Under the pieces are notes generated by a model, which had not been told where the DNA came from, did not search any database, and saw nothing but the letters and a program-made list of their open reading frames with translations. Shown here in pieces: positions 1 to 64,000 of a DNA stretch of 64,000 bases (position 1 is the first letter of the stretch; each line of letters begins with the position of its first letter). Position numbers and translations under genes: made by a program. Source of the stretch: Methanosarcina horonobensis HB-1 = JCM 15518 (GTDB lineage Archaea; Halobacteriota; Methanosarcinia; Methanosarcinales; Methanosarcinaceae); NCBI RefSeq assembly GCF_000970285.1, contig NZ_CP009516.1, forward strand, positions 909,036 through 973,035. The letters run 5' to 3'.

Positions 1-308
1 TGAGGGCAGACGCGGCCGCAGATTGCAGGAAGGGTATTTGTTTCTTTGATTTTCTCGATCGCTCCTTCGAAGTTCTCCTCACAAACCAGTTGAATAAAAC
101 CCGGAATATCCACATTCACAGGGCAGCCCTCAACACATTTCGGGTCTTTGCAGGCAAGACATCTGGAAGCTTCGGCAAGAGCATCTTCTTTCGTGTAGCC
201 AAGGGCTACTTCACTGAAGTTTTTTCTGCGTTCTTCTGCAGGCTGCTCTGGCATAGGGGTCCTTTCTTTCTTTGATTTTCCCGGTTTTTCTCCATGTAAT
301 TCTTGCAT
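1..308 (-). CDS. NADPH-dependent glutamate synthase small-chain-like flavoprotein (NfnB/SudA type), N-terminal part
   Basis: Only about 102 codons are inside the window; the gene runs off the left edge. Read from the ATG at 308, the product has the Cys-rich N-terminal domain of the GltD/NfnB/SudA family, with CLACKDPKCVEGCP at about residues 50-63 and CGRVCP near the edge. These are ligands for [4Fe-4S] clusters that precede FAD- and NADPH-binding domains not seen here. The start is supported by a GGAAGAG ribosome binding site just upstream. The gene follows the FAD/[2Fe-2S] subunit at 325-1170 by 16 bases on the same strand, so the pair probably forms a two-subunit NADP(H)-ferredoxin or sulfide dehydrogenase-like flavoenzyme. 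Whether it makes glutamate or acts as Nfn/Sud cannot be decided here. Confidence 0.85.
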   Translation of the reverse strand, partial: MQELHGEKPGKSKKERTPMPEQPAEERRKNFSEVALGYTKEDALAEASRCLACKDPKCVEGCPVNVDIPGFIQLVCEENFEGAIEKIKETNTLPAICGRVCP

Positions 309-324
309 TTTTATCTCTTCCTTC

Positions 325-1170
325 TCAGTGCAGTCCGCACCTGCATTCTTCTTCGTATTTTTCCACAGCTTTTGCTTCTTCGCCACGGTACATTGCAAGC
401 CTGTTCATTAGCTGGACGAAATCGACCTTTCTTGCGTCAAATTCAGGCCCGTCAACGCAGGTAAACTTCGTTTCTCCGCCGACCGTAACCCTGCAGCCTC
501 CGCACATCCCTGTTCCGTCCACCATTATGGAGTTCAAGCTGACAAGGATTTCCACATTATAGGGAAAAGCAACCCCTGCCCCTACTTTCATCATGATCGG
601 GGGTCCGATAATTACAACCCTCGCAACCTTTTCGCCGCTGTCCAGGATACTTTTCATAATATCGGTCACAAACCCGTGGTGCCCTTTTGACCCGTCATCG
701 GTTGCTATGTACACTTCGGAACTGGCTTTCTCCATTTCGTCTTCAAGGATGAGAAGGTCCTTGTTTCGGGCTCCGATAATTGAAATTACCCTGTTGCCTG
801 CACTCACATAAGCCTTTGCCTGAGGGTAAATAGGGGCAACTCCTACCCCTCCTCCTACAAGAATTACAGTGCCGAGCTTTCTGACGTCAGCAGGGGTTCC
901 GAGGGGCCCGACAAAGTCCTCAAGGGAATCACCTGCAGAAAGCTTTGCAAGCTGTTTTGTAGTTTTGCCCATTTCCTGAAAAATTACAGTAACCGTGCCT
1001 GTCTCTCTCTCAAAATCCGCAATTGTAAGAGGAACTCTTTCCCCCCTTTCATCAATCCTGAGGATTATGAACTGTCCGGCTTTTGCAGCCTTTGCTACAT
1101 CAGGAGCATCTATTACCATTTTGTGCACCGATGGAGCGATTTCTTCCTTTTCCAGTATTCTATATGCCAT
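325..1170 (-). CDS. Sulfide/dihydroorotate dehydrogenase-like FAD/NAD-binding subunit (NfnA/SudB type)
   Basis: The 281-residue product belongs to the ferredoxin-NADP reductase-like PyrK/SudB/NfnA family. An N-terminal FAD-binding barrel contains ERVPLTIADF at about residues 45-54. A nucleotide-binding domain follows with VGGGVGVAPIYP near residue 105. The C-terminal segment DGTGMCGGC...FTCVDGPEFD carries the Cys residues for a [2Fe-2S] cluster. It probably passes electrons between NAD(P)H and ferredoxin or another acceptor in the cytoplasm with the flavoprotein encoded just downstream (1-308). Length and domain order are normal for the family. The exact physiological reaction is not fixed by sequence alone. 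Confidence 0.88.
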   Translation of the reverse strand: MAYRILEKEEIAPSVHKMVIDAPDVAKAAKAGQFIILRIDERGERVPLTIADFERETGTVTVIFQEMGKTTKQLAKLSAGDSLEDFVGPLGTPADVRKLGTVILVGGGVGVAPIYPQAKAYVSAGNRVISIIGARNKDLLILEDEMEKASSEVYIATDDGSKGHHGFVTDIMKSILDSGEKVARVVIIGPPIMMKVGAGVAFPYNVEILVSLNSIMVDGTGMCGGCRVTVGGETKFTCVDGPEFDARKVDFVQLMNRLAMYRGEEAKAVEKYEEECRCGLH

Positions 1171-1249
1171 GAGATCACATTTTCCTGAGTAAAAGCATAT
1201 CTTCTGAACAAATGATAGGGTAAATTTAAATGTAACTGAACTTTATACT

Positions 1250-1334
1250 GGTTCCTGTCCCGTTAGGGTTCCTATCCTGTGAGGGTTCCTATCCTGTGAG
1301 GGTTCCTATCCTGTGAGGGTTCCTGTCCCCTTAC
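1250..1334. repeat. Tandem 17-bp repeat, five copies
   Basis: Five head-to-tail copies of a 17-bp unit (consensus GGTTCCTATCCTGTGAG) occupy 1250-1266, 1267-1283, 1284-1300, 1301-1317 and 1318-1334. The middle three copies are identical; the outer two differ at a few bases. The array lies about 80 bases upstream of the start of the NfnA-like gene on the minus strand. It could be a slippage-prone minisatellite or a set of regulator sites; nothing in the sequence decides between these. Confidence 0.85.
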
Positions 1335-1815
1335 CTTTACGTATGGACGTTCTCCTTATACTGATTAATGGAATATATATTCTCCCAACTAATTTTAATT
1401 ATTTTACCTGGTTTGCACTTACGTTCTCAGTTTGATTATACATATCTGCTCTTAAACGCTGCTTTTTTATATCTTTCTTAAAAAGAAAGCTACTATTTTC
1501 ATTTCTTTTACCTTTCTACAAAAAATTTAATAAATCTAAAGGGTGTAATAAATTTAAGGGTAAATTCCCAAACTCGGCTGATCCGTGGGTTGGATTGGTG
1601 TAAAGGAGGGGTCAAACAAAGGTACTGCAAACAATGGCTGTAGCCGAAGCTGTAGAGGTTAATATCCTGAAGAAAGGAAAAGTCCATTCTGAGAATATTT
1701 GCAGGATGGGTTATTTTCTTTTTGAAGGCAAAATAAAAAGATGATCTGAAGTTATGAATCCAAGTGTTTGGAATAAATCTTTCAATATAAATGTATTATA
1801 AAAGGAGATAAAGAT
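1335..1815. other. Intergenic region, no confident gene
   Basis: This AT-rich stretch separates the minus-strand flavoprotein pair from the plus-strand small-protein genes. It contains a strong AAAGGAGGGG at about 1602-1611, but no convincing reading frame follows at normal spacing. A 36-codon frame from the ATG at 1634 is discussed under rejected items. The region presumably holds the promoter of the 1816 gene. Confidence 0.4.
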
Positions 1816-1956
1816 ATGCCAGAAGAACGAAGAGAAGGGGAAAAGGGAGAAAAGCTGGAGAAAAGAGAAGGAGAAGAGACCGCAGACGTTGATCCGATTC
1901 ATCCAACCGAAGCAAGGGGCGGCAAGAAAAGATCGCTCCTCGATACTTGCAAGTAA
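1816..1956 (+). CDS. Small charged protein with C-terminal LDTCK motif (46 aa)
   Basis: A 46-residue protein starts at the ATG at 1816, preceded by AAAGGAGATAAAGAT. The first half is almost entirely Glu, Lys, Arg and Gly and is probably disordered. The C-terminal 21 residues (DVDPIHPTEARGGKKRSLLDTCK region) match the end of the 72-residue protein encoded at 2082-2300, with the same PIHP, RGGKK and LDTCK blocks. Sharing a tail but not a head argues that the tail is the functional part. A single Cys, second from the C-terminus, could bind metal or form a mixed disulfide. I do not recognise the family. The next larger gene is arsM, so a link to thiol or arsenic stress is possible but is inference. 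Confidence 0.75.
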   Translation: MPEERREGEKGEKLEKREGEETADVDPIHPTEARGGKKRSLLDTCK

Positions 1957-2019
1957 TTTTAATATGTCTTTAATACTTTTCTATTTTTTTAACCTGAATC
2001 GGTTAAGGAACTAAACACT

Positions 2020-2059
2020 GATTAGTAACTAGTAACTGATTAGTAACTAATTACTAATC
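2020..2059. promoter_or_regulatory. Direct and inverted repeats upstream of the 72-aa gene (possible operator)
   Basis: GATTAGTAACT occurs at 2020-2030 and again at 2038-2048. The second copy also forms the left arm of a perfect 9-bp inverted repeat: GATTAGTAA at 2038-2046, spacer CTAA, TTACTAATC at 2051-2059. The palindrome ends 22 bases before the start codon at 2082, next to the ribosome binding site, which fits a dimeric repressor site. The regulator is unknown. Confidence 0.55.
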
Positions 2060-2081
2060 AAATTTTTAAGAGGGTTATTCT

Positions 2082-2300
2082 ATGGACGAGAAAGCTGCTA
2101 TTGAGCCTGCAAATCCAGTGAAAGAAGAGCTCACAGGTAAGAAAATGCCTCTGGTGAGCTGCGATAAGTATGATGAGGAAGAGAGAAAGGCACTCATTAA
2201 GGAAGAACAGGGTGAAATCGAAGAAGCTAAAGTTGAACCTATACACCCTTCCGAACAGAGAGGAGGTAAAAAGAAAAGCATTCTTGATACCTGCAAATAA
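2082..2300 (+). CDS. Small charged protein with C-terminal LDTCK motif (72 aa)
   Basis: The 72-residue product is very rich in Glu and Lys. Its C-terminus has VEPIHPSEQRGGKKKSILDTCK-like blocks (PIHP, RGGKK, LDTCK) that align with the 46-residue protein encoded 125 bases upstream, so the two are paralogs. It has a second Cys in LVSCDKYDEEE at about residue 27. No signal peptide or membrane segment is visible, so it is probably cytoplasmic. The start has AAGAGGG about 10 bases upstream. The direct and inverted repeats before it suggest its own regulated promoter. Function is unknown; proximity to arsM is the only hint. Confidence 0.78.
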   Translation: MDEKAAIEPANPVKEELTGKKMPLVSCDKYDEEERKALIKEEQGEIEEAKVEPIHPSEQRGGKKKSILDTCK

Positions 2301-2522
2301 GCAGGACTTTATTTTTTCTTTATTTTAACCTCCTTTTTAGTTTTTACTTCAATTTTTCTCTTTTTATTTTTATTTCTTTTTACAACCAACAAACTTCGCA
2401 AATTTATATGCATATATGCGCATATATACATATAATTATGATCAATGGCAAAGTAAAGTTTTTAAAGCGAAAGGCAGGATAGAAACATAATTTACAGCAT
2501 CAAAAACAGGGAGATCAAATGT

Positions 2523-2669
2523 TTGCTTGAATCTCTTGGAATCAGGGACATAAAGCCCTGTTGTAATGATCAGCAGGCTTCAGACGTTTGTCCTATGTGT
2601 AAAACTGAGAATAAAATCTGCAATATCATTAATGAGAGTACAGGTAACCGGGTTGAAAAACAAAGTTGA
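2523..2669 (+). CDS. Possible Cys-rich mini-protein (48 aa, TTG start)
   Basis: The frame 2523-2669 reads like protein: MLESLGIRDIKPCCN... followed by VCPMCKTENKIC and a stop at 2667-2669, giving five cysteines in 48 residues. A GGGAG lies nine bases before the TTG at 2523. The same frame stays open upstream to about 2466 with more protein-like residues (YSIKNREIKCLL) but no standard start codon, so the true start may be further upstream or the gene may be damaged. The spaced cysteines suggest a metal- or arsenic-binding peptide, which would fit the arsM gene directly downstream; that is inference. I do not recognise a family. Confidence 0.35.
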   Translation: MLESLGIRDIKPCCNDQQASDVCPMCKTENKICNIINESTGNRVEKQS

Positions 2670-2761
2670 GGATATCGTAAACCAGGATAGAATCGAAAAA
2701 CCAGGGTCAAATAGAAAACCAAGGTCAGAAAAACTATCAACGATAAGGAATGGGTAAAACA

Positions 2762-3511
2762 ATGGATGCGAATGAGAAAAAGGAAGTTATCAAAAAGAAG
2801 TATAAGGAGATTGCAACTTTAGGCGGTTCCTGCTGTTCCGGCAGCAGTTGCTGTGGGGATTCAAGTCCTGTAGACCTTTCCAAATCTCTTGGCTATTCGG
2901 AAGATGATGTTCAGGCTGCCCCGAACGCAAACCTGGGGCTTGGATGTGGTAACCCTACCGCTTTTGCGGAACTGAAACCCGGCGATATTGTCTTGGATCT
3001 GGGTTCAGGTGCAGGATTTGACTGTTTTCTTGCTGCACAGAAAGTAGGAAGTTCAGGAAAGGTTATAGGAGTCGATATGACTCCTGAAATGGTTGAAAAA
3101 GCACAGGCTAACGCCCGGCAGTATGGATATTCAAACATTGAGTTCCGCCACGGAGATATTGAAGCTCTTCCGGTTGAGGATAGTTCGGTGGATGTTATTA
3201 TCAGCAACTGCGTGATCAACCTGGCTCCGGATAAGGAAAAAGTTTTTAGAGAGGCCTTCCGAGTTTTGAAACCAGAAGGCAGGATGTATATCTCGGACAT
3301 GGTTCTCCTGGAGGATTTGCCTGAATACCTTAAAAATGACAATGACCTGCTTGCAGGCTGTGTCGCTGGCGCTGTGTTAAAAGAGGAATATTTAAGACTT
3401 TTGAAAAAAGCAGGATTTTCGGTAGAAATCCTGGCTGAAGATTCGGACATCAGTAAAAGGCAGTACGGAGGTCTGCCCGTTGAAAGCCTCAAATTAAAAG
3501 TCTGGGTATGA
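2762..3511 (+). CDS. arsM: Arsenite S-adenosylmethionine methyltransferase
   Basis: The 249-residue product is a class I SAM methyltransferase of the ArsM/AS3MT family. [15 protein letters not shown] at about residues 78-92 is the SAM-binding motif I. Three conserved arsenic-binding cysteines are visible: Cys62 in GLGCGNP, Cys150 in ISNCVINL and Cys200 in LLAGCVAGA. An extra cluster [12 protein letters not shown] near residues 21-32 may help trap As(III). The enzyme methylates arsenite to methylated arsenicals in the cytoplasm. I chose the ATG at 2762 because AAGGA at 2745-2749 would overlap the alternative ATG at 2750. It follows the small Cys-containing genes, which may belong to the same response. 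Confidence 0.9.
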
Positions 3512-3879
3512 AAAGAAAATAGGAGTGACTATGTGAGAGAAAGATACGAGAAGATCAAATAAATAATATTTTTAATTTTCTTCTCTCTTTTCAGCTTCCT
3601 ACTCCCTTTTCTGTTTTTTTCTCTCTTTTCTGCCTTTTGCTCCTTTTTGTAATCCTATAGCACTTTATTTCTTTTGATAAAGTAGACTGACGAAAAGAGA
3701 TTTATCAGCAAGGTTCTTCAGAAACTATGCTTCAATAAGTATATCCATCAATCTATTTATATTACTATTCAATTATTATTTTTTAATGATCTGGGTACTC
3801 CAGGTTTGATGTTCTGAATGCAGGGACCCTCCTGAATATGGGGCACAGGATGATGGGGGGTGGTCTCTTTGAGGTGATA
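3512..3879. other. Intergenic region, T-rich then leader of surface protein gene
   Basis: After arsM there are several runs of T and CT (about 3570-3650) that can act as archaeal terminators for arsM. The remainder is AT-rich, with a TATA-like stretch around 3755-3785 that may serve the beta-helix protein gene. No gene was seen. Confidence 0.4.
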
Positions 3880-4929
3880 TTGCTGAATACCATAAGAACC
3901 GTAAAAATCTGTTTTGTAATAGGTTTTGTACTTCTGTTGCTCAGCTCAGGGTGTGCAGCTGCCAGAAGGATCACCGTGGGGAGTGATGACAACAAAGATT
4001 TTCCTTCAATTCAGGAAGCTGTCAATGCAGCAAAGGCTGGAGATACGGTTTATGTGTATAACGGGCTTTATATGGAAAACATATATCTTGATAAAGAAAT
4101 TTCCGTTCGTTCGATCTCCGGAAACCCTGAAAAAAACGTTGTAACGGCAAAAAACCCCGGAGACCATGTGTTTCATGTAATTGCAAATAACGTGACTATA
4201 AGCGGTTTTTCCATTAATGGCGCTAACGACACTCTGAAGGCTGGCATTTATCTGGAGAATACACAGGGAATTATGATAAGCAATAATAGACTTTCCAGCA
4301 ACCGTCTGGGTGTTTATCTAGACTCTTCTACTACCAATATGTTGAATCTTAACAATGTGTCTGAAAATGAGGTAGGAATTTTCCTTAACGATTCAGGGAA
4401 TAACTGGATTATCAATAATAAAGTGGAAATGAACAGCTTGAGAGGAATTCTCCTTGAAGCTTCCGATAGGAACCAGCTAAAAGGAAATCTTCTGCATTTC
4501 AATGCAGGGTACGGCCTTATGCTCTCAAACAGCAGTAAAAATCTCATTTACGATAACTATTTCCAGAACTCTGAAAATGTTGGTTATGAAGGAACTAACC
4601 TGGAAAATGACTGGAACATGAGTATGAAGAGGGGAATAAACATTGTTGGAGGACCCTATATCGGTGGAAACTACTGGACCAGTCCTGAAAGTACTGCCGT
4701 GTGTGTTATTGAAGATCTGGACGATAATGGTCTTTGTGATACTTCATACGATCTGGGAGAGGGTAACATTGACTACATGCCTCTTATCCGGCGCCCTCAG
4801 ATTTTTCAGGGTAGAGAGCGTCCTATTACGGTCACCCTTTTTGGACTTGGCTTATTCATACTTATCCTTACGGTATTCATTGTAAGGAGGGTAATGGGCT
4901 GGGGAAAAGATCGTTACGAAAAAAAATGA
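3880..4929 (+). CDS. Cell-surface right-handed beta-helix (NosD-like) protein with C-terminal membrane anchor
   Basis: I place the start at the TTG at 3880, directly behind GAGGTGAT (3871-3878), rather than at the ATG at 3838. This puts a clean signal peptide (TVKICFVIGFVLLLLSSG, then Cys) at the N-terminus of a roughly 349-residue protein. DFPSIQEAVNAAKAGDTVYV and many N-N-x-hydrophobic repeats (ISNNRL, NLNNVSEN, IINNKVE, IYDNYF) are typical of the NosD/periplasmic copper-binding-type parallel beta-helix. A C-terminal hydrophobic stretch (FGLGLFILILTVFIV) followed by basic residues is a membrane anchor. It is probably displayed outside the cell and may be glycosylated. The ligand is unknown. 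Confidence 0.75.
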   Translation: MLNTIRTVKICFVIGFVLLLLSSGCAAARRITVGSDDNKDFPSIQEAVNAAKAGDTVYVYNGLYMENIYLDKEISVRSISGNPEKNVVTAKNPGDHVFHVIANNVTISGFSINGANDTLKAGIYLENTQGIMISNNRLSSNRLGVYLDSSTTNMLNLNNVSENEVGIFLNDSGNNWIINNKVEMNSLRGILLEASDRNQLKGNLLHFNAGYGLMLSNSSKNLIYDNYFQNSENVGYEGTNLENDWNMSMKRGINIVGGPYIGGNYWTSPESTAVCVIEDLDDNGLCDTSYDLGEGNIDYMPLIRRPQIFQGRERPITVTLFGLGLFILILTVFIVRRVMGWGKDRYEKK

Positions 4930-5225
4930 GAAGTAAAGTGAGCATATAAAGTAAAGCAGAATAATGGAAATAAAACGAGAATAAACTGAAAGTAAACGAA
5001 ATACGGCAGTTTTTAAGCAGGCAGTAATAATACTCAGCAAACCCGGAAAATTTTAAATTCACACTTTTTTGATTAATTAGCTTTCCGGGAAAAGCTTATT
5101 TAACGGCTTCTTTATATATTGCCTGAAGAATCATATTTTCAGGTACATGTATCTGGGTTAGTACGTATATCTGGTTTAATGTGTTTCAAAAAATTATTTC
5201 ATAAATTTTGTTACTTCAAAAAAAT

Positions 5226-5238
5226 CTATATATTTATG
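5226..5238 (+). promoter_or_regulatory. TATA-box-like promoter element for the mannose-1-phosphate guanylyltransferase gene
   Basis: CTATATATTTATG at 5226-5238, preceded by A-rich sequence resembling a BRE, lies about 60 bases before the proposed start at 5297. Transcription would begin near 5262, leaving a short leader with the AAAGGAGAT ribosome binding site at 5282-5290. The wider gap 4930-5296 has no gene; it holds a weak inverted repeat CCTGAA...TTCAGG near 5123-5142. Confidence 0.5.
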
Positions 5239-5296
5239 TAGAGTGGGTTATACTTACATTGGATGAATTTTACCAACACCTAAAGGAGATGACAGG

Positions 5297-6664
5297 ATTA
5301 AGTCGATAATTCTTGCAGGTGGCTCAGGGACGAGACTCTGGCCTCTCAGCCGGGAAATGTATCCCAAACAATTTTTAAAGTTCGGGGAAACATCACTTTT
5401 TCAGGAAACTGTGCTTCGATGTCTTGAGGTTTCGGATATTTCTGAAATTTTTGTTGTAACCAATGAAGCTCAGAAATTTTTTGTAATTGGACAGATCAAG
5501 GAGACAGGATACTCAATCCCTCCCGAAAACGTTCTGATCGAGCCTGAAGGCAAGAACACACTTCCTGCGATTTTCTACGGAATGAAAGAAATTGAAAAGA
5601 AATTCGGGAATTCGATCGTAGGAATCTTTTCCTCAGATCATGTTCTTGACAGAGCTGCAATGGGAACGATTTCTTCAGCTGAAAAGCTGGCTTCGGATTA
5701 TCTGGTCACTTTTGGGGTTGTTCCCACATTTCCTCATACGGGATACGGCTACATTAAAGCGTCAGAAGCCTGTGAGCCCGGTTACAGGGTCTCGGAATTC
5801 AGGGAAAAACCTGATTTTGAAACCGCCCAGAAATATATCGAAGAAGGTTGCCTCTGGAACAGCGGAATGTTCCTCTTTGAGACACGGCTTTTCTTTGAAG
5901 AAGTCAAAAAACACGCACCTTCGGTTTTTGCCTGTTTTGAGAAAGGGGGAGATATTAATGAAATTTATACGTGTGTGGATAAAGTCTCCATTGACTACGG
6001 CATAATGGAGAAATCCGATAACGTTGCTGTTGTAAAGCTGAACCAGAAGTGGAGTGACCTTGGAAACTTTGCTGCAATTTATGATGAGCTGGAGAAAGAC
6101 TCGGTAGGAAATGTGATCCATGAATGTGATCCAATGCTTCTTAACTCCGACGGGAATCTGGTATATTCGAAATGCGGGAAAATCGTTTCCCTTATTGATG
6201 TTAAGGATATGGTGGTTGTTGATACGAGCGATGCCCTGTTAATATGCCCCAAGTCCAGCAGTCAGAAAGTAAAGGAAATAGTTTCGGATCTCAAGACCAG
6301 GAAAGATGAAAGGGCGTTTGTCGGGCAAACAGTCTACCGACCCTGGGGCTCATATACACTGCTTGACGCCTCTCCAGGCCATAAAATAAAGAATATCACT
6401 GTGCTTTCTGACCATAAGTTAAGCCTTCAGTTGCATTATCACAGGAGTGAGCACTGGGTGGTTGTAAAAGGTATGGCGTGTGTGGAAGTTGATGGGAAGC
6501 AGTTTTTCCTGAGACCAGGGGAAAGCACGTTTATCAGAGCCGGACAAAAGCACAGGCTGTCAAACCCCGGAAAAGTTCCTCTTGAGATTATCGAGGTGCA
6601 GTTAGGAGAGCTTGTGGATGAAGGAGATATTGTCAGGTTTGATGACGTATATGGTAGACAATAA
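5297..6664 (+). CDS. manC: Mannose-1-phosphate guanylyltransferase / mannose-6-phosphate isomerase, ATT start
   Basis: The fused GDP-mannose enzyme has a nucleotidyltransferase domain followed by a type II PMI cupin domain (HYHRSEHWVVVKG, RPGESTFIRAGQKHRL). The family signature IILAGGSGTRLWPLSRE is encoded in frame upstream of the first ATG (5357). The only place for a normal N-terminus is ATT AAG TCG at 5297, eight bases after GGAG of AAAGGAGAT. A stop lies upstream in the same frame and no ATG, GTG or TTG is available. The resulting 455 residues match the family's usual length. The enzyme makes GDP-mannose from mannose-1-phosphate and GTP, and the PMI half interconverts fructose-6-P and mannose-6-P. 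It supplies sugar donors for the glycan genes that follow. Confidence 0.88.
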   Translation: MKSIILAGGSGTRLWPLSREMYPKQFLKFGETSLFQETVLRCLEVSDISEIFVVTNEAQKFFVIGQIKETGYSIPPENVLIEPEGKNTLPAIFYGMKEIEKKFGNSIVGIFSSDHVLDRAAMGTISSAEKLASDYLVTFGVVPTFPHTGYGYIKASEACEPGYRVSEFREKPDFETAQKYIEEGCLWNSGMFLFETRLFFEEVKKHAPSVFACFEKGGDINEIYTCVDKVSIDYGIMEKSDNVAVVKLNQKWSDLGNFAAIYDELEKDSVGNVIHECDPMLLNSDGNLVYSKCGKIVSLIDVKDMVVVDTSDALLICPKSSSQKVKEIVSDLKTRKDERAFVGQTVYRPWGSYTLLDASPGHKIKNITVLSDHKLSLQLHYHRSEHWVVVKGMACVEVDGKQFFLRPGESTFIRAGQKHRLSNPGKVPLEIIEVQLGELVDEGDIVRFDDVYGRQ

Positions 6665-6819
6665 GTAAATTTTCAATATTGGTAAGAAGTTAATGTTTTT
6701 ATGATAAAAATGAGTTTGTGAGCACGGGGGGACATTGGGAAAATCATACGTGTATCGACAGTGATAAGAAAGATTTGAAGCATCCATGACCTTAATAAAA
6801 CATAAATGATGTCTAGACC

Positions 6820-8304
6820 GTGCTCAACATAGCTACTATTTTCTCAAATATCTTAAAAATAGATCCTATTCAACGCCAGAGCATTGTATCAGTATTCTGG
6901 CAGGTCTCATTCACAGCCATAGGCTTCTTAAGTACCATGTACTTTGCGCATACGGCAGGTGCTTCAATTCTCGGTTCATACTTCCTATTTTTAGCATACT
7001 ATGGTATTTTTGGTATGTTTACTGATGGCGGATTTGGTGGAGCCGCAGTTAAGCGTATCAGTGAAGGCGAAGAACCTGATGCATATTTCAGCGCATACTT
7101 TTTACTGCGACTAGTGTTTACAATAACTGGAATACTTGTGTTACTCATGTTTAAAGACTACTTTGTGGGTCTTAACAAAGCAGGTATATTTGACTGGCTG
7201 TTGTTATTATTATTTGTTTCAGCGCTTGCAGGACCAATCTCAAGCGGGGTTGCCGGTAAAGGCAAGATGGGAATACGCAACACCTGCGAAGGAATAAGCA
7301 ACATTTCACGTGTTATGATCCAGGTCCCCGCAATATATCTCGGATATGAAACCGCAGGTCTGGCCGGGGGCATGGTAGCCGGTATGATCGTGGCAGCAGT
7401 AATTGAATTCCGTTTTTTTGACTTGCATTTAGTAAACTTCCAATGGAAACATATAAAGAGCTTATCTGTATTTTCGTTCTGGCTATTTTTAACATCCAGT
7501 GGGGTGCTTGTGTTTTCACAGGCAGATACTGTTCTTATAGGGCATTTTATGGATGTTGAAAATGTAGGTATTTACAGGGTAGTACTCCAGTTCACAGGGA
7601 TTGCCACATTTAGTTCAAATGCACTGAGGTTGACACTCTGGCCTAGAGTCAGCCAATGGGGTAAAACCAAGGAGCTTTATCTTATAGAAGAGTCACTGTC
7701 GCGTGCAATTAGTTACTCATTGTTACTGGCAATTCCGGTACTTGTGGGTGGTATACTGCTGGGGGACCGTCTGCTATATTCATTTTACGGTGCAGATTTT
7801 GCCCAGGGCTATCATGTACTGATAATATTACTTGCTGTACAGGTGGTAAACATATTCCAGTACTTTTTCACGATGTATCTGGATGCTCTGGATCATCCTC
7901 AAGAATCATTTAAGGTCACGGCAATTGGTGTTGGAGCAAACATTGCATTGAACATAATACTTATCCCGCTCATAGGTATAAACGGAGCAGCAATAGCAAC
8001 ATTGGCAACAATGACATTGAATGCTTTGCTCGCCTGGCGTGCTTTATCCAGACATATGACAATAAAACTGGAGCGTCAAAGTCTGTCTAATATCATGATG
8101 TCTTCGGTTGTTATGGGGTTGCTTGTTGGTGTGTATCGTTTGTTTGTGCCGCTTTCCAATATCTGGGTTACAATGCTGGTGGTTGCTTTCGGTGGAATAG
8201 CATACGGTTTTTTAATATTGAAATTTGATAAAAAAGTGTACACTGAAATGAAAGATATTGTGGAAAAGGTTGGTATAGGCTTTGTTTGGCCAGGCTGGCT
8301 GTGA
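6820..8304 (+). CDS. Polysaccharide biosynthesis flippase (Wzx/MATE-like)
   Basis: A 494-residue integral membrane protein with about 12-14 hydrophobic segments, starting at GTG 6820. The pattern (FLSTMYFAHTAGASILGSYFLFLAYYGIF, and INGAAIATLATMTLNALLA near residue 390) matches the polysaccharide transporter/oligosaccharidyl-lipid flippase family. It probably flips a lipid-linked glycan across the cytoplasmic membrane so that AglB can use it on the outside. It sits between the GDP-mannose enzyme and the glycosyltransferases. A second flippase of the same superfamily is encoded at 16402-17829, so the island may serve two glycans. The ribosome binding site is not obvious. Confidence 0.83.
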   Translation: MLNIATIFSNILKIDPIQRQSIVSVFWQVSFTAIGFLSTMYFAHTAGASILGSYFLFLAYYGIFGMFTDGGFGGAAVKRISEGEEPDAYFSAYFLLRLVFTITGILVLLMFKDYFVGLNKAGIFDWLLLLLFVSALAGPISSGVAGKGKMGIRNTCEGISNISRVMIQVPAIYLGYETAGLAGGMVAGMIVAAVIEFRFFDLHLVNFQWKHIKSLSVFSFWLFLTSSGVLVFSQADTVLIGHFMDVENVGIYRVVLQFTGIATFSSNALRLTLWPRVSQWGKTKELYLIEESLSRAISYSLLLAIPVLVGGILLGDRLLYSFYGADFAQGYHVLIILLAVQVVNIFQYFFTMYLDALDHPQESFKVTAIGVGANIALNIILIPLIGINGAAIATLATMTLNALLAWRALSRHMTIKLERQSLSNIMMSSVVMGLLVGVYRLFVPLSNIWVTMLVVAFGGIAYGFLILKFDKKVYTEMKDIVEKVGIGFVWPGWL

Positions 8305-8740
8305 ATCAATACTTATCCTTGATAGTTATAATATGAGTTTTAAGAATTCGTGATTTTAGATGGGACTCTACGGTTTTTATATATTCCAGTTATACCCTGA
8401 ACATTAGCACAAATTTTTGCATAAACTCGGTTTATTATCCAGTTATATGCAGTTCTGATTTTTATCATTCAATAGGCCTTAAAGTCCATATGAATTATAT
8501 TCTGGTCCTGAGACTATTATGGCATGTAATGGAATGATTTTCAAATTTATAGATTCATCGATAATTGCTCTTTTTCTTCTAATCTTCTGTTGAGGTAGTA
8601 GGTGAGTGCGAAAATACCCCAACTTAGCATCACCAGGTTCTTCAAAGCGTATACTATCCTCTATATAATATAAAATTAAATTATATACCATTTTAAAACA
8701 GGATCTATGGATAATTTAGCACAATATTCAAGTAGAAAGT
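8305..8740. other. Intergenic region with likely promoter
   Basis: No convincing gene is present. AT-rich stretches near 8655-8690 (TATATAATATAAAATTAAATTATATACC, split by purines) look like a TATA region for the glycosyltransferase at 8750. The rest shows no repeats or hairpins worth naming. Confidence 0.35.
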
Positions 8741-8749
8741 GTGGGAAAG

Positions 8750-9589
8750 ATGACTGAAATTAGCGTTATTATTCCTACCTGGAATAGAGCAGAAACGCTG
8801 GGTAAGGCTATTTCAAGTGCCTTAAACCAAACTCTTCCTCCTCTTGAAATCATTGTATGTGGTGTTGAGGGGTCACTGGATCAAGAAGTTGTTAATTCGA
8901 TAAACGATCCTCGTGTACGATGGATAGAGGGAGGACGTGATGGGCTTGCATCAATTCCTCGTAATAGAGGAATTAATGCAAGCAGGGGAGAGTGGTTAGC
9001 TTTTTTGGATAGCGATGATGAGTGGTTACCGGACAAACTGGAAAAACAGCTCAAGCATGCCAACAAAATGGGATGCAGTGCTGCATGCTCTGACGCAATA
9101 AGGTATATTCCATCTAAAGGGTATGCAGGAACAATAGTTAACGGGGAGGTTTCTGGGGATTTAATATCTTTTTCTTTACTTTCTAACAATAATTACATAG
9201 TTTGCAGTTCAGTTTTAATTAAAAAAGACATTGTGGAAAAATGCGGTGGATTTCCAGAAGATATATCGTTAAAAGTTGGGGAAGATTACGCATTATGGCT
9301 GCGTACAGCTACACTTACGGACTTTGCCTTTGTAAACGAACCATTATTAATTTATAGAGACGAACCTCAAACAAGTGTGAGAGCTTCTACTCCTCCTATC
9401 TGGGAGTTAAGAGCTAATGTTTTTAATTCATTTATTTCATGGGCAAATAATACTGATTATAATACAAATAACAAAGAATACTTTTCTTTGGCAAAAAGAT
9501 TATTTTTACAGGCTCGTACCCGAAAAATCTTGTGTAGTTTAGTCGAAAGTACTAGGGTAAGATTTAAAGGAATAGCTCATAGAATTTAA
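8750..9589 (+). CDS. Family 2 glycosyltransferase
   Basis: From the ATG at 8750 the product is about 279 residues; GTG 8741 is an alternative. The GT-A fold signature is clear: ISVIIPTWNRAETLGKAISSALNQT at the N-terminus, RGEWLAFLDSDDEWLPDKL near residue 85 with the DSDD metal/nucleotide-binding motif, and GEDYALWLRTA near residue 180. It probably transfers a sugar from a nucleotide sugar to a lipid-linked acceptor at the cytoplasmic face of the membrane. Donor and linkage cannot be read from the sequence. Confidence 0.88.
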   Translation: MTEISVIIPTWNRAETLGKAISSALNQTLPPLEIIVCGVEGSLDQEVVNSINDPRVRWIEGGRDGLASIPRNRGINASRGEWLAFLDSDDEWLPDKLEKQLKHANKMGCSAACSDAIRYIPSKGYAGTIVNGEVSGDLISFSLLSNNNYIVCSSVLIKKDIVEKCGGFPEDISLKVGEDYALWLRTATLTDFAFVNEPLLIYRDEPQTSVRASTPPIWELRANVFNSFISWANNTDYNTNNKEYFSLAKRLFLQARTRKILCSLVESTRVRFKGIAHRI

Positions 9590-9701
9590 AATATAGGAGA
9601 GAATACGACAATACTACATACAGTTGAATTCAATTGTCATTATATTGTCATTACTGTCTTTCGGATCGATTTTAAAAGACCGGATTTAACTATTTTATCT
9701 A

Positions 9702-10919
9702 TTGGTGGTCTATTACTTGGCAGACAATGTTTTGTATATACATGTAAAACATATCCTACAAAAATTAATCCAATATCTGGAGAGACCTCTTGTAATTGCT
9801 GGCAGATTTGTAGGTTCTTTCTCCGTTTCATACTTCAGGTCCCAGCTTTTTTTCTTTTTTCCGTTCTACCATATAGGAGGGGCTGAAAAGGTTCATGCCA
9901 GAATTACCTGTTGCCTGAAAGAGAATAAACCTATAGTATTTTTTGCGGATAAATCAAAAAGTTTCGCATTAAAAAAACAATTTATGCAAAGTGCTAAAAT
10001 ATTTGATTTAGGTTATTTAAACAATCCAGTATTAATTTACTTTTGGGCTGGTGTACTTTCTACAATTGTAAACAGTAATAAAAATTGCGTAGTTTTTGGA
10101 TGTAACAATATCCTTTTTTATAAACTAATCCCTTATTTAAGCCCTCACATTTGCTGTATTGACCTCACTCACGCTTTTGGGGGTGGAATTGAAAATGTTA
10201 GCCTTCCTTGTGTAGATAGATTAGACAAAAGAGTTGTAATTAATACACGCACGTTAAAGGATCTCAAGGAACAGTACAGTTTGAACGGTGTTCCTGAGAA
10301 TATGAGTGAAAGGATTGTTTTAATCGAAAACTGTGTACATATTCCAGAATTAACCGGAAGAAAAAATTATAGAAAAAATAATGGACCAATTTTAAGAATT
10401 CTATACGTAGGTCGTGGTTCTGAAGAAAAGAGAGTACACCTTGTAGGAGAAATTTCTTACCTCTGTCACCAAAAAGATATGCCTGTTGAGTTTGTATTGG
10501 TAGGAGACGTCAGAAGTTCAATTCCTGAGCAGTACAGAAAGTGTTGTACTTTTTTAGGCGAAATCGTAGATGAAAAAAAGCTCTCAGAAATCTACAATAG
10601 TTCTGACATATTGCTACTTGTATCGAGCAGTGAAGGTTTTCCTTTAGTTATAATGGAAGCAATGGCTTATGGGGTTGTAACTATAAGTACGGACGTAGGA
10701 GGCATTTCAGAGCATATTCATAACGGATATAACGGTTTTCTTATAAAAAACGAAAGTGAAAGTCTCATAGTAAAAAACGTATATAAAATTATAGATGAAC
10801 TTATCTCAAACGAATTTTTGATGGACAAAATTTCTCTTGAGGCCTATGAATATGCAAAAACAAATTTTAACTGTGAAAAATTTTGTTCAAAATATAAAAA
10901 ACTAATTTGGGGCAAGTGA
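9702..10919 (+). CDS. Family 4-type glycosyltransferase
   Basis: The 405-residue protein has two Rossmann-like halves. FPFYHIGGAEKVHARI near residues 53-68 is the GGAE acceptor-side motif, and SSSEGFPLVIMEAMAYGVV near residue 308 is the E-x7-E nucleotide-sugar motif of GT4 (GT-B fold). The start is uncertain: TTG 9702 gives an N-terminal extension of about 45 residues beyond the usual family start, and no good ribosome binding site marks any choice. The gene is more AT-rich than its neighbours, as often seen for glycan genes acquired by transfer. It probably adds one sugar to the lipid-linked glycan. Confidence 0.82.
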   Translation: MVVYYLADNVLYIHVKHILQKLIQYLERPLVIAGRFVGSFSVSYFRSQLFFFFPFYHIGGAEKVHARITCCLKENKPIVFFADKSKSFALKKQFMQSAKIFDLGYLNNPVLIYFWAGVLSTIVNSNKNCVVFGCNNILFYKLIPYLSPHICCIDLTHAFGGGIENVSLPCVDRLDKRVVINTRTLKDLKEQYSLNGVPENMSERIVLIENCVHIPELTGRKNYRKNNGPILRILYVGRGSEEKRVHLVGEISYLCHQKDMPVEFVLVGDVRSSIPEQYRKCCTFLGEIVDEKKLSEIYNSSDILLLVSSSEGFPLVIMEAMAYGVVTISTDVGGISEHIHNGYNGFLIKNESESLIVKNVYKIIDELISNEFLMDKISLEAYEYAKTNFNCEKFCSKYKKLIWGK

Positions 10920-10922
10920 TGA

Positions 10923-10943
10923 CTTCAGTCTTCAAAACTGAAG
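10923..10943. terminator. Inverted repeat just after glycosyltransferase stop (possible terminator)
   Basis: CTTCAGT at 10923-10929 pairs with ACTGAAG at 10937-10943 around a 7-base loop, four bases after the stop codon of the glycosyltransferase. A T-run follows at about 10957-10964. This fits a terminator; it could instead be a relic of an insertion element end. Confidence 0.45.
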
Positions 10944-11358
10944 CTAACAAGTATGACTTTTTTTATAGTTTTACATAAACCGTCTATGCTTATAATTATA
11001 AAATGTAAAAACTATCTCCTAAAACTATTTGCTAAAATTAATGGATTTATTTAATGAACAAAAAGTATGAATTAATTGCTTGACCGACTATAAACTTCAA
11101 TTAAGTTAAGTTTTTGTTTTCGATGCATTTTCGTTAATTTGGTGCCATCTCAGTTATGTATATCATTTTTTAATTGGAAGCGAATTGGGTTTAAAAGGTT
11201 CTAAACTTCCATTTTTCTTTTATTTTTTCGTGGCTTAGGACATTTCACAGAAAAATGCTCTTAATAATGATTTTACAGCGTATGCTTTACAATGAGTACT
11301 TAATTATTTTTAAAAAAGGGAAATATTTTTTCAATCCAAACTTATTTTAGGAAAATCC
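10944..11358. other. Intergenic region between convergent glycosyltransferase genes
   Basis: The region is AT-rich with no gene. It contains an imperfect inverted repeat, ATAGTTTTACAT at about 10964-10975 and ATGTAAAAACTAT at about 11002-11014, of unknown meaning. It lies between the 3' ends of a plus-strand and a minus-strand glycosyltransferase. Confidence 0.4.
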
Positions 11359-12306
11359 TCAGGAAAGATTATTAACAAGTGTTCTACGACTAAACTCCAC
11401 CATGAAACAAGGTATCATATACATTGATTTTTTTCCGAAATTTCTTAGTAAAAAAACAATATGATTTCTGGCATAATAGTAAGTCTGTCTCAAACGCCCG
11501 GACAGTCTGCAGCCACCTGTACCAACTCTGTTGTGGTCTGCTACTGCAGCTGGTTGGAAGTAGAACTTAAATCCCCTGTTAATGAGCCGCATATTCAGGT
11601 CACTTTCTTCACGGCAGTAGGTACCCTTGTAAGCTTTTTCTTCATATCCGCCTATGGCCTGTAACTGATCCCCTGGGTACAAACAACAGGCGTGTCCCAT
11701 ATCTACTCCTAAAACACTTCCAGAGTCCTGTCCATAATTGTTAAAAATCTCACCAGTGAATTTATTTACATAAAATGGCATATTACGCCTGACAGCTTCT
11801 TTATCTGGATCTGTATTTTCTATTAATCTTGGAACGATAACGACGTTGTGGGCATCGAATGAATTGTAAGTGCTGACAAGTTTCTCTAAGCAGTCTTGAT
11901 GCAGTACCAGATCATCTTCTATGAAAAATACTAATTGACCTTTAGCTGCAAATAGAGCTTTATTTCTATTACCTGGGAGTCCTAGATTGTGTTCATTCGT
12001 CGTGCCGTTAATCCTGGAATCACGGTTTATGTACTGTTTTATAACATCTCCTGTATTGTCAGTTGAACAGTCATCCGAAATCAAAAGTTCCCAATTGGTA
12101 TATGACTGATTTAATACCGATTTGACACAGACTCCAAGAACAGATGCTCTATTGTATGTTGGTAAAATTATTGATACTAGTGGTCTTTTCCTGATTGCCT
12201 CTTCTTTGAACCCGTGATGGATTTTACTCTGATATTTTGATATCCCCAATATCTTCTCCGTTTTTAAGCCACTTATATAATCGATTTCCACGCTTAAGTC
12301 CCCCAC
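11359..12306 (-). CDS. Family 2 glycosyltransferase
   Basis: The 315-residue GT-A protein has PLVSIILPTYNRASVLGVCV at about residues 42-61, ELLISDDCSTDNT, and LVFFIEDDLVLHQDCL, where EDD stands in for the DxD motif. CREESDLNMRLINRG near residue 230 is the acceptor-side catalytic region. The first 40 residues are an extra N-terminal segment. It probably adds a sugar to the same family of lipid-linked glycans as its neighbours. It is the only minus-strand gene in this part of the island, pointing towards the plus-strand glycosyltransferase at 9702, so it is its own transcription unit. Donor unknown. Confidence 0.87.
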   Translation of the reverse strand: MGDLSVEIDYISGLKTEKILGISKYQSKIHHGFKEEAIRKRPLVSIILPTYNRASVLGVCVKSVLNQSYTNWELLISDDCSTDNTGDVIKQYINRDSRINGTTNEHNLGLPGNRNKALFAAKGQLVFFIEDDLVLHQDCLEKLVSTYNSFDAHNVVIVPRLIENTDPDKEAVRRNMPFYVNKFTGEIFNNYGQDSGSVLGVDMGHACCLYPGDQLQAIGGYEEKAYKGTYCREESDLNMRLINRGFKFYFQPAAVADHNRVGTGGCRLSGRLRQTYYYARNHIVFLLRNFGKKSMYMIPCFMVEFSRRTLVNNLS

Positions 12307-12590
12307 TTAAGTTCCCCCAAACCTAAGAATAATTTGTAAAATTTGTAGTTTAAAGAAATAAATTGTAGTAACCCTTAATTTAACCGGATAATTTTGTTAT
12401 TTTGTCTTGGATAATTTTTCTTTGTCTTATTTTTTTATTTTTCATTTTTGTCTTACATATGTCGTTTCTCAATTTTGACTGAAACTTTTTTCCAGTCCAC
12501 GATTAAATATGAGTACCTAATGAGTATAATGTAACAGCTAATATAAAGCTCATATAATATAAATGTAAATGATATCTAACAAGCACTTTT

Positions 12591-12845
12591 GCATAATTTG
12601 GCCTTCCAATCGTTTTCAAGTAACATCAGTTATCATACAATCCGTCTGACAAATTCAATGGCTGAAAAGAAAAAAATATCTTGCTGGTCTGCCTTCGGCA
12701 GTTGCTTCTAACCTTCCTTTTTCCTGAAAAATCTCACGTAGGGGAAAAACATTTCAGACTCGAACTTCTCACCCGAGCTTCCCGTCTTTGATAGGATCGA
12801 TCATAATAGCCCTCTGAAATGGGTCAGGGCATATATTTTATTAAA
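12591..12845 (+). pseudogene. Decayed 5' fragment of a GT4 glycosyltransferase (copy of the gene at 23330)
   Basis: The stretch aligns base by base with about 23350-23601, the start of the intact glycosyltransferase at 23330-24484. Shared blocks include CATCAGTTAT, ATCCGTCTG, CTTTTTCCTG, AAAATCTCA and the run ending ATTTTATTAAA. It is littered with stops and small indels (for example a TAA where the intact copy has coding sequence), and the remaining three quarters of the gene are missing. This is a relic of a duplication or of a displaced allele of the glycan locus, now 11 kb from its functional relative. Confidence 0.85.
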
Positions 12846-13316
12846 TTACATGAACCGGATACCGCTATCCTGCAATGGTGAACTTGAATGTTCTTCTTAA
12901 AAATGAAGGCGGATGGTTATGTATGGTTACTGGAAGAGAATATCCGAGTATTGTAGGGAAAGAGTTTGATTGATCCGGAAGAGTTTATTAGTAAAAGATT
13001 TGTGTATAAGGGAGCTTGGAAAATAGATAAAAATGAGTGTGGAATATACTGAACAAAATCCTTTTATTTTTTCTCCTCTCAGTAGTCTACTATTTCAAGG
13101 CCAAAACTTATTTATCGACATTTTATTATTTACTGTCTATATTTTGTTAACATTTTATAGCAAATTCACGAGTTTAAGACTAAGAGAAAGCATAAATTGC
13201 CACATTTCGAGTTTTCTCTTAAAACTATTATGGTGTTGTGCAGAGAGAGCACATGTGTGTAAAAGGGAAAATTTTGTAGACTTGATCAGGTATATTGGAA
13301 TACTGAGGTTTGAAAT
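12846..13316 (+). other. Intergenic region with possible further gene debris and rmlC promoter
   Basis: After the pseudogene, 12900-13035 has a weakly protein-like frame with stops (KMKADGYVWLLEEN, then a stop, then GKSLIDPEEFISKRF), perhaps another decayed gene fragment. I cannot assign a family. The following 280 bases are AT-rich and probably carry the promoter for rmlC at 13317. The region is consistent with a recombination scar inside the glycan island. Confidence 0.35.
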
Positions 13317-13868
13317 ATGAAGGTCATTGATACCGAAATAAAGGACCTTTTCATACTGGAGCCCAATGTTTTTGAGGATGAGCGGGGCTATTTCTTTGAG
13401 AGTTACAACAGAAAGACACTGGATAATTTAATAGGGAAAGAGTACAATTTTGTTCAGGACAATGAATCAAAGTCGTCTTATGGAGTAGTTCGCGGTCTAC
13501 ACTATCAGTTAGCTCCTTATAGTCAGGCAAAACTGGTAAGGGTCTTGCAGGGGAAGGTGTATGACGTTGCAGTGGATTTAAGGAAAAGTTCCCTCACTTT
13601 CGGTAAGTGGGTTGGAGTCGAGCTTTCGGGTGAAAACAAGAGGCAATTTCTTATTCCAAAAGGTTTTGCTCATGGATTTTCTGTGCTGAGTGAAATCGCA
13701 GTTTTTGCATACAAATGTGATGATTATTATCATCCTGAAGCTGAAGTAGGAATTGCTTACAACGATTCTTCGCTAGGTATTGACTGGAAAATAAATGATA
13801 AAGATGTAAAAGTCTCTCAGAAAGATAGGTTGCTTCCCAAATTTGAAGAAGCCAGGATGAACTTTTAA
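13317..13868 (+). CDS. rmlC: dTDP-4-dehydrorhamnose 3,5-epimerase
   Basis: The 183-residue cupin protein is a standard RmlC. It has DERGYFFESYNRKTL near residues 21-35, the NESKSSYGVVRGLHYQ block with the catalytic His of RGLHYQ near residue 62, and IPKGFAHGFSVLSE near residue 115. It epimerises dTDP-4-keto-6-deoxyglucose at C3 and C5. It is the first gene of an rmlC-rmlB-rmlD-rmlA run, which together makes dTDP-L-rhamnose. The ATG at 13317 closely follows GAGG. Expected length and all key residues are present. Confidence 0.95.
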   Translation: MKVIDTEIKDLFILEPNVFEDERGYFFESYNRKTLDNLIGKEYNFVQDNESKSSYGVVRGLHYQLAPYSQAKLVRVLQGKVYDVAVDLRKSSLTFGKWVGVELSGENKRQFLIPKGFAHGFSVLSEIAVFAYKCDDYYHPEAEVGIAYNDSSLGIDWKINDKDVKVSQKDRLLPKFEEARMNF

Positions 13869-13937
13869 TGCACAAATTTTTATGTTTTAAAACAGTCGGT
13901 GTATTATTGTAATGTATTCTTTGCAGAGGTGACCTGA

Positions 13938-14894
13938 ACGAAACTGCTGGTAACAGGAGGCTGCGGATTTATAGGCAGCAATTTTATCCGTTATATGCTG
14001 GAAAAGTATCCGCACGACCGAATTATAAATCTTGACAAACTGACATATGCCGGGAATCCAGCCAATCTCAAAGATATTGAGAATAACCCTAACTATTCTT
14101 TTGTCAAAGGAGATATCTGCGACCCTGCCGTTGTGAATGAAGTAATGAAAAATGTAGATCAGGTAGTTCATTTCGCAGCCGAAAGCCATGTTGACCGTTC
14201 AATTGAAGATGGATCGGTTTTTGTAAGGACAAACGTACTTGGTACAAACACCCTTCTCCAGAGTGCGCTTGCAAACGATATCATGAAATTTATCCACGTT
14301 TCAACTGATGAGGTATACGGCAGTATAAAAGAGGGGTCTTTTATTGAAAAAGATAATTTGAATCCTTCAAGCCCTTATTCTTCAAGCAAAGCAGGTTCGG
14401 ACCTCCTTGCAATGTCTTATTACACAACCTATGAGCTGCCTGTTTGCATTACGAGGTGTACAAACAACTTTGGTCCTTACCAGTATCCTGAAAAGCTGAT
14501 TCCTTTTTTTATCAGCAGATTAATGGAAGGAAAGAAAGTTCCAGTGTACGGTACAGGCAAGAATATCAGGGACTGGATCTATGTTGAAGATCACTGCTCT
14601 GCAGTAGATTTTGTTCTTCATAACGGAAGCAGCGGAGAAATTTATAATATCGATGGCGGGAACGAACTTACAAATCTTGAAATCACTCATCGCCTTCTTA
14701 GAATGCTTGGCAAAGACGAATCTTCAATTGAATATGTTGAAGACAGAAAAGGTCACGACTTCCGGTACTCCCTTGACGGCAGCAAACTGGAAAAAATGGG
14801 CTGGACACCAAAATATGATTTTGATACTGCCCTTGAGCAAACAGTCAGGTGGTATGTTGAAAATCGGTGGTGGTGGGAACCATTAAAGCACTGA
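13938..14894 (+). CDS. rmlB: dTDP-glucose 4,6-dehydratase, ACG start
   Basis: The product is an extended short-chain dehydrogenase of about 318 residues. The NAD-binding TGGCGFIGSNFIRYM block, the STDEVYGS region and the catalytic YSSSKAGSD are all clear, followed by GRNIRDWIYVEDH-like sequence. The first ATG in frame (13995) lies inside the Rossmann motif and would destroy NAD binding. The frame reads TGA ACG AAA CTG CTG GTA ACA, so ACG at 13938 sits immediately after an in-frame stop, exactly where ATG would be expected (MKLLVTGG). GAGGTG at 13926-13931 is six bases upstream. It converts dTDP-glucose to dTDP-4-keto-6-deoxyglucose. Confidence 0.92.
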   Translation, partial: TKLLVTGGCGFIGSNFIRYMLEKYPHDRIINLDKLTYAGNPANLKDIENNPNYSFVKGDICDPAVVNEVMKNVDQVVHFAAESHVDRSIEDGSVFVRTNVLGTNTLLQSALANDIMKFIHVSTDEVYGSIKEGSFIEKDNLNPSSPYSSSKAGSDLLAMSYYTTYELPVCITRCTNNFGPYQYPEKLIPFFISRLMEGKKVPVYGTGKNIRDWIYVEDHCSAVDFVLHNGSSGEIYNIDGGNELTNLEITHRLLRMLGKDESSIEYVEDRKGHDFRYSLDGSKLEKMGWTPKYDFDTALEQTVRWYVENRWWWEPLKH

Positions 14895-15676
14895 TTATAG
14901 GTTCTAACGGAATGCTCGGTTCTGATCTCTGCAATATGTTTCCCTATGCTGTCAAACTGACTCACAGAGATCTTGATATCACAAATAAAGAACAGGTTCT
15001 GGGATCTATTCAAAGAATAAAACCTGACGTTGTAATAAACGCCGCTGCTTATACCGATGTTGATGGTTGCGAGGATAACCAGGAACTTGCATTTCAGGTC
15101 AATGGATATGGTCCCGGGCATATTGCCGAAGCTTGTAGTAAAGTGGGAGCGTTACTCGTACATTTCAGTACGGATTATGTATTTGATGGGTCCAGAAATG
15201 AGTACATAGAGTCTGACACTCCAAACCCTATCAACGTATATGGTCAGTCAAAACTTCTTGGAGAACAGAAGATCGCAGAGAACACCGAGAACTACAGGAT
15301 CATCAGAATTTCCTGGCTTTTTGGCATTCACGGAAAAAACTTCGTAGAGACAATGCTGAAATTATCTACTCAGATGGATAGGGTCAAGGTAGTAAATGAC
15401 CAGTTTGGAAAACCCACATATACCGTAGACCTCGCAAATAAGATTACGGACGTCCTTGAACTTGAGGCAGGGATATACCATTTAACAAACGAAGGCGTAT
15501 GTTCCTGGTATGAGTTTGCATCTGCTATCATAGATAATGTTGTTCCGTGTACAAGCGAAGAATTTCCAAGAAAAGCAAAACGTCCGAAGTATTCTGTTCT
15601 TGTAAACTCTAAAACCGAACCTATGAGGCACTGGAGAGCAGCACTCGAAGTTTATATGAAGGAGAGAAATAAATGA
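14873..15676 (+). CDS. rmlD: dTDP-4-dehydrorhamnose reductase
   Basis: About 267 residues; the N-terminal KALIIGSNGMLGSDL is the NADPH-binding motif. HFSTDYVFDG and NVYGQSKLLGEQ (catalytic Tyr and Lys) identify RmlD. It reduces the keto sugar to dTDP-L-rhamnose, the last step of the pathway. The start overlaps the end of rmlB: three consecutive GTG codons at 14867, 14870 and 14873 are possible, and I use the last because it is nearest to the family start. ATT at 14882 would match it even better, given the rare starts elsewhere in this island. Its stop overlaps the rmlA start by four bases, so translation is probably coupled. Confidence 0.92.
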   Translation: MGTIKALIIGSNGMLGSDLCNMFPYAVKLTHRDLDITNKEQVLGSIQRIKPDVVINAAAYTDVDGCEDNQELAFQVNGYGPGHIAEACSKVGALLVHFSTDYVFDGSRNEYIESDTPNPINVYGQSKLLGEQKIAENTENYRIIRISWLFGIHGKNFVETMLKLSTQMDRVKVVNDQFGKPTYTVDLANKITDVLELEAGIYHLTNEGVCSWYEFASAIIDNVVPCTSEEFPRKAKRPKYSVLVNSKTEPMRHWRAALEVYMKERNK

Positions 15677-16395
15677 AAGGCGTGATACTCGCAGGCGGGA
15701 CAGGCAGCAGGCTCTATCCCCTGACCAAGGTTACAAATAAACATCTTTTGCCAGTCTATGACAAGCCAATGATATTTTATCCTATCCAGACCCTTGTCGA
15801 TGCAGGAATTAAGGAGATAATGATAGTATCAGGTAGAGGTCATGCAGGGCACTTCCTTGAACTCCTGGGATCGGGCGCGGATCTCGGAGTTAAGTTCACT
15901 TATGAAATTCAGGAAGAGGCCGGAGGAATCGCACAGGCATTAGGCCTTGCTGAGAGTTTTGCTGATGAGGAGGATGTGGCTGTAATTCTTGGGGACAATA
16001 TTTTCCAGGATAATATCAAAAATGATGTCTCAAACTTTACAGGCGGTGCCAAGATTTTCTTAAAGGAAGTCCCTGATGCTCACAGGTTTGGAGTTGCGGA
16101 GCTAAAAGGCGATAAAGTCGTCGGAATCAAAGAAAAACCAAGGGAGCCTAAAAGCAGGTTTGCGGTTACAGGTCTCTATATTTATAGCAATAAAGTGTTT
16201 AAAGTGATTAAAACCTTAGAGCCTTCTGCTCGAGGAGAACTCGAGATAACTGATGTTAATAATTATTTTGTTAACAATGGAACTATGGAATACCGTGTTC
16301 TGGATGGTTTCTGGAGTGATGCTGGAACCTTTGAAAGCTTATTGAGAGCAGGTATACTGATCCAGAAACATAGTAAAAACAAAAATCTGGAGTAA
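15673..16395 (+). CDS. rmlA: Glucose-1-phosphate thymidylyltransferase
   Basis: The 240-residue nucleotidyltransferase begins MKGVILAGGTGSRLYPLT with the GGTGSRL-x8-K signature, and continues with VTNKHLLPVYDKPMIFYPI, AVILGDNIF and a C-terminal VLDGFWSDAGTFESL. It couples dTTP with glucose-1-phosphate to give dTDP-glucose, the first step of dTDP-L-rhamnose synthesis. At 240 residues it is the short archaeal/RfbA-type form rather than the roughly 290-residue bacterial RmlA. It overlaps rmlD by four bases (ATGA) and is followed six bases later by a flippase gene, so the rml run and the flippase are one operon. Confidence 0.93.
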   Translation: MKGVILAGGTGSRLYPLTKVTNKHLLPVYDKPMIFYPIQTLVDAGIKEIMIVSGRGHAGHFLELLGSGADLGVKFTYEIQEEAGGIAQALGLAESFADEEDVAVILGDNIFQDNIKNDVSNFTGGAKIFLKEVPDAHRFGVAELKGDKVVGIKEKPREPKSRFAVTGLYIYSNKVFKVIKTLEPSARGELEITDVNNYFVNNGTMEYRVLDGFWSDAGTFESLLRAGILIQKHSKNKNLE

Positions 16396-16401
16396 AACTC
16401 A

Positions 16402-17829
16402 TTGACTACAGTTAAAAAAATAGCCAAGAATAGTCTATTCTTACTTGCTGGTCAGGTAACGAGTATAGTTTTTGGTTTTTTTTATTTTGTTTATATGGCC
16501 CGATATCTTGGGGCTGAAGATTTAGGAATATTGAGTTTTGCGCTCTCTTTTGCCTCAATTCTGGGACTTATAGGAGATCTCGGACTAAGTTCATTAATGA
16601 TAAGGGAAGTCTCACGCAATCTGTCTCAGGCACCCAGATATCTTGGAAGTATTCTCTTAATGAAGATTTTACTATCAATGGTTAACTTTGGAGTCGCTGC
16701 AATTGCAATAAATATTCTTGGTTATTCCGAACCAACAATAAGGGTAGTGTACATTATTACGCTATATAATATTGCGACAAATTTTACTTATGTGTTTTAT
16801 TCTGTTTTCCAAGCGTTTGAGAGATTTGAATTTCAATCTTTAGGGATTATTCTGAATAGCACATTGATGATTGTGGGTATTTTTTTTGCAGTAGAACAGA
16901 GACTTGATTTAATTTATTTTGCATTCATTTATCTTATTGTTAACACAATAATTCTCGTATATAGTTTTCTTATATGTATAAGAAAATTTACAATCCCGAC
17001 TTTAAATATCGATTGGGTTTTCTGGAAGCAAATAATTTCCGAATCAGCTCCATTCTGGTTAAATACAGTATTTGTCTTAATTTATTTTAAAATAGATATG
17101 GTAATGCTTTCGGTAATGAACGGAGATAGTGTAGTTGGATGGTATGCGGCATCTTACAGGTTAATAGATGCTCTTGCCTTATTACCTGCAGTTCTTATGA
17201 GTACAATGTATCCTGTATTTTCCAAATTTTATGTTAGTTCCATAGACTCTCTGGAATTTGCTTTTAAAAAATCACTTAAGCTTTTAACAATAATTTCAAT
17301 CCCGATTGGAATAGGCACTACAATCTTGGCAGAAAGAATTATTATACTTATATATGGTATGGAATATTCTCCTTCAGTTACTGCTTTGCAAATTTTAATC
17401 TGGGCAAGTGTACTGAGTTTTATCAATTATACACCTGCAACTTATTTCAATTCAATAGATAAACAAAGGACACTTATGATGTTTACCTTTGTAGGGGCAA
17501 TCCTTAATCTAATTCTAAACTTTATCCTGATCCCTCAGTTCAGTTACAAAGGAGCTGCCGTTGCTACTGTATCTACAGAGCTGGTTGTTGGTTTACTGCT
17601 GATTTCTAATATGCACAGGATACAAAACTTGTCCTCTTTGTTAAGAGATTTAATATTTAAATCGTTAATAGCAGGAGCTGTCATGGGGATATTTCTGCTT
17701 ATTTTCCAGAATTGTACGTTGATACTGCTGATTTTGTTTGCAGCAATTTTATACTTCACTGCCCTGTATATTATAAATGGCTTTGAAAAAGAAGACATCA
17801 GTTTACTTAATCAGGTATTGGGAAGATAA
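16402..17829 (+). CDS. Polysaccharide biosynthesis flippase (Wzx/RfbX-like)
   Basis: A 475-residue multi-pass membrane protein starting at TTG 16402, with GGAG about nine bases upstream. KKIAKNSLFLLAGQVTSIVFGFFYFVYMARYLGAEDLGILSF is typical of the RfbX/Wzx family start, followed by about 12-14 membrane segments and YKGAAVATVSTELVVGLLL near residue 385. It probably flips a rhamnose-containing lipid-linked glycan outwards. The position directly after rmlA ties it to the rhamnose pathway. It is the second flippase of the island and is not closely similar to the one at 6820. Confidence 0.87.
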   Translation: MTTVKKIAKNSLFLLAGQVTSIVFGFFYFVYMARYLGAEDLGILSFALSFASILGLIGDLGLSSLMIREVSRNLSQAPRYLGSILLMKILLSMVNFGVAAIAINILGYSEPTIRVVYIITLYNIATNFTYVFYSVFQAFERFEFQSLGIILNSTLMIVGIFFAVEQRLDLIYFAFIYLIVNTIILVYSFLICIRKFTIPTLNIDWVFWKQIISESAPFWLNTVFVLIYFKIDMVMLSVMNGDSVVGWYAASYRLIDALALLPAVLMSTMYPVFSKFYVSSIDSLEFAFKKSLKLLTIISIPIGIGTTILAERIIILIYGMEYSPSVTALQILIWASVLSFINYTPATYFNSIDKQRTLMMFTFVGAILNLILNFILIPQFSYKGAAVATVSTELVVGLLLISNMHRIQNLSSLLRDLIFKSLIAGAVMGIFLLIFQNCTLILLILFAAILYFTALYIINGFEKEDISLLNQVLGR

Positions 17830-18104
17830 ATTGTCCTCGTGTGCTACATTTATTATTCCTAAGTGTAGCATATAGAAAACGCTTAAGCTAACAATATACT
17901 CCAATTAAGGAAATTCTTTGACTGACAAGGATTTATAAACACTTTACGAACATATACAGCTCTTTGAAAATCATTGTTAGATGGATAATCTTAAAAACTT
18001 GATAAATTTGAATTCATAGAAAGCTTCCTTGATGACTTCTAAAAGAGAGATTGTCAAGCTAAAACTCAATTTCATAAGTCAATTTTTAATATGTGGTTGA
18101 AACT

Positions 18105-18899
18105 ATGATCTCGGTTGTTTGTGTTTATAACGATGAAAAAATATTTAACGACTTTCTGCTCAAAAGTCTGAAGAATCAAACTGCAGAGTTTGAGCTTATC
18201 GGGATCGATAATACGTCAAACGAATTTAAGTCCGCGGCTGTAGCTCTTAACTATGGCGGAATAAAAGCCAGGAACAAGTACATCATGTTTGCCCATCAGG
18301 ACGTGAGTTTCATCCCGGATACCTGGCTTGAAGATGCAGAGAAGTTTCTTAATTCTATTGCTGATTTGGGAATTGCCGGGGTAGCTGGCATGAGTGAGTC
18401 TGGTAATTCTAACCAGGAAAGAGGACGAAACATTATAAAACACGGAGAACCTCCAGAAGCATGGTCATGGGGAAGCAGGATACAAAAGCCAGAACCTGTA
18501 CAAACACTTGACGAGTGCCTGGTAATAGTTCCAAAATCCACTTTTGATGTTCTCAAATTTGACGAAAAAACCTGTGACGGCTGGCATTTATATGCAGTAG
18601 ACTACTGTCTCAGTGCTAAAGAAAGGGGATTCGGAGTTTATGTGCTTCCGATGGAGGTTTACCATTTATCCAAAGGAGGAGTCAATAGAAAAAAGTTAAA
18701 GTCAGTAAACGGTTCGCTACCTGATGATTACTACAATAATCTTAAGAAAGTTCTTAAGAAACATGCTAATACTTATAAAATAATTTATACAACCTGTGGA
18801 GAATGGAATACTATATATCCCGTAACTCTTCAAAAATGCAGTTTTTTGACAAAAACATTTACACACTTACATACCCTGTTGAAACATGTGAAAGACTAG
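18105..18899 (+). CDS. Glycosyltransferase-like protein (GT2-related, HQD type)
   Basis: From ATG 18105 the product is 264 residues; GTG 18093 is an alternative start. ISVVCVYNDEKIFNDFLLKSLKNQT and KYIMFAHQDVSFIPDTWL resemble the group of GT2-related enzymes in which HQD replaces DxD. LYAVDYCLSAKERGFGVYVLPMEVYHLSKGG is the C-terminal acceptor/metal region. It lies 275 bases after the flippase and probably has its own promoter. It is likely to modify the same glycan, but the sugar is unknown. Confidence 0.78.
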   Translation: MISVVCVYNDEKIFNDFLLKSLKNQTAEFELIGIDNTSNEFKSAAVALNYGGIKARNKYIMFAHQDVSFIPDTWLEDAEKFLNSIADLGIAGVAGMSESGNSNQERGRNIIKHGEPPEAWSWGSRIQKPEPVQTLDECLVIVPKSTFDVLKFDEKTCDGWHLYAVDYCLSAKERGFGVYVLPMEVYHLSKGGVNRKKLKSVNGSLPDDYYNNLKKVLKKHANTYKIIYTTCGEWNTIYPVTLQKCSFLTKTFTHLHTLLKHVKD

Positions 18900-19217
18900 T
18901 GAAGTTATGATTTTTATCCATATATTTTGATTAACACTAATATAATAAACTGTTAATAATGTATATTGGTAGTTCTTAGTGTACAAATTGTTGAATAACA
19001 TAGTGGTTAATTCAATATACTTTATTCATTACTTTAAACAAAAATGGTCATAAATAACGGACAATGGAAATTAGTTGCGGTCAAACCCAAAAGAGTTATT
19101 ATTGGTTTTTGGAGAATAGTGAAAAAATTTTTGATATTTATTGTTTTCAGTAATTATTTTTAAGGCTAACTTTTACTATCCTGTTAAATCTTTACTACAG
19201 CACTCGGGGACAAAATA
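18900..19217. other. Intergenic region, AT-rich
   Basis: There is no gene here. TATA-like sequence occurs in several places, and the ATG of the next glycosyltransferase at 19218 is preceded by CTCGGGGAC, a weak ribosome binding site. The region presumably carries the promoter of the three-gene glycosyltransferase operon that follows. Confidence 0.35.
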
Positions 19218-20330
19218 ATGAAAATTGCTTTCCTTGCAACAAGGATAACAAAATACGATGCTATAAGCAATTATAGCGTGGATATGCTAAAAAAGCTTTC
19301 AGATAGTCATCATGTTGACCTTTATACATTTGTAACCCAGACAGAAATTCCAGTTAAAGTAGCTCAATATAACTACACTGATATAAAAGATCACAATCTG
19401 AAATCCGTTATCCTTTCGTTTACAAAAATACATTCCTTAACTAAAAAATTCTCAGATTACGACTTACTAATACTATGCAGTCCTGATATTCCAGTTTTAC
19501 TTTCTGCCCATAGAGCCAGGCGTTTTAACCCGGATCTTAAAATAATCTGGGATTTCCATGGTATTACTCCCTTAAAGTATCTTTACTTTAAGGATAAAGT
19601 ATTGAACTTTTTCAGGCGTCCCGGGTTCATTCAGTCAATGAAACAAAGTGATCTTATTCTGGTTCGCAGTGAATATATAAAAAAAGAACTTGAACCATAT
19701 ATCAAACCTGAAATGATAAAGGTCATTTCTTTCGGAATAAACCTTGATCCTTTTAAAAATACAGATCCTGCTGAAATAAAATTGAAGTTTAACCTGAGTA
19801 ATCACCTTGTCTTATTATATGTTGGTCGATTGGTACCACATAAGTGCGTTGATACCCTGATTAAGGTTATACATGAACTTGATGAGAATTTTATGCTCAT
19901 AATTGTCGGAGATGGCATAGAAAGGGATAAATTGAAAAATCTGGCGTCCTCATTAAACGTCTTGGATAAAGTTATCTTTACTGGAAAAGTATCAGATAAC
20001 GATTTACCAAAATACTATGCTTCTTCAGATGCATTTGTTACGGCAAGTTTGCACGAAGGTTTCTGTGTACCAATCATAGAATCCTTTGCAAGCGGTAAAC
20101 CGGCTGTTGTTCCTGATAGGGCCGCCATGCCAGAAGTAGTTGCAGATGGTGGGCTGATTTATGATGGGTCGATGGAAGATTTTTTGCTTAAATTGAGGAG
20201 TTTGAAAGATCCTGAAGTCCTTAAAACGATAAATGAAAGAGTCAATCAAATTAACAAAAAATACGATATTACAAAAGTATCTGAAGAATACCTGGAAACT
20301 ATAGAAAAAGTTATGGATGGATTTAAATGA
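19218..20330 (+). CDS. Family 4 glycosyltransferase
   Basis: A 370-residue GT-B enzyme. The N-terminal MKIAFLATRITKYDAISNYS, IIWDFHGITPLKY, VLLYVGRLVPHKCVDTLI near residue 195 and HEGFCVPIIESFASGKPAVV near residue 277 (E-x7-E motif) match GT4. It probably transfers a sugar, often mannose or a related hexose in this family, to a lipid-linked acceptor at the cytoplasmic membrane face. Its stop overlaps the start of the next glycosyltransferase by four bases (ATGA), so the two and the following gene form a tightly coupled operon. Confidence 0.9.
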   Translation: MKIAFLATRITKYDAISNYSVDMLKKLSDSHHVDLYTFVTQTEIPVKVAQYNYTDIKDHNLKSVILSFTKIHSLTKKFSDYDLLILCSPDIPVLLSAHRARRFNPDLKIIWDFHGITPLKYLYFKDKVLNFFRRPGFIQSMKQSDLILVRSEYIKKELEPYIKPEMIKVISFGINLDPFKNTDPAEIKLKFNLSNHLVLLYVGRLVPHKCVDTLIKVIHELDENFMLIIVGDGIERDKLKNLASSLNVLDKVIFTGKVSDNDLPKYYASSDAFVTASLHEGFCVPIIESFASGKPAVVPDRAAMPEVVADGGLIYDGSMEDFLLKLRSLKDPEVLKTINERVNQINKKYDITKVSEEYLETIEKVMDGFK

Positions 20331-21235
20331 CCGATTTGCCTTCAGTATCCTTTGTTGTTTTAACTTTAAACAATAAAAAAACGATAAAAAACTGCATTGA
20401 ATCAATTGTTTCGCAAAATTATCCCTCTTTTGAAACTCTTGTAATTGATGGGGGATCAAATGATGGAACAAAAGAAATTGTTGAGCAGTATAAAGATTTA
20501 AATGTAAAACTACACGAATTTAAAGGATATGGAATCGGCAAATCAAGACAGATTGGGTTAGATCTTTCAAAAGGAGAAATCTGTGCATTTATAGACTCTG
20601 ATTGTGAACTTCCAGATTGTTTCTGGACAAGGAAAATGATCGAACCTTTCCTGGAATCTAAAAATGTAGCCGGGACATGGGTGCTTGGTGCATATAAAAA
20701 AGAATATCCCAGTATAGCACGTTACTCCATACTGCAGCATCCTTATCGGCGAAAAGGGGTCTCTAAATTTATTGGTAGTGAAAATTATCTGGCCATAGGG
20801 ACCGGTCACACTCTTCTTAAAAGAAATGCGATCATTGATGTCGGTGGTTTTCCCGATTTAAAAGCAAAAGAAGATGTTGACCTGACTTACAGAATAGTAA
20901 AAGCTGGATATGTTCTTGTTCACGTTGAGGATTGTGAAGTATATCATCTCCATGCAACTACGTTTCGGGGCTTTATGAAAAAGTATGAAAGGGATATAAA
21001 TGCGGGTCTGGACGGAAACAAAGGGGATGATAGGGGAAGCAGCAGTGCGATTTCATTCCTTGTTTCGAATTCATTTATATATCCTACTGGGTTAGCTCTT
21101 TATGGTATCATAAAAGATAGAGATCTAGCATGGTTCTGGCATCCTCTGGTATGTTCTGCAAAACTTGCCATTGTTGCAAGGTCTTTTTTGAAGCTTAAAC
21201 TTATAAATAGCAAAAAAAATTCTCAGTTTCATTAA
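20327..21235 (+). CDS. Family 2 glycosyltransferase
   Basis: A 302-residue GT-A enzyme: SVSFVVLTLNNKKTIKNCIESI at the N-terminus, VIDGGSNDGTKEI, GEICAFIDSDCELPDCFW with DSD near residue 90, and AKEDVDLTYRIVKAGY near residue 183. A hydrophobic, basic C-terminus (KLAIVARSFLKLKL) suggests membrane association. It overlaps the preceding gene by four bases and the following gene by one base (TAATG), so the three are translated together. Confidence 0.9.
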   Translation: MTDLPSVSFVVLTLNNKKTIKNCIESIVSQNYPSFETLVIDGGSNDGTKEIVEQYKDLNVKLHEFKGYGIGKSRQIGLDLSKGEICAFIDSDCELPDCFWTRKMIEPFLESKNVAGTWVLGAYKKEYPSIARYSILQHPYRRKGVSKFIGSENYLAIGTGHTLLKRNAIIDVGGFPDLKAKEDVDLTYRIVKAGYVLVHVEDCEVYHLHATTFRGFMKKYERDINAGLDGNKGDDRGSSSAISFLVSNSFIYPTGLALYGIIKDRDLAWFWHPLVCSAKLAIVARSFLKLKLINSKKNSQFH

Positions 21236-22128
21236 TGATTGTTATGTTGTCTGTAATCCTTTTAAACTACAATCAACCCGATATGACGATTGATTGCATA
21301 GAATATCTCCTAAAAAATAAAACTTATTATAAAGACTTCGAGATAATTGTTATCGATAACGGCTCAAAAGATGATTCTGTTGTAAAACTTACAAATATTG
21401 CAAACAAGTATAATCTATGTTTTATAAACAATAAAGAAAATCTCGGTTTCGCTGAGGGAAATAATGCAGGAATGCGCGTAGCTCGGGGTGAATGGATATT
21501 ATTGTTGAACAATGATACTGTGTTTAAAGAAGGCTTTATTTTGAAAATGGCCGAGGCTGCAATGGATAATCCTGATGCTGCGGCTATCGGGCCTAAAATC
21601 TATTACTATGACGTTCCTTCTAAAGTCTGGTATAGTGGAGGGAAAATCACAAAGTATTATAATTTTATAGATGATACCTCGAATGAAAACGAGCATTATA
21701 AGCAGGTTGAATGGATAACCGGCTGCGCTCTGATGATTAACAAAAAGGCACTCGAAAAAGTAGGTCTTTTAGATAAAGATTTTTTTATGTACAATGAAGA
21801 TGTAGACTGGTGTATAAGGGCCAGAAAAGCCGGCTTAAATCTTATATACACTCCCTTTGCTGAAATCTGGCACATTGGTTCTAAAACGACTACTGAGAAT
21901 TTCAAAAAGTCATTTCAAATATATTACGGATATCGAAATAAATTGTTTATTATAATGAAAAATTCCAATGGTTTTGAGTACATAAACCTCATATTTGTTA
22001 CCCTTTCCGGGATATGTTTAAGGATAATAGAATCGGTTATGAAAGGGAATTTTGACTCCGCCAAGGGATACTGGTTCGCAATGATTGACGGGTTAAGGTA
22101 TAAACCTAAAAAAAGATTTTTGCAATAA
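21235..22128 (+). CDS. Family 2 glycosyltransferase (rhamnosyltransferase-like)
   Basis: A GT-A protein of up to 297 residues; ATG 21244 is an equally good start and gives MLSVILLNYNQPDMTIDCI. DFEIIVIDNGSKDDSVVKL, NLGFAEGNNAGMRVARGEWILLLNNDTVF and MYNEDVDWCIRARKAG identify the GT2 subgroup that includes many rhamnosyltransferases. This makes it a candidate user of the dTDP-L-rhamnose made by the rml genes, though that is inference. It is the last gene of a three-gene operon and faces the convergent minus-strand gene at 22146, with only 17 bases between the stops. Confidence 0.88.
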   Translation: MIVMLSVILLNYNQPDMTIDCIEYLLKNKTYYKDFEIIVIDNGSKDDSVVKLTNIANKYNLCFINNKENLGFAEGNNAGMRVARGEWILLLNNDTVFKEGFILKMAEAAMDNPDAAAIGPKIYYYDVPSKVWYSGGKITKYYNFIDDTSNENEHYKQVEWITGCALMINKKALEKVGLLDKDFFMYNEDVDWCIRARKAGLNLIYTPFAEIWHIGSKTTTENFKKSFQIYYGYRNKLFIIMKNSNGFEYINLIFVTLSGICLRIIESVMKGNFDSAKGYWFAMIDGLRYKPKKRFLQ

Positions 22129-22145
22129 TATGATGATAAGTAAAT

Positions 22146-23246
22146 TTAGTTATTATATATATTTTCAATTTCTTCTGTTATATAATCCCAATCAAAAATA
22201 GTAAGACTCTCCGTAGTGAACCTACTATTTTGTTTCATATCTTTTAGCTTATTTATTAACTTAATTATCTCCTCTTTTTTTATTGGCTCATCGACTCCTA
22301 AACAACGGGTCCCGTCCACAAACTCTTCAAGTGCACTCCCCTTTGCAACCACGCAGGGAGTTCCAGCAGCCAGTGCCTCCGCAACTGTTATTCCATATGC
22401 CTCATGAGAAGAGAGCATTAAAAATATATCAGCACCTGCATAACACTTGAGCAGTTCTCTCCTTGAAAGGTCCTTTAACCACTCAACCCTTCCCTCTACT
22501 CCTAAACTTTTTGCCATACTTCGAAGTTCTGCTTCATAGGGTCCCTTTCCAACAACCTTTAGTCTGAATTCCTGAAGCTCAGGCATGCTTTGAATTATAT
22601 ACTGAACTCCTTTGTACTCTTCCAGGCGGCCAACGTAGAGGAGAGTTTTCTCTTTTCCTGTTTTCCCTTCAATACCTTCGTCCTTCTGTAGGGCTCTCAG
22701 GTGTTTAAACTCTGCAAGGTTAATTCCATTTGGAATTTTTACGGTTTTTCCTGCGACTCTGAAATCAGCCTCAACAAGCCTTTTTTCGTACTCTGAGACA
22801 CATATTACAGAGTCTGCCCTGGAAAATATCACTTTTCCAAAGAGCCTGTACGGCTTATGCAGCAGATTTCTAAATGCCGTATGCCCGCTCCGGTGGTAGT
22901 GCGGTGTAAACACAAGCCTTCTTTCACTTTTTCCAAGGGCTGCGAATAAAGCCGGAAGGGCATGATAGCTGTGTGCGTGAATTACATCAAAACTGTGCAT
23001 TTTAAGATAAAAATAGATCTGCGGGGCAAAATAATACGCATTTCCGGGAGCAAAAGACCTGAACCTGATGACCTTTACCCCATTTATTGTTTCTCTTCTG
23101 TTCAGTTTCCCGGTTGGGTCTGTTGTTATGACCTCAACATCATGCCCTGCTTTGACCAGCCTCTCGCTAATCTCTTTTACATGAGTTTCCACTCCCCCAA
23201 TATCAGGGAAGTAACGGGGGCAGATCTGGGCTATTTTCAAGAACAA
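22146..23246 (-). CDS. Family 4 glycosyltransferase
   Basis: A 366-residue GT-B enzyme: KIAQICPRYFPDIGGVETHVKEISERL at the N-terminus, HAHSYHALPALFAALGKS, TLLYVGRLEEYKGVQYII near residue 208 and SSHEAYGITVAEALAAGTPCVV near residue 280 with the E-x7-E motif. It is more GC-rich than the neighbouring AT-rich glycosyltransferases and resembles core archaeal GT4 enzymes, so it may be an older part of the island. It is transcribed towards the rhamnosyltransferase-like gene and diverges from the glycosyltransferase at 23330, with an 83-base promoter gap. Confidence 0.9.
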   Translation of the reverse strand: MFLKIAQICPRYFPDIGGVETHVKEISERLVKAGHDVEVITTDPTGKLNRRETINGVKVIRFRSFAPGNAYYFAPQIYFYLKMHSFDVIHAHSYHALPALFAALGKSERRLVFTPHYHRSGHTAFRNLLHKPYRLFGKVIFSRADSVICVSEYEKRLVEADFRVAGKTVKIPNGINLAEFKHLRALQKDEGIEGKTGKEKTLLYVGRLEEYKGVQYIIQSMPELQEFRLKVVGKGPYEAELRSMAKSLGVEGRVEWLKDLSRRELLKCYAGADIFLMLSSHEAYGITVAEALAAGTPCVVAKGSALEEFVDGTRCLGVDEPIKKEEIIKLINKLKDMKQNSRFTTESLTIFDWDYITEEIENIYNN

Positions 23247-23329
23247 ACCTCTCTTATATGAGTGCTTATATAGAGCAGTAAAGAGTAATGCATTAGCTTA
23301 ATATAAAGATAATGTGATAGTTAAAATAG

Positions 23330-24484
23330 ATGGCATCCAGTAGAAACATTTGCATTGTCGGACCTTCCAAGCGTTTTTTAAGTGGCATCAGTTATTATAC
23401 TATCCGTCTGGCAAATGCAATGTCTGCGGAAAAAAATGTTTCTGTAATTTGCTTTAGACAGCTGTTGCCAACCTTTCTTTTTCCTGGAAAATCTCATGTC
23501 GGAAAAGACATTTCAAACCTGAACTTCTCATCCGGAATCCCTGTTTTTGATGGAATGGACTACAATAACCCTCTAACATGGGTTAGAGCATACAGTTTTA
23601 TTAAAGAACAAAAACCTGATGTCATAATCTTGCAGTGGTGGACCTCGTCGATTGCCCATATGCAGCTCCTGCTAAAGATATTTGCAGGTCTGTTGCATAA
23701 ACCAAAAATTATTATAGAATTCCATGAAGTTGTTGACCCTTTTGAAGAGTCCATACTTCCGATTCGTTTATATTCAAAAATAACGGGAAAATTGCTTCGC
23801 AAAAACCTTGATGCATACATTACCCATTCGGAATCCGATAAACAACTTGTTGCAGAAAGATATGCAATTGACCCTGAAAAAATTCATGTAATTCCGCACG
23901 GGCTTTATGACCAGTATGGGGAATTGCTCGACACAAAAGAAGCAAGAAGAAGTCTCTCGATAAACGATGAGTTAGTCATCCTTTCATTTGGTTTAATTCG
24001 TAAGTACAAAGGTACTTCCTACCTGATCAGGGCTTTTGAACAGCTCCCTTCTGAGATTCTTGAAAAAAGCAGGCTGCTGATTGTCGGAGAAATCTGGGAA
24101 GACCGAAAAGAACTGCTCGACCAGATTAAGGAATCTCCGGCGCACGATAAAATTACGCTTATAGATGAATATGTTCCTGACGATAAAGTAAACCTTTATT
24201 TCAGCGCTGCAAATGTGGTGGTTCTGCCCTACCTGAGGGCTTCACAGAGCGGGATTGCCCATATTGCCATGTCTTTTGGAAAACCCGTTGTAGTCTCCGA
24301 GGTAGGCGGTTTAAAAGAATCAATGGCTGGGTATGAAGGTACATTTTTTGTTCCTCCAGGGGACATCGAATCTATTCGGAAAGCTATCCTGAACCTTCTG
24401 GGGACGAGGAGGTATTATGAAGCTCCGGATCAAAAATGGGATAAAGTTATAAACCGTTACATCGAATTAATACAATCCATTTAA
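23330..24484 (+). CDS. Family 4 glycosyltransferase
   Basis: A 384-residue GT-B enzyme. NICIVGPSKRFLSGISYYTIRLANAM is the N-terminal acceptor-side motif; VILSFGLIRKYKGTSYLI near residue 220 and AHIAMSFGKPVVVSEVGGLKE near residue 310 are the nucleotide-sugar side. It ends 54 bases before aglB1, which lacks the TATA box found before aglB2 and aglB3, so the two genes are probably co-transcribed. A decayed copy of its first 250 bases lies at 12591-12845. The tie to aglB suggests a role in building the glycan that AglB transfers. Confidence 0.9.
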   Translation: MASSRNICIVGPSKRFLSGISYYTIRLANAMSAEKNVSVICFRQLLPTFLFPGKSHVGKDISNLNFSSGIPVFDGMDYNNPLTWVRAYSFIKEQKPDVIILQWWTSSIAHMQLLLKIFAGLLHKPKIIIEFHEVVDPFEESILPIRLYSKITGKLLRKNLDAYITHSESDKQLVAERYAIDPEKIHVIPHGLYDQYGELLDTKEARRSLSINDELVILSFGLIRKYKGTSYLIRAFEQLPSEILEKSRLLIVGEIWEDRKELLDQIKESPAHDKITLIDEYVPDDKVNLYFSAANVVVLPYLRASQSGIAHIAMSFGKPVVVSEVGGLKESMAGYEGTFFVPPGDIESIRKAILNLLGTRRYYEAPDQKWDKVINRYIELIQSI

Positions 24485-24538
24485 TTTTCTTCTTCTGTAG
24501 CTCCAGATTAGTTGCATGTATTTCCTGAAGGGATTACT

Positions 24539-27067
24539 ATGAGTTCTCAGGATCGTCCTGCTTTAATGTTAGAATCTAAGATAAAGTCCAGCTTGCCTTA
24601 TACTCTGGCAGTTGCGATAATTGGTTTTATATCCCTATGGATCAGAATACGCCCCTCTGATTCTGTGTTTTTAGCCAATGGGTTTGTAAAGTTCACGAGC
24701 AATGACCCCTTTTATCATATGCGGACCTTAAATGTTCTCCTTGAAAACTACCCTAACAGGATGTTTTTCAACCCCATGACCAACTATCCTAACGGGAGCT
24801 ACATCCATTTCGGTCCTCTTTATGACCAGATGATGGCCATAACCGCTCTTGTTTTGGGAATAGGCAGTCCCGGTCAGGATCTGGTTAACACTATAGGAGC
24901 TTACTTCCCTGCCGTTCTCGGAGCTCTTACTGTCATTCCGGTTTACTACATCGGAAAATATCTAGGCGGTCATAAAACAGGGATACTTGCGGCAATCCTG
25001 ATAGCTTTTGCACCAGGGCCATTTTTGCAGCGTTCAACGGTTGGCTTTACCGATCATCATGTAGCCGAATCTCTATTCAGTACTCTCTTCATAATGTTTT
25101 TCATGCTGGCAATAATTACCGCAAAAGAAAAGAGATTGCGTTTCGAAGATGTATTGAATAAAAATCTCACTGTTATTAAAGAGCCACTTATCTATTCCGT
25201 TATTGCCGGTGTCATGTACTCTGCTTACCAGCTTTCGTGGCCTGGAGCTTCTCTTTTCTTGCTTGTTGCTCTGGTTTATGCCGTTATTCAGTATATCCTT
25301 GATAACTTCCATCATGAGTCAAGCGATTACCTCGGGTTTACAGGCATTATCGCGTTCCTGGTAAGTGCTATACTCATACTTCCTTTTATCCATCCTGATA
25401 TGGGTTTTTCAATGTATTATTATACATGGTTCCATGTTACAACTGCAATTGGAGCAGTAGCAGTTTTTGGAGTTTTGAGCTTTATTCAAAGGGAGTTTAA
25501 AAGGAAACAATTAAAGGCTTATTATTACCCTCTGGCAGTGCTCGGAATTGGCATTCTTGGGCTTCTTGCAACAAGAATTGCATCTCCATCCATTTATTCT
25601 CTTATTATAAACGCCCCACGTACAGTGTTTGGTGTCCTGGAGGGTGGACCATCCACAATTGGTGAAGCCAGTTCTATGTTTTATTTTGACGAAAAATTTA
25701 CTCTATTAAGGGCCTTTGGATACTTCACAACTTCCGGGTTTTTAGCCTCAGTCCTTGGAATATTTGTTCTCCTCGTTAATGTATTCCGGAAAGCAAAACC
25801 CGAAGAATTACTGGTTCTAGTCTGGAGTATTTTAATGTTTCTTGCAATTTACGGCCAGAACCGTTTTGCAAATTACTACTCTATAAATATTTCAATCCTC
25901 AGTGCCTATCTTGGGTGTTTGTTGCTTGAAAAGGTAAAATGGGACGAACTCGCTCAGAAGTTCAAATCCAGTGTAAAGTCTCCTGCAGATTTCCCGGGCT
26001 TCTTGAAGTTCGTTAAAATAGAGCAGGTTCTTGCAGTCCTGGCTATAGTAGTTGTTCTTATTTATCCTGTATATGGAGCCGCAATGCTATATACACAGGC
26101 TACCGGGAGTGATCCTGATAATGCCTGGATTGAAGCGTGCCTGTGGCTCAAATTCTATACTCCCGATCCCGGCATGGATTACAATGCCATTTATGAAGCT
26201 CCTGAGGATGGAGAGCTTTTCGATTACCCTGATACTGCATATGGGGTCATGTCGTGGTGGGATTATGGACACTATATTGAAACCATCGGGTACAGAATGC
26301 CAAACTCTAATCCTTTCCAGGCCGGAATCGGAGGGCGCAGGGGAAGTATAGACGAAGAAAATCAGCCGGGTTCTTCCACTTTCTTTACTGCCCAATCCGA
26401 AGAAGAAGCAACTGCAGTGCTTGAAGCTATTCACCCTGACCCGGATAAAGCCGGAGCGCGGTATATTGTTTCTGATGCGCTGATGGCTACAAGCAAGTTC
26501 TATGCAATGACAACCTGGACTCTTGATAAAGAAGGATACTACCAGCCTTACTGGGTAAGTGGCGGGTACCGTTACCTTCGTTCCACACGTTACTTCAACT
26601 CCATGGAATCAAGGTTGCATATTCTTGACGGAAGCGGTCTTAAACAGTACCGTCTTGTCCACGAAACCTGGGCTTATCAGACTCAGGAAGAAGTCCTGTA
26701 CAAACAGGTTTATAATTTGCTTTACGGAAGTAGTATCCCCGAAGTTGATACAGGCTTTGTCAAGATTTTCGAGTACGTTAAGGGTGCAAAAGTCACAGGA
26801 ACAGCTTCCCCCAATGAGACAGTCAATATAAAGACTACAATTTTAACGGGTCAGGGAAGGACCTTTGATTATTCCCAGTCAACAACTTCCGACTCTGAAG
26901 GCAGGTATGAGTTTACCGTGCCTTACTCAACCGAAGGTCCCATCTCAGGGGAAACTCAGTTCGATACTGCTCCTGCAGGTCCCTATGTCATAAGCTATGG
27001 GAACACTACCAGGGAAGTAAGGGTCAATGAAGAAGCTGTGTTAAAAGGAGAGGAAGTAAAGGTCTGA
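24539..27067 (+). CDS. aglB: Oligosaccharyltransferase, STT3/AglB family (copy 1)
   Basis: The 842-residue protein has about 13 N-terminal membrane segments and a large external C-terminal domain. Catalytic motifs are visible: SNDPFYHMR (Asp56), GFTDHHVAE, STIGEASSMF in the external loop and SWWDYGHYIE with the WWDYG signature at residues 573-577. The last 110 residues form a beta-sandwich-like tail (VKGAKVTGTASPNETV). It transfers glycan from a polyprenyl carrier to Asn of N-x-S/T in surface proteins, outside the cell. I place the start at ATG 24539 by comparison with copies 2 and 3, not at 24512. It lacks the TATA box of the other copies. Confidence 0.95.
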   Translation: MSSQDRPALMLESKIKSSLPYTLAVAIIGFISLWIRIRPSDSVFLANGFVKFTSNDPFYHMRTLNVLLENYPNRMFFNPMTNYPNGSYIHFGPLYDQMMAITALVLGIGSPGQDLVNTIGAYFPAVLGALTVIPVYYIGKYLGGHKTGILAAILIAFAPGPFLQRSTVGFTDHHVAESLFSTLFIMFFMLAIITAKEKRLRFEDVLNKNLTVIKEPLIYSVIAGVMYSAYQLSWPGASLFLLVALVYAVIQYILDNFHHESSDYLGFTGIIAFLVSAILILPFIHPDMGFSMYYYTWFHVTTAIGAVAVFGVLSFIQREFKRKQLKAYYYPLAVLGIGILGLLATRIASPSIYSLIINAPRTVFGVLEGGPSTIGEASSMFYFDEKFTLLRAFGYFTTSGFLASVLGIFVLLVNVFRKAKPEELLVLVWSILMFLAIYGQNRFANYYSINISILSAYLGCLLLEKVKWDELAQKFKSSVKSPADFPGFLKFVKIEQVLAVLAIVVVLIYPVYGAAMLYTQATGSDPDNAWIEACLWLKFYTPDPGMDYNAIYEAPEDGELFDYPDTAYGVMSWWDYGHYIETIGYRMPNSNPFQAGIGGRRGSIDEENQPGSSTFFTAQSEEEATAVLEAIHPDPDKAGARYIVSDALMATSKFYAMTTWTLDKEGYYQPYWVSGGYRYLRSTRYFNSMESRLHILDGSGLKQYRLVHETWAYQTQEEVLYKQVYNLLYGSSIPEVDTGFVKIFEYVKGAKVTGTASPNETVNIKTTILTGQGRTFDYSQSTTSDSEGRYEFTVPYSTEGPISGETQFDTAPAGPYVISYGNTTREVRVNEEAVLKGEEVKV

Positions 27068-27481
27068 ACCAGTATGAGGCACAAGGTTAATTCTCTACTG
27101 AGTTTTTCTTCTTCCTTTTCTTTTTTATGGCTCTATTACCGGGATTCTTCAAAGTAGTCTGTCACTTTTTTATAAAAATATTCGTTTGTTCCCTTGTTTA
27201 TCCGCTACTTTGATATACTATTAAAAAAGTTATTTTACAGGTCTAGGGTTTCTCAAAGTGTAATTGTGCATACTGCATATCTTTTAGAAAACGCGTTATT
27301 GTCTTTGAGAAGACGGCTTGAAAAAAAGATGACCACTAAAATCCATTGTAGAGGAACCTTTTTTGTTCCTGCAAGATTGGTGAATCCATCCGGGAAGCCA
27401 TCTGAATAGTTTTACGGCGAGGACATTAAAACCATGTCAGAAATAAAACCGAAACATACATCACGTTTGAGTCTATTTGGT
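27068..27481. other. Spacer after aglB1 containing a relic of the leuD leader
   Basis: No gene is present. Positions 27198-27242 match 33061-33105, the promoter-leader of the leuD-like gene, at about 37 of 45 bases, ending with the same CAGGT just before its ribosome binding site; no leuD coding sequence follows here. This suggests that the duplicated unit that produced the aglB array once included the start of leuD. A T-rich run at 27107-27125 could terminate aglB1 transcripts. Confidence 0.7.
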
Positions 27482-27507
27482 TCTCTTCTCACACAAATTA
27501 TATATTT
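27482..27507 (+). promoter_or_regulatory. aglB2 promoter (TATA box)
   Basis: TTATATATTT at 27498-27507 is a TATA box 41 bases before the aglB2 start, preceded by a TTCTCACACAAA stretch. Nearly the same sequence and spacing occur before aglB3 (30388-30397), so both copies have matching individual promoters with very short leaders. Confidence 0.65.
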
Positions 27508-27538
27508 ACGATAAATATACCTCCTGAAGGGGATTATT

Positions 27539-30064
27539 ATGATTTCTCAGGATCATCCTGCATCAATGTTTAAGTCTAAGATAAAATCCAGCTTGCCTTA
27601 CGCTCTGGCAGTTGCGATAATTGGTTTTGTATCCCTCTGGATTAGAACACGTCCTTCTGATTCTGTGTTTTTGTCTAATGGGTTTGTAAGGTTTGGGGGT
27701 AATGACCCCTGGTACCATATGCGGACCCTGAATGTCCTGCTTGAAAATTATCCCAACAGGGTGTTTTTCAACCCCATGACCAACTATCCTAACGGGAGTT
27801 ACATCCATTTCGGTCCTCTTTTTGACCAGATGATGGCGATAACCGCTCTGGCCCTGGGAATGGGTAGTCCCGGTCAGGATCTGGTTAACACTATAGGAGC
27901 TTACTTCCCTGCCGTTCTCGGAGCCCTTACTGTCATTCCTGTTTACTACATCGGAAAATATCTAGGCGGTCATAAAACAGGGATACTTGCGGCAATCCTT
28001 ATCGCTTTTGCTCCAGGGCAGTTTTTGTCCCGTTCACTGCTTGGCTTTACGGATCACCACGTAGCCGAATCTCTGTTCAGTACTCTCTTCATAATGTTTT
28101 TCATGCTGGCAATAATTACCGCAAAGAAAAAAAATCTACATTTTGAAGATGTATTGAATAAAAATCTCACTGTTGTTAAAGAGCCACTTATCTATTCCGT
28201 TATTGCCGGTGTCATGTACTCTGCCTACCAGCTTTCGTGGCCTGGAGCTTCCCTTTTCTTGCTTGTTGCTCTGGTTTATGCCATTATCCAGTATGTCCTT
28301 GATAATTTCCACGGTGAGTTGAGCGATTACCTCGGGTTTACAGGCATAATCACATTCCTGGTAAGTGCCATACTCGTACTTCCTTTTGTCCATCCTGATA
28401 TGGGTTTTTCGCTTTACTATTACTCATGGTTCCATGTTGCAACTGCAATTGGAGCAGTAGCAGGCTTTGGAGTTTTGAGTTTTATTCAAAGGGAGTTTAA
28501 AAACAGGAATCTAAAAACCTATTACTATCCTCTGGCAGTGCTCGGAATTGGCATTCTTGGGCTCCTTGCAACAAGAATCGCATCTCCATCCATTTATTCC
28601 CTTATTATAAATGCTCCGCATACGGTATTCGGAGTCCAGACAGGTGGACCAGCAACAATTGCTGAAGTGTCTTCGATATTTTACGAGGGCGGGGCTTTTA
28701 CTCTATCAAGAGTCTTCGGGAACTTCACTGCCTCAGGTTTCTTTGCTTCTTTACTTGGGATGTTTATCCTGACTGCGAACCTGTTCAGAAAACCAAAACC
28801 AGAAAAAGTACTGGTTCTGGTCTGGAGTGTTTTAATTTTTCTTACAATATACGGTCAGAACCGTTTTGCATATTATTACTCCATAAATGTGTCAATCCTC
28901 AGTGCCTATGTAGGAGGCCTGCTTCTTGAAAAGGTAAAATGGAGCCAGCTCAATGAGAAGTTTAAAACCACTGTAAAGTCTCCTGCAGATTTCCAGGGCT
29001 TCTTGAAGTTCGTCAAAATTGAGCAGGTTCTTGCGGTCCTGGCTATAGTAGTTGTTCTCATTTATCCTGTGTACGGAACTGCTATGGAAACTACAACAGG
29101 CACAGGCGGCCCTGACGGTACCTGGATAGAAGCCTGTCTGTGGCTTCAATCCTATACTCCTGATCCTGGCATGGATTACAATGCCGTTTATGAGGCTCCT
29201 GAGGATGGAGAACTTTTTGATTACCCTGATTCTGCATACGGAGTCATGTCATGGTGGGATTATGGACACTGGATTGAAACTATCGGGCACAGAATGCCCA
29301 ATGCGAATCCTTTCCAGGCTGGAATCGGAGGGCGAAGAGGAAGCATAGATGAAGAAAATCAACCAGGATCTTCCACTTTCTTTACTGCCCAATCCGAAGA
29401 AGAGGCAACTGCAGTGCTCGAAGCTGTCCACCCTGACCCGGATAAAGCCGGAGCGCGTTATATTATCTCAGATGTTGAAATGGCCACAGGCAAATTCTAT
29501 GCAATGACAGCCTGGACCCTTGATACCGAAGGATACTACCAGCCTTACTGGACAGGTAGCGGCTATCAGTATCTTCCTTCCACACGTTACTTCGATTCAA
29601 TGGAATCGAGGCTGCACATTCTTGATGGAAACGGTCTTAAGCAGTACCGTCTTGTCCATGAGACCTGGGCGTATCAAACCCAAGGAGAAGTCCTGTACAA
29701 ACAGGTTTATAACCTTCTTTATGGAGAGAGTATCCCTGAAGTTGATACAGGCTTCGTCAAGATTTTCGAGTACGTTAAGGGTGCAAAAGTCACAGGAACA
29801 GCTTCTCCCAATGAGACCGTCAATATAAAGACTACAATTTTAACGGGTCAGGGAAGGACCTTTGATTATTCCCAGTCAACAACCTCTGACTCTGAAGGCA
29901 GGTATGAGTTTACCGTACCTTACTCAACCGAAGGTCCTATTTCAGGAGAAACCCGGTTCGATACTGCTCCTGCAGGTCCCTATGTCATAAGCTATGGGAA
30001 CACTACCAGGGAAGTAAGGGTCAATGAAGAAGCTGTGTTGAAAGGAGAGGAAGTAAAAGTTTGA
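27539..30064 (+). CDS. aglB: Oligosaccharyltransferase, STT3/AglB family (copy 2)
   Basis: The 841-residue protein keeps all motifs of copy 1: GGNDPWYHMR, GFTDHHVAE, an external-loop ATIAEVSSIF (Ala where copies 1 and 3 have Gly before the Glu) and SWWDYGHWIE. Within the DNA, about 27755-28250 is almost identical to about 30650-31140 of copy 3, and the last 330 bases are nearly identical in all three copies, while the segments between diverge. Such mosaic identity points to gene conversion. It has its own promoter at 27482-27507. It probably acts on the same or an alternative lipid-linked glycan outside the membrane. Confidence 0.95.
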   Translation: MISQDHPASMFKSKIKSSLPYALAVAIIGFVSLWIRTRPSDSVFLSNGFVRFGGNDPWYHMRTLNVLLENYPNRVFFNPMTNYPNGSYIHFGPLFDQMMAITALALGMGSPGQDLVNTIGAYFPAVLGALTVIPVYYIGKYLGGHKTGILAAILIAFAPGQFLSRSLLGFTDHHVAESLFSTLFIMFFMLAIITAKKKNLHFEDVLNKNLTVVKEPLIYSVIAGVMYSAYQLSWPGASLFLLVALVYAIIQYVLDNFHGELSDYLGFTGIITFLVSAILVLPFVHPDMGFSLYYYSWFHVATAIGAVAGFGVLSFIQREFKNRNLKTYYYPLAVLGIGILGLLATRIASPSIYSLIINAPHTVFGVQTGGPATIAEVSSIFYEGGAFTLSRVFGNFTASGFFASLLGMFILTANLFRKPKPEKVLVLVWSVLIFLTIYGQNRFAYYYSINVSILSAYVGGLLLEKVKWSQLNEKFKTTVKSPADFQGFLKFVKIEQVLAVLAIVVVLIYPVYGTAMETTTGTGGPDGTWIEACLWLQSYTPDPGMDYNAVYEAPEDGELFDYPDSAYGVMSWWDYGHWIETIGHRMPNANPFQAGIGGRRGSIDEENQPGSSTFFTAQSEEEATAVLEAVHPDPDKAGARYIISDVEMATGKFYAMTAWTLDTEGYYQPYWTGSGYQYLPSTRYFDSMESRLHILDGNGLKQYRLVHETWAYQTQGEVLYKQVYNLLYGESIPEVDTGFVKIFEYVKGAKVTGTASPNETVNIKTTILTGQGRTFDYSQSTTSDSEGRYEFTVPYSTEGPISGETRFDTAPAGPYVISYGNTTREVRVNEEAVLKGEEVKV

Positions 30065-30371
30065 GTGATGATAAGCAGTTGAGATTAAAGTCGAAACAGC
30101 TAAGGTGTGCAGGAAACGCGAACTGCACATCTATTTTTTTTCCCGGGCTTTTCACTTTGTATGATCTTATACCTCAGGAACTCTTTGTCCAGACTCCCAC
30201 CTTGAGAATACTGACCATTTCACCCTTGCATGCTATATTCTTTCCTGGTCGCAGGTACTCTGTCCTGAAAGTTATCGTCAGCTTTCAAGGAGAAAGCACT
30301 ATGTAGTTATTAGTCATAACTAGGATAAAAATTATAAACTCCCAGACTGTTAAGTAAAATCTGTTTTTTAA
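30065..30371. other. Spacer between aglB2 and aglB3
   Basis: No gene is seen. The spacer is unrelated to the aglB1-aglB2 spacer except at its right end, where the aglB3 promoter begins. It has a short T-run at 30133-30140 that could end aglB2 transcripts. Confidence 0.4.
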
Positions 30372-30397
30372 TTTCTTTTCACATAAATTATATATTT
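30372..30397 (+). promoter_or_regulatory. aglB3 promoter (TATA box)
   Basis: TTATATATTT at 30388-30397 lies 40 bases before the aglB3 ATG. Together with the preceding TTCTTTTCACATAAA it is nearly the same as the aglB2 promoter, showing that the promoter was copied with the gene. Confidence 0.65.
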
Positions 30398-30427
30398 GAT
30401 TGCAAAATTTACTCCTAGGGAATTACT

Positions 30428-32950
30428 ATGGATCCTGAAAACCGTCCTGTACCAATGTTTAAGTCTAAGATAAAATCCAGCTTGCCTTATACTCTGGCAG
30501 TTGCGATAATTGGTTTTATATCCCTATGGATCAGAATGCGCCCTTATGATTCTGTGTTTTTGTCCAATGGGTTTGTAAAGTTCACGAGCAATGACCCTCT
30601 GTACCACATGCGTACCTTAAATCTTCTCCTTGAAAATTATCCCAACAGGGTGTTTTTCAACCCCATGACCAACTATCCTAACGGGAGTTACATCCATTTC
30701 GGTCCTCTTTTTGACCAGATGATGGCGATAACCGCTCTGGCCCTGGGAATGGGTAGTCCCGGTCAGGATCTGGTTAACACTATAGGAACTTACTTCCCTG
30801 CCGTTCTCGGAGCCCTTACTGTCATTCCTGTTTACTACATCGGAAAATATCTAGGCGGTCATAAAACAGGGATACTTGCGGCAATCCTTATCGCTTTTGC
30901 TCCAGGGCAGTTTTTGTCCCGTTCACTGCTTGGCTTTACGGATCACCACGTAGCCGAATCTCTGTTCAGTACTCTCTTCATAATGTTTTTCATGCTGGCA
31001 ATAATTACCGCAAAGAAAAAAAATCTACATTTTGAAGATGTATTGAATAAAAATCTCACTGTTGTTAAAGAGCCACTTATCTATTCCGTTATTGCCGGTG
31101 TCATGTACTCTGCCTACCAGCTTTCGTGGCCTGGAGCTTCTCTTTTCTTGCTTGTTGCTCTGGTTTATGCCGTTATCCAGTATATCCTTGATAACTTCCA
31201 CCATGAGTCAAGCGATTACCTCGGGTTTACAGGCATTATCACATTCCTGGTAAGTGCCATACTCGTACTTCCTTTTGTCCATCCTGATATGGGTTTTTCG
31301 CTTTACTATTACTCATGGTTCCATGTTGCAACTGCGATTGGAGCAGTAGCAGGTTTTGGAGTTTTGAGTTTTATTCAAAGGGAGTTTAAAAACAGGAATC
31401 TAAAAACTTACTATTACCCTCTGGCAATTCTCGGAATTGGTGTTCTGGGACTGCTTGCAACAAGAGTTATGTCTCCATCAATTTATTCTCTTATCATAAA
31501 CGCTCCCCATACAGTGTTTGGAGTCCAGACAGGTGGACCAGCAACAATCGGTGAAGCCAGTTCTATGTTTTATTATGATGGAAAGTTCACTTTATTGAGG
31601 GCTTTTTCAAACTTCACAGTCTCTGGGTTTTTTGTCTCAATCCTTGGAATGTTTGTCCTCTTGGTTAGTGTGTTCCGGAAAGCAAAACCCGAAGAATTAC
31701 TGGTTCTAATCTGGAGCATTTTAATGCTTTTTGCAATTTACGGTCAGAACCGTTTTGCTTATTACTACTCCATCAATGTGTCAATTCTCAGTGCCTATGT
31801 AGGAGGTCTGCTTCTTGACAAGGTTAAATGGAGTCAGCTCAGTGAGAAGTTTAAAACCACTGTAAAGTCTCCTTCAGATCTCCAGGGCTTCCTGAAGTTC
31901 GTCAAAGTAGAGCAGGTTCTTGCGGTACTGGCTATAGCAGTTATTCTTATTTATCCGGTATATGGAGCTGCTCTGGAGCAATCAACCGGTTCGAATGATC
32001 CAGACAGTACCTGGATAGAAGCCTGTCTGTGGCTTCAGTCGTATACTCCTGACCCTGGCATGGATTACAACGCTATTTATGAGGCTCCTGAAGATGGAGA
32101 GCTTTTCGATTACCCTGATACTGCATATGGAGTCATGTCGTGGTGGGATTACGGCCATTACATAGAAACCCTCGGGCACAGGATGCCCAATGCGAATCCT
32201 TTCCAGGCTGGAATCGGAGGGCGAAGAGGAAGCATAAATGAAGAGAACCAGCCAGGGGCTGCAACCTTTTTTACTGCCCAGTCAGAAGAAGAGGCAACTG
32301 CAGTGCTTGAAGCTGTTCACCCTGACCCGGATAAAGCCGGAGCGCGTTATATCGTATCCGATGGAAAAATGGCTACTACTATATTCATGGCAATGCCAGA
32401 ATGGACTCTTGATACCGCAGGATACTACCAGCCTTACTGGACAGGCAGCAGCTACACATACCTTCCTTCCATGCGTTACTTCGATTCAATGGAGTCCAGA
32501 CTGCACATTCTTGATGGAAACGGTCTTAAACAGTACCGTCTTGTCCACGAAACCTGGGCTTATCAGACTCAGGAATCTGTTTATAAACAGGTCTATAACC
32601 TTCTTCACGGAAGTAGTATCCCTGAGGTTGATACCGGTTATGTCAAGATTTTCGAGTACGTTAAGGGTGCAAAAGTCACAGGAACGGCTTCTCCTAACGA
32701 GACCGTCAATATAAAGACTACAATTTTAACGGGTCAGGGAAGGACCTTTGAGTACTCCCAGTCAACAACTTCCGACTCTGAAGGCAGGTATGAGTTCACC
32801 GTGCCTTACTCAACCGAAGGTCCCATCTCAGGGGAAACTCAGTTCGATACTGCTCCTGCAGGTCCCTATGTCGTAAGCTATGGGAACACTACCAGGGAAG
32901 TAAGGGTCAATGAAGAAGCTGTGTTAAAAGGAGAGGAAGTAAAGGTCTGA
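30428..32950 (+). CDS. aglB: Oligosaccharyltransferase, STT3/AglB family (copy 3)
   Basis: The 840-residue protein has TSNDPLYHMR, GFTDHHVAE, ATIGEASSMFY and SWWDYGHYIE, so all catalytic blocks are intact. It is a mosaic: the membrane half is closest to copy 2, the loop after GFTDHH and the central region resemble copy 1 in places, and the tail is shared by all. It differs from both just before the external domain (EQSTGSNDPDS) and in the SDGKMATTIFMAMPEW region, which could change acceptor or glycan preference. It is followed by the leuD-like gene, 163 bases away, the arrangement that probably existed before duplication. Confidence 0.95.
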   Translation: MDPENRPVPMFKSKIKSSLPYTLAVAIIGFISLWIRMRPYDSVFLSNGFVKFTSNDPLYHMRTLNLLLENYPNRVFFNPMTNYPNGSYIHFGPLFDQMMAITALALGMGSPGQDLVNTIGTYFPAVLGALTVIPVYYIGKYLGGHKTGILAAILIAFAPGQFLSRSLLGFTDHHVAESLFSTLFIMFFMLAIITAKKKNLHFEDVLNKNLTVVKEPLIYSVIAGVMYSAYQLSWPGASLFLLVALVYAVIQYILDNFHHESSDYLGFTGIITFLVSAILVLPFVHPDMGFSLYYYSWFHVATAIGAVAGFGVLSFIQREFKNRNLKTYYYPLAILGIGVLGLLATRVMSPSIYSLIINAPHTVFGVQTGGPATIGEASSMFYYDGKFTLLRAFSNFTVSGFFVSILGMFVLLVSVFRKAKPEELLVLIWSILMLFAIYGQNRFAYYYSINVSILSAYVGGLLLDKVKWSQLSEKFKTTVKSPSDLQGFLKFVKVEQVLAVLAIAVILIYPVYGAALEQSTGSNDPDSTWIEACLWLQSYTPDPGMDYNAIYEAPEDGELFDYPDTAYGVMSWWDYGHYIETLGHRMPNANPFQAGIGGRRGSINEENQPGAATFFTAQSEEEATAVLEAVHPDPDKAGARYIVSDGKMATTIFMAMPEWTLDTAGYYQPYWTGSSYTYLPSMRYFDSMESRLHILDGNGLKQYRLVHETWAYQTQESVYKQVYNLLHGSSIPEVDTGYVKIFEYVKGAKVTGTASPNETVNIKTTILTGQGRTFEYSQSTTSDSEGRYEFTVPYSTEGPISGETQFDTAPAGPYVVSYGNTTREVRVNEEAVLKGEEVKV

Positions 32951-33113
32951 TGAAGGCAAGAAACTGGAGATTTAATCCAAAGAAGCAGGTTTAAGTTCCA
33001 GTTTCTGCTGCACATCTTCTTTTCCTTCTTATTTTTATTCTTTCTTTACTTTTTTATTTTATATCCGCTACCTAAATATACTATTAAAAAACCTACTTCA
33101 CAGGTGATGTGTG

Positions 33114-33620
33114 ATGGAAAACCCTATCAAAGGCCGAGTCTGGAAATTCGGAAACGATATAGATACCGATTTAATCATCCCGGGAAAGTACCTGCGGACA
33201 AAGGATATGCAGGTTTTTGCAGCTCATGCTATGGAAGGCATTGACCCTGAGTTTGCAAAAAAGGCAAATCCCGGGGATATTATTGTTGCAGGGGACAATT
33301 TTGGCTGCGGTTCCTCAAGAGAACAGGCTCCTCTTGCTTTAAAGCATGCAGGAATAGCCTGTGTTGTAGCAAAGTCTTTTGCAAGGATATTTTTTAGAAA
33401 CGCAATTAACGTTGGGCTACCCCTGATGGAAGCTGACATTGAATGCGAGGAAGGAGACGAGATTGAAGTTGATCTGCTCAAAGGTGAAGTCAGAGTTTTC
33501 GGAAAAGGTGTATTTAAAGGGAACAAGTTGCCAGACTTCCTGCTAGATATGCTTACGGACGGCGGGCTTGTTGGGCATAGGAAAAAAGTTCAGAGTCAGC
33601 AGAAAGAAGAGTCAATTTAA
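33114..33620 (+). CDS. leuD: 3-isopropylmalate dehydratase / homoaconitase-type small subunit
   Basis: The 168-residue swivel-domain subunit has [21 protein letters not shown] at the N-terminus, [21 protein letters not shown] near residue 60 and [18 protein letters not shown] near residue 88. In methanogens this family (LeuD/HacB/AksE) serves either leucine synthesis or the 2-oxosuberate route to coenzyme B, and the sequence alone does not separate the two. The active-site loop YLRTKDM is what one would compare for substrate choice. The large [4Fe-4S] subunit is not in this window. The start is ATG 33114 (GTG 33111 also possible) behind GGTGAT. Confidence 0.88.
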
Positions 33621-33727
33621 CTGATCATTTAGTAACGAAATTAATCAAGTCTTACCTATATCACCTATACTACCTGATCAATAAATCTGTGAGATCTACC
33701 AATTAACAGCACAAATAGCCGATACTT

Positions 33728-34603
33728 ATGATTTTTCCAGATGAGTACAAACATGTGGGAGTAACAAAAGCCCTCCCTGCAGGCACTGAAGAGCTAATTT
33801 ATTTCCTTACGGAGTACCTGATCGAAGAAAGAGAAAATCACGAAACAGGTAGCTCTGAATATGCAGTTTACCATGTTATTAAGAGCGGAGACGGACTTCT
33901 CAGAAAGGTTGAAGCTCTCGAGCTGATTGCTTCAGGAGAAGAAGTTGTCAGATACGACAGAGAACTAAATATAAAAGACCGTACCCTCCTGATTGAAACC
34001 GCATTAAAACTTTGCAAGGGCAAAGTAAGCACTGTTATTTTTACTGGCGTAGATAGACATGTTACAATTGTTCATGAGCCTGATCCCTCCGGTATTCTCG
34101 AAATAGAAATTCTTGATGTCGCACCCCCTGAGCCTGCCTGGCTTTCCCAGGTCGTGAGGAGGCTTGAAGCCAGCGGGATTTTCGGGGACCTTCAGGTTCG
34201 GTTTACTGAAAAGATAATTGACCTCAGGCGTTTTGAAGGGGAAAGAACTGTTTTTCCATGCAGTGCATCAGGGCTTGAAGGGAAATGCCTTGACTCTGAT
34301 ATTCTTACCGAAGACGGGCATCTGCTTATAGGGTGTGAGATTTCAAAAACTCTTTTTGAGATGCGTTTTCCGGAACTTGAATACTCCTTCATAAACATCT
34401 GTCCTTTTAAATCGGAAATAGTCGTACCTTCAAAAGCCTTCATTACGCGCTGTTGCAGGTCAGAAAAGTCAGGGGTTGTAAATATTTCAGGTTTTGAAGG
34501 GGCTGTTGTCCACTGGGGAGCGTCGGAATACCAGGTTGCAGAAGCTATCAGAAATCTTGTAAACAGACTCAGGAATAAAGACAGTTCATTACAAAATCAG
34601 TAA
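33728..34603 (+). CDS. Conserved methanogen hypothetical protein
   Basis: A 291-residue soluble protein with no signal peptide or membrane segment. It begins MIFPDEYKHVGVTKALPAG. The C-terminal half holds several Cys residues: FPCSASGLEGKC, LIGCEISKT, NICPFKSEIV and TRCCRSEKSG, which could bind a metal or cofactor. It lies between leuD-like and leuB-like genes on the same strand, and such context suggests a link to branched-chain or coenzyme B precursor metabolism, but this is only association. I do not recognise a characterised family. Confidence 0.8.
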   Translation: MIFPDEYKHVGVTKALPAGTEELIYFLTEYLIEERENHETGSSEYAVYHVIKSGDGLLRKVEALELIASGEEVVRYDRELNIKDRTLLIETALKLCKGKVSTVIFTGVDRHVTIVHEPDPSGILEIEILDVAPPEPAWLSQVVRRLEASGIFGDLQVRFTEKIIDLRRFEGERTVFPCSASGLEGKCLDSDILTEDGHLLIGCEISKTLFEMRFPELEYSFINICPFKSEIVVPSKAFITRCCRSEKSGVVNISGFEGAVVHWGASEYQVAEAIRNLVNRLRNKDSSLQNQ

Positions 34604-34680
34604 TGCAGCCAGAAAACCTTTAAGTACCAGGTTACTTATTGTTCGAAACTCATGTAAAATGAAGGTGGAATAACTTTTCG

Positions 34681-35241
34681 ATGCCTTTTCTAACAAATTT
34701 CCTTTTAGGGCTCGGGCTTGCAATGGATGCTTTTGCAGTTTCCATGTCAAGCGGCACTACAGTTCGGCCTTTCAGGGTAAGCGATGCCCTTAAGCTGGCT
34801 GTTTTTTTCGGGAGCTTTCAGGCTCTTATGCCGGTACTGGGCTGGATTGGAGGAAGTACGGTAAGCGGTTTTGTTTCAGATTATGCTCCCTGGATTGCGT
34901 TCGGGCTTCTTGCTTTTATCGGGGGTAAAATGATTTACGAAGCTCTTTACGGGGATCCGGATGGGAAGGTAAATTCACTTAATTACTCCGTGCTTTTCCT
35001 TTTAGCAGTTGCAACAAGCATAGACGCCCTTGCAGTGGGGATAAGCTTTGCTTTTCTGGGGACACCTATTCTTGGACCCGTTATTATTATAGGCTGTGTA
35101 ACTTTTGTCATGTCTTTTTGCGGGGCAATTCTGGGATACCGGATAGGTCATTTCTTTGAGCACGAAGTTGAGATCCTCGGCGGGCTCATCCTTATCGGGC
35201 TTGGTGTAAAAATCCTTGCCGAACACCTGCTCTGGATCTGA
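34681..35241 (+). CDS. mntP: Manganese efflux pump MntP family protein
   Basis: A 186-residue membrane protein with six hydrophobic segments in two similar halves. Each half carries the family motif with Asp: LLGLGLAMDAFAVSMSSG near the start and LLAVATSIDALAVGISFAF near residue 110. It probably exports Mn(II) from the cytoplasm. In bacteria mntP is often controlled by a yybP-ykoY riboswitch or MntR; no such riboswitch was seen in the short leader here. It starts 77 bases after the hypothetical protein gene. Confidence 0.9.
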   Translation: MPFLTNFLLGLGLAMDAFAVSMSSGTTVRPFRVSDALKLAVFFGSFQALMPVLGWIGGSTVSGFVSDYAPWIAFGLLAFIGGKMIYEALYGDPDGKVNSLNYSVLFLLAVATSIDALAVGISFAFLGTPILGPVIIIGCVTFVMSFCGAILGYRIGHFFEHEVEILGGLILIGLGVKILAEHLLWI

Positions 35242-35307
35242 AAAATATGTTGAGAATCTGAAAAAGTTACGCCAGATTCATATACCTCCAGCCATACATC
35301 CAGTACC

Positions 35308-36306
35308 ATGAAACTCGCGGTAATCAAAGGAGATGGGATTGGCAGAGAGGTCATTCCTGCAGCTGTTGAAGTTCTGGACGCTTTCGGGCTTGAGCTTGAA
35401 AAAGTGCCTCTGGAACTCGGCTATGCAAGGTGGAAAAGCACAGGCACTGCAATGTCAGAAGAAGACATAGAAACCATAAAGAGCTGTGATGCAGTGCTTT
35501 TCGGGGCAGTCACCACAGTGCCTGATCCGAGTTATAAAAGTGTGCTCCTCACTATCCGTAAAGAGCTCGACCTCTATGCCAATATTCGGCCTGTAAAACC
35601 CCTCCCCGGAATAGTAGGTGTTACCGGGAGAAATGATTTCGATTTTATTATTATCAGGGAAAATACCGAAGGGCTGTACTCAGGGATTGAGGAAATAGGC
35701 CCTGATTTTTCCTGGACGAAAAGAGTAGTTACCCGAAAAGGATCTGAGAGGATTGCAGAATTTGCCTGCGAACTTGCAAAAAAGAGATCCAATAAACTGA
35801 CCATTGTCCATAAATCCAATGTCCTGAAGTCAGACAAACTTTTCCTTGATGTTTGCAGGCAAACTGCAGACGCTTATGGGGTTGAGTATGGAGATATGCT
35901 GGTAGATTCCATGGCTTACAGCCTTATGATGCACCCTGAAAAGTACGATGTTGTGGTTACCACGAACCTTTTCGGGGATATCCTTAGCGATATGTGTGCA
36001 GCCCTTGTCGGAAGCCTTGGACTTGTCCCGAGCGCCAATATAGGGAAAAAATACGCTTTTTTTGAGCCTGTGCATGGGAGTGCGCCTGACATTGCAGGAA
36101 AAGGAGTTTCAAACCCTATTGCGGCAATCCTCTGCGTGAAAATGCTGCTCGAATGGATGGGTAAACCTGAAGCTCTGCTTATTGATGATGCAATAGCCTG
36201 TGTTCTTCAGAAGAAGATCATAACCCCTGACCTTGGAGGCGGGGCAAGCACGGCGGAAGTCGGTCATAAGGTTGCGAAATATGTAACGCAGAACCTTAAA
36301 CAGTAA
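35308..36306 (+). CDS. Isopropylmalate / isohomocitrate dehydrogenase family protein
   Basis: A 332-residue member of the beta-decarboxylating dehydrogenase family: [27 protein letters not shown] at the N-terminus, [15 protein letters not shown] near residue 114, the catalytic Lys and Asp in [13 protein letters not shown] and [16 protein letters not shown], and [13 protein letters not shown] for the adenine-binding loop. Methanogens have two such enzymes, LeuB for leucine and AksF for the coenzyme B chain. Which one this is cannot be settled without comparison of the substrate-specifying residues around positions 80-100. It is the partner reaction to the leuD-like dehydratase at 33114. Confidence 0.88.
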
Positions 36307-36428
36307 TCTGAATAATTCATATCAAAAGATTTTAAAAAATTTAGAGCCTTGGAAGATGACTGTTTCTGTCCTTCGCAGGCTCTCCAGATTCATTTTCCGG
36401 TACTGGGTTATTGATTTTCTTTTGTTTC

Positions 36429-36602
36429 TTAATTTTTACTTTCCTGCTTCTGCTCCAATACAAGCTCAACAACTGTGGTTTCTTTCTGGAATTGCTCACT
36501 CCTGTTCAATCCCACCTGAACTTTCTGAACATCTTCTCTAAAAAATTCAAAGTGTTCATAGTACTGTGCTCTCTCAACAAGATATTCAAAGTATTCTTCC
36601 AT
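36429..36602 (-). CDS. Small acidic protein with MEExFxxLVERAQYYE motif (57 aa)
   Basis: Read from ATG 36602, just behind AAGGGAACATT, the product is 57 residues and starts MEEYFEYLVERAQYYEHFE. The same motif begins the 47-residue protein encoded at 37976-38119, so both are real genes and paralogs. The longer frame starting at 36668 is not needed. The N-terminal 23 residues look like an amphipathic helix; the rest is charged (EQFQKETTVVELVLEQKQ). It is transcribed away from the acetolactate decarboxylase gene. I do not recognise the family; it could be a regulator or an enzyme-associated helix. Confidence 0.7.
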   Translation of the reverse strand: MEEYFEYLVERAQYYEHFEFFREDVQKVQVGLNRSEQFQKETTVVELVLEQKQESKN

Positions 36603-36734
36603 AATGTTCCCTTTCCCATACAGTACTTCAGCTTCATGTCTTATAAATATTTGTGAGTTTCTCCTCAATTCTACTAAAAAGATTTATAGTGCCAGCAATA
36701 ATAATTTTTTAGAAGAATTCTGTGAGGAACGTGA

Positions 36735-37583
36735 ATGAACAAAAAAAATCTTATAATCTTCTTAATTCTTTTATCAGTTACTTTCTTTTCCGGCTGCACT
36801 GGTTTCACTGGTAACTTTTCCGAAAAATCGGGCAATATTGAGAGTATTGAGGACTCTGGCTCAGGTATTTGCGGGAACGACTCTGAAGTACTCTACCAAG
36901 TCTCAACAATCGACGCCCTGCTCCAGGGAGTTTACGATGGGGTTCTACCTGTTGCAGAACTTGAAACCCATGGAGACTTTGGTATAGGAACCTTTGACGG
37001 GCTCGAAGGTGAAATGCTCGCCCTCAATGGCAGTTACTACCAAATAAAAACAGATGGAATTGCCTATCCTGTATCCGGAGAAATGACAACTCCTTTTGCC
37101 ACTGTCACTTACTTTGAAGCCGATGAAAGTTTCCGGCTTGAGGAGCCTGCAAACCTTACCGAGCTTGAAGCCTTTCTTGATCTTAACCTGCCTTCAGAAA
37201 ATCTCTTTTACGCAGTTCGGGTTGACGGAGATTTCTCTTACATAAAAGCACGGAGTGTACCCAGACAGGAAAAACCTTATCCGAAACTGGCGGATGCGGT
37301 ATCCACCCAGTCTGTCTTTGAATTTGAAAATATAAGCGGCACATTGGTAGGGTTCAGGACTCCTGAATATGTGAAAGGTGTAAACGTGCCGGGATATCAC
37401 CTTCACTTTATTACAGAGGATAGAAGCGCAGGCGGGCACGTCCTGGATCTTGAGATGGAAAGCGGAGATGCTGCCCTGGATATTACCAGTGCATTTTTTA
37501 TGGAACTTCCTGCCAGCGGAGACTTCTATAACGTGGAGCTAGGTCAGGATCTTCAGGCTGATATGGAAAAAGTTGAGAAATGA
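36735..37583 (+). CDS. budA: Acetolactate decarboxylase with lipoprotein-type signal peptide
   Basis: The 282-residue product has a signal peptide ending in a lipobox-like FFSGC at about residues 18-22, then a BudA domain. QVSTIDALLQGVYDGVLPV, ETHGDFGIGTFDGLEGEML, and GYHLHFITEDRSAGGHVLD near residues 221-239 supply the zinc-binding His residues (HxH and the later His). The enzyme converts 2-acetolactate to acetoin. Bacterial BudA is usually cytoplasmic; the predicted lipid-anchored, external form seen here is unusual. GAGGAACGTG precedes ATG 36735. Two small paralogous genes flank it on the other strand. Substrate supply outside the cell is unclear, so another alpha-hydroxy-beta-keto acid may be used. 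Confidence 0.87.
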   Translation: MNKKNLIIFLILLSVTFFSGCTGFTGNFSEKSGNIESIEDSGSGICGNDSEVLYQVSTIDALLQGVYDGVLPVAELETHGDFGIGTFDGLEGEMLALNGSYYQIKTDGIAYPVSGEMTTPFATVTYFEADESFRLEEPANLTELEAFLDLNLPSENLFYAVRVDGDFSYIKARSVPRQEKPYPKLADAVSTQSVFEFENISGTLVGFRTPEYVKGVNVPGYHLHFITEDRSAGGHVLDLEMESGDAALDITSAFFMELPASGDFYNVELGQDLQADMEKVEK

Positions 37584-37975
37584 TCTCAAGCTTCCATTTT
37601 CATATTTTTTTCCTTCATTTATTTGAAGAAACTTTCCCTGCCCATTTTATTTTTGTCTTTTTCTACGCTCGTTAATAATTTGATTTTTTCCCCTCACTCC
37701 CTTTTTATTTTTATGCTTTTCTCCTTACTTCTTCTTAATCTAATTTACGTTTTTCCCTTATTTCGTCTTGTAAATTTTTCGGTCTGTTATCTCTGTTTTA
37801 TTTGTTAGTTATGCTTTAGTTTTTCTATTTTTTTCTTTATTTTTTCCATTTTCTTATGATTTTTTTGTTGAGAAGTGAATCTCAACATTCCGCCTGTTTA
37901 GAGATTTTGCAGCTTTTACTATCCTGATGTGTAGTTCCAGACACACTGTTCAAAATTATTAATTCATTTACAGTC
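37584..37975. other. T-rich intergenic region
   Basis: About 300 bases on the plus strand are dominated by T and CT tracts (37600-37860), which are good archaeal terminator sequence for the decarboxylase gene. The 61-codon plus frame in this tract is a low-complexity artefact. There are no repeats beyond the tracts. Confidence 0.5.
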
Positions 37976-38119
37976 TTACACGTTTGATACTGAAACTTTC
38001 ATCTTCAGGTTCATTCCCGATATATCCCCAAATTTTTCGGAAATGTCTGTATATCTGAAACTTTCAAACTGCTCATAGTACTGAGCACGTTCAACAAGTC
38101 CTTTGAATATCTCTTCCAT
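37976..38119 (-). CDS. Small protein with MEExFxxLVERAQYYE motif (47 aa)
   Basis: The 47-residue product starts MEEIFKGLVERAQYYEQFE at ATG 38119 and continues SFRYTDISEKFGDISGM. GAGGTGA lies 5-11 bases upstream of the start, a strong ribosome binding site. It shares its first 22 residues with the protein encoded at 36429-36602 (identity at most positions), but the tails differ. The two genes bracket the acetolactate decarboxylase gene on the opposite strand. Function unknown. Conservation of the helix between two separate genes with good ribosome binding sites is the evidence that it is expressed. Confidence 0.75.
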   Translation of the reverse strand: MEEIFKGLVERAQYYEQFESFRYTDISEKFGDISGMNLKMKVSVSNV

Positions 38120-38567
38120 TGTATTCACCTCTATTCCCAAAAACTACTTCTGTATTTATTAATTTCAGCCAAGTAGGGTGAAAGTATTTTTTGGCAGAGT
38201 GCTGGGACTGTAGGTTTCAAAATTTATGTGGCTATTACGCCTGAAAATATCTCCTAAAATCATCTGAGAAACTACAGAATGTTTTCAAAAAAACAAAATT
38301 AACTAGAAATTTTTAACTCCCGAATTACTGGTGGAGGAATCCTATATTGCGGTATTTAAAAACGATTCGAAAACTAAAAAGTTTTTTTCAGCAAGGAAAA
38401 TATTTTTTGTCTACGCTGCTCAAAGGTATTTAGAAAAAAATAAACGAAAAGTCGTAGAGAGTTTTGTCATTACCCTTTTGAAACAGGTGCAAGTTACTCT
38501 CCAAGTTTTCCGCATTTCTCCAGTTCTCTTTTTCTGTTTTTCTTATTTTTACAGACCTATATATTTT
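38120..38567. other. Intergenic region
   Basis: No convincing gene is present. A plus-strand frame of 104 codons beginning at 38331 overlaps the tail of the ferritin-like gene and is rich in Phe, Lys and Val without a known pattern; I treat it as spurious. The left part should hold the promoter of the 47-residue gene. Confidence 0.4.
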
Positions 38568-39074
38568 TCAAGTCTGCATGCGGAACTGAGTGACATCTTC
38601 AAGGTAGCTGTCAATTATCTCATAGTGACCTCTTTCATACTTTGACAGCATCTGGAAGAAATTTCTCTGATTTTCGTCTTCGGCTCTTTTTGCCAGCTCT
38701 GAATAAAAGTCTTCACTTTTTCTTTCATGCCTCATGGCTGCGAGAAGAATGCCTGCATCTCCAAGGGTGATCTCTCCCCCTTTTGTCCGGGCTGGATCGA
38801 ACTCAGGACTGAAAGACTGCCCACTGGGGACCTCCGTACTAATCGTGGGCAGTTCTTTCTTATCGCGATATCCTTCGAGATAACCTAGATGCTTTACTTC
38901 CTCGCCTGCAAGATGCTCATAAAGTTCCTTAAATTTTGGGTTTTCCATTAAGGCAGCCTGCTGCATGTAAAAGTCCCTTGCTTCTTTTTCCCTTTCTATT
39001 GCCAGAGCTATGGCTTCTTCAATTCCTTTTAGATTTTTTACTTCTTCTACTGTATCCTGATATGCGCTTTTCAT
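38568..39074 (-). CDS. Ferritin-like / rubrerythrin-related diiron protein
   Basis: A 168-residue four-helix protein. EREKEARDFYMQQA, HLAGEEVKHLGYLEGY, AMRHERKSEDFYSELA and KYERGHYEIIDSY carry the paired E-x2-(E/H) ligands of a rubrerythrin-type diiron site. The C-terminal rubredoxin domain of classical rubrerythrin is missing, so it would need an external electron donor, for example the small desulforedoxin-like protein encoded at 43946. It probably reduces peroxide or oxygen. It is the last gene of the minus-strand redox cluster that starts at 44071. Confidence 0.82.
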   Translation of the reverse strand: MKSAYQDTVEEVKNLKGIEEAIALAIEREKEARDFYMQQAALMENPKFKELYEHLAGEEVKHLGYLEGYRDKKELPTISTEVPSGQSFSPEFDPARTKGGEITLGDAGILLAAMRHERKSEDFYSELAKRAEDENQRNFFQMLSKYERGHYEIIDSYLEDVTQFRMQT

Positions 39075-39118
39075 ATCTTTTACCCCCGATAACTTCTTTT
39101 TTCAGAATTCTCTGATTT

Positions 39119-39793
39119 TTAATCCTTTTGAATCTCAGTTTCTTTCTTAGCTTTACGTTTCTTTTGTTCTTTAACTTTCAGGGTTATATCTTCAGAAGGC
39201 CGTTCAAGTCCGAATATATCATAAATGTCATAGGGACTGGCAATTACGGTTATATTTTCCATCTGCGCAAGTTTTTCCGAGTTCGTAACATCCACTTCGC
39301 GCATACTCAATTCAAACGCTCTCCCGCTGGGTGCGGCAGTTTTTACAGTTCCCCTTTTCTGGTCTACAGGCAGGATGAAAATAGGCGTTTTTCCTTTTGC
39401 TGTCTGGGAAACTGCATTCGTGACAAGAGTATCTGCAATTCCGTACACGATCTTTGCCACCGTATTTGCAGTTGCAGGGGCTATGAGCAGGAAATCATAA
39501 TATCCCATCTGCAGTGGGCCTGCAATGAAAGGAGAATTGGGGCCTGCATCTACTTTGAAGTTCGGGAAATCGTTCTGAATTTTGTCCCACAGGTGATACC
39601 ATTTCATAACGGTTTCGCCCTCTTTGGACAGGAAAACCATTGTTTCAACACCTGTTCGTTCCTTAATGTCTACCAGAACGCTATAGGTCTCAATCATCTG
39701 GTCTCCAGAACCTGTAATTCCCCATGCTATGCGTTTAACTTGTTTGCCTAACGATTCTACCAAAATAACACCCTCCTTGAAGTTTTTATCCAA
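39119..39793 (-). CDS. Archaeoflavoprotein (AfpA-like)
   Basis: A 224-residue FMN-binding protein of the flavoprotein (HFCD-like) superfamily: RIAWGITGSGDQMIETYSVL at about residues 22-41, LLIAPATANTVAKIVYGIADTLVTNAV with the PATANT motif near residue 104, and IFILPVDQKRGTVKTAAPSG. A Lys-rich tail ends the protein. AfpA in archaea accepts electrons from ferredoxin and lies beside an iron-sulfur flavoprotein, as here (39873). It probably shuttles electrons from reduced ferredoxin to oxygen- or peroxide-reducing enzymes of the cluster. Confidence 0.8.
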   Translation of the reverse strand: MDKNFKEGVILVESLGKQVKRIAWGITGSGDQMIETYSVLVDIKERTGVETMVFLSKEGETVMKWYHLWDKIQNDFPNFKVDAGPNSPFIAGPLQMGYYDFLLIAPATANTVAKIVYGIADTLVTNAVSQTAKGKTPIFILPVDQKRGTVKTAAPSGRAFELSMREVDVTNSEKLAQMENITVIASPYDIYDIFGLERPSEDITLKVKEQKKRKAKKETEIQKD

Positions 39794-39872
39794 TCGTTAA
39801 TGGTTTATTATTGTGATTACCTTACTTTTAATAGAATTTCTGAATTCTGGCCTCAATTCCAATCTTGCTGAT

Positions 39873-40562
39873 TTACTGCTTACTTGCCCCTTCCTTCGGC
39901 AGTTCCGGTTTCTGAGCTTCAGGCTCCTCTACGGAAGTAGCTCTCTTCACTAACTGGGCTGTCTGGATAAGCTTTTTAAGGGTTCTTCTAAGGCTTCGCA
40001 TGCCTTCCGAATCTTCTGAGACTCCTTCCGCGCCCTTATCCTTTGACCAGAAGGTCCCTCCCAGGTTTGCCCCGAAGGAACCTCCTCCAACAGGGATCAT
40101 CTCATTAATTATGTAAAAAGTATGAATTGTCTGGATAGCAGCCTCCTGCCCGCCTATCCTGTCTCCTCCGTCTGCGATCCCCATTCCAACCTTGTTCAAA
40201 AAGACCTTAGGGTCTTTTGCAACGACAGCTCTGCAGCGGTCCATGATTGTTTTCGTCTGGGCACTCAAGGTCCCCTGATAGACAGGAGTGCCTATAATCC
40301 AGGCATCTGCCCAGATCATTTTATCGTATAACTCAGCCGAAATATCGTCTTTATGAATACATCCTTCTTTTTTTCTAATGCAGAAATCACAGTGGATGCA
40401 GAAGTTTAACTTTTTTCCTTTGGATGAAAAATATTCTGTTTCTGCACCATACTTCTCCTTTGCAATTTTCAGGGCTTCCTGAACCAGATAATTGGTTGCC
40501 ATGTTCCTGGGACTTCCCGATACTCCCAGAATCCTTATCGGTTTGGTTTCGGTCTCCTGCAT
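39873..40562 (-). CDS. Iron-sulfur flavoprotein (ISF), NADPH-dependent FMN reductase family
   Basis: The 229-residue product starts at ATG 40562, directly behind GGAGAGGGGAC; the longer frame to 40628 lacks such a site. RILGVSGSPRNMATNYLVQEA is the FMN phosphate-binding start of the flavodoxin-like fold, and CIHCDFCIRKKEGC (C-x2-C-x2-C-x6-C) is the compact [4Fe-4S] motif that defines ISF. IIGTPVYQGTLSAQTKTIMDR follows. ISF of Methanosarcina takes electrons from ferredoxin and can reduce oxygen or peroxide. It sits between the pentaheme cytochrome and the archaeoflavoprotein genes, matching a redox-defence role. Confidence 0.88.
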   Translation of the reverse strand: MQETETKPIRILGVSGSPRNMATNYLVQEALKIAKEKYGAETEYFSSKGKKLNFCIHCDFCIRKKEGCIHKDDISAELYDKMIWADAWIIGTPVYQGTLSAQTKTIMDRCRAVVAKDPKVFLNKVGMGIADGGDRIGGQEAAIQTIHTFYIINEMIPVGGGSFGANLGGTFWSKDKGAEGVSEDSEGMRSLRRTLKKLIQTAQLVKRATSVEEPEAQKPELPKEGASKQ

Positions 40563-40735
40563 GTCCCCTCTCCTGTATTTCTTATACAAATTAAGAGTCT
40601 GCCAAATCAGGTGTCTGTTTGAATCCAAGCATCTGTTTTAATATTCCTATATGATATTGTTTTAAGGGCAATAATCTTATGCCTGAACGGTTTTAACCCT
40701 GATTTTTCACTTTTGTCTTCTTTTTGCCTTTCTTT

Positions 40736-42112
40736 TTACCTCTTACGTCTTCTGAAAGCAATACCCAGAGAGAGGGCGATAATAGCCCCTATTGTTCCAA
40801 ACCCCGGAGTCGAGGTTTTTTCTTCTTCAGGGTACGTTGCCATTTCAATTACAGGTACTGTATAGGCTCTTTCTCCGAAAAGCTCGTCAATATGCTTCTG
40901 AGGGGCAGATCTGTAGTGAAGAACAGCCTTTGTATTGATAGGATTCGAGGCATTTTCAGGCATTATGAATGAAAGATTCTCAATTACGGATTCTTTCGGG
41001 CCTATCCTGTTGTCAGAAAGAATAGATTCTGCTTCCCATAACTTAACTGTGGGCTTTCCCTCTGAATCTGCAAAAACCGTATGGTATACTGTTGTTTCAG
41101 GGTCGATTTTTCCTTCGCTGTCAAGAGCGCCTGAATGATAAAGTATCCTGCCTTCGGAATCATTTACTGTAAGTTCAAGCCACATTTCTCTGTCTTCGGT
41201 GACGCCGGTTGGAATTCTGTGACCTGCTCCCACATTTGTGATTTTGACTTCCACTTTGACATTCTCTTCCGGTTCTGCCGAATCAGGAGCTGTTACCTCA
41301 AGCTCTGCAGCGTGCTGTAGGTACTCAATAGCCCTTTTTTCGTGCCTGCTTTCGCCCATAACATCTGTTACGAAAGCGTTTGCACCCACAAAATGGTGAG
41401 TATACACGTGTTCCCTCTCAGGACCCGTTGAGGCAGCTTTTCCGGGGTTTTCTTCGAAGCCTACAATCCCGGGAGTCATGTGGCAGGCCTGGCAGTTCAC
41501 CCCTTCTTCAGCGTACGAACTTTCCTCCCATTCGGTATATGTAGCTCCGAGAGTCAAATTATTTACCGGATGGTAAATGTTGTGGCACATGCCGCAGTAT
41601 GCGGAGTCGTTATAAAACTCATGCGCTTCTGTTTCATGGGAAGAAGATTCTGCATCTGATCTATTTCCCCATTTTATATCTCCGGGTTCAAGGACAAAGG
41701 GAGCATTTCCTATTCCTTCGCTTTCGGCAACTGAATGGCAGAAATCACACTGGACACCTTCTTTTGAAACCTCGCTCAGGTGAGAACCGTTAAGCGGTGG
41801 AATTTCGGCTGAAACCACTCCTACAGGGGTATGACAGCGGGAGCAAAATTCCGGAGAAAGCCCCTGCGCTTCTGCAGCTACACCATATTCCTGAAGTGTT
41901 GCCTGGTAAAAGAAATCACTGTCTGCGTTCGAATGCATGGAACCATCCCATTCCCCAAAACTGCTTCCATGGCAGTTTGAACAGATGCCGGATTTCAAAA
42001 ACTGGTCAGATCTAAAATCTCCGGGCCCGCTCGGCTCCGCAGCTCCTATAAACAGAATCAGTCCCGTAAAAAGAGCGGTTATAATTAGACTTAGAAGCCC
42101 CGATCTTTTCAC
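40736..42112 (-). CDS. Pentaheme c-type cytochrome with PGF-type C-terminal anchor
   Basis: The 458-residue exported protein has a signal peptide (LLSLIITALFTGLILFIGAAEP). Five CxxCH heme sites follow: CSNCH 44-48, CSRCH 90-94, CDFCH 122-126, CGMCH 173-177 and CQACH 207-211. After the heme domain a beta-sandwich-like region (residues about 265-425) precedes STPGFGTIGAIIALSLGIAF plus basic residues, a PGF-CTERM-type sorting and membrane anchor. It probably carries electrons outside the cytoplasmic membrane. From its neighbours it corresponds to the five-heme cytochrome reported at this locus in M. acetivorans (MA3739 by my recollection). The partner oxidoreductase is not known. Confidence 0.92.
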   Translation of the reverse strand: MKRSGLLSLIITALFTGLILFIGAAEPSGPGDFRSDQFLKSGICSNCHGSSFGEWDGSMHSNADSDFFYQATLQEYGVAAEAQGLSPEFCSRCHTPVGVVSAEIPPLNGSHLSEVSKEGVQCDFCHSVAESEGIGNAPFVLEPGDIKWGNRSDAESSSHETEAHEFYNDSAYCGMCHNIYHPVNNLTLGATYTEWEESSYAEEGVNCQACHMTPGIVGFEENPGKAASTGPEREHVYTHHFVGANAFVTDVMGESRHEKRAIEYLQHAAELEVTAPDSAEPEENVKVEVKITNVGAGHRIPTGVTEDREMWLELTVNDSEGRILYHSGALDSEGKIDPETTVYHTVFADSEGKPTVKLWEAESILSDNRIGPKESVIENLSFIMPENASNPINTKAVLHYRSAPQKHIDELFGERAYTVPVIEMATYPEEEKTSTPGFGTIGAIIALSLGIAFRRRKR

Positions 42113-42163
42113 TACCTCTCCCCCAGATACTTGTCAGTTCCCCACCCGGTTACTCTTCTGTCT

Positions 42164-42673
42164 TCAAGCTTTCCATACGCATTTTTTGCCTTCTTCTTTT
42201 TCCTCTCCGGACATGACCTCTATCTGTCTGTACGATTCCCAGACACCATGGACATTACATTTCTCTACTGCATGAAGGTTTGTAATCACGGATTTTTCTC
42301 CGCAGTTGCCGCAGATATTTACTCCGCGAACCCTGCATGTTTCAATTTCTTTGATGGCTATCAGGGCCTCATCAGCTTCTATCCTGAAAGTCACTTTTGC
42401 TGCTTTTTCGCCGGAAGGAGACAGTTCTTTTCTTCCTATGAGTTTGTTATGAAGATAAAGCTCAATCCATTCTATGAAATGTTTTTCTTCCATTACATGA
42501 GGAATACTGCCAACCGTGATGGTAACTTCAAAAGGCTCGCCTGCAGTTACCGTTTCAGGAGCTTCGATAACTGGTATATGCTTTTTCTCTCCTTCTGTAA
42601 GGTTTGCCGGATCCAGCGGTTTATTTACTTTTTCTTCGGTTCCAGTAGTAGTCACGATCCCAATCTCCTGCAA
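42164..42673 (-). CDS. Superoxide reductase (neelaredoxin/desulfoferrodoxin catalytic domain) with extra Cys motif
   Basis: The 169-residue protein carries all ligands of the SOR iron centre: His32 in EKKHIPVI, His59 and His65 in IPHVMEEKHFIEWI, and Cys139 and His142 in KCNVHGVWES. It reduces superoxide to peroxide in the cytoplasm. Unlike classical 1Fe-SOR it has an inserted CGNCG at about residues 121-125 and Cys113, which could bind a second metal or act as a redox thiol. The N-terminal desulforedoxin domain of 2Fe-SOR is absent, but a separate 41-residue desulforedoxin-like gene lies at 43946-44071 in the same cluster. Confidence 0.88.
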   Translation of the reverse strand: MQEIGIVTTTGTEEKVNKPLDPANLTEGEKKHIPVIEAPETVTAGEPFEVTITVGSIPHVMEEKHFIEWIELYLHNKLIGRKELSPSGEKAAKVTFRIEADEALIAIKEIETCRVRGVNICGNCGEKSVITNLHAVEKCNVHGVWESYRQIEVMSGEEKEEGKKCVWKA

Positions 42674-42840
42674 TCTGTTTTTACTCCGAACTTTTTATTC
42701 CTTCTGCGTTTCGAGTATGTACCCAGTATCCTCCCATCTGGACTCTGGATACATACTATTCTTTCTCTGCATCTATGTTTATAGTTGAATACAGCCAAAT
42801 GTTTAACAGGCTTCGATTCTGGATAACTTTATGAGCTCCT

Positions 42841-43188
42841 TTATTTCAGCAGCTTCAGGGCTTCTCTACAGGCAGCGACAGCAGGAGCTCCTGAGGTGAT
42901 GAAGATAACATCCATTGTTTCCATAATTTCTTCTTTTGTTACTCCATGGTTCAGGGCACTTTTCATCTGAGCCACAGTACAGGCTTCGCACTGCTTGGAT
43001 GCAACAACTGCAAGAGCCATGAGGATCTTTGTCTTTGCGGGCAGCGCTCCATCTGATAGCAGTTTTCCGTCACAGCGCCTGTACTTTCCAAGGAATTCAG
43101 GGTCGAGTCCTTCAAGAGTTTCAAGGATATGGGGCTTGAATCCCATTTTTTTTCCTATACTTTCCACAACTTCTTTATGCTCTGTCAA
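42841..43188 (-). CDS. mdrA: Protein disulfide reductase MdrA (carboxymuconolactone decarboxylase-like fold)
   Basis: The 115-residue AhpD/CMD-like protein contains [18 protein letters not shown] with the redox pair Cys67 and Cys70. Its other two cysteines are Cys39 and Cys107. This layout is exactly that published for M. acetivorans MdrA (MA3736): a protein disulfide reductase whose intermolecular Fe-S cluster, held by Cys67 and Cys70, controls the change between an inactive hexamer and an active trimer. It lies between superoxide reductase and two DUF2180-like genes in the redox cluster, and probably reduces oxidised protein thiols after oxygen exposure. Confidence 0.93.
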
Positions 43189-43376
43189 TTGTTTGCCTCC
43201 TTTCCTTATTCATTTTTATTTTTTAACTGTTATGTTTATTATTTGATCTAACTATTTAATACATGTCGCCTGCGATAGAGAACATCATTCTATAGCTGTT
43301 CTGACTTTTATCTTTCTGCTGCTCATATCGGATAAAGAAAGACATCTACAGTTCAACGTATAATTCAAGCATGGAA

Positions 43377-43598
43377 TTATACGCACATATCCTCTCCAAG
43401 AGTAGCGTCGATACACTCGCGGCACATCATCCTGGGAAGTTCTTTTTTAAGTGTCACATGAGGCAGTGGATACCCCCCTTTCATGGGAAACTCTACCTGT
43501 TTTATATGCTCCATACAGAGACCTTTCCCGCAGACGATACATACACCTACAGCTTCGCTGTCCTTGTTATCTTCAAGGCAATCGTAACATTTCAGCAT
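43377..43598 (-). CDS. DUF2180-like Cys-rich zinc-finger protein (73 aa)
   Basis: Starting at ATG 43598 behind GAGGTGG, the product reads MLKCYDCLEDNKDSEAVGVC, then IVCGKGLCMEHIKQ, and ends with MMCRECIDATLG. The CxxC...CxxC...CxxxH...CxxC pattern is a small treble-clef or B-box-like zinc domain. It is about half identical to the next gene upstream (43610-43840) and both match the archaeal DUF2180 pattern. Only 11 bases separate the two genes. Role unknown; within the redox cluster it may sense or buffer thiol oxidation or bind metal. Confidence 0.85.
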   Translation of the reverse strand: MLKCYDCLEDNKDSEAVGVCIVCGKGLCMEHIKQVEFPMKGGYPLPHVTLKKELPRMMCRECIDATLGEDMCV

Positions 43599-43609
43599 AT
43601 TTGACCACC

Positions 43610-43840
43610 TCAACAAACTTCATCAAACAGACAGTTTTCCTTCAGGGCTACGTGGCAGGGGACACAGACAATTCTTTTGATGTGTTCCTGGTCAGACTTG
43701 AGTTCAATAGGATAGCTGCCTTCCCAGGCAGGGGTCTCCTCACGGATAAGGTGCTCTTTGCAAACTCCTCTCCCACATACGATACAAATTCCCACGGCAT
43801 CTGTATTTTTACCCTCTCGGGCACATTCATAACATTTCAT
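43610..43840 (-). CDS. DUF2180-like Cys-rich zinc-finger protein (76 aa)
   Basis: The 76-residue product MKCYECAREGKNTDAVGICI, then VCGRGVCKEHLIREETPAWEG, has the same eight metal-ligand positions as its downstream paralog plus a C-terminal ENCLFDEVC. It follows a GGAGGGAAAGCA-type ribosome binding site. The pair looks like a tandem duplication within the cluster. Cytoplasmic, no membrane segment. The second gene of the minus-strand redox cluster counting from its promoter side. Function not known. Confidence 0.85.
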   Translation of the reverse strand: MKCYECAREGKNTDAVGICIVCGRGVCKEHLIREETPAWEGSYPIELKSDQEHIKRIVCVPCHVALKENCLFDEVC

Positions 43841-43945
43841 TGCTTTCCCTCCAAATCAGAAAACCTTGTTCTTATTCGAGTTTTATACGAACGTTTTCAG
43901 AGCTGGTCTCACATACTAATCTATATGAGAACTCTGACTTTTTCA

Positions 43946-44071
43946 TTATTCTTCGATGAGGGTCATTTCTTCTCCACAGCAAACAAGCGTTCCACCGCCT
44001 ACTTTTGTTACGGTTACTTCGTTACCGCAGATCTCGCAGAGGTATTTTTCTCCTTTTTTGGATACACCCAC
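43946..44071 (-). CDS. Desulforedoxin-like rubredoxin-fold protein (41 aa, GTG start)
   Basis: A very short gene: GTG 44071 lies eight bases after GGAGGTG, and the product reads MGVSKKGEKYLCEICGNEVT followed by VTKVGGGTLVCCGEEMTLIEE. Two cysteines in CEIC and two adjacent cysteines in VCC are the four ligands of the iron centre of desulforedoxin and of the N-terminal domain of desulfoferrodoxin. It probably delivers electrons to superoxide reductase or to the ferritin-like protein of the same cluster. It is the first gene of the cluster. Confidence 0.88.
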   Translation of the reverse strand: MGVSKKGEKYLCEICGNEVTVTKVGGGTLVCCGEEMTLIEE

Positions 44072-44630
44072 AGCCAGTTCACCTCCTTTTTAGTTCCAAT
44101 TTCCTTAAAACTCGATATGGGCTTTCCCCTTGCCCTTTTATCCCCGGAGCAGGCTCCGAGTTTCACAACATCCATACTTATTAACCATTCTTTGTATATA
44201 ATTTTAAGGATTTTTAAAAAAGTAACATAAATTTTCCCATTCTATTCAAATCTGTCTTATTTTTTTCATACACTATATCAGGGTTTTCAGGATTTTCCTT
44301 TTCCTCTTTTCACTGGTAGCAAACCCAATATTTATCAATTACTGGTCATGAAATATTTTATAGATTTCGATGCTCCACATTTTTACAATATAAATCTTTT
44401 CCTGACCCCGGCAGAAAAACTCCCTCTAAAATTAGCTAATTATTTTTATTCCGGTCTCTTATCGTTCTCGTTTGAAATATGACCTGGGAAACACCTCATT
44501 CTGGATAAGATTTATAAGGTTTGATTATTTCTTTTGAATGGGTCATGCCTTGAGCAGGTCTTCGCTGTAAGGACTGTCTAAGGAATTGTTTTATCAGTCC
44601 TTTTATATACATTTCATTTAATACAGTTAA
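44072..44630. other. Divergent intergenic region between redox cluster and mer
   Basis: No gene is visible in these roughly 560 bases. The left part should carry the promoter of the minus-strand redox cluster; the right part leads to the mer promoter at 44631. The base composition is AT-rich with several TATA-like stretches in both directions, so I do not name one for the cluster. Confidence 0.45.
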
Positions 44631-44640
44631 TTATATATAG
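44631..44640 (+). promoter_or_regulatory. Likely TATA box of mer
   Basis: TTATATATAG at 44631-44640 is a TATA-box match preceded by ACAGTTAA. Transcription from it would start near 44665 and give mer a leader of about 125 bases, much longer than those of the aglB genes. A second TATA-like stretch nearer the gene (about 44726-44736) is an alternative. Confidence 0.45.
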
Positions 44641-44679
44641 ATTCTTAAATACTGTTATGTGAATTCTAGTTAGAGGTTG

Positions 44680-44711
44680 TAATTAACATCTACTATAATG
44701 GATGTTAATTA
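44680..44711. promoter_or_regulatory. Perfect 11-bp inverted repeat in the mer leader
   Basis: TAATTAACATC at 44680-44690 and GATGTTAATTA at 44701-44711 are perfect complements around a 10-base spacer. The element is 80 bases upstream of the mer start and downstream of the likely TATA box. It could be the binding site of a dimeric regulator or an RNA hairpin in the leader of this highly expressed methanogenesis gene. Confidence 0.6.
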
Positions 44712-44784
44712 TAATTTGAACTCTATATTTTTATATGGGATAAAAATGGACCCATCTAGCCTTAATCAGTAGTTAAAGGAGTAA

Positions 44785-45777
<993 letters not shown>

Positions 45778-45877
45778 TTTCATTACATCCTGCAATAATT
45801 TTTTTAATTTATTCCGTTATACTTTTAAAAAAACCTTGCCAGTAAGGCAAGCTTATCGAGGCATTGGAGGTAACTGA

Positions 45878-46918
45878 TTGCCACCAAAGATTGCAGAAGT
45901 CATTGAACATGACGTATGCGCAGCCTGTGGGGCATGCGAGGCCGTATGTCCCATTGGGGCTGTTTCCGTAAAGAAGGCGGCAGAAATTCGAGATCCGAAC
46001 GATCTGAGCCTGTATGTAAAAGGAGCTGGATACCAGGTCTGTGAAGGTTGCTTAACCTGTAGCAGGATCTGTCCTGTAGTTGACGGTTTCATCGGAGACG
46101 AGCTTTCAAATGTCCGCACGTTCTTTGCCGCAAAATCCAAAGACAACATCGGCAGCCAGGACGGAGGCGTAACAAGCGGGATTCTCAAAACTCTTTTCAA
46201 GAAGGGTGAAATCGACTGTGCTGTAGGGATTACCCGAAACGAGAACTGGGAGCCTGAAGTCGTTCTTCTGACAAGTGCAGAAGACGTTGAAAGGACAAGA
46301 GGGACAAAATATACCTCTGACCCCGTAGTAGCAGCTCTCAGAGAAGCCTTCGAAAAGTACGACCGAATTGCAGTTGTCGGGGTACCCTGCCAGGCCCATG
46401 CTTCAAGGCTGATCCGGGAGAACGTAAACGAAAAGATTGTGCTCATTATCGGCCTGCTCTGCATGGAAAGTTTCCACCATGAGGTAATGCTTCATAAGAT
46501 TATTCCCGAGATTATGAAGGTCAATGTCCAGGACATCTTGAAGATGGAATTCACAAAAGGTAAATTCTGGGTCTACACAAAGGATGGAGAAGTCCACTCT
46601 GTGCCGATCAAGGATGTTGCAAAATATGCAAGAAACCCCTGCCATCACTGCTGTGACTATACCTCTGTCTTTGCCGATATCTCTGTAGGCTCGGTCGGAG
46701 CTCCTGACGGATGGAACTCTGTTTTCATAAGGACTGAAATCGGGGAAAAGTATTTCGATAAGGTCCGTGATGAGATGGAGATTATGGAAGACCCCAAACC
46801 GGGTCTCGAACTTGTCGGAAAGCTTATCGAAATGAAGCGCAAGAACAATGCGGAACACTTCCTGGAAGTCTGCAAGGAATTCAGCTTTGAGACCGGGATC
46901 CGCAATGAAACGATCTGA
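45878..46918 (+). CDS. fpoF: F420H2 dehydrogenase subunit FpoF (F420-reducing hydrogenase beta-subunit family)
   Basis: The 346-residue iron-sulfur flavoprotein starts at TTG 45878, behind GGAGGT. Two [4Fe-4S] motifs lie at the N-terminus: VCAACGACEAVCPIGAV and CEGCLTCSRICPVVD. The FrhB-type domain follows (GSQDGGVTSGILKTLF, GTKYTSDPVVAALREAF, VGVPCQAHASRL, GLLCMESFHHE). FpoF oxidises F420H2 and feeds the Fpo membrane complex or ferredoxin. In Methanosarcina it is encoded apart from the fpo operon and next to mer, as here. The pairing links the F420-dependent carbon step with F420H2 oxidation. Confidence 0.94.
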   Translation: MPPKIAEVIEHDVCAACGACEAVCPIGAVSVKKAAEIRDPNDLSLYVKGAGYQVCEGCLTCSRICPVVDGFIGDELSNVRTFFAAKSKDNIGSQDGGVTSGILKTLFKKGEIDCAVGITRNENWEPEVVLLTSAEDVERTRGTKYTSDPVVAALREAFEKYDRIAVVGVPCQAHASRLIRENVNEKIVLIIGLLCMESFHHEVMLHKIIPEIMKVNVQDILKMEFTKGKFWVYTKDGEVHSVPIKDVAKYARNPCHHCCDYTSVFADISVGSVGAPDGWNSVFIRTEIGEKYFDKVRDEMEIMEDPKPGLELVGKLIEMKRKNNAEHFLEVCKEFSFETGIRNETI

Positions 46919-46991
46919 AATCAGAAATTCATTTAAAATTTGAAACTCAATTCGAAAGAGGAACCCGGTACATATTCGAGGTTGGATCCGA

Positions 46992-47513
46992 ATGACACGA
47001 GCTTTTTATATAGGACGTTTCCAGCCGTATCACTTCGGACACCATGCCGTAATTACGCGGATTGCAGAAGAGGTGGATGAACTGGTCATAGGCATAGGAA
47101 GTGCCCAGAAAAGCCATGAAGCCACCGACCCGTTTACTGCAGGGGAAAGGGTTCTTATGCTCTATAATGCGCTTGAGCACCTTCCTATCCGTCATTACGT
47201 CCTTCCTATCGAAGATGTCAGGTATAACTCTATCTGGGTTCACCACGTCGTATCCAGAACTCCTCGCTTTGACGTGGTGTACTCGAACAATCCTCTTGTC
47301 ATTCAACTTTTCCGGGAAGCCGGATTTTGCGTTAAGGAATCTCCCCTTTATATCAGAGAAAGATATTCTGGTACTGAAATCAGAAGAAGGATGATTGAAG
47401 GAGAAAAGTGGGAGCATCTTGTTCCGAAACCGGTTGTGGAAGCAATAAAAGGCTTTGACGGAGTAACCCGGCTCAGGAATGTTTCTACAAGTGATAGCAA
47501 CTTTTCTTTGTAA
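46992..47513 (+). CDS. nadM: Nicotinamide-nucleotide adenylyltransferase (archaeal type)
   Basis: A 173-residue nucleotidyltransferase: RAFYIGRFQPYHFGHHAVI has the HxGH active-site motif, and YSGTEIRRRMIEGEKWEHLV is the second ATP-binding motif (normally ISxTxxR/K). It joins NMN and ATP to give NAD. Length and motifs match the archaeal enzyme of about 170-185 residues. ATG 46992 lies after GGTTGGATCCGA, a weak ribosome binding site. It is 73 bases after fpoF on the same strand and convergent with the kinase gene at 47590. Confidence 0.92.
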   Translation: MTRAFYIGRFQPYHFGHHAVITRIAEEVDELVIGIGSAQKSHEATDPFTAGERVLMLYNALEHLPIRHYVLPIEDVRYNSIWVHHVVSRTPRFDVVYSNNPLVIQLFREAGFCVKESPLYIRERYSGTEIRRRMIEGEKWEHLVPKPVVEAIKGFDGVTRLRNVSTSDSNFSL

Positions 47514-47589
47514 TTCTTTTTAAACAATGATTTTTTTAGTTTCTCTTTTATCAGCTTTTTAGCAACACTTTCTTTCAGAACACCAAACT

Positions 47590-48150
47590 TCACGGCACCG
47601 AATCAATCCAGTCAAGGGAGCCTGGTGTGTATTCCTGCAGTTCTTCTTCTTTTCCGCTAAGAAGGTGGTCTATAATTCTTTCCACATCTCCAGCAGTCTC
47701 TTCTGCAGTCCTGCCAGTCGTATTTACTTCATAAACTCTGTCACACCATTCAAAAGCTTCCGCCAGGATCAAATCTATTGCTTCGGCTTCTGCATTTTCT
47801 TTAATTTTTTCTTCAGAATATCCGCGCATTTCAAGCCTTTTTTTCAGCTCGGGAGGGTAAGCCCTGAGAACAATTGCGATGTCTGTTATGTGGTGAGCAA
47901 GATGGCTTTCCAGAATTACTATCCCGTTTGTTGACTCTTTTTCCATTTCATTAATTATTCCAGTAAGGCGGCTTCGGATAAGCTCTATATCCGCAACTAC
48001 TGCATTCCTTTCTTCATCAATTTCTGTGTAGAGGTGTTCTTCTTTTATCAGGTCGTTTAGATAGATTACCTTCCATCCTCTGCGTTTTTCAAGGAGCCTG
48101 CTAACTGAAGTTTTTCCCGTCCCGGGAGTACCTGTGAGTCCTATGAGCAT
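47590..48150 (-). CDS. Adenylate kinase 6 / Fap7-like NTPase
   Basis: A 186-residue P-loop protein: MLIGLTGTPGTGKTSVSRLL carries the Walker A motif, and ILESHLAHHITDIAIVLRAYP plus RGYSEEKIKENAEAEAIDLI match the AK6/Fap7 family. These enzymes phosphorylate nucleoside monophosphates and, in archaea and eukaryotes, help small ribosomal subunit maturation with uS11. The starting ATG at 48150 overlaps a GAGCATGG region without a strong ribosome binding site. It is cytoplasmic. The exact substrate is not certain. Confidence 0.85.
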   Translation of the reverse strand: MLIGLTGTPGTGKTSVSRLLEKRRGWKVIYLNDLIKEEHLYTEIDEERNAVVADIELIRSRLTGIINEMEKESTNGIVILESHLAHHITDIAIVLRAYPPELKKRLEMRGYSEEKIKENAEAEAIDLILAEAFEWCDRVYEVNTTGRTAEETAGDVERIIDHLLSGKEEELQEYTPGSLDWIDSVP

Positions 48151-48193
48151 GGAGAAGAAGATAAGGTTTTATCGCAGTTATACTTAATCCCGA

Positions 48194-48362
48194 TTAAGCC
48201 GGGATTAGAATTTCAGTCCTTGAAAGGAGGTCTGCAAATTCATAAGGGTCTTCGGGGTTAACGGTTTCATTATACACTTTTCCAAAAAGACGGGCTACGT
48301 GAGCAAAGGGTATGAACTCCTCCCGGTAAATGTCATACCACTTCCTGTGAAACAGAAAAAGT
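48194..48362 (-). pseudogene. C-terminal gene fragment, possibly from a PEP-synthase-like protein
   Basis: The minus strand reads as good protein, FHRKWYDIYREEFIPFAHVA then RLFGKVYNETVNPEDPYEF, ending at TAA 48194-48196, but no start codon precedes it. An in-frame TGA lies just upstream within the hairpin region. The block VYN-x-T-V-x-PEDPYEF-x-DLL resembles segments of phosphoenolpyruvate synthase/dikinase-like proteins, from memory only. I interpret it as a leftover of a larger gene whose upstream part has been lost. The neighbouring gene at 48396 is also decaying, so this whole stretch is a gene graveyard. Confidence 0.5.
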
Positions 48363-48385
48363 GCCTGATTATAAAAATATCAGGC
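48363..48385. terminator. Hairpin terminator candidate
   Basis: GCCTGAT at 48363-48369 and ATCAGGC at 48379-48385 are perfect complements around a 9-base AT-rich loop. It lies between two decayed minus-strand genes and could have been the terminator of the upstream one. Confidence 0.45.
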
Positions 48386-48395
48386 CGAAAATACA

Positions 48396-48763
48396 TTAAA
48401 CAGAAACTTCAACAACGTGCTGGAACCGGGTAACAATATATTTTTCCACGCGGATTTTCAGAAAAACCGTTGTGGGAGAGTGCAAAAAGTCCGTAAGGTA
48501 CGGATGACAGATTTGAGTATTTCCTGGTTGCTTTCGTAGTAGAAAAAAGAATATATTTAAGCTTCTCATCCGAGGCGAAGGCAACAATGCTCGCGTAAGG
48601 TGCTGTTCCGTTTTGAGTCGCCAGGACGGCAAAGGGCTGTGATTCAAAAAACTCTTTAAGCTGCTCAAGCAATTTTTTTCTTCGAGCCCTATCTTCTTTA
48701 CAGGGGTTTCCTCTTCGTTTTCTTCCGGTCCTTGAGAATTGCAGATGCAATCTCATCTTTCAT
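48396..48763 (-). pseudogene. Frameshifted pyridoxamine-5'-phosphate-oxidase-like (FMN-binding) protein
   Basis: Parts of one protein appear in different frames. MKDEIASAILKDRKK starts at ATG 48763. A second frame gives ETPVKKIGLEEK. A third gives LLEQLKEFFESQPFAVLATQ, TAPYASIVAFASDEKLKY and TTKATRKYSNL, the N-terminal half of a PPOX-type split-barrel protein. KIRVEKYIVTRFQHVVEV, a typical PPOX C-terminus, is in yet another frame and ends at 48396. At least two frameshifts plus a central deletion (about 50 residues missing) make it non-functional. If the sequence is correct it was once an FMN-binding protein. Confidence 0.72.
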
Positions 48764-48833
48764 ACTACAACTCCCGTTATTTGTTGTTTCCTGCTTCTTC
48801 CTGAAACCTTTAAATCACTGGCATAAATTTATT

Positions 48834-49064
48834 TTATTTCTTCAAAGTTCCGATAACGGGAAAGTCTTTAAATATTTCCGGACCGTGAGGTGCTTCATCC
48901 ATTTCTTGCGTAAGGTCCCGGCCGGAGTCATGAAGTCCCTGATGAGTGCCGTCTTCCCACATATAACTCTCTGATACATCGTATACCTGGCCATCATATA
49001 CAATGTAAATCTTGCCATTCTTACCGTTATACTCTGAAAGTTCTTCAAGTGTAAACTCTTTCAT
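48834..49064 (-). CDS. Cytochrome b5-like heme-binding domain protein (76 aa)
   Basis: The 76-residue product is a single cytochrome b5-type domain: FTLEELSEYNGKNGKIYIVY, GQVYDVSESYMWEDGTHQGL, HDSGRDLTQEMDEAPHGPEI. The His residues of THQGLHDSG and of APHG are candidates for the two heme ligands; the classical HPGG is replaced by HQGLH. It has no membrane segment. Small b5-like proteins of this kind occur in anaerobes, usually of unknown role. GGAGGATATGG-like sequence precedes ATG 49064. Confidence 0.85.
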   Translation of the reverse strand: MKEFTLEELSEYNGKNGKIYIVYDGQVYDVSESYMWEDGTHQGLHDSGRDLTQEMDEAPHGPEIFKDFPVIGTLKK

Positions 49065-49164
49065 TTTCCATATCCTCCATTTCTTTCATTCACAATATAA
49101 TAAATTTACAATATAATAATCTGGCTTTTACAATGTTTCTGCGGTCTGCTCAGCCTGAGCACCC

Positions 49165-51258
49165 TCAAACATTAAGCAGCTTTAACATCTCTCTGGTTTC
49201 GGTTGTAGGGAGCTGACACTCATAATCTTGGCAGACATATGCAGTTGCTTTTCCTTCGACAGGAAGCTGTTCTTTTGTGTATTTTGCCAGGTCAGTAATT
49301 TCGGGATTTTCTCCTTCTGGCCTGAAAATCAGCACCTTATTGGGCACGAAATAATTCCAGATCTCTTCCAGCATACGTTCTGTGTCAAAAGCTCCGGGCT
49401 TTCCTGAAATAATTACCTCATATGAAGGCCCAAGCCTGAAATCAAGGGCAGACAGAAACTGGGTATATCCGGAAGGCGCTTTTATGATCAGCTTTGAAAA
49501 TGCGCGTTCGAGTCTGTCAGCAGTTTCTTCGAGCTCAGGGTCTGCAATTATCCTGGAGAGACGCAGAAGGTTCAACATTTCAATTGAGTTTCCGGATGGT
49601 ATCGCTGAATCTGTGAACTCCTTTTTTCTGAAGATAAGAGCCTCGCTGTCGTTGGCTGTAAAGTAGAGTCCGCCATTAACAGGGTCCCAGAAATGTTCGA
49701 GCAGTTCTTTGTTCAGGGAAATTGCAGCTTTGAGGTAGCGCAGTTCGAATCCTGCCTCATAAAGCTCCAGGAGCCCGTGTATCAGGAAGGCATAATCATC
49801 GGAAGTTCCTGAGATTCCTGCAGCTCCTTCCCTGTAGCGGTGAAGCAGCCTGCTTTCGGGATTGTAAAGGGTTTCAATGATAAAATTCGCAGCTTTTTCT
49901 GCGGCTTCCAGATACTTCTGCTCTCCGAAAACCTGAAAGCCCTTTGCAAAGGCTGCAATCATAAGCCCGTTCCAATCTGTAAGGATTTTATCATCCATTG
50001 AAGGCCTTTTGCGCTCATACCTGGCTTTAAGGAGTTTCTCTCTGGCAGCCTTCACCCGCTTTTTAACTTCTTCTACGGGAATTTTAAGTTCGGCTGCAAG
50101 AGACCCCGGAGAATGGACCATATAGAAGAGATTTGTTCCGGTTTTCCTGCCCCTTATTTCTTCTTCAAAGTTTCCTCCCTCTCTCAAATTGAACATTTTA
50201 ATAATCAGTTCGGAATCTTCAGGACCAAGGATACTCCTTACTTCTTCAATTGTCCACAGATAGTATTTTCCTTCTTCTCCTTCAACATCTGCATCCTCGC
50301 CACAGTAAAACCCACCTTCCGGTGCTGTCAGGTCTCTTAGCACATAGTCAAGGATTCCTTCTGCTGTTTCTTTATACAGGTCTTTTCCTGTAACCTGATA
50401 GGCTTCTGTATATGCAACTGCGGTAAGGGCCTGGTCATATAACATTTTCTCGAAGTGAGGCAGAAGCCACATATTGTCCGTAGAATAACGGTGGAAACCC
50501 GAGCCAAGATGGTCATAGATTCCTCCGCTGCGCATATTATCAAGGGTATGTTCCACCATATGAAGCGCTTCAGGGTTTCCGCTGCGCCTCCAGTAACGGA
50601 GCAAAAAGGAAATCTTATGTGGGGTCGGGAACTTTGGAGCTCCTTCAAAACCTCCGTATTCAGCATCAAACGAATTAAGCATTTCATCGTAGGCTTCCTC
50701 GATTATCTCTTCCCCGAGCCCCTCCCCTGCAGACTCTGCAATCATGTTCTGGATAGTAGATGTAATCTTTTCAGCCGAATCAAGCACATCTTCATACTGC
50801 TGGTTCCAGATTTCTTTTATCCTGGGAACCAGTTCCAGCATTCCGGTCTGATTGAAACGGGATTTTTTAGGTATGTAGGTGCCTGCAAAAAACGGCTTCT
50901 TTCCCGGAGTCATTATGATATTGAGAGGCCATCCCCCTCTCCCGAGGATGATCTGGCAGACAGTCATGTAAATGTTATCAATATCAGGCCGTTCCTCCCT
51001 GTCGACTTTTATGGAAACAAAAGCATCGTTCATGAGCTCTGCAACTTCTTCGTCCTCAAAAGATTCATGTGCCATCACATGACACCAGTGGCAGGTAGAG
51101 TATCCGATTGAGAGAAAAACAGGCTTATTTTCTGTTCTGGCTTTTTCGAAAGCCTCTTTTCCCCATGAGTACCAGTCCACAGGATTATAGGCATGCTGTA
51201 GAAGATAAGGACTTTTTTCATTAATCAGGCGGTTAGGTTTTCTTTGTTCTTTTCCCAG
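49165..51258 (-). CDS. Thioredoxin-domain protein of the YyaL/SPATA20 (DUF255) family, CTG start
   Basis: The N-terminal thioredoxin-like domain has [20 protein letters not shown] (CHWCH motif) and [12 protein letters not shown]; a six-hairpin glycosidase-like domain fills the rest. The family always starts with a block like [25 protein letters not shown]. Here that block is encoded in frame upstream of the first standard start (GTG 51180), but with no ATG, GTG or TTG before the upstream stop. CTG at 51258, behind AGGGGGG, gives 697 residues and the complete domain; two ATA codons at 51261-51266 are other candidates. Function in the family is poorly known, perhaps protein or sugar thiol redox. 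Confidence 0.85.
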
Positions 51259-51749
51259 TATTATCCCCCCTGCTTTTCTTCAAGATACAAATCCGCCTTT
51301 CGAACCCTAAAATGTATTCTCCACACGAATAAGGATTAAATTCTTTAAAAGTATCCATAATAGCTCCTCTCAACCAAATAAGTAATTACGAGATATTTTA
51401 TCCCTACTGGGCAATCTTGTCGGATAGACTTGATCACATTTCTGGACATTTTTACTTTCTTGGGCTTGCAATAAGTCCTCAAAGATGCTGATGATTCCAG
51501 GAACTGAAAAATCAGATATAGCCAACTTTCCCCAGTTAACATAGTCCTCCCCTGAATATTAATATAACGGTGATTTCGGAGCTATTTTTCTTGCAGAATG
51601 CCGGTTAGAAGGGCAATTTAAAAAAGAAAAAGTATGGAATCTGTACAGTACGAAAAAAGAATTTATACTTGAATGTAAAGATTACAGGTTAACACTGAGA
51701 TTAATTGCTAATAATATTCAGGTACTCTTTTCTACAATTTTTAAATGCC
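51259..51749. other. Intergenic region
   Basis: No gene could be supported. One minus frame (51345-51542) has no recognisable motif. The region separates the thioredoxin-domain gene from uppS, and should include the former's promoter. Confidence 0.4.
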
Positions 51750-52691
51750 TCAGGACACTTCCCGGTTTTTTAACGGTAGAAGCTGCCCCAGTTCTTCGTT
51801 CTTTTCCCCGTGTTTTCCTACTCCAAGGAAATTTATAATTTTTGAGACACGGTATGAGTGCTCGCGCTTTTTTTCTTCTTTTCGCGCCTGATATACTCTG
51901 ACTGAACGAAGAAGGTCGATTTTTCTAAACTCGGGCCAGAAAGGAGCGCAGAAATAAGTTGCACACTCGCTACCGTTAGCCTGCCATGGCAGGAAATTGG
52001 ATACTCTTTCATCTCCTCCCGTGCGGATAATCAGATCTACATTCGGGACGGAGACTCCCGGAGCAGGGTAGAGGTGTTTTGAAATCAGGTTTTCGTTAAC
52101 ATCCTCAAGAGAAAGTCTTCCGCTGGACACGCAGACTGCAATATCCCTTACAGCCTGCATTATATCCTGTCTTCCTCCATAAGCAATAGCCACGTTCAGA
52201 TTGTATTTTCTGTGTTGTTCGGTAGCTTTTTCAATCATATCAATGGAATCTTTAAGGAAATCCGGTAACTTTGTTCTGTCCCCTATAACCCTGACTTGCA
52301 TCTCTTTATCATAGGTTCTATTATCGGTATAAAGCTTCAGAAATTTCTCATTAATCAGGTTAAAGAGCCCATCAACCTCTTCTTCCGAACGCTGGAAATT
52401 TTCCGTGGAAAAGGCATAGAGAGTGAGCTGTTTTACTCCTATCTCATAGCACCACTCAATAACCTGCTCAGTAACTTCCGCTCCCATAGCGTGTCCAAAA
52501 CTTCTAGCTCTTCCCAGTTGGCCGGCAAATCTGCGGTTTCCATCCATAATTACAGCTATATGTTCAGGGATTTCAGAACTCAGAATCTCTTTTTCAAGCA
52601 TCTGCTCATATTTATGGTAGAACTCGCTGAAAGTCCAGTTTTTTATGAAACGAAGCCCTGCCCGGAAGGCTCCTTTATTCCACGGCATCAT
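51750..52691 (-). CDS. uppS: Archaeal undecaprenyl/polyprenyl diphosphate synthase (cis-prenyltransferase)
   Basis: A 313-residue cis-prenyltransferase: [20 protein letters not shown] with the catalytic Asp and the DGNRR motif, [58 protein letters not shown] and [18 protein letters not shown]. Archaeal enzymes carry extra N- and C-terminal segments, as here. It elongates an allylic diphosphate to the long dolichol-type carrier on which the N-glycan is built. This links it to the flippases and AglB enzymes 20-45 kb away. It is membrane-associated. Two adjacent ATG codons (52691, 52688) are possible starts. Confidence 0.93.
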
Positions 52692-53062
52692 CTTTAGGCT
52701 AACTATCTGTTTTCCCCCTGGCAGTATAATAGGTAGAAGGAATATTATAGGTAACAGAAATGTTCGTATACATTTTTTGCGGTATGGAGTTCAATTTTCC
52801 TTAGATTTAAAAAGTTAATTTTTTTCACCGAGAGTTTTAATCAACTACATTTATTTACTAATTTTTAACTTTATATTTTCCTTCACGATAATCCAAATTA
52901 ACTGAGATAGTGTTACTCTATTTTGTGCGTTTATATATAATAAGTATATGTGAATAGAAAAGCTATTTGATCTATTAATAGGAATCGCAACTAAGTATAA
53001 AAACGATTTTTATATTTTTTTGAGATAATTGTGCTGGCACTCCTGTATGATAGGGCTAGAGA
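52692..53062. other. Intergenic region upstream of uppS
   Basis: AT-rich, no gene. TTTATATATAATAAG at about 52931-52945, read on either strand, is the clearest TATA-like element and may serve uppS. To the right lies a small inverted-repeat element at 53063-53150, then about 225 more bases without a gene up to 53377. Confidence 0.4.
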
Positions 53063-53150
53063 CTAGTGTCGCGTCAGTAATAATATGTCGTATAAAATCG
53101 ATTACGGATATTCAAAATCATTCAATCTTTGAAGATTGACGCAACACCAG
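53063..53150. mobile_element. 88-bp element with imperfect 14-bp terminal inverted repeats (possible MITE)
   Basis: CTAGTGTCGCGTCA at 53063-53076 and TGACGCAACACCAG at 53137-53150 are inverted complements at 12 of 14 positions. Just inside the right end there is a second perfect palindromic pair, TCAATCTT followed by AAGATTGA (about 53122-53139). No transposase is encoded. This is the structure of a miniature inverted-repeat element or the fused ends of a deleted insertion sequence. A target-site duplication was not clear. Confidence 0.5.
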
Positions 53151-53377
53151 GCTATCAAATCCAAGGAACAGTTAAGCATTAATGATACCTATTTTTAATG
53201 GAATGCTCGTCTTCGATATATCTGTTTTTCATCTTCAGAAAAAAGAATTTTTTTATAGAGCTTCTAAACCTGTAATTTATTAATTTGCTATCTTTCATCT
53301 GTTAAACAAACAGAATCGAACAGGAGATCTGGAAAGTTCGCATTACATAAAAACAGGGTTTACAGCAATAAGGCGGC

Positions 53378-53680
53378 TCAGTAATTCTCAAGAACAGAGC
53401 CGACAATATTTTTATAATTCTCTTTCAGGGAATACACATTGTGATCCCCGGTGACATTTATGCTCAGGATTCCAAGCCTCGTATTCATAAGCCCGACCAT
53501 GGCTGACACTCCCCGGTAGCTTACCTCGAAATCTCCTTTGTCGAGGAAGTCATAAACTTCACCGGTGGTGAACTTGTCTCCGGTCAGGAAGAGATTGAGC
53601 ACAACCTTGCGTATCCCGTTTTCGTCCCTGCCGAGATACTTTATCAATCTCGCTCTTACCCTTTCTTCCGCAGTCTGCAG
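53378..53680 (-). CDS. DUF2551-like protein, probable CTG start (100 aa)
   Basis: The product reads RLIKYLGRDENGIRKVVLNL, FLTGDKFTTGEVYDFLDKGD, FEVSYRGVSAMVGLMNTRLG, a compact winged-helix-like protein common in Methanosarcina (the DUF2551 pattern from memory). TTG 53647 would cut off the first helix. The frame is open upstream with ERVRARL in place, and CTG 53680 sits exactly seven bases behind a GAGGTG ribosome binding site, giving MQTAEERVRARLIKYL. No ATG, GTG or TTG is available there. The fold suggests DNA binding, perhaps regulation; not proven. Confidence 0.75.
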   Translation of the reverse strand: MQTAEERVRARLIKYLGRDENGIRKVVLNLFLTGDKFTTGEVYDFLDKGDFEVSYRGVSAMVGLMNTRLGILSINVTGDHNVYSLKENYKNIVGSVLENY

Positions 53681-54205
53681 TTTCGGACACCTCAGTTTTA
53701 ATGATAAATTTGTATTATGTTCTTTTTATTACATTCATCCTGTGCTGGTTGTTATTTCCAAACAGGTGCGACTCCCTTGAAGGGGTTCTAAGAATCGAAT
53801 ACCCTATATCCTTATCGTTTATATATTTTAGGATTACTTTTTTTTAAATATTTATATTTAAGTATTCTCTGGATCTACAGATATCTTATAGGTCCGGCGG
53901 CCGATGCCGAAAATACCAGATCCTGTCGTTTTTTAAGAGGAAAACTGATAATAAATCATTCTTTTGTTTTAGAAATATTGCTTTATATTTTTTAGTAAAG
54001 ATATTTAAAAGAAAAAAAAATCTGAAACTGTCTAACTTGGGACTATCTAATTTTATACTGTAGAAATTCTGATTTTATACTGGTAGAAGTATTCAAACAG
54101 TGTTCAAACTCCTCTGGAATAAAGGGATTTAAGAATAGATTTAAAAAATGAGCTGCTCCAGAGGCAGATTGATATTTACTGACTGTAATATATAGATGGA
54201 ACTGT
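53681..54205. other. Intergenic region before the carrier-protein cluster
   Basis: No gene seen. It separates the DUF2551-like gene from the divergent phosphopantetheinyl transferase gene and should contain promoters for both. A TATA-like TTTATATATTTTAGG lies at about 53817-53831. There are A-rich runs near 54009-54018. Confidence 0.4.
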
Positions 54206-54883
54206 ATGTACGCCGGAAATTTATTGGTCTCTTCGATTCCTCTCAAAAATATACTTCACCTGTGGGAAGAGAATGATATTCTGATCTTTCTTATTGATCT
54301 GGATAATTATGATACGCTCAGTACGGAGTATCTCAATAATACCGAAAAAGAAGATCTGGAAAAACTTCAAACATTATATTTCAAAAAAAGATTTATTGTC
54401 TCCAGGACTGTTTTGAAACACATTCTACGTTGTCTCCTTAAACTTGAGTCTATTCTGGATATCTCTACTTATAAAGACAGGTACGGAGAAGTCCATATAC
54501 TCAACCATGAAGAGCTGCATATCTGTATTTCCTACTCAGAAGACATTGTAGCTCTTGCAGTATCAAAAACCAGGGTTGGTATTGATATCGAAGCTAAAAG
54601 ACCTCTTGCGCTAAAAAATACTTTAAAATATCTTCAAACAACATCTTCATACACAGGAGACTCAGTAAGCGATACTAACTTTTTAAAGATGTGGACTTTA
54701 AAAGAAGCTTATTGTAAATTTTCTAACAAAGGCATGCTTTCCTCTCTTTACAAAGAACCTGATTTCAATAATGCCTGGTATTCAAATTATACATTAAACA
54801 ATAAATATATCTTCTCTATCGTTACTGACTCGAATCCTCATACTATTAGTATAAGCCGGCTTGAGATATTGACTATAGTTTAA
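54206..54883 (+). CDS. 4'-phosphopantetheinyl transferase (Sfp/AcpT type)
   Basis: A 225-residue protein with both halves of the Sfp-type fold. TRVGIDIEAKRPL (GID-x-E, Mg-binding) lies near residue 125, and FLKMWTLKEAYCKFSNKGM (W-x-KEA-x-x-K) near residue 160. LHICISYSEDIVALAV resembles the H-x-S-Y-S region in which His is replaced. It transfers 4'-phosphopantetheine from coenzyme A to the conserved Ser of a carrier protein. The obvious substrate is the acyl carrier protein encoded at 56099, 1.2 kb downstream past the tnpB element. Its AT-rich composition is like that of transferred genes. Confidence 0.87.
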   Translation: MYAGNLLVSSIPLKNILHLWEENDILIFLIDLDNYDTLSTEYLNNTEKEDLEKLQTLYFKKRFIVSRTVLKHILRCLLKLESILDISTYKDRYGEVHILNHEELHICISYSEDIVALAVSKTRVGIDIEAKRPLALKNTLKYLQTTSSYTGDSVSDTNFLKMWTLKEAYCKFSNKGMLSSLYKEPDFNNAWYSNYTLNNKYIFSIVTDSNPHTISISRLEILTIV

Positions 54884-54939
54884 AGTATTGACTATGGTTT
54901 AGTTGACAAATAAAAATTAAAAAGACTAAATGGCAGAAA

Positions 54940-55827
54940 TTGGAATATACTCCATCTTCTATGACTCTTTCTTATAAAAGAGATTATACAATAACGGAAG
55001 ATTCGGTTAGTATAACTACGTTTAGTTCTGGTCGAAAAAATTACAAAATCCAAAATTATGATTATGCTAAACAATATTTTAAAGAACCTTGGAAGTTTGC
55101 AGCATCTAAAGTTGTAAAACATGATAACGGAGATTACTATTTCCATCTAACAGTTTCTCAGGAAATAGAAGAACCTTCCATAGAAGAAGCATCTACTTTT
55201 ATGGGTGTAGATGTTGGAATTAACTATCTTGCTGTTGCTTCTACTACTGACAAAAAATGTAAGTTTTTTGCAGGTGGAGAAATAAAAAACAAGCGTAATA
55301 TCTATTCTAAAATGAGAGCAAGGTTACAATCTAAGGGAACTTTATCAGCTAAAAGAGTGTTAAAACGCTTAGCAGGTAAAGAGCAACGTTTTATGAAAGA
55401 TGTTAACCATTGCATCTCTAAAGCTATTGTTAAATTTGCAGTTCAGGAAAAGGTATCTGTAATTGGTCTTGAAGATCTAACTGACATTCGAGAGAATACT
55501 AATGGAAAACTCAGAAAGAAACAACGTTATTTACATAACAGTTGGGCTTTCAGACAATTACAGAGCTTCGTTGATTATAAAGCTAAACAAGTAGGGATTT
55601 TAGTTGAGTATGTTAATCCTGAATACACATCTCAAACTTGTAATAGATGTAACCACATCTCTAAAAATAATATAAAAGGACTAAGATTCCACTGTGAAGC
55701 TTGTGGGTTTGAGTTAAATGCAGATTTGAATGGTGCTCGCAACATAGAACATAGAACACGAGATTCCAGGTATATCTTAGAATCTCAGGGATGTTTGTCA
55801 ACCATCCATACGGATAATCTATCTTAA
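54940..55827 (+). pseudogene. tnpB: TnpB (OrfB) RNA-guided nuclease, N-terminally truncated
   Basis: The 295 residues from TTG 54940 hold the complete RuvC-like core: Asp91 in MGVDVGINYLAV, Glu178 in VIGLEDLTDI and Asp262 in LNADLNGARNIE, plus the zinc finger Cys234, Cys237, Cys252 and Cys255 (CNRCN, CEACG). Roughly 100 residues at the N-terminus, which bind the guide RNA and the target-adjacent motif in intact TnpB (about 370-400 residues), are missing. A stop lies in frame 12 codons upstream. The core is otherwise undamaged, so the deletion may be recent, or the short protein may have a kept function. Confidence 0.85.
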
Positions 55828-55842
55828 ATAGGTATATCCATG

Positions 55843-55862
55843 CTTGCGACTTCAGTCGCGAG
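55843..55862. repeat. Right-end stem-loop of the IS605-type element (possible omega-RNA scaffold)
   Basis: CTTGCGACT at 55843-55851 pairs with AGTCGCGAG at 55854-55862, with one G-T wobble and a two-base loop. A hairpin just after tnpB and a few bases before the element end is the usual IS200/IS605 right end and is where the guide RNA of TnpB is made in this family. The guide would be the sequence following TTGAC at 55866-55870. Confidence 0.65.
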
Positions 55863-56098
55863 TAGTTGACGTACTGATTGCTGAATGTGCGTCATTCAGG
55901 TACTGTTATCTGATTATACATATCTCCTTCTCTCCTTATTTTTCAACACATTTTGATATATAATGTCATAATCTCAAATTATTTATATAGTCGTATTACA
56001 TATTTACCTTGGGGCTTTCAGCTAACATAGGTAAAAAGTGTGTGTTACTTTCAATTAATGATTTAATATAATCTAGTTTAAGTAAGGGGTAAGATTAT

Positions 56099-56344
56099 AT
56101 GGAACAGATAAAAAATAACATAATCGATTATTTGAAGAACAATTCTTTCATGGAGAGAGAAATGACTCTTAATGATAGCGATTCTCTCACCCAGAGCGGG
56201 ATCATAGACTCTATCGGTTTACTGGAATTGATAGATTATATCTGTGAAACATATTCTATCGAAATTCCTGAAGATATGCTGACTCCGGAGAATTTCGATT
56301 CCTTACAGGGGATTACCAACCTGATAACCAGACTGGCGAAGTGA
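56099..56344 (+). CDS. Acyl carrier protein-like protein
   Basis: An 81-residue four-helix carrier protein. SGIIDSIGLLELIDYICETY contains the D-S-I-G motif with the Ser that carries 4'-phosphopantetheine, and the protein ends ITNLITRLAK. Archaea generally lack fatty acid synthase, so a free-standing ACP points to a dedicated pathway. It is followed five bases after its stop by an AMP-forming ligase gene and is served by the phosphopantetheinyl transferase gene upstream. The combination strongly suggests that an acid is loaded on this protein as a thioester. Confidence 0.92.
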   Translation: MEQIKNNIIDYLKNNSFMEREMTLNDSDSLTQSGIIDSIGLLELIDYICETYSIEIPEDMLTPENFDSLQGITNLITRLAK

Positions 56345-56349
56345 GGGGC

Positions 56350-57828
56350 ATGAGAATTGATGCTTATATCACTGAACACGCCAGAAAAATTCCTAACCAG
56401 ATTGCCCTCGAAGAGGGTAAAAAGTCCATCTCTTACAGTTGCCTTGATGAGGATGTAAATCTCATCGCCTCATCTCTAACTGACTTTAAACATTGTAAAT
56501 TTGCAATACTGGCTGAGTCCGGAATACAATACATAAAAATACTTATGGCAGTATATCGGTCAGACAATATCGCAATCCCCCTCCCTATTGAATTACCGGG
56601 TTTAAGTCTTGAGAGAATCCTTGATGCTGCATGCATTAATGGCATAATCGTAACGAAAAAGCAGTACTTAAGGTTTGGAGATGGATTTTTTGAGCGTTTT
56701 TTGACTCTGATCGTTGTTTCGGATGATACTGAAGTTGAGACTCTCAGAAAAAAAGTGATACTCGAAAGAAACAACCCCGAACTGAGACTGGTGCTTTACA
56801 CCTCAGGCACAACAGGAACCCCTAAAGGAGTCATGTTAAGCGACAAAAATCTGATATCAAACGCAAGATCGATAGTCGAGATTCTCAGTATAATTCCGAA
56901 AGATAAAGCTGCACTGGTAATCTCCCCCCATCATGCCTTCGGGAATTCGATAATTAATTCCCATCTGATGACTGGAGGCTCAATAAATATCGGAACAATG
57001 AATTTCATAAGCTCTGTTTTCAGTCTTATCGAATCCGGAGTATCCATATTCTATGGAGTGCCAAGCACCTATCGTATACTTCTCAAATACCCTGAAAGGT
57101 TCAAAAAAGCTTTTGCAAACGTCAGGACCGCTGCGTCTGCAGGCGGAGCTATGGACCGGGCTATTGTACGGAGTATAAGGGAGTTAAGTCCTAATACGCA
57201 AATTTTGCCAATGTACGGTCAGACCGAGGCTACAGCACGGCTTGCCTACCTGCCAGCAGAAGATGTGGACGAATTTATCGATACGATAGGAAAGGCAATC
57301 CCCGGGGTTACACTGGAGGTCTTTGATTCTGAAAACAGGGCGGTAGAGTCCGGCGTCACAGGCGAGCTTGTTGCCAGAGGGGATAATATCCTGTTAGGTT
57401 ACCTGAACGATGATGCTGCAACTGAAAACAGAGTCATTGACGGGTGGCTGCATACAGGAGATCTGGCGCAGAAACTGCCAGGCGGGTATATCAGGCTGCT
57501 TGGACGCAGGGATGACCTCATTAAAATAGGTGACCACCGGGTTAATCCAAGGGAAATCGAAAAAGAAATCGAGATGAATAATGAGGTTTCCAGTGTTTTT
57601 ATTGTACCCGTATCCCATGAACTTATGGGCAATGCAATCAGCCTCATGATCATACCAAACCAGGGAACTGAAGTCGATAAAATTTTTGCTTTTTGCAGGA
57701 AGAACCTGCCAGGCTACCTGTACCCCAGAGAGATCCTCTTCATTGACCATCTTCCGCTGAGCGAGAATGGGAAAATCTCCAACAGGTCCATTATAGAGGA
57801 GTATCAGCATGTCAAAGCTAGTATGTAA
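56350..57828 (+). CDS. AMP-forming acyl/amino acid ligase (ANL superfamily)
   Basis: The 492-residue adenylating enzyme has LYTSGTTGTPKGVMLS near residue 148 (P-loop-like A3 core), YGQTEATARLAYLP (A5), LHTGDLAQKLPGGYIRLLGR (A7/A8), and SENGKISNRSI with the C-terminal catalytic Lys (A10). ATG 56350 follows GAGGGG, and the alternative GTG 56341 overlaps the ACP stop. It probably activates a carboxylic acid with ATP and loads it onto the ACP encoded just upstream. The substrate pocket has no reading I trust. Its end overlaps the next gene by 20 bases, so the genes are translationally coupled. Confidence 0.9.
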   Translation: MRIDAYITEHARKIPNQIALEEGKKSISYSCLDEDVNLIASSLTDFKHCKFAILAESGIQYIKILMAVYRSDNIAIPLPIELPGLSLERILDAACINGIIVTKKQYLRFGDGFFERFLTLIVVSDDTEVETLRKKVILERNNPELRLVLYTSGTTGTPKGVMLSDKNLISNARSIVEILSIIPKDKAALVISPHHAFGNSIINSHLMTGGSINIGTMNFISSVFSLIESGVSIFYGVPSTYRILLKYPERFKKAFANVRTAASAGGAMDRAIVRSIRELSPNTQILPMYGQTEATARLAYLPAEDVDEFIDTIGKAIPGVTLEVFDSENRAVESGVTGELVARGDNILLGYLNDDAATENRVIDGWLHTGDLAQKLPGGYIRLLGRRDDLIKIGDHRVNPREIEKEIEMNNEVSSVFIVPVSHELMGNAISLMIIPNQGTEVDKIFAFCRKNLPGYLYPREILFIDHLPLSENGKISNRSIIEEYQHVKASM

Positions 57829-58819
57829 GAAGTGTGTCCTGGATTCGGATATTCCAGGCATAGAAATCAAAGAAGAAAGCGGTCTCTGCCATTTCTGTGA
57901 GACATATGTTCCTCTTTCTTCACAGGAAAAAGAACAGTATCTTAACAGGATTGAAGGACTCTTTAAAGAATACAGTGGCAGGGGCAACTATGATGTGATA
58001 TTTGCACTTTCAGGCGGAAAAGATTCTTCATACACACTTTATAAACTTAAAAAAGACTACCCCTTCCTGAAAGTACTTGCTGTCCAGTTTGATAACGGGT
58101 TCACTTCGGATTATGCCGTAATAAATGCAAAAAAAATGTGTGAGATTGCGGGTTGTGACTATTTTAAGCTGACAATGGAAAAAGAGAACCTGTACGAGCT
58201 CTTCAGAAAGGCAGCCGAATCCTATGATGCGTTCCCGAAGTTTGCTAAATACAGAGCAAGTGACATCTGCAATATCTGTATCAGCATAATCAAACAGAAA
58301 CTGATGGAACAGGCAATAGTTCAGAAAGCGCCTTTTATCGTGTTTGCTTTTACAGCAGGACAATCCCCCAATCCCATAATTAATCTTTCAGCTAATTTTA
58401 TACAATGGTCAAGGAACCTGTTTGAAAAGCAGCTTCAAAAAATAGGGGTTGATGATACGGATGAGCGGTTCCTTATCAAAAACGAGGTCATTAAAAATAT
58501 AGGGGAGATCGCTCCGTCCATTCTTCACCCGCTTTGCCTGTGGGAATACAGCGAGGATACCGTACTTGAGACGGTAGTTGGCCTGGGGTGGAAGCCTCCT
58601 GCTCTCAATGACAGCAATTCGACTAACTGCACATTGAATTCTTTTGCATGTTATAACCATCTGGAAAAGTACGGCTTCCATCCATACGCCTTTGATATAG
58701 CAGGGCTTGTCCGAAGCGGGGAAATGTCAAGGGAAGAAGGACTCGAGAAACTCAACCAGGAACTCTCACAGCCACTGATAAAGGAATCTGCAGAGAAGCT
58801 TAAGATTGAAATAAATTAA
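57809..58819 (+). CDS. PP-loop ATPase related to N-acetyl sugar amidotransferases (WbpG-like)
   Basis: The 336-residue protein begins with a zinc-finger-like CKKCVLDSDIPGIEIKEESG followed by LCHFC, then an ATP pyrophosphatase loop FALSGGKDSSYTLYKL near residue 70. DICNICISIIKQKLMEQAI is near residue 150. This layout matches WbpG/N-acetyl sugar amidotransferases, which adenylate a carbonyl or acid and replace oxygen by nitrogen, with ammonia from a glutaminase partner. No glutaminase gene is seen here. Its start overlaps the end of the ligase gene, so it belongs to the ACP operon. The substrate is unknown; a sugar acid or the ACP-bound acid are both possible. Confidence 0.85.
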   Translation: MSKLVCKKCVLDSDIPGIEIKEESGLCHFCETYVPLSSQEKEQYLNRIEGLFKEYSGRGNYDVIFALSGGKDSSYTLYKLKKDYPFLKVLAVQFDNGFTSDYAVINAKKMCEIAGCDYFKLTMEKENLYELFRKAAESYDAFPKFAKYRASDICNICISIIKQKLMEQAIVQKAPFIVFAFTAGQSPNPIINLSANFIQWSRNLFEKQLQKIGVDDTDERFLIKNEVIKNIGEIAPSILHPLCLWEYSEDTVLETVVGLGWKPPALNDSNSTNCTLNSFACYNHLEKYGFHPYAFDIAGLVRSGEMSREEGLEKLNQELSQPLIKESAEKLKIEIN

Positions 58820-59016
58820 ACCAAAATAAATTAAACCAAAATATAAGCCAAAGTAAGTTCTGGTTAAAGTTTAAGCAATTAAACTCAACAGGAACTATCT
58901 TACAGGTAGTGTTAGTAAAGAATCATTAAATCCAATAAACAGCTATTGGCAGTTTAAATTTATAACTGATTCACAAAGAAATAATTTATCCAAATAATCA
59001 ATTAGGGGACTAGTTT

Positions 59017-60084
59017 ATGCAGACAACCGAAAATAGCGCAGCGAAGACTGCAGAAAGTAATCTTGAGCAGCAGTTACCAGAGAATGGTTCTGGGTGTTCG
59101 ATGGATTACAGCAATGTGCATATTCTTAATGAACTGAACAGAGATACTGATAAGCTTGCTGAAAAACTCAAGGATTTTATAAGAGATCAGGTCACTGTTT
59201 TTAAGAAAAAAGGAGTCGTTTTGGGAGTTTCGGGAGGGGTAGATTCAGCTGTAGCCCTTACATTATGCGTACAGGAGTTCGGCAAAGAAAACGTATACGG
59301 ACTCCTCCTTCCTGAAAAAGAGTCGGCTCCTTCAAGTAAGACTCTTGGGGCAGAAATCTGCGAAAACCTGGGAGTTTCGTATGAGGAAGTTCCTATTTCT
59401 CCAATCCTTGAGGCACTTGACATCTATAACAAAAAAGAGCAGATTATAAAAAGGACCTGCCCGGAATATGATCCAAGAGTACACAAAACCTCGCTCGTAC
59501 TGCCTGATTTCCTTAATCAGGGTCTGCTTAATGTTCCGTATCTCAGGCTGATAAAGGATGGAGAAACAGTTGCCAGGTACAGGTTGAAAGCAAATGACTA
59601 TCTGGAACTGATCGGGCTCCAGGGGGTCAAACAGCGGTCAAGAATGGTAGTTCAGTATATGCACGCTGAAAAGCTGAACTATGTTGTTTGCGGCACAACC
59701 AACAAGACCGAACTTGTTCTGGGTCAGTTTGTGAAATATGGAGACGGCGGCGTGGACCTCGAACCTCTGGCTGACTGCTATAAGACTCAGATCTATGCTC
59801 TGGCAAAACACCTTAAGGTGAATGAAGAAATAATAAAGCGCCCACCAAGTGCCGACACCTGGAGCCATTATACGACTGATGAAGAGTTCTACTGGCGTAT
59901 GCCTATGCATGTTATAGACCAGCTTCTGTATGCTCAGGAACATAAACTGTCTTTAGAGATAACTGAAAAGAACACTGGCCTTCCCAGAGATACTATAGAA
60001 AAAGCCTGGAAACACATTGACCGGGTAAAAGATACCACAGAATATATACGGGCTGCCCCCCCGGTCTTTTATCTAGAACGGTGA
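59017..60084 (+). CDS. NAD-synthetase-like PP-loop amide synthase (divergent)
   Basis: The 355-residue protein has the NadE core: VVLGVSGGVDSAVALTL near residue 67 (PP-loop), YVVCGTTNKTELVLGQFVKY near residue 226, GDGGVDLEPLADCYKTQIYA and IKRPPSADTW. True archaeal NAD synthetases are about 250-270 residues. This one has 50 extra N-terminal residues and a central insertion of about 60 residues (CPEYDPRVHKTSLVLPDF to LKANDYLEL), while the substrate segment after PPSA is changed (SHYTTDEEFYWRM). It therefore probably amidates a different acid. It lies 197 bases after the PP-loop gene in the carrier-protein cluster. Whether it also makes NAD cannot be excluded. Confidence 0.82.
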   Translation: MQTTENSAAKTAESNLEQQLPENGSGCSMDYSNVHILNELNRDTDKLAEKLKDFIRDQVTVFKKKGVVLGVSGGVDSAVALTLCVQEFGKENVYGLLLPEKESAPSSKTLGAEICENLGVSYEEVPISPILEALDIYNKKEQIIKRTCPEYDPRVHKTSLVLPDFLNQGLLNVPYLRLIKDGETVARYRLKANDYLELIGLQGVKQRSRMVVQYMHAEKLNYVVCGTTNKTELVLGQFVKYGDGGVDLEPLADCYKTQIYALAKHLKVNEEIIKRPPSADTWSHYTTDEEFYWRMPMHVIDQLLYAQEHKLSLEITEKNTGLPRDTIEKAWKHIDRVKDTTEYIRAAPPVFYLER

Positions 60085-60161
60085 TCCACATAGAGCAGGT
60101 TCTTAAACTAAATATGGGTCTTGTAGGACCTGCCAGAAAAACTATTGAGTGTTTTTTCTTT

Positions 60162-60212
60162 AAGAGATATCTTCTTTTAAGAGATATCTTCTTTTAAGAG
60201 ATACTTTCTCTC
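60162..60212. repeat. 17-bp tandem repeat, three copies
   Basis: AAGAGATATCTTCTTTT occurs perfectly at 60162-60178 and 60179-60195, with a degenerate third copy at 60196-60212. The repeat lies between the NadE-like gene and the acyltransferase gene. Its centre AGATATCT is palindromic, so it could form small hairpins or bind a regulator, or it may be simple slippage. Confidence 0.75.
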
Positions 60213-60327
60213 AAGATGTTTTTCTTCTTGAAAGGCAACAATATCAACATAATAAATATAATTTTTCCGTAGGAAATAATAGATATAAGTGGCAGGTGTT
60301 TTCCACTGCAAAACGGGGGGTATTACC

Positions 60328-60861
60328 GTGACTGCCGTAGTATCAAACAGAGATAAAGTAACTTACCGCGAAGTGGCTGGTCATTATCACAGCAATAAAC
60401 TTATCTTCGGAATAAAATATCTTAGAAACTGGGCTCTGGAACGTCTCGCCTCGTGCGTGCCTGTTCCTTCCTGGAGAGCAAAACTGCACAAAATGCGAGG
60501 CGTGAACATCGGGGAAAATGTGTATATCGGTTATGATGTCGTTTTCGACAGGATCCATCCCGAGATGATCACAGTAGGAGATTATGCAGAAATCGGTGAT
60601 CGATGTATACTATCTGCCCATACAAGAGGCAGCCTGACCACAAGACAGGCTTATCCGAGAACCATAGCTCCCATAAAAATCGGACGCGGGGTTTCTGTAA
60701 ATCCCGGATGTATAATCACTCAGGGAGTCGAGATCGGAGAAAATTCCATCATAGGCATCGGATCCGTAGTTACCCGGGATATTTCTCCTAACAGCCTTGC
60801 TCTTGGTTATCCGGCTAGAGTTATTAAGAAGCTTGACGGCGTAGGCGAACTTCAAACCTGA
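60328..60861 (+). CDS. Left-handed beta-helix (hexapeptide) acyltransferase
   Basis: From GTG 60328, seven bases behind GGGGGG, the product is 177 residues; GTG 60289 would add 13. The hexapeptide repeats are clear: VNIGENVYIGYDVVFDR, ITVGDYAEIGDRCILSAH, IKIGRGVSVNPGCIITQ and VEIGENSIIGIGSVVTRD, ending LALGYPARVIKKL as in maltose/galactoside acetyltransferases. It probably acetylates a sugar or a small-molecule amine, with acetyl-CoA or an acyl-ACP as donor. As the last plus-strand gene of the carrier-protein cluster it is a candidate final step of that pathway. Confidence 0.87.
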   Translation: MTAVVSNRDKVTYREVAGHYHSNKLIFGIKYLRNWALERLASCVPVPSWRAKLHKMRGVNIGENVYIGYDVVFDRIHPEMITVGDYAEIGDRCILSAHTRGSLTTRQAYPRTIAPIKIGRGVSVNPGCIITQGVEIGENSIIGIGSVVTRDISPNSLALGYPARVIKKLDGVGELQT

Positions 60862-60984
60862 TTTCACGGATCTTTAATTTTTCTTAACTTTCATTCATTC
60901 TTTTTTTTCGTCAATTTACTTTTATCTATTTTTCCAGTCCTCTCAACATGCATACAGGAGCTGGAGACTTTTCTGAATGCAGGA

Positions 60985-61608
60985 TCATTTTTCAGTCCTG
61001 TAAATGAACTCAAATCCGAATTTATTCAAAGCGAATAGTGCCATTAATATAACAATGAAAACGCAGAATACAGATACAAAAGATATTATTAAATAATTAA
61101 ACAGGCCGCCAGCATCTGCGAACCCGGTATCCATTATTGAGAATACGCTAATAGGTTTACTGTACAGGGGATAGAGGTAAGCACAGCCTCCTTCTGCAAT
61201 ATCGTCTAACAGCAGGTGGGTGACGAAAGCAGATCCTGCAAAGATTGCCATATAGAATGCTTTACTGAGTTCCCTGTATGCAGCATATCCGACAAACATT
61301 CCGAAAAGAATTGCAGTGGAACTGAACAGAAACGAATGTGTCGGGATCGAGCCAACCAGGGAATGCCCTAAATTGTCGTTTACCAGAAAATTATATACAG
61401 CCATTATATCCGGGAGCAGCGTGCTTAATCCGCCTACAAATACCAGCAATAACAGCTTTCTTGTATCCCTGGGTGAAAGTTCTCTTCGAGAGAGCGGTCC
61501 AATTACAGCATATAAAGCTACTGCGCCGACACAAAACAGAAAGAACAGAACATGTACAACCGGATATGGCATGAGAAACCCTTTTTCAGATATAGCGTGT
61601 TTTTCCAT
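60985..61608 (-). CDS. Membrane-bound metal-dependent hydrolase-like protein (YdjM/DUF457 type)
   Basis: A 207-residue protein with about five membrane segments. YPVVHVLFFLFCVGAV, STLLPDIMAVYN, IPTHSFLFSSTAILF and AFVTHLLLDDIAEG provide the His and Asp residues (HxxxxPD-like and TH-x3-DD) of the YdjM/LexA-regulated hydrolase family. Its role in archaea is unknown; some members act on membrane lipids or phosphate esters. It is convergent with the carrier-protein cluster and 124 bases from it. No close partner gene is apparent. Confidence 0.75.
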   Translation of the reverse strand: MEKHAISEKGFLMPYPVVHVLFFLFCVGAVALYAVIGPLSRRELSPRDTRKLLLLVFVGGLSTLLPDIMAVYNFLVNDNLGHSLVGSIPTHSFLFSSTAILFGMFVGYAAYRELSKAFYMAIFAGSAFVTHLLLDDIAEGGCAYLYPLYSKPISVFSIMDTGFADAGGLFNYLIISFVSVFCVFIVILMALFALNKFGFEFIYRTEK

Positions 61609-61783
61609 ACGAGGAGAACTTAAGAGTATTCAGAATCTTTCGTATCTGATCCAGATAGAAGATTAAAGTTCTTAAATCCTATTGATCTATCTTCTATAAT
61701 ATTTTGATCGTCGCTGGGTTCGTTGAATAGATATTGAATTATTTTCTTTAAAAGAATAATGGTATAAGTCAGGACAGATATGT

Positions 61784-62989
61784 TCATAAAGGAATAAGCT
61801 CTACAAGCAGCCCATCTTCAAAAGGATGTCTTTCGATAATGAAAAGCTTTGTACCAAATGGTTCAAGCTCTTCTTTAAGCCCGTCTTTGAGGTCTTCAAG
61901 CACCCACCAGGCTACCTCGATTTTTCCTTCTTTAACTTCAAAAAGTTCATCAGGGACTTCTACCTCCCTGAGGATCTCTTCTGCAAGTGTCTGGTCCCCT
62001 CCATTGATAACTCCATAGATAAGAGTACCATCTTCTGTAATCTCATCAAATTCTCTTGCTGTGTTTTTTGCAATTCTCTGAAACCTTTTGCGCAGCTGGA
62101 CTGCGTCTTTATAGGTTGAAGAACAGAAATGAATCCTTTTACAGGCACGATAAGCATTTTCAGCATGGACGCAGGAACCGGCAGCAGCACACGAGGTGTC
62201 TGATTCCAGGGAAAATCCGCTCTCCAGAAGCGCTTCAGAGTTATTATCTGAAAATTCCAGTTCATTAAGGTTGAGGAAAATCCCCATTTCCTCTGCAAAA
62301 GCTGCAACCTTCTCAGCACCTTCGAGAGAAGGTATTTCGATTCCGGTTTCCATTCCCAGTTCTTTTGCATTTTGCAAGGCAGCTGAGTAAGGGCTGTGCC
62401 TGAGTTCTCCCCAGACTGACTGCGGCGGATGGAAGCGAATCTCATCAAGACCTGCTTTTGCAAGTTTTTCAAGGGTCCACCTATCAGGAGCAAGAGAGGT
62501 ATAAAGATGAATATGGTGACTTTTCCCGAAAGAGGCCTTAAGAAGGCGGATGTAGTACACGACTCTCTCTACCTTAAGTAAAGGCTCTCCGCCAGTAATC
62601 CCTGTCCCGAGGGCGTCCATAAGCTCGGCTTCTTTTAGCAAATCCTCATCGCTTTTTACAGGCCTTTCGTTTGCAAAAATAATATCCTTTCCACGCCTTT
62701 CGTTGGAAAGCGGGCAGTAAAAACAGTTTTTAGGGCAGAGCCCGGTTACAAAGAGCACCATTTTGGCACCCTGCTGGCAGAGTCTGCAACCTTCCGAAAG
62801 GTAACTGCAAAAAGAGCCTGTCTGATCCTTGGTGAGTTTTTCCATACCTGAGACTGCATATTCTTTTGTCCTATATAAGGCTTGTTTCCTTATGCTTTCC
62901 CAGGACCTTGATGAGAGGAACTCAATAAGAAGGAATTTCTTCAGGTCCGGTTCAGAAATTAATATATCTATCCGGTTCCAAAGGTTCAC
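61784..62989 (-). CDS. Radical SAM protein
   Basis: The 401-residue product has [20 protein letters not shown] near residue 82, the C-x3-C-x2-C motif for the [4Fe-4S] cluster, followed by [17 protein letters not shown], an SAM-binding [22 protein letters not shown] before it and [20 protein letters not shown] after it add Cys residues for possible extra clusters. The substrate is unknown. The start GTG 62989 is only two bases from the start of the divergent ferredoxin gene at 62992, leaving no room for promoters. ATG 62848 is an alternative that would lose 47 protein-like residues. Confidence 0.85.
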
Positions 62990-62991
62990 TG

Positions 62992-63177
62992 ATGTCAGAT
63001 ACGAATGGGTATGTTGTTGTCTTCGGCTGTAAAAGATGCGGAAAATGCAGGGATGTATGTCCTGTTGGAGCTATTTATGAGGAAAACGAGCTTGCGAAAA
63101 TCGATCCTGAAAAATGTAACCTCTGTATGAAATGCATCGATGAATGTACTAATAGATCCATCATCTACATGGACTGA
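62992..63177 (+). CDS. Dicluster [4Fe-4S] ferredoxin (61 aa)
   Basis: The 61-residue protein has two classical motifs: [20 protein letters not shown] and [20 protein letters not shown], each C-x2-C-x2-C-x3-C, so it should bind two [4Fe-4S] clusters. It begins at ATG 62992 behind AAAGG. The divergent radical SAM gene starts two bases away, and this ferredoxin is a natural electron donor for it; that is inference. The protein is cytoplasmic and a typical small electron carrier. Confidence 0.92.
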
Positions 63178-63303
63178 AGTGAGAACAAAGTAAGAACGAA
63201 ACAGGGACGAAATCAGAGTGAAGCTAGAATTAAATTAAAACGAAATTAGAGTGAAGTCAGAGACGAAATAGAATCGGAAAAATCAGGATAAGGTCGGAAT
63301 AAG

Positions 63304-64000
63304 ATGTTTGCCCCGAAAAAAGCACCATTTAAGAAAAAAATCATAGATATTACAGTACCCATTTCTCCTTCTACTCCTATCTTTCCAGGAGATCCCGAGC
63401 CTTCGGTTGAAAATATCTGCACTCTCGAAAAGGACGGGTTTGCAGTATCCAAGCTGGTTTTCGGAAGCCATACGGGCACGCATGTTGACGCACCCTCTCA
63501 TGTCCTGAAAGATGGACCCACTGTTGACAATTTAAATATTGAAAGCCTTATGGGTCAGGCGGTTGTTCTGGATTTTTCCCGAATCAATGGGGTGTTGACA
63601 GACTCTATCCTTAATAAGGCTTATAATGGCCAGAAAATTAGTGAAAGTGTTTCTATTCTCCTTGTGAAAACACAAAAATCTTCTTTCAGGAAAGAAAAAA
63701 ATTCTGAGACCTCAAATCTTCAATCAGGAGAAAGCGATAAAAGAATGGAACCTGAGGAGTCACCTGAAAATTCCGTTTATCTTGATGCAGGTGCTGCAGC
63801 CTGGATTTTCCGGCAGGGGTTCAAAACAGTCGGAATTGACAGCTTTTCCGTTGACAGTCTCTCTTCAGAAAGCCTGCCTGTCCACCACATACTGCTTTCA
63901 AATAACGTGAACATAGTGGAATGCCTTGACCTGAGTTCAGTAGAAGCAGGAATTTATTTTTTCCTTTGCTTGCCCCTGAAAGTTGAGGGTTGCGACGGTG
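63304..64000 (+). CDS. Cyclase-family (kynurenine formamidase-like) metal-dependent hydrolase, partial
   Basis: The frame from ATG 63304 stays open to the right edge (232 codons seen). IIDITVPISPSTPIFPGDPE near residue 13 and GSHTGTHVDAPSHVLKDGPT near residue 57 (metal-binding HTGTHVDAPSH) define the cyclase/KynB family. GFKTVGIDSFSVDSLSSESL and HHILLSNNVNIVECLDLSSV complete the fold. A Lys-Glu-Ser-rich insert of about 35 residues (after ILLVKTQKSS, around residues 125-160) interrupts the core and is unusual. The family hydrolyses formyl-kynurenine or cyclic amides and lactones; the substrate here is unknown. The leader 63178-63303 is purine-rich with degenerate ACGAAAT repeats. Confidence 0.88.
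   Translation, partial: MFAPKKAPFKKKIIDITVPISPSTPIFPGDPEPSVENICTLEKDGFAVSKLVFGSHTGTHVDAPSHVLKDGPTVDNLNIESLMGQAVVLDFSRINGVLTDSILNKAYNGQKISESVSILLVKTQKSSFRKEKNSETSNLQSGESDKRMEPEESPENSVYLDAGAAAWIFRQGFKTVGIDSFSVDSLSSESLPVHHILLSNNVNIVECLDLSSVEAGIYFFLCLPLKVEGCDG

Follow-up and report, generated by a model that had tools for sequence, protein, structure and literature searches.

The manC gene of Methanosarcina horonobensis HB-1, located at positions 5297-6664 (+) of the window (the whole 64,000-nt stretch of contig NZ_CP009516.1 analyzed here), is very probably translated from an AUU codon at 5297 by near-cognate initiation behind a strong Shine-Dalgarno sequence, an arrangement conserved across most of the order; this reading rests on comparative sequence analysis, in the absence of peptide, ribosome-profiling or reporter data. 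The gene encodes a GDP-mannose-forming enzyme, a bifunctional mannose-1-phosphate guanylyltransferase/mannose-6-phosphate isomerase of 455 codons, and its product matched TIGR01479 (GMP_PMI, the equivalog for the ManC/AlgA-type bifunctional enzyme) with E=1.2e-133 and 446.4 bits, against a curated cut-off of 372.95, in an alignment spanning profile positions 2-467 of 467. The Pfam domains PF00483, PF22640 and PF01050 were also found, the nucleotidyltransferase and mannose-phosphate isomerase domains both being present. Since residue 2 of ManC aligned with position 2 of TIGR01479, the ATT codon falls at profile position 1, where the initiator methionine belongs. A base-by-base reading of the manC frame located an in-frame TGA stop at 5264-5266 (+), 33 nt upstream of the ATT, and no ATG, GTG or TTG anywhere in 5267-5356, the first such codon being the ATG at 5357, in agreement with the preliminary description, in which an in-frame stop excluded an earlier standard start codon. 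The ATT (5297-5299, +) is followed by AAGTCGATAATTCTTGCAGGTGGC (KSIILAGG) and preceded by the Shine-Dalgarno sequence AAAGGAGATGA (5282-5292, +), whose predicted duplex with the 16S tail AUCACCUCCU has an energy of -9.0 kcal/mol; the 16S tail GGATCACCTCCT was found in the M. horonobensis genome. From the GGAG at 5285-5288 to ATT 5297 the spacer is 8 nt, as had been described; the in-frame near-cognate codons ATA 5306 and ATT 5309 are also present, with spacers of 17 and 20 nt. The assignment of ATT 5297 as the start, first made in the preliminary description, held in all computational tests, being supported by sequence, conservation, spacing, profile register and substitution pattern, and has no protein-level evidence. 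Further upstream, a TATA-like sequence, TATATATTTA (5227-5236, +), may be a promoter giving an mRNA with a short leader; it was judged by eye only, and an AT-rich stretch resembling it was seen in several relatives and was missing in two. An Rfam scan of 4900-5500 matched no family, indicating that no known riboswitch or leader is located there.

Homologues of manC were drawn from the genus, the family and the order, giving 128 Methanosarcinales ingroup loci and 7 outgroup rows, which share descent, so that the counts given here are not independent. The gene was found in 28 of 31 Methanosarcina genomes, and the codon at the start position was ATA or ATT in all orthologues and never ATG, GTG or TTG; the sole other codon in the genus was a GTG (L031), which belongs to a paralogue with 73% protein identity. 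Across the ingroup, the start position held ATA in 69 loci, ATT in 31, ATC in 8, GTT in 2, GTC in 1, ATG in 16 and GTG in 1 (a non-NTG codon in 111 of 128 loci and ATG or GTG in 17), and all seven outgroup rows (bacterial or Methanothermococcus) had ATG. The non-NTG starts spanned Methanosarcinaceae, the family with Methanoperedens and a third family, with named examples in Candidatus Methanoperedens, Methanomethylovorans, Methanolobus and Methanosarcinaceae MAGs. No ATG, GTG or TTG lay between the upstream stop and the non-NTG codon in 44 of the 111 loci, and 14 lacked all three codons within 30 nt whatever the frame, while the next NTG of the related loci was found anywhere from +15 to +285, with no fixed position. 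The first base of the 111 codons was A in 108 and G in 3, the second was T in all and the third was A, T or C, a pattern that near-cognate pairing to the anticodon CAU predicts. A protein tree built without the start codon contained at least eight changes between NTG and non-NTG, with most ingroup clades AUH. The comparison of this position in relatives, proposed as a check in the preliminary description, came out in favor of the ATT, a non-NTG codon standing there throughout the genus and in most of the order, and as judged from these alignments the non-AUG start of manC is a trait conserved through Methanosarcina and most of Methanosarcinales and not an oddity of one gene. Among other family members, three loci (L153, L162 and L195) had manC homologues with GTT or GTC behind GGAGGAAT, which suggests that GUU and GUC may serve as starts there. 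A Methanosarcinaceae MAG (L038) carried two manC copies close together, with the start codons ATC and ATA.

The GGAG spacer was 7-9 nt in 92 of the 111 non-NTG loci (8 nt in 57, 9 nt in 33 and 7 nt in 2), and in 1.26 Mb of the M. horonobensis genome, where a strong Shine-Dalgarno sequence accompanied an NTG codon close to an ORF start, the spacer peaked at 8-9 nt. The median duplex energy was -9.0 kcal/mol for the non-NTG loci compared to -4.6 kcal/mol where the ingroup has ATG (16 loci; p=1e-4, phylogeny ignored); however, phylogenetically independent pairs (6 pairs) did not support an association between Shine-Dalgarno strength and the non-AUG start, and a stronger Shine-Dalgarno sequence as compensation for the non-AUG codon in manC is therefore not claimed. 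These spacings bear on the alternative that survives best, namely that most Methanosarcina species start at an in-frame ATG at -9 (MTGIKSII...) and that the group represented in the window was forced onto ATT by a 1-nt deletion. In six species (L002, L003, L004, L005, L007 and L009) the ATT is the same, the spacer is 1 nt shorter and the upstream ATG therefore falls out of frame; Methanosarcina sp. DH2 (L032) showed the same out-of-frame-ATG, ATT-only arrangement, while the remaining Methanosarcina species have the ATG in frame 9 nt upstream (ATGACAGGYATA), so that through most of the genus this codon would add three residues by ordinary initiation. However, the ATG overlaps the Shine-Dalgarno sequence, leaving a spacer of 0, and only 1 of the 2030 NTG codons tested in the 1.26 Mb had a strong Shine-Dalgarno sequence at that spacer. 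In addition, the gene tree shows 4 changes in the frame of this ATG, which switches back and forth between close relatives, and outside the genus a non-NTG codon without an upstream NTG is common. We consider a start at the upstream ATG unlikely, though it retains some weight.

In the window, the corresponding ATG at 5289 opens a six-codon frame (MTGLSR; 5289-5309, +) that ends in TAA 5307-5309 and whose ATG overlaps the Shine-Dalgarno sequence. The preliminary description had noted this frame and raised the possibility that it affects initiation; the frame does exist, but a role in initiation is unlikely, given that it is not conserved and that a spacer of 0 is poor. Among the homologues, an ATG was located at -8 relative to the non-NTG codon in 34 loci and in frame in 32, and 28 loci had none within 20 nt in any frame. 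Where the ATG is at -8, its frame is often 3 or 6 codons long and ends on or close to the start, which would be consistent with a regulatory upstream frame controlling manC by stop-start coupling. Nevertheless, presence, frame and length differ among relatives, and the spacer of 0 makes the NTG a poor start, so that such control is improbable, and the short frame was rejected as a conserved uORF because it is not kept across relatives. Harder still to sustain is a model in which ribosomes initiate at ATG 5289 and then shift by -1 to reach the manC frame: the ATG adjoins the Shine-Dalgarno sequence and the two frames would be connected by such a shift ahead of TAA 5309, but no slippery heptamer was found in ATGACAGGATTAAGTCGATAA, and the 14 homologous loci that lack an NTG in every frame within 30 nt argue against a conserved upstream initiating codon.

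The internal codon for Met 21 (5357-5359, +) is the first standard in-frame start codon, and a start there would leave the upstream stretch untranslated. The preliminary description had named such a start as an outcome that would refute the ATT; it would remove the conserved GGSGTRLWP motif, and it is contradicted by the loss of the conserved nucleotide-binding motif together with the pattern of substitution. In 285 codon comparisons among the six out-of-frame-ATG species, all 32 changes in codons 2-20 of manC (KSIILAGGSGTRLWPLSRE; 5300-5356, +) were synonymous and none was non-synonymous, while the rest gave 1917 synonymous and 502 non-synonymous changes in 6450, indicating that the stretch 5' of ATG 5357 is under protein-level constraint and is translated although it precedes the first ATG. 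The unfixed position of the next NTG in the relatives also speaks against this codon, and Met 21 was rejected as the start with near certainty; the earlier statement that the conserved N-terminus is encoded 5' of the first ATG agrees with both the profile register and the synonymous-only variation. A sequencing or assembly error at 5297, which had likewise been named as potentially refuting, or a decayed gene cannot be ruled out from a single genome but can be set aside with the same assurance, as the identical ATT and its flanks occur in six independent genomes with the ATG out of frame, ATA or ATT is genus-wide and the gene is intact.

For initiation at AUU 5297, we propose that the strong Shine-Dalgarno sequence AAAGGAGAUGA would pair with the 16S tail and position the 30S subunit so that AUU, at the optimal spacer of 8 nt, occupies the P site, and that Met-tRNAi (anticodon CAU) would pair with the first two bases of AUU, leaving the third mismatched; the initiator-tRNA mechanism is inferred. 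The N-terminus of ManC would then be Met-Lys-Ser-Ile, with methionine as the inferred first residue, and the peptide expected from an AUU or AUA start would be MKSIILAGGSGTR, either unmodified, acetylated or without its Met. Such a weak start may reduce initiation and be kept for that reason, an inference drawn from comparable bacterial reporters, which reach about a tenth of AUG (PMC13009471). By this analogy the near-cognate start probably lowers ManC output, although both the lowered output and selection for it are inferred and not shown. A third-base G was found in 0 of 61 rows from Methanosarcina, its sister genus and the Methanoperedens family, clades that were picked after seeing the data, and 2 of 40 neutral fourfold sites in these rows were also without G. 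On the whole tree, about 2 changes to third-base G were counted compared to 4-5 expected, which is not significant, and the avoidance of G is thus only suggestive of selection for a weak start.

A survey of codons upstream of the first NTG in 1.26 Mb of the genome, scored for a Shine-Dalgarno run of at least 6 bases at a spacer of 7-9, found such runs at 18 of 1260 near-cognates and 62 of 11125 other codons (odds ratio 2.6, p=0.001), and at 4 of 83 ACG codons; the near-cognate candidates peaked at spacers of 8-9, the same as NTG. An initial genome survey on GGAG spacing alone did not show an AUH excess, and it took longer Shine-Dalgarno runs, scored ahead of the first NTG, for the signal to emerge. 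From the sequence evidence, manC appears to belong to a small class of genes with near-cognate starts that includes at least three more in this genome, encoding a hexulose-phosphate synthase (AUC), a DUF1269 protein (AUA) and RmlB (ACG). The hexulose-phosphate synthase/RraA fusion (NF005442; L285:5884-7161, -) starts at ATC, and its start position in 30 Methanosarcina loci held ATA in 16, ATC in 12, ATG in 1 and ATT in 1 (with a one-codon shift), all behind an extended Shine-Dalgarno sequence, mostly GAGGTGATACT or GAGGTGATATT, with a stop 12 nt upstream of the start in many species. The DUF1269 gene (PF06897; L253:4028-4531, +) starts at ATA, and in the genus ATA (12) and ATG (14) occupy the same place. 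For rmlB, encoding dTDP-glucose 4,6-dehydratase (TIGR01181; 13938-14891, +), TGA 13935-13937 directly abuts the start codon ACG 13938, the Shine-Dalgarno sequence GAGGTGA is located at 13926-13932, and position 1 of the profile corresponds to residue 2 of RmlB; the start position in the genus is ACG in 3 species, ATG in 7 and TTG in 14. This exchange with ATG or TTG at fixed positions is the strongest comparative evidence that the near-cognates act as starts here. Within rmlB, a TTT and an ATA (13968-13973) were discarded as starts, a false hit in which the local GGAGG is coding sequence for TGGCG; following up this hit revealed the ACG start. The DUF255/YyaL-like gene (PF03190; 49168-51279, -) has no ATG, GTG or TTG before its conserved N-terminus, its possible starts being ATA 51261 or the following CTG. 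Further AUU/AUA candidates with a strong Shine-Dalgarno sequence were noted at L264:6608-9562 (+), L287:6619-7548 (-) and L254:13029-15431 (+), with a NosD/PKD surface protein (signal-peptide-like N-terminus), an ABC ATPase and an HAE3 transporter as the products. Overall, we lean towards the hypothesis, held with clear reservation, that Methanosarcinales follow a relaxed, Shine-Dalgarno-driven start rule in which AUA, AUU, AUC and ACG (perhaps also GUU/GUC and CUG) would be regular minor starts in about 1% of genes; such starts would have persisted for as long as the order itself in some cases, giving low or condition-dependent output, and would be systematically missed by ATG/GTG/TTG annotation.

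Gene finders restricted to ATG, GTG and TTG would truncate or lengthen proteins with such starts, so the N-termini given for central enzymes (ManC, hexulose-phosphate synthase and RmlB) may be wrong, which would affect databases and expression constructs. The persistence of an AUH start through most of the order, where the second base does not vary and G is rare at the third, provides a natural way to ask how far aIF1/aIF2 tolerate mismatches and whether Shine-Dalgarno pairing can stand in for codon match; an AUU-to-AUG swap is within reach in those species of Methanosarcina that are genetically tractable. A review of archaeal initiation names AUG, GUG and UUG (PMC7531240); for M. mazei, the available portions of a Ribo-seq paper treat ATG, TTG, GTG and CTG starts (PMC11456600), and those of a proteomics paper name only GUG and UUG as alternatives (PMC4350412). 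Searches of open-access literature, subscription papers not being covered, found no report of AUA, AUU or ACG starts in Methanosarcina, nor of conserved ones in archaea. Near-cognate starts are already known from bacteria; the larger finding here is that an archaeal order has conserved a start other than AUG and that one of its genomes holds a small class of such genes.

Among prokaryotic GUG and UUG starts, a weaker start codon goes with a stronger Shine-Dalgarno sequence, and AUG was replaced by AUU once among 61,358 ancestral AUG starts in an analysis that used annotated starts (PMC5622118), whereas AUH is the prevailing state of manC across an order. In Escherichia coli, infC and pcnB share the AUU start codon with manC, and this codon limits their translation (Butler et al. 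1987; Binns and Masters 2002; via PMC1780047 and PMC13009471). The infC gene autoregulates through IF3, whereas ManC is a sugar-nucleotide enzyme without a known role in initiation, and no infC-type autoregulatory loop is thus implied. The non-canonical starts of Staphylococcus aureus are found in ccpN (AUA), cvfC1 (AUU), citZ (AUA) and infC (AUA), and reporters with AUA or AUU behind an extended Shine-Dalgarno sequence gave about 10% of AUG, with ccpN reaching up to 30% in rich medium (PMC13009471). The manC start resembles these in having AUA or AUU behind an extended Shine-Dalgarno sequence and in its conservation between species, which was described for cvfC1 and ccpN (PMC13009471). However, the S. 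aureus cases involve bacterial, IF3-based selection and a handful of genes, whereas manC is archaeal (aIF1/aIF1A/aIF2), and in Methanosarcinales the start is kept across the order, AUA, AUU and AUC exchange with one another, and ACG is also used.
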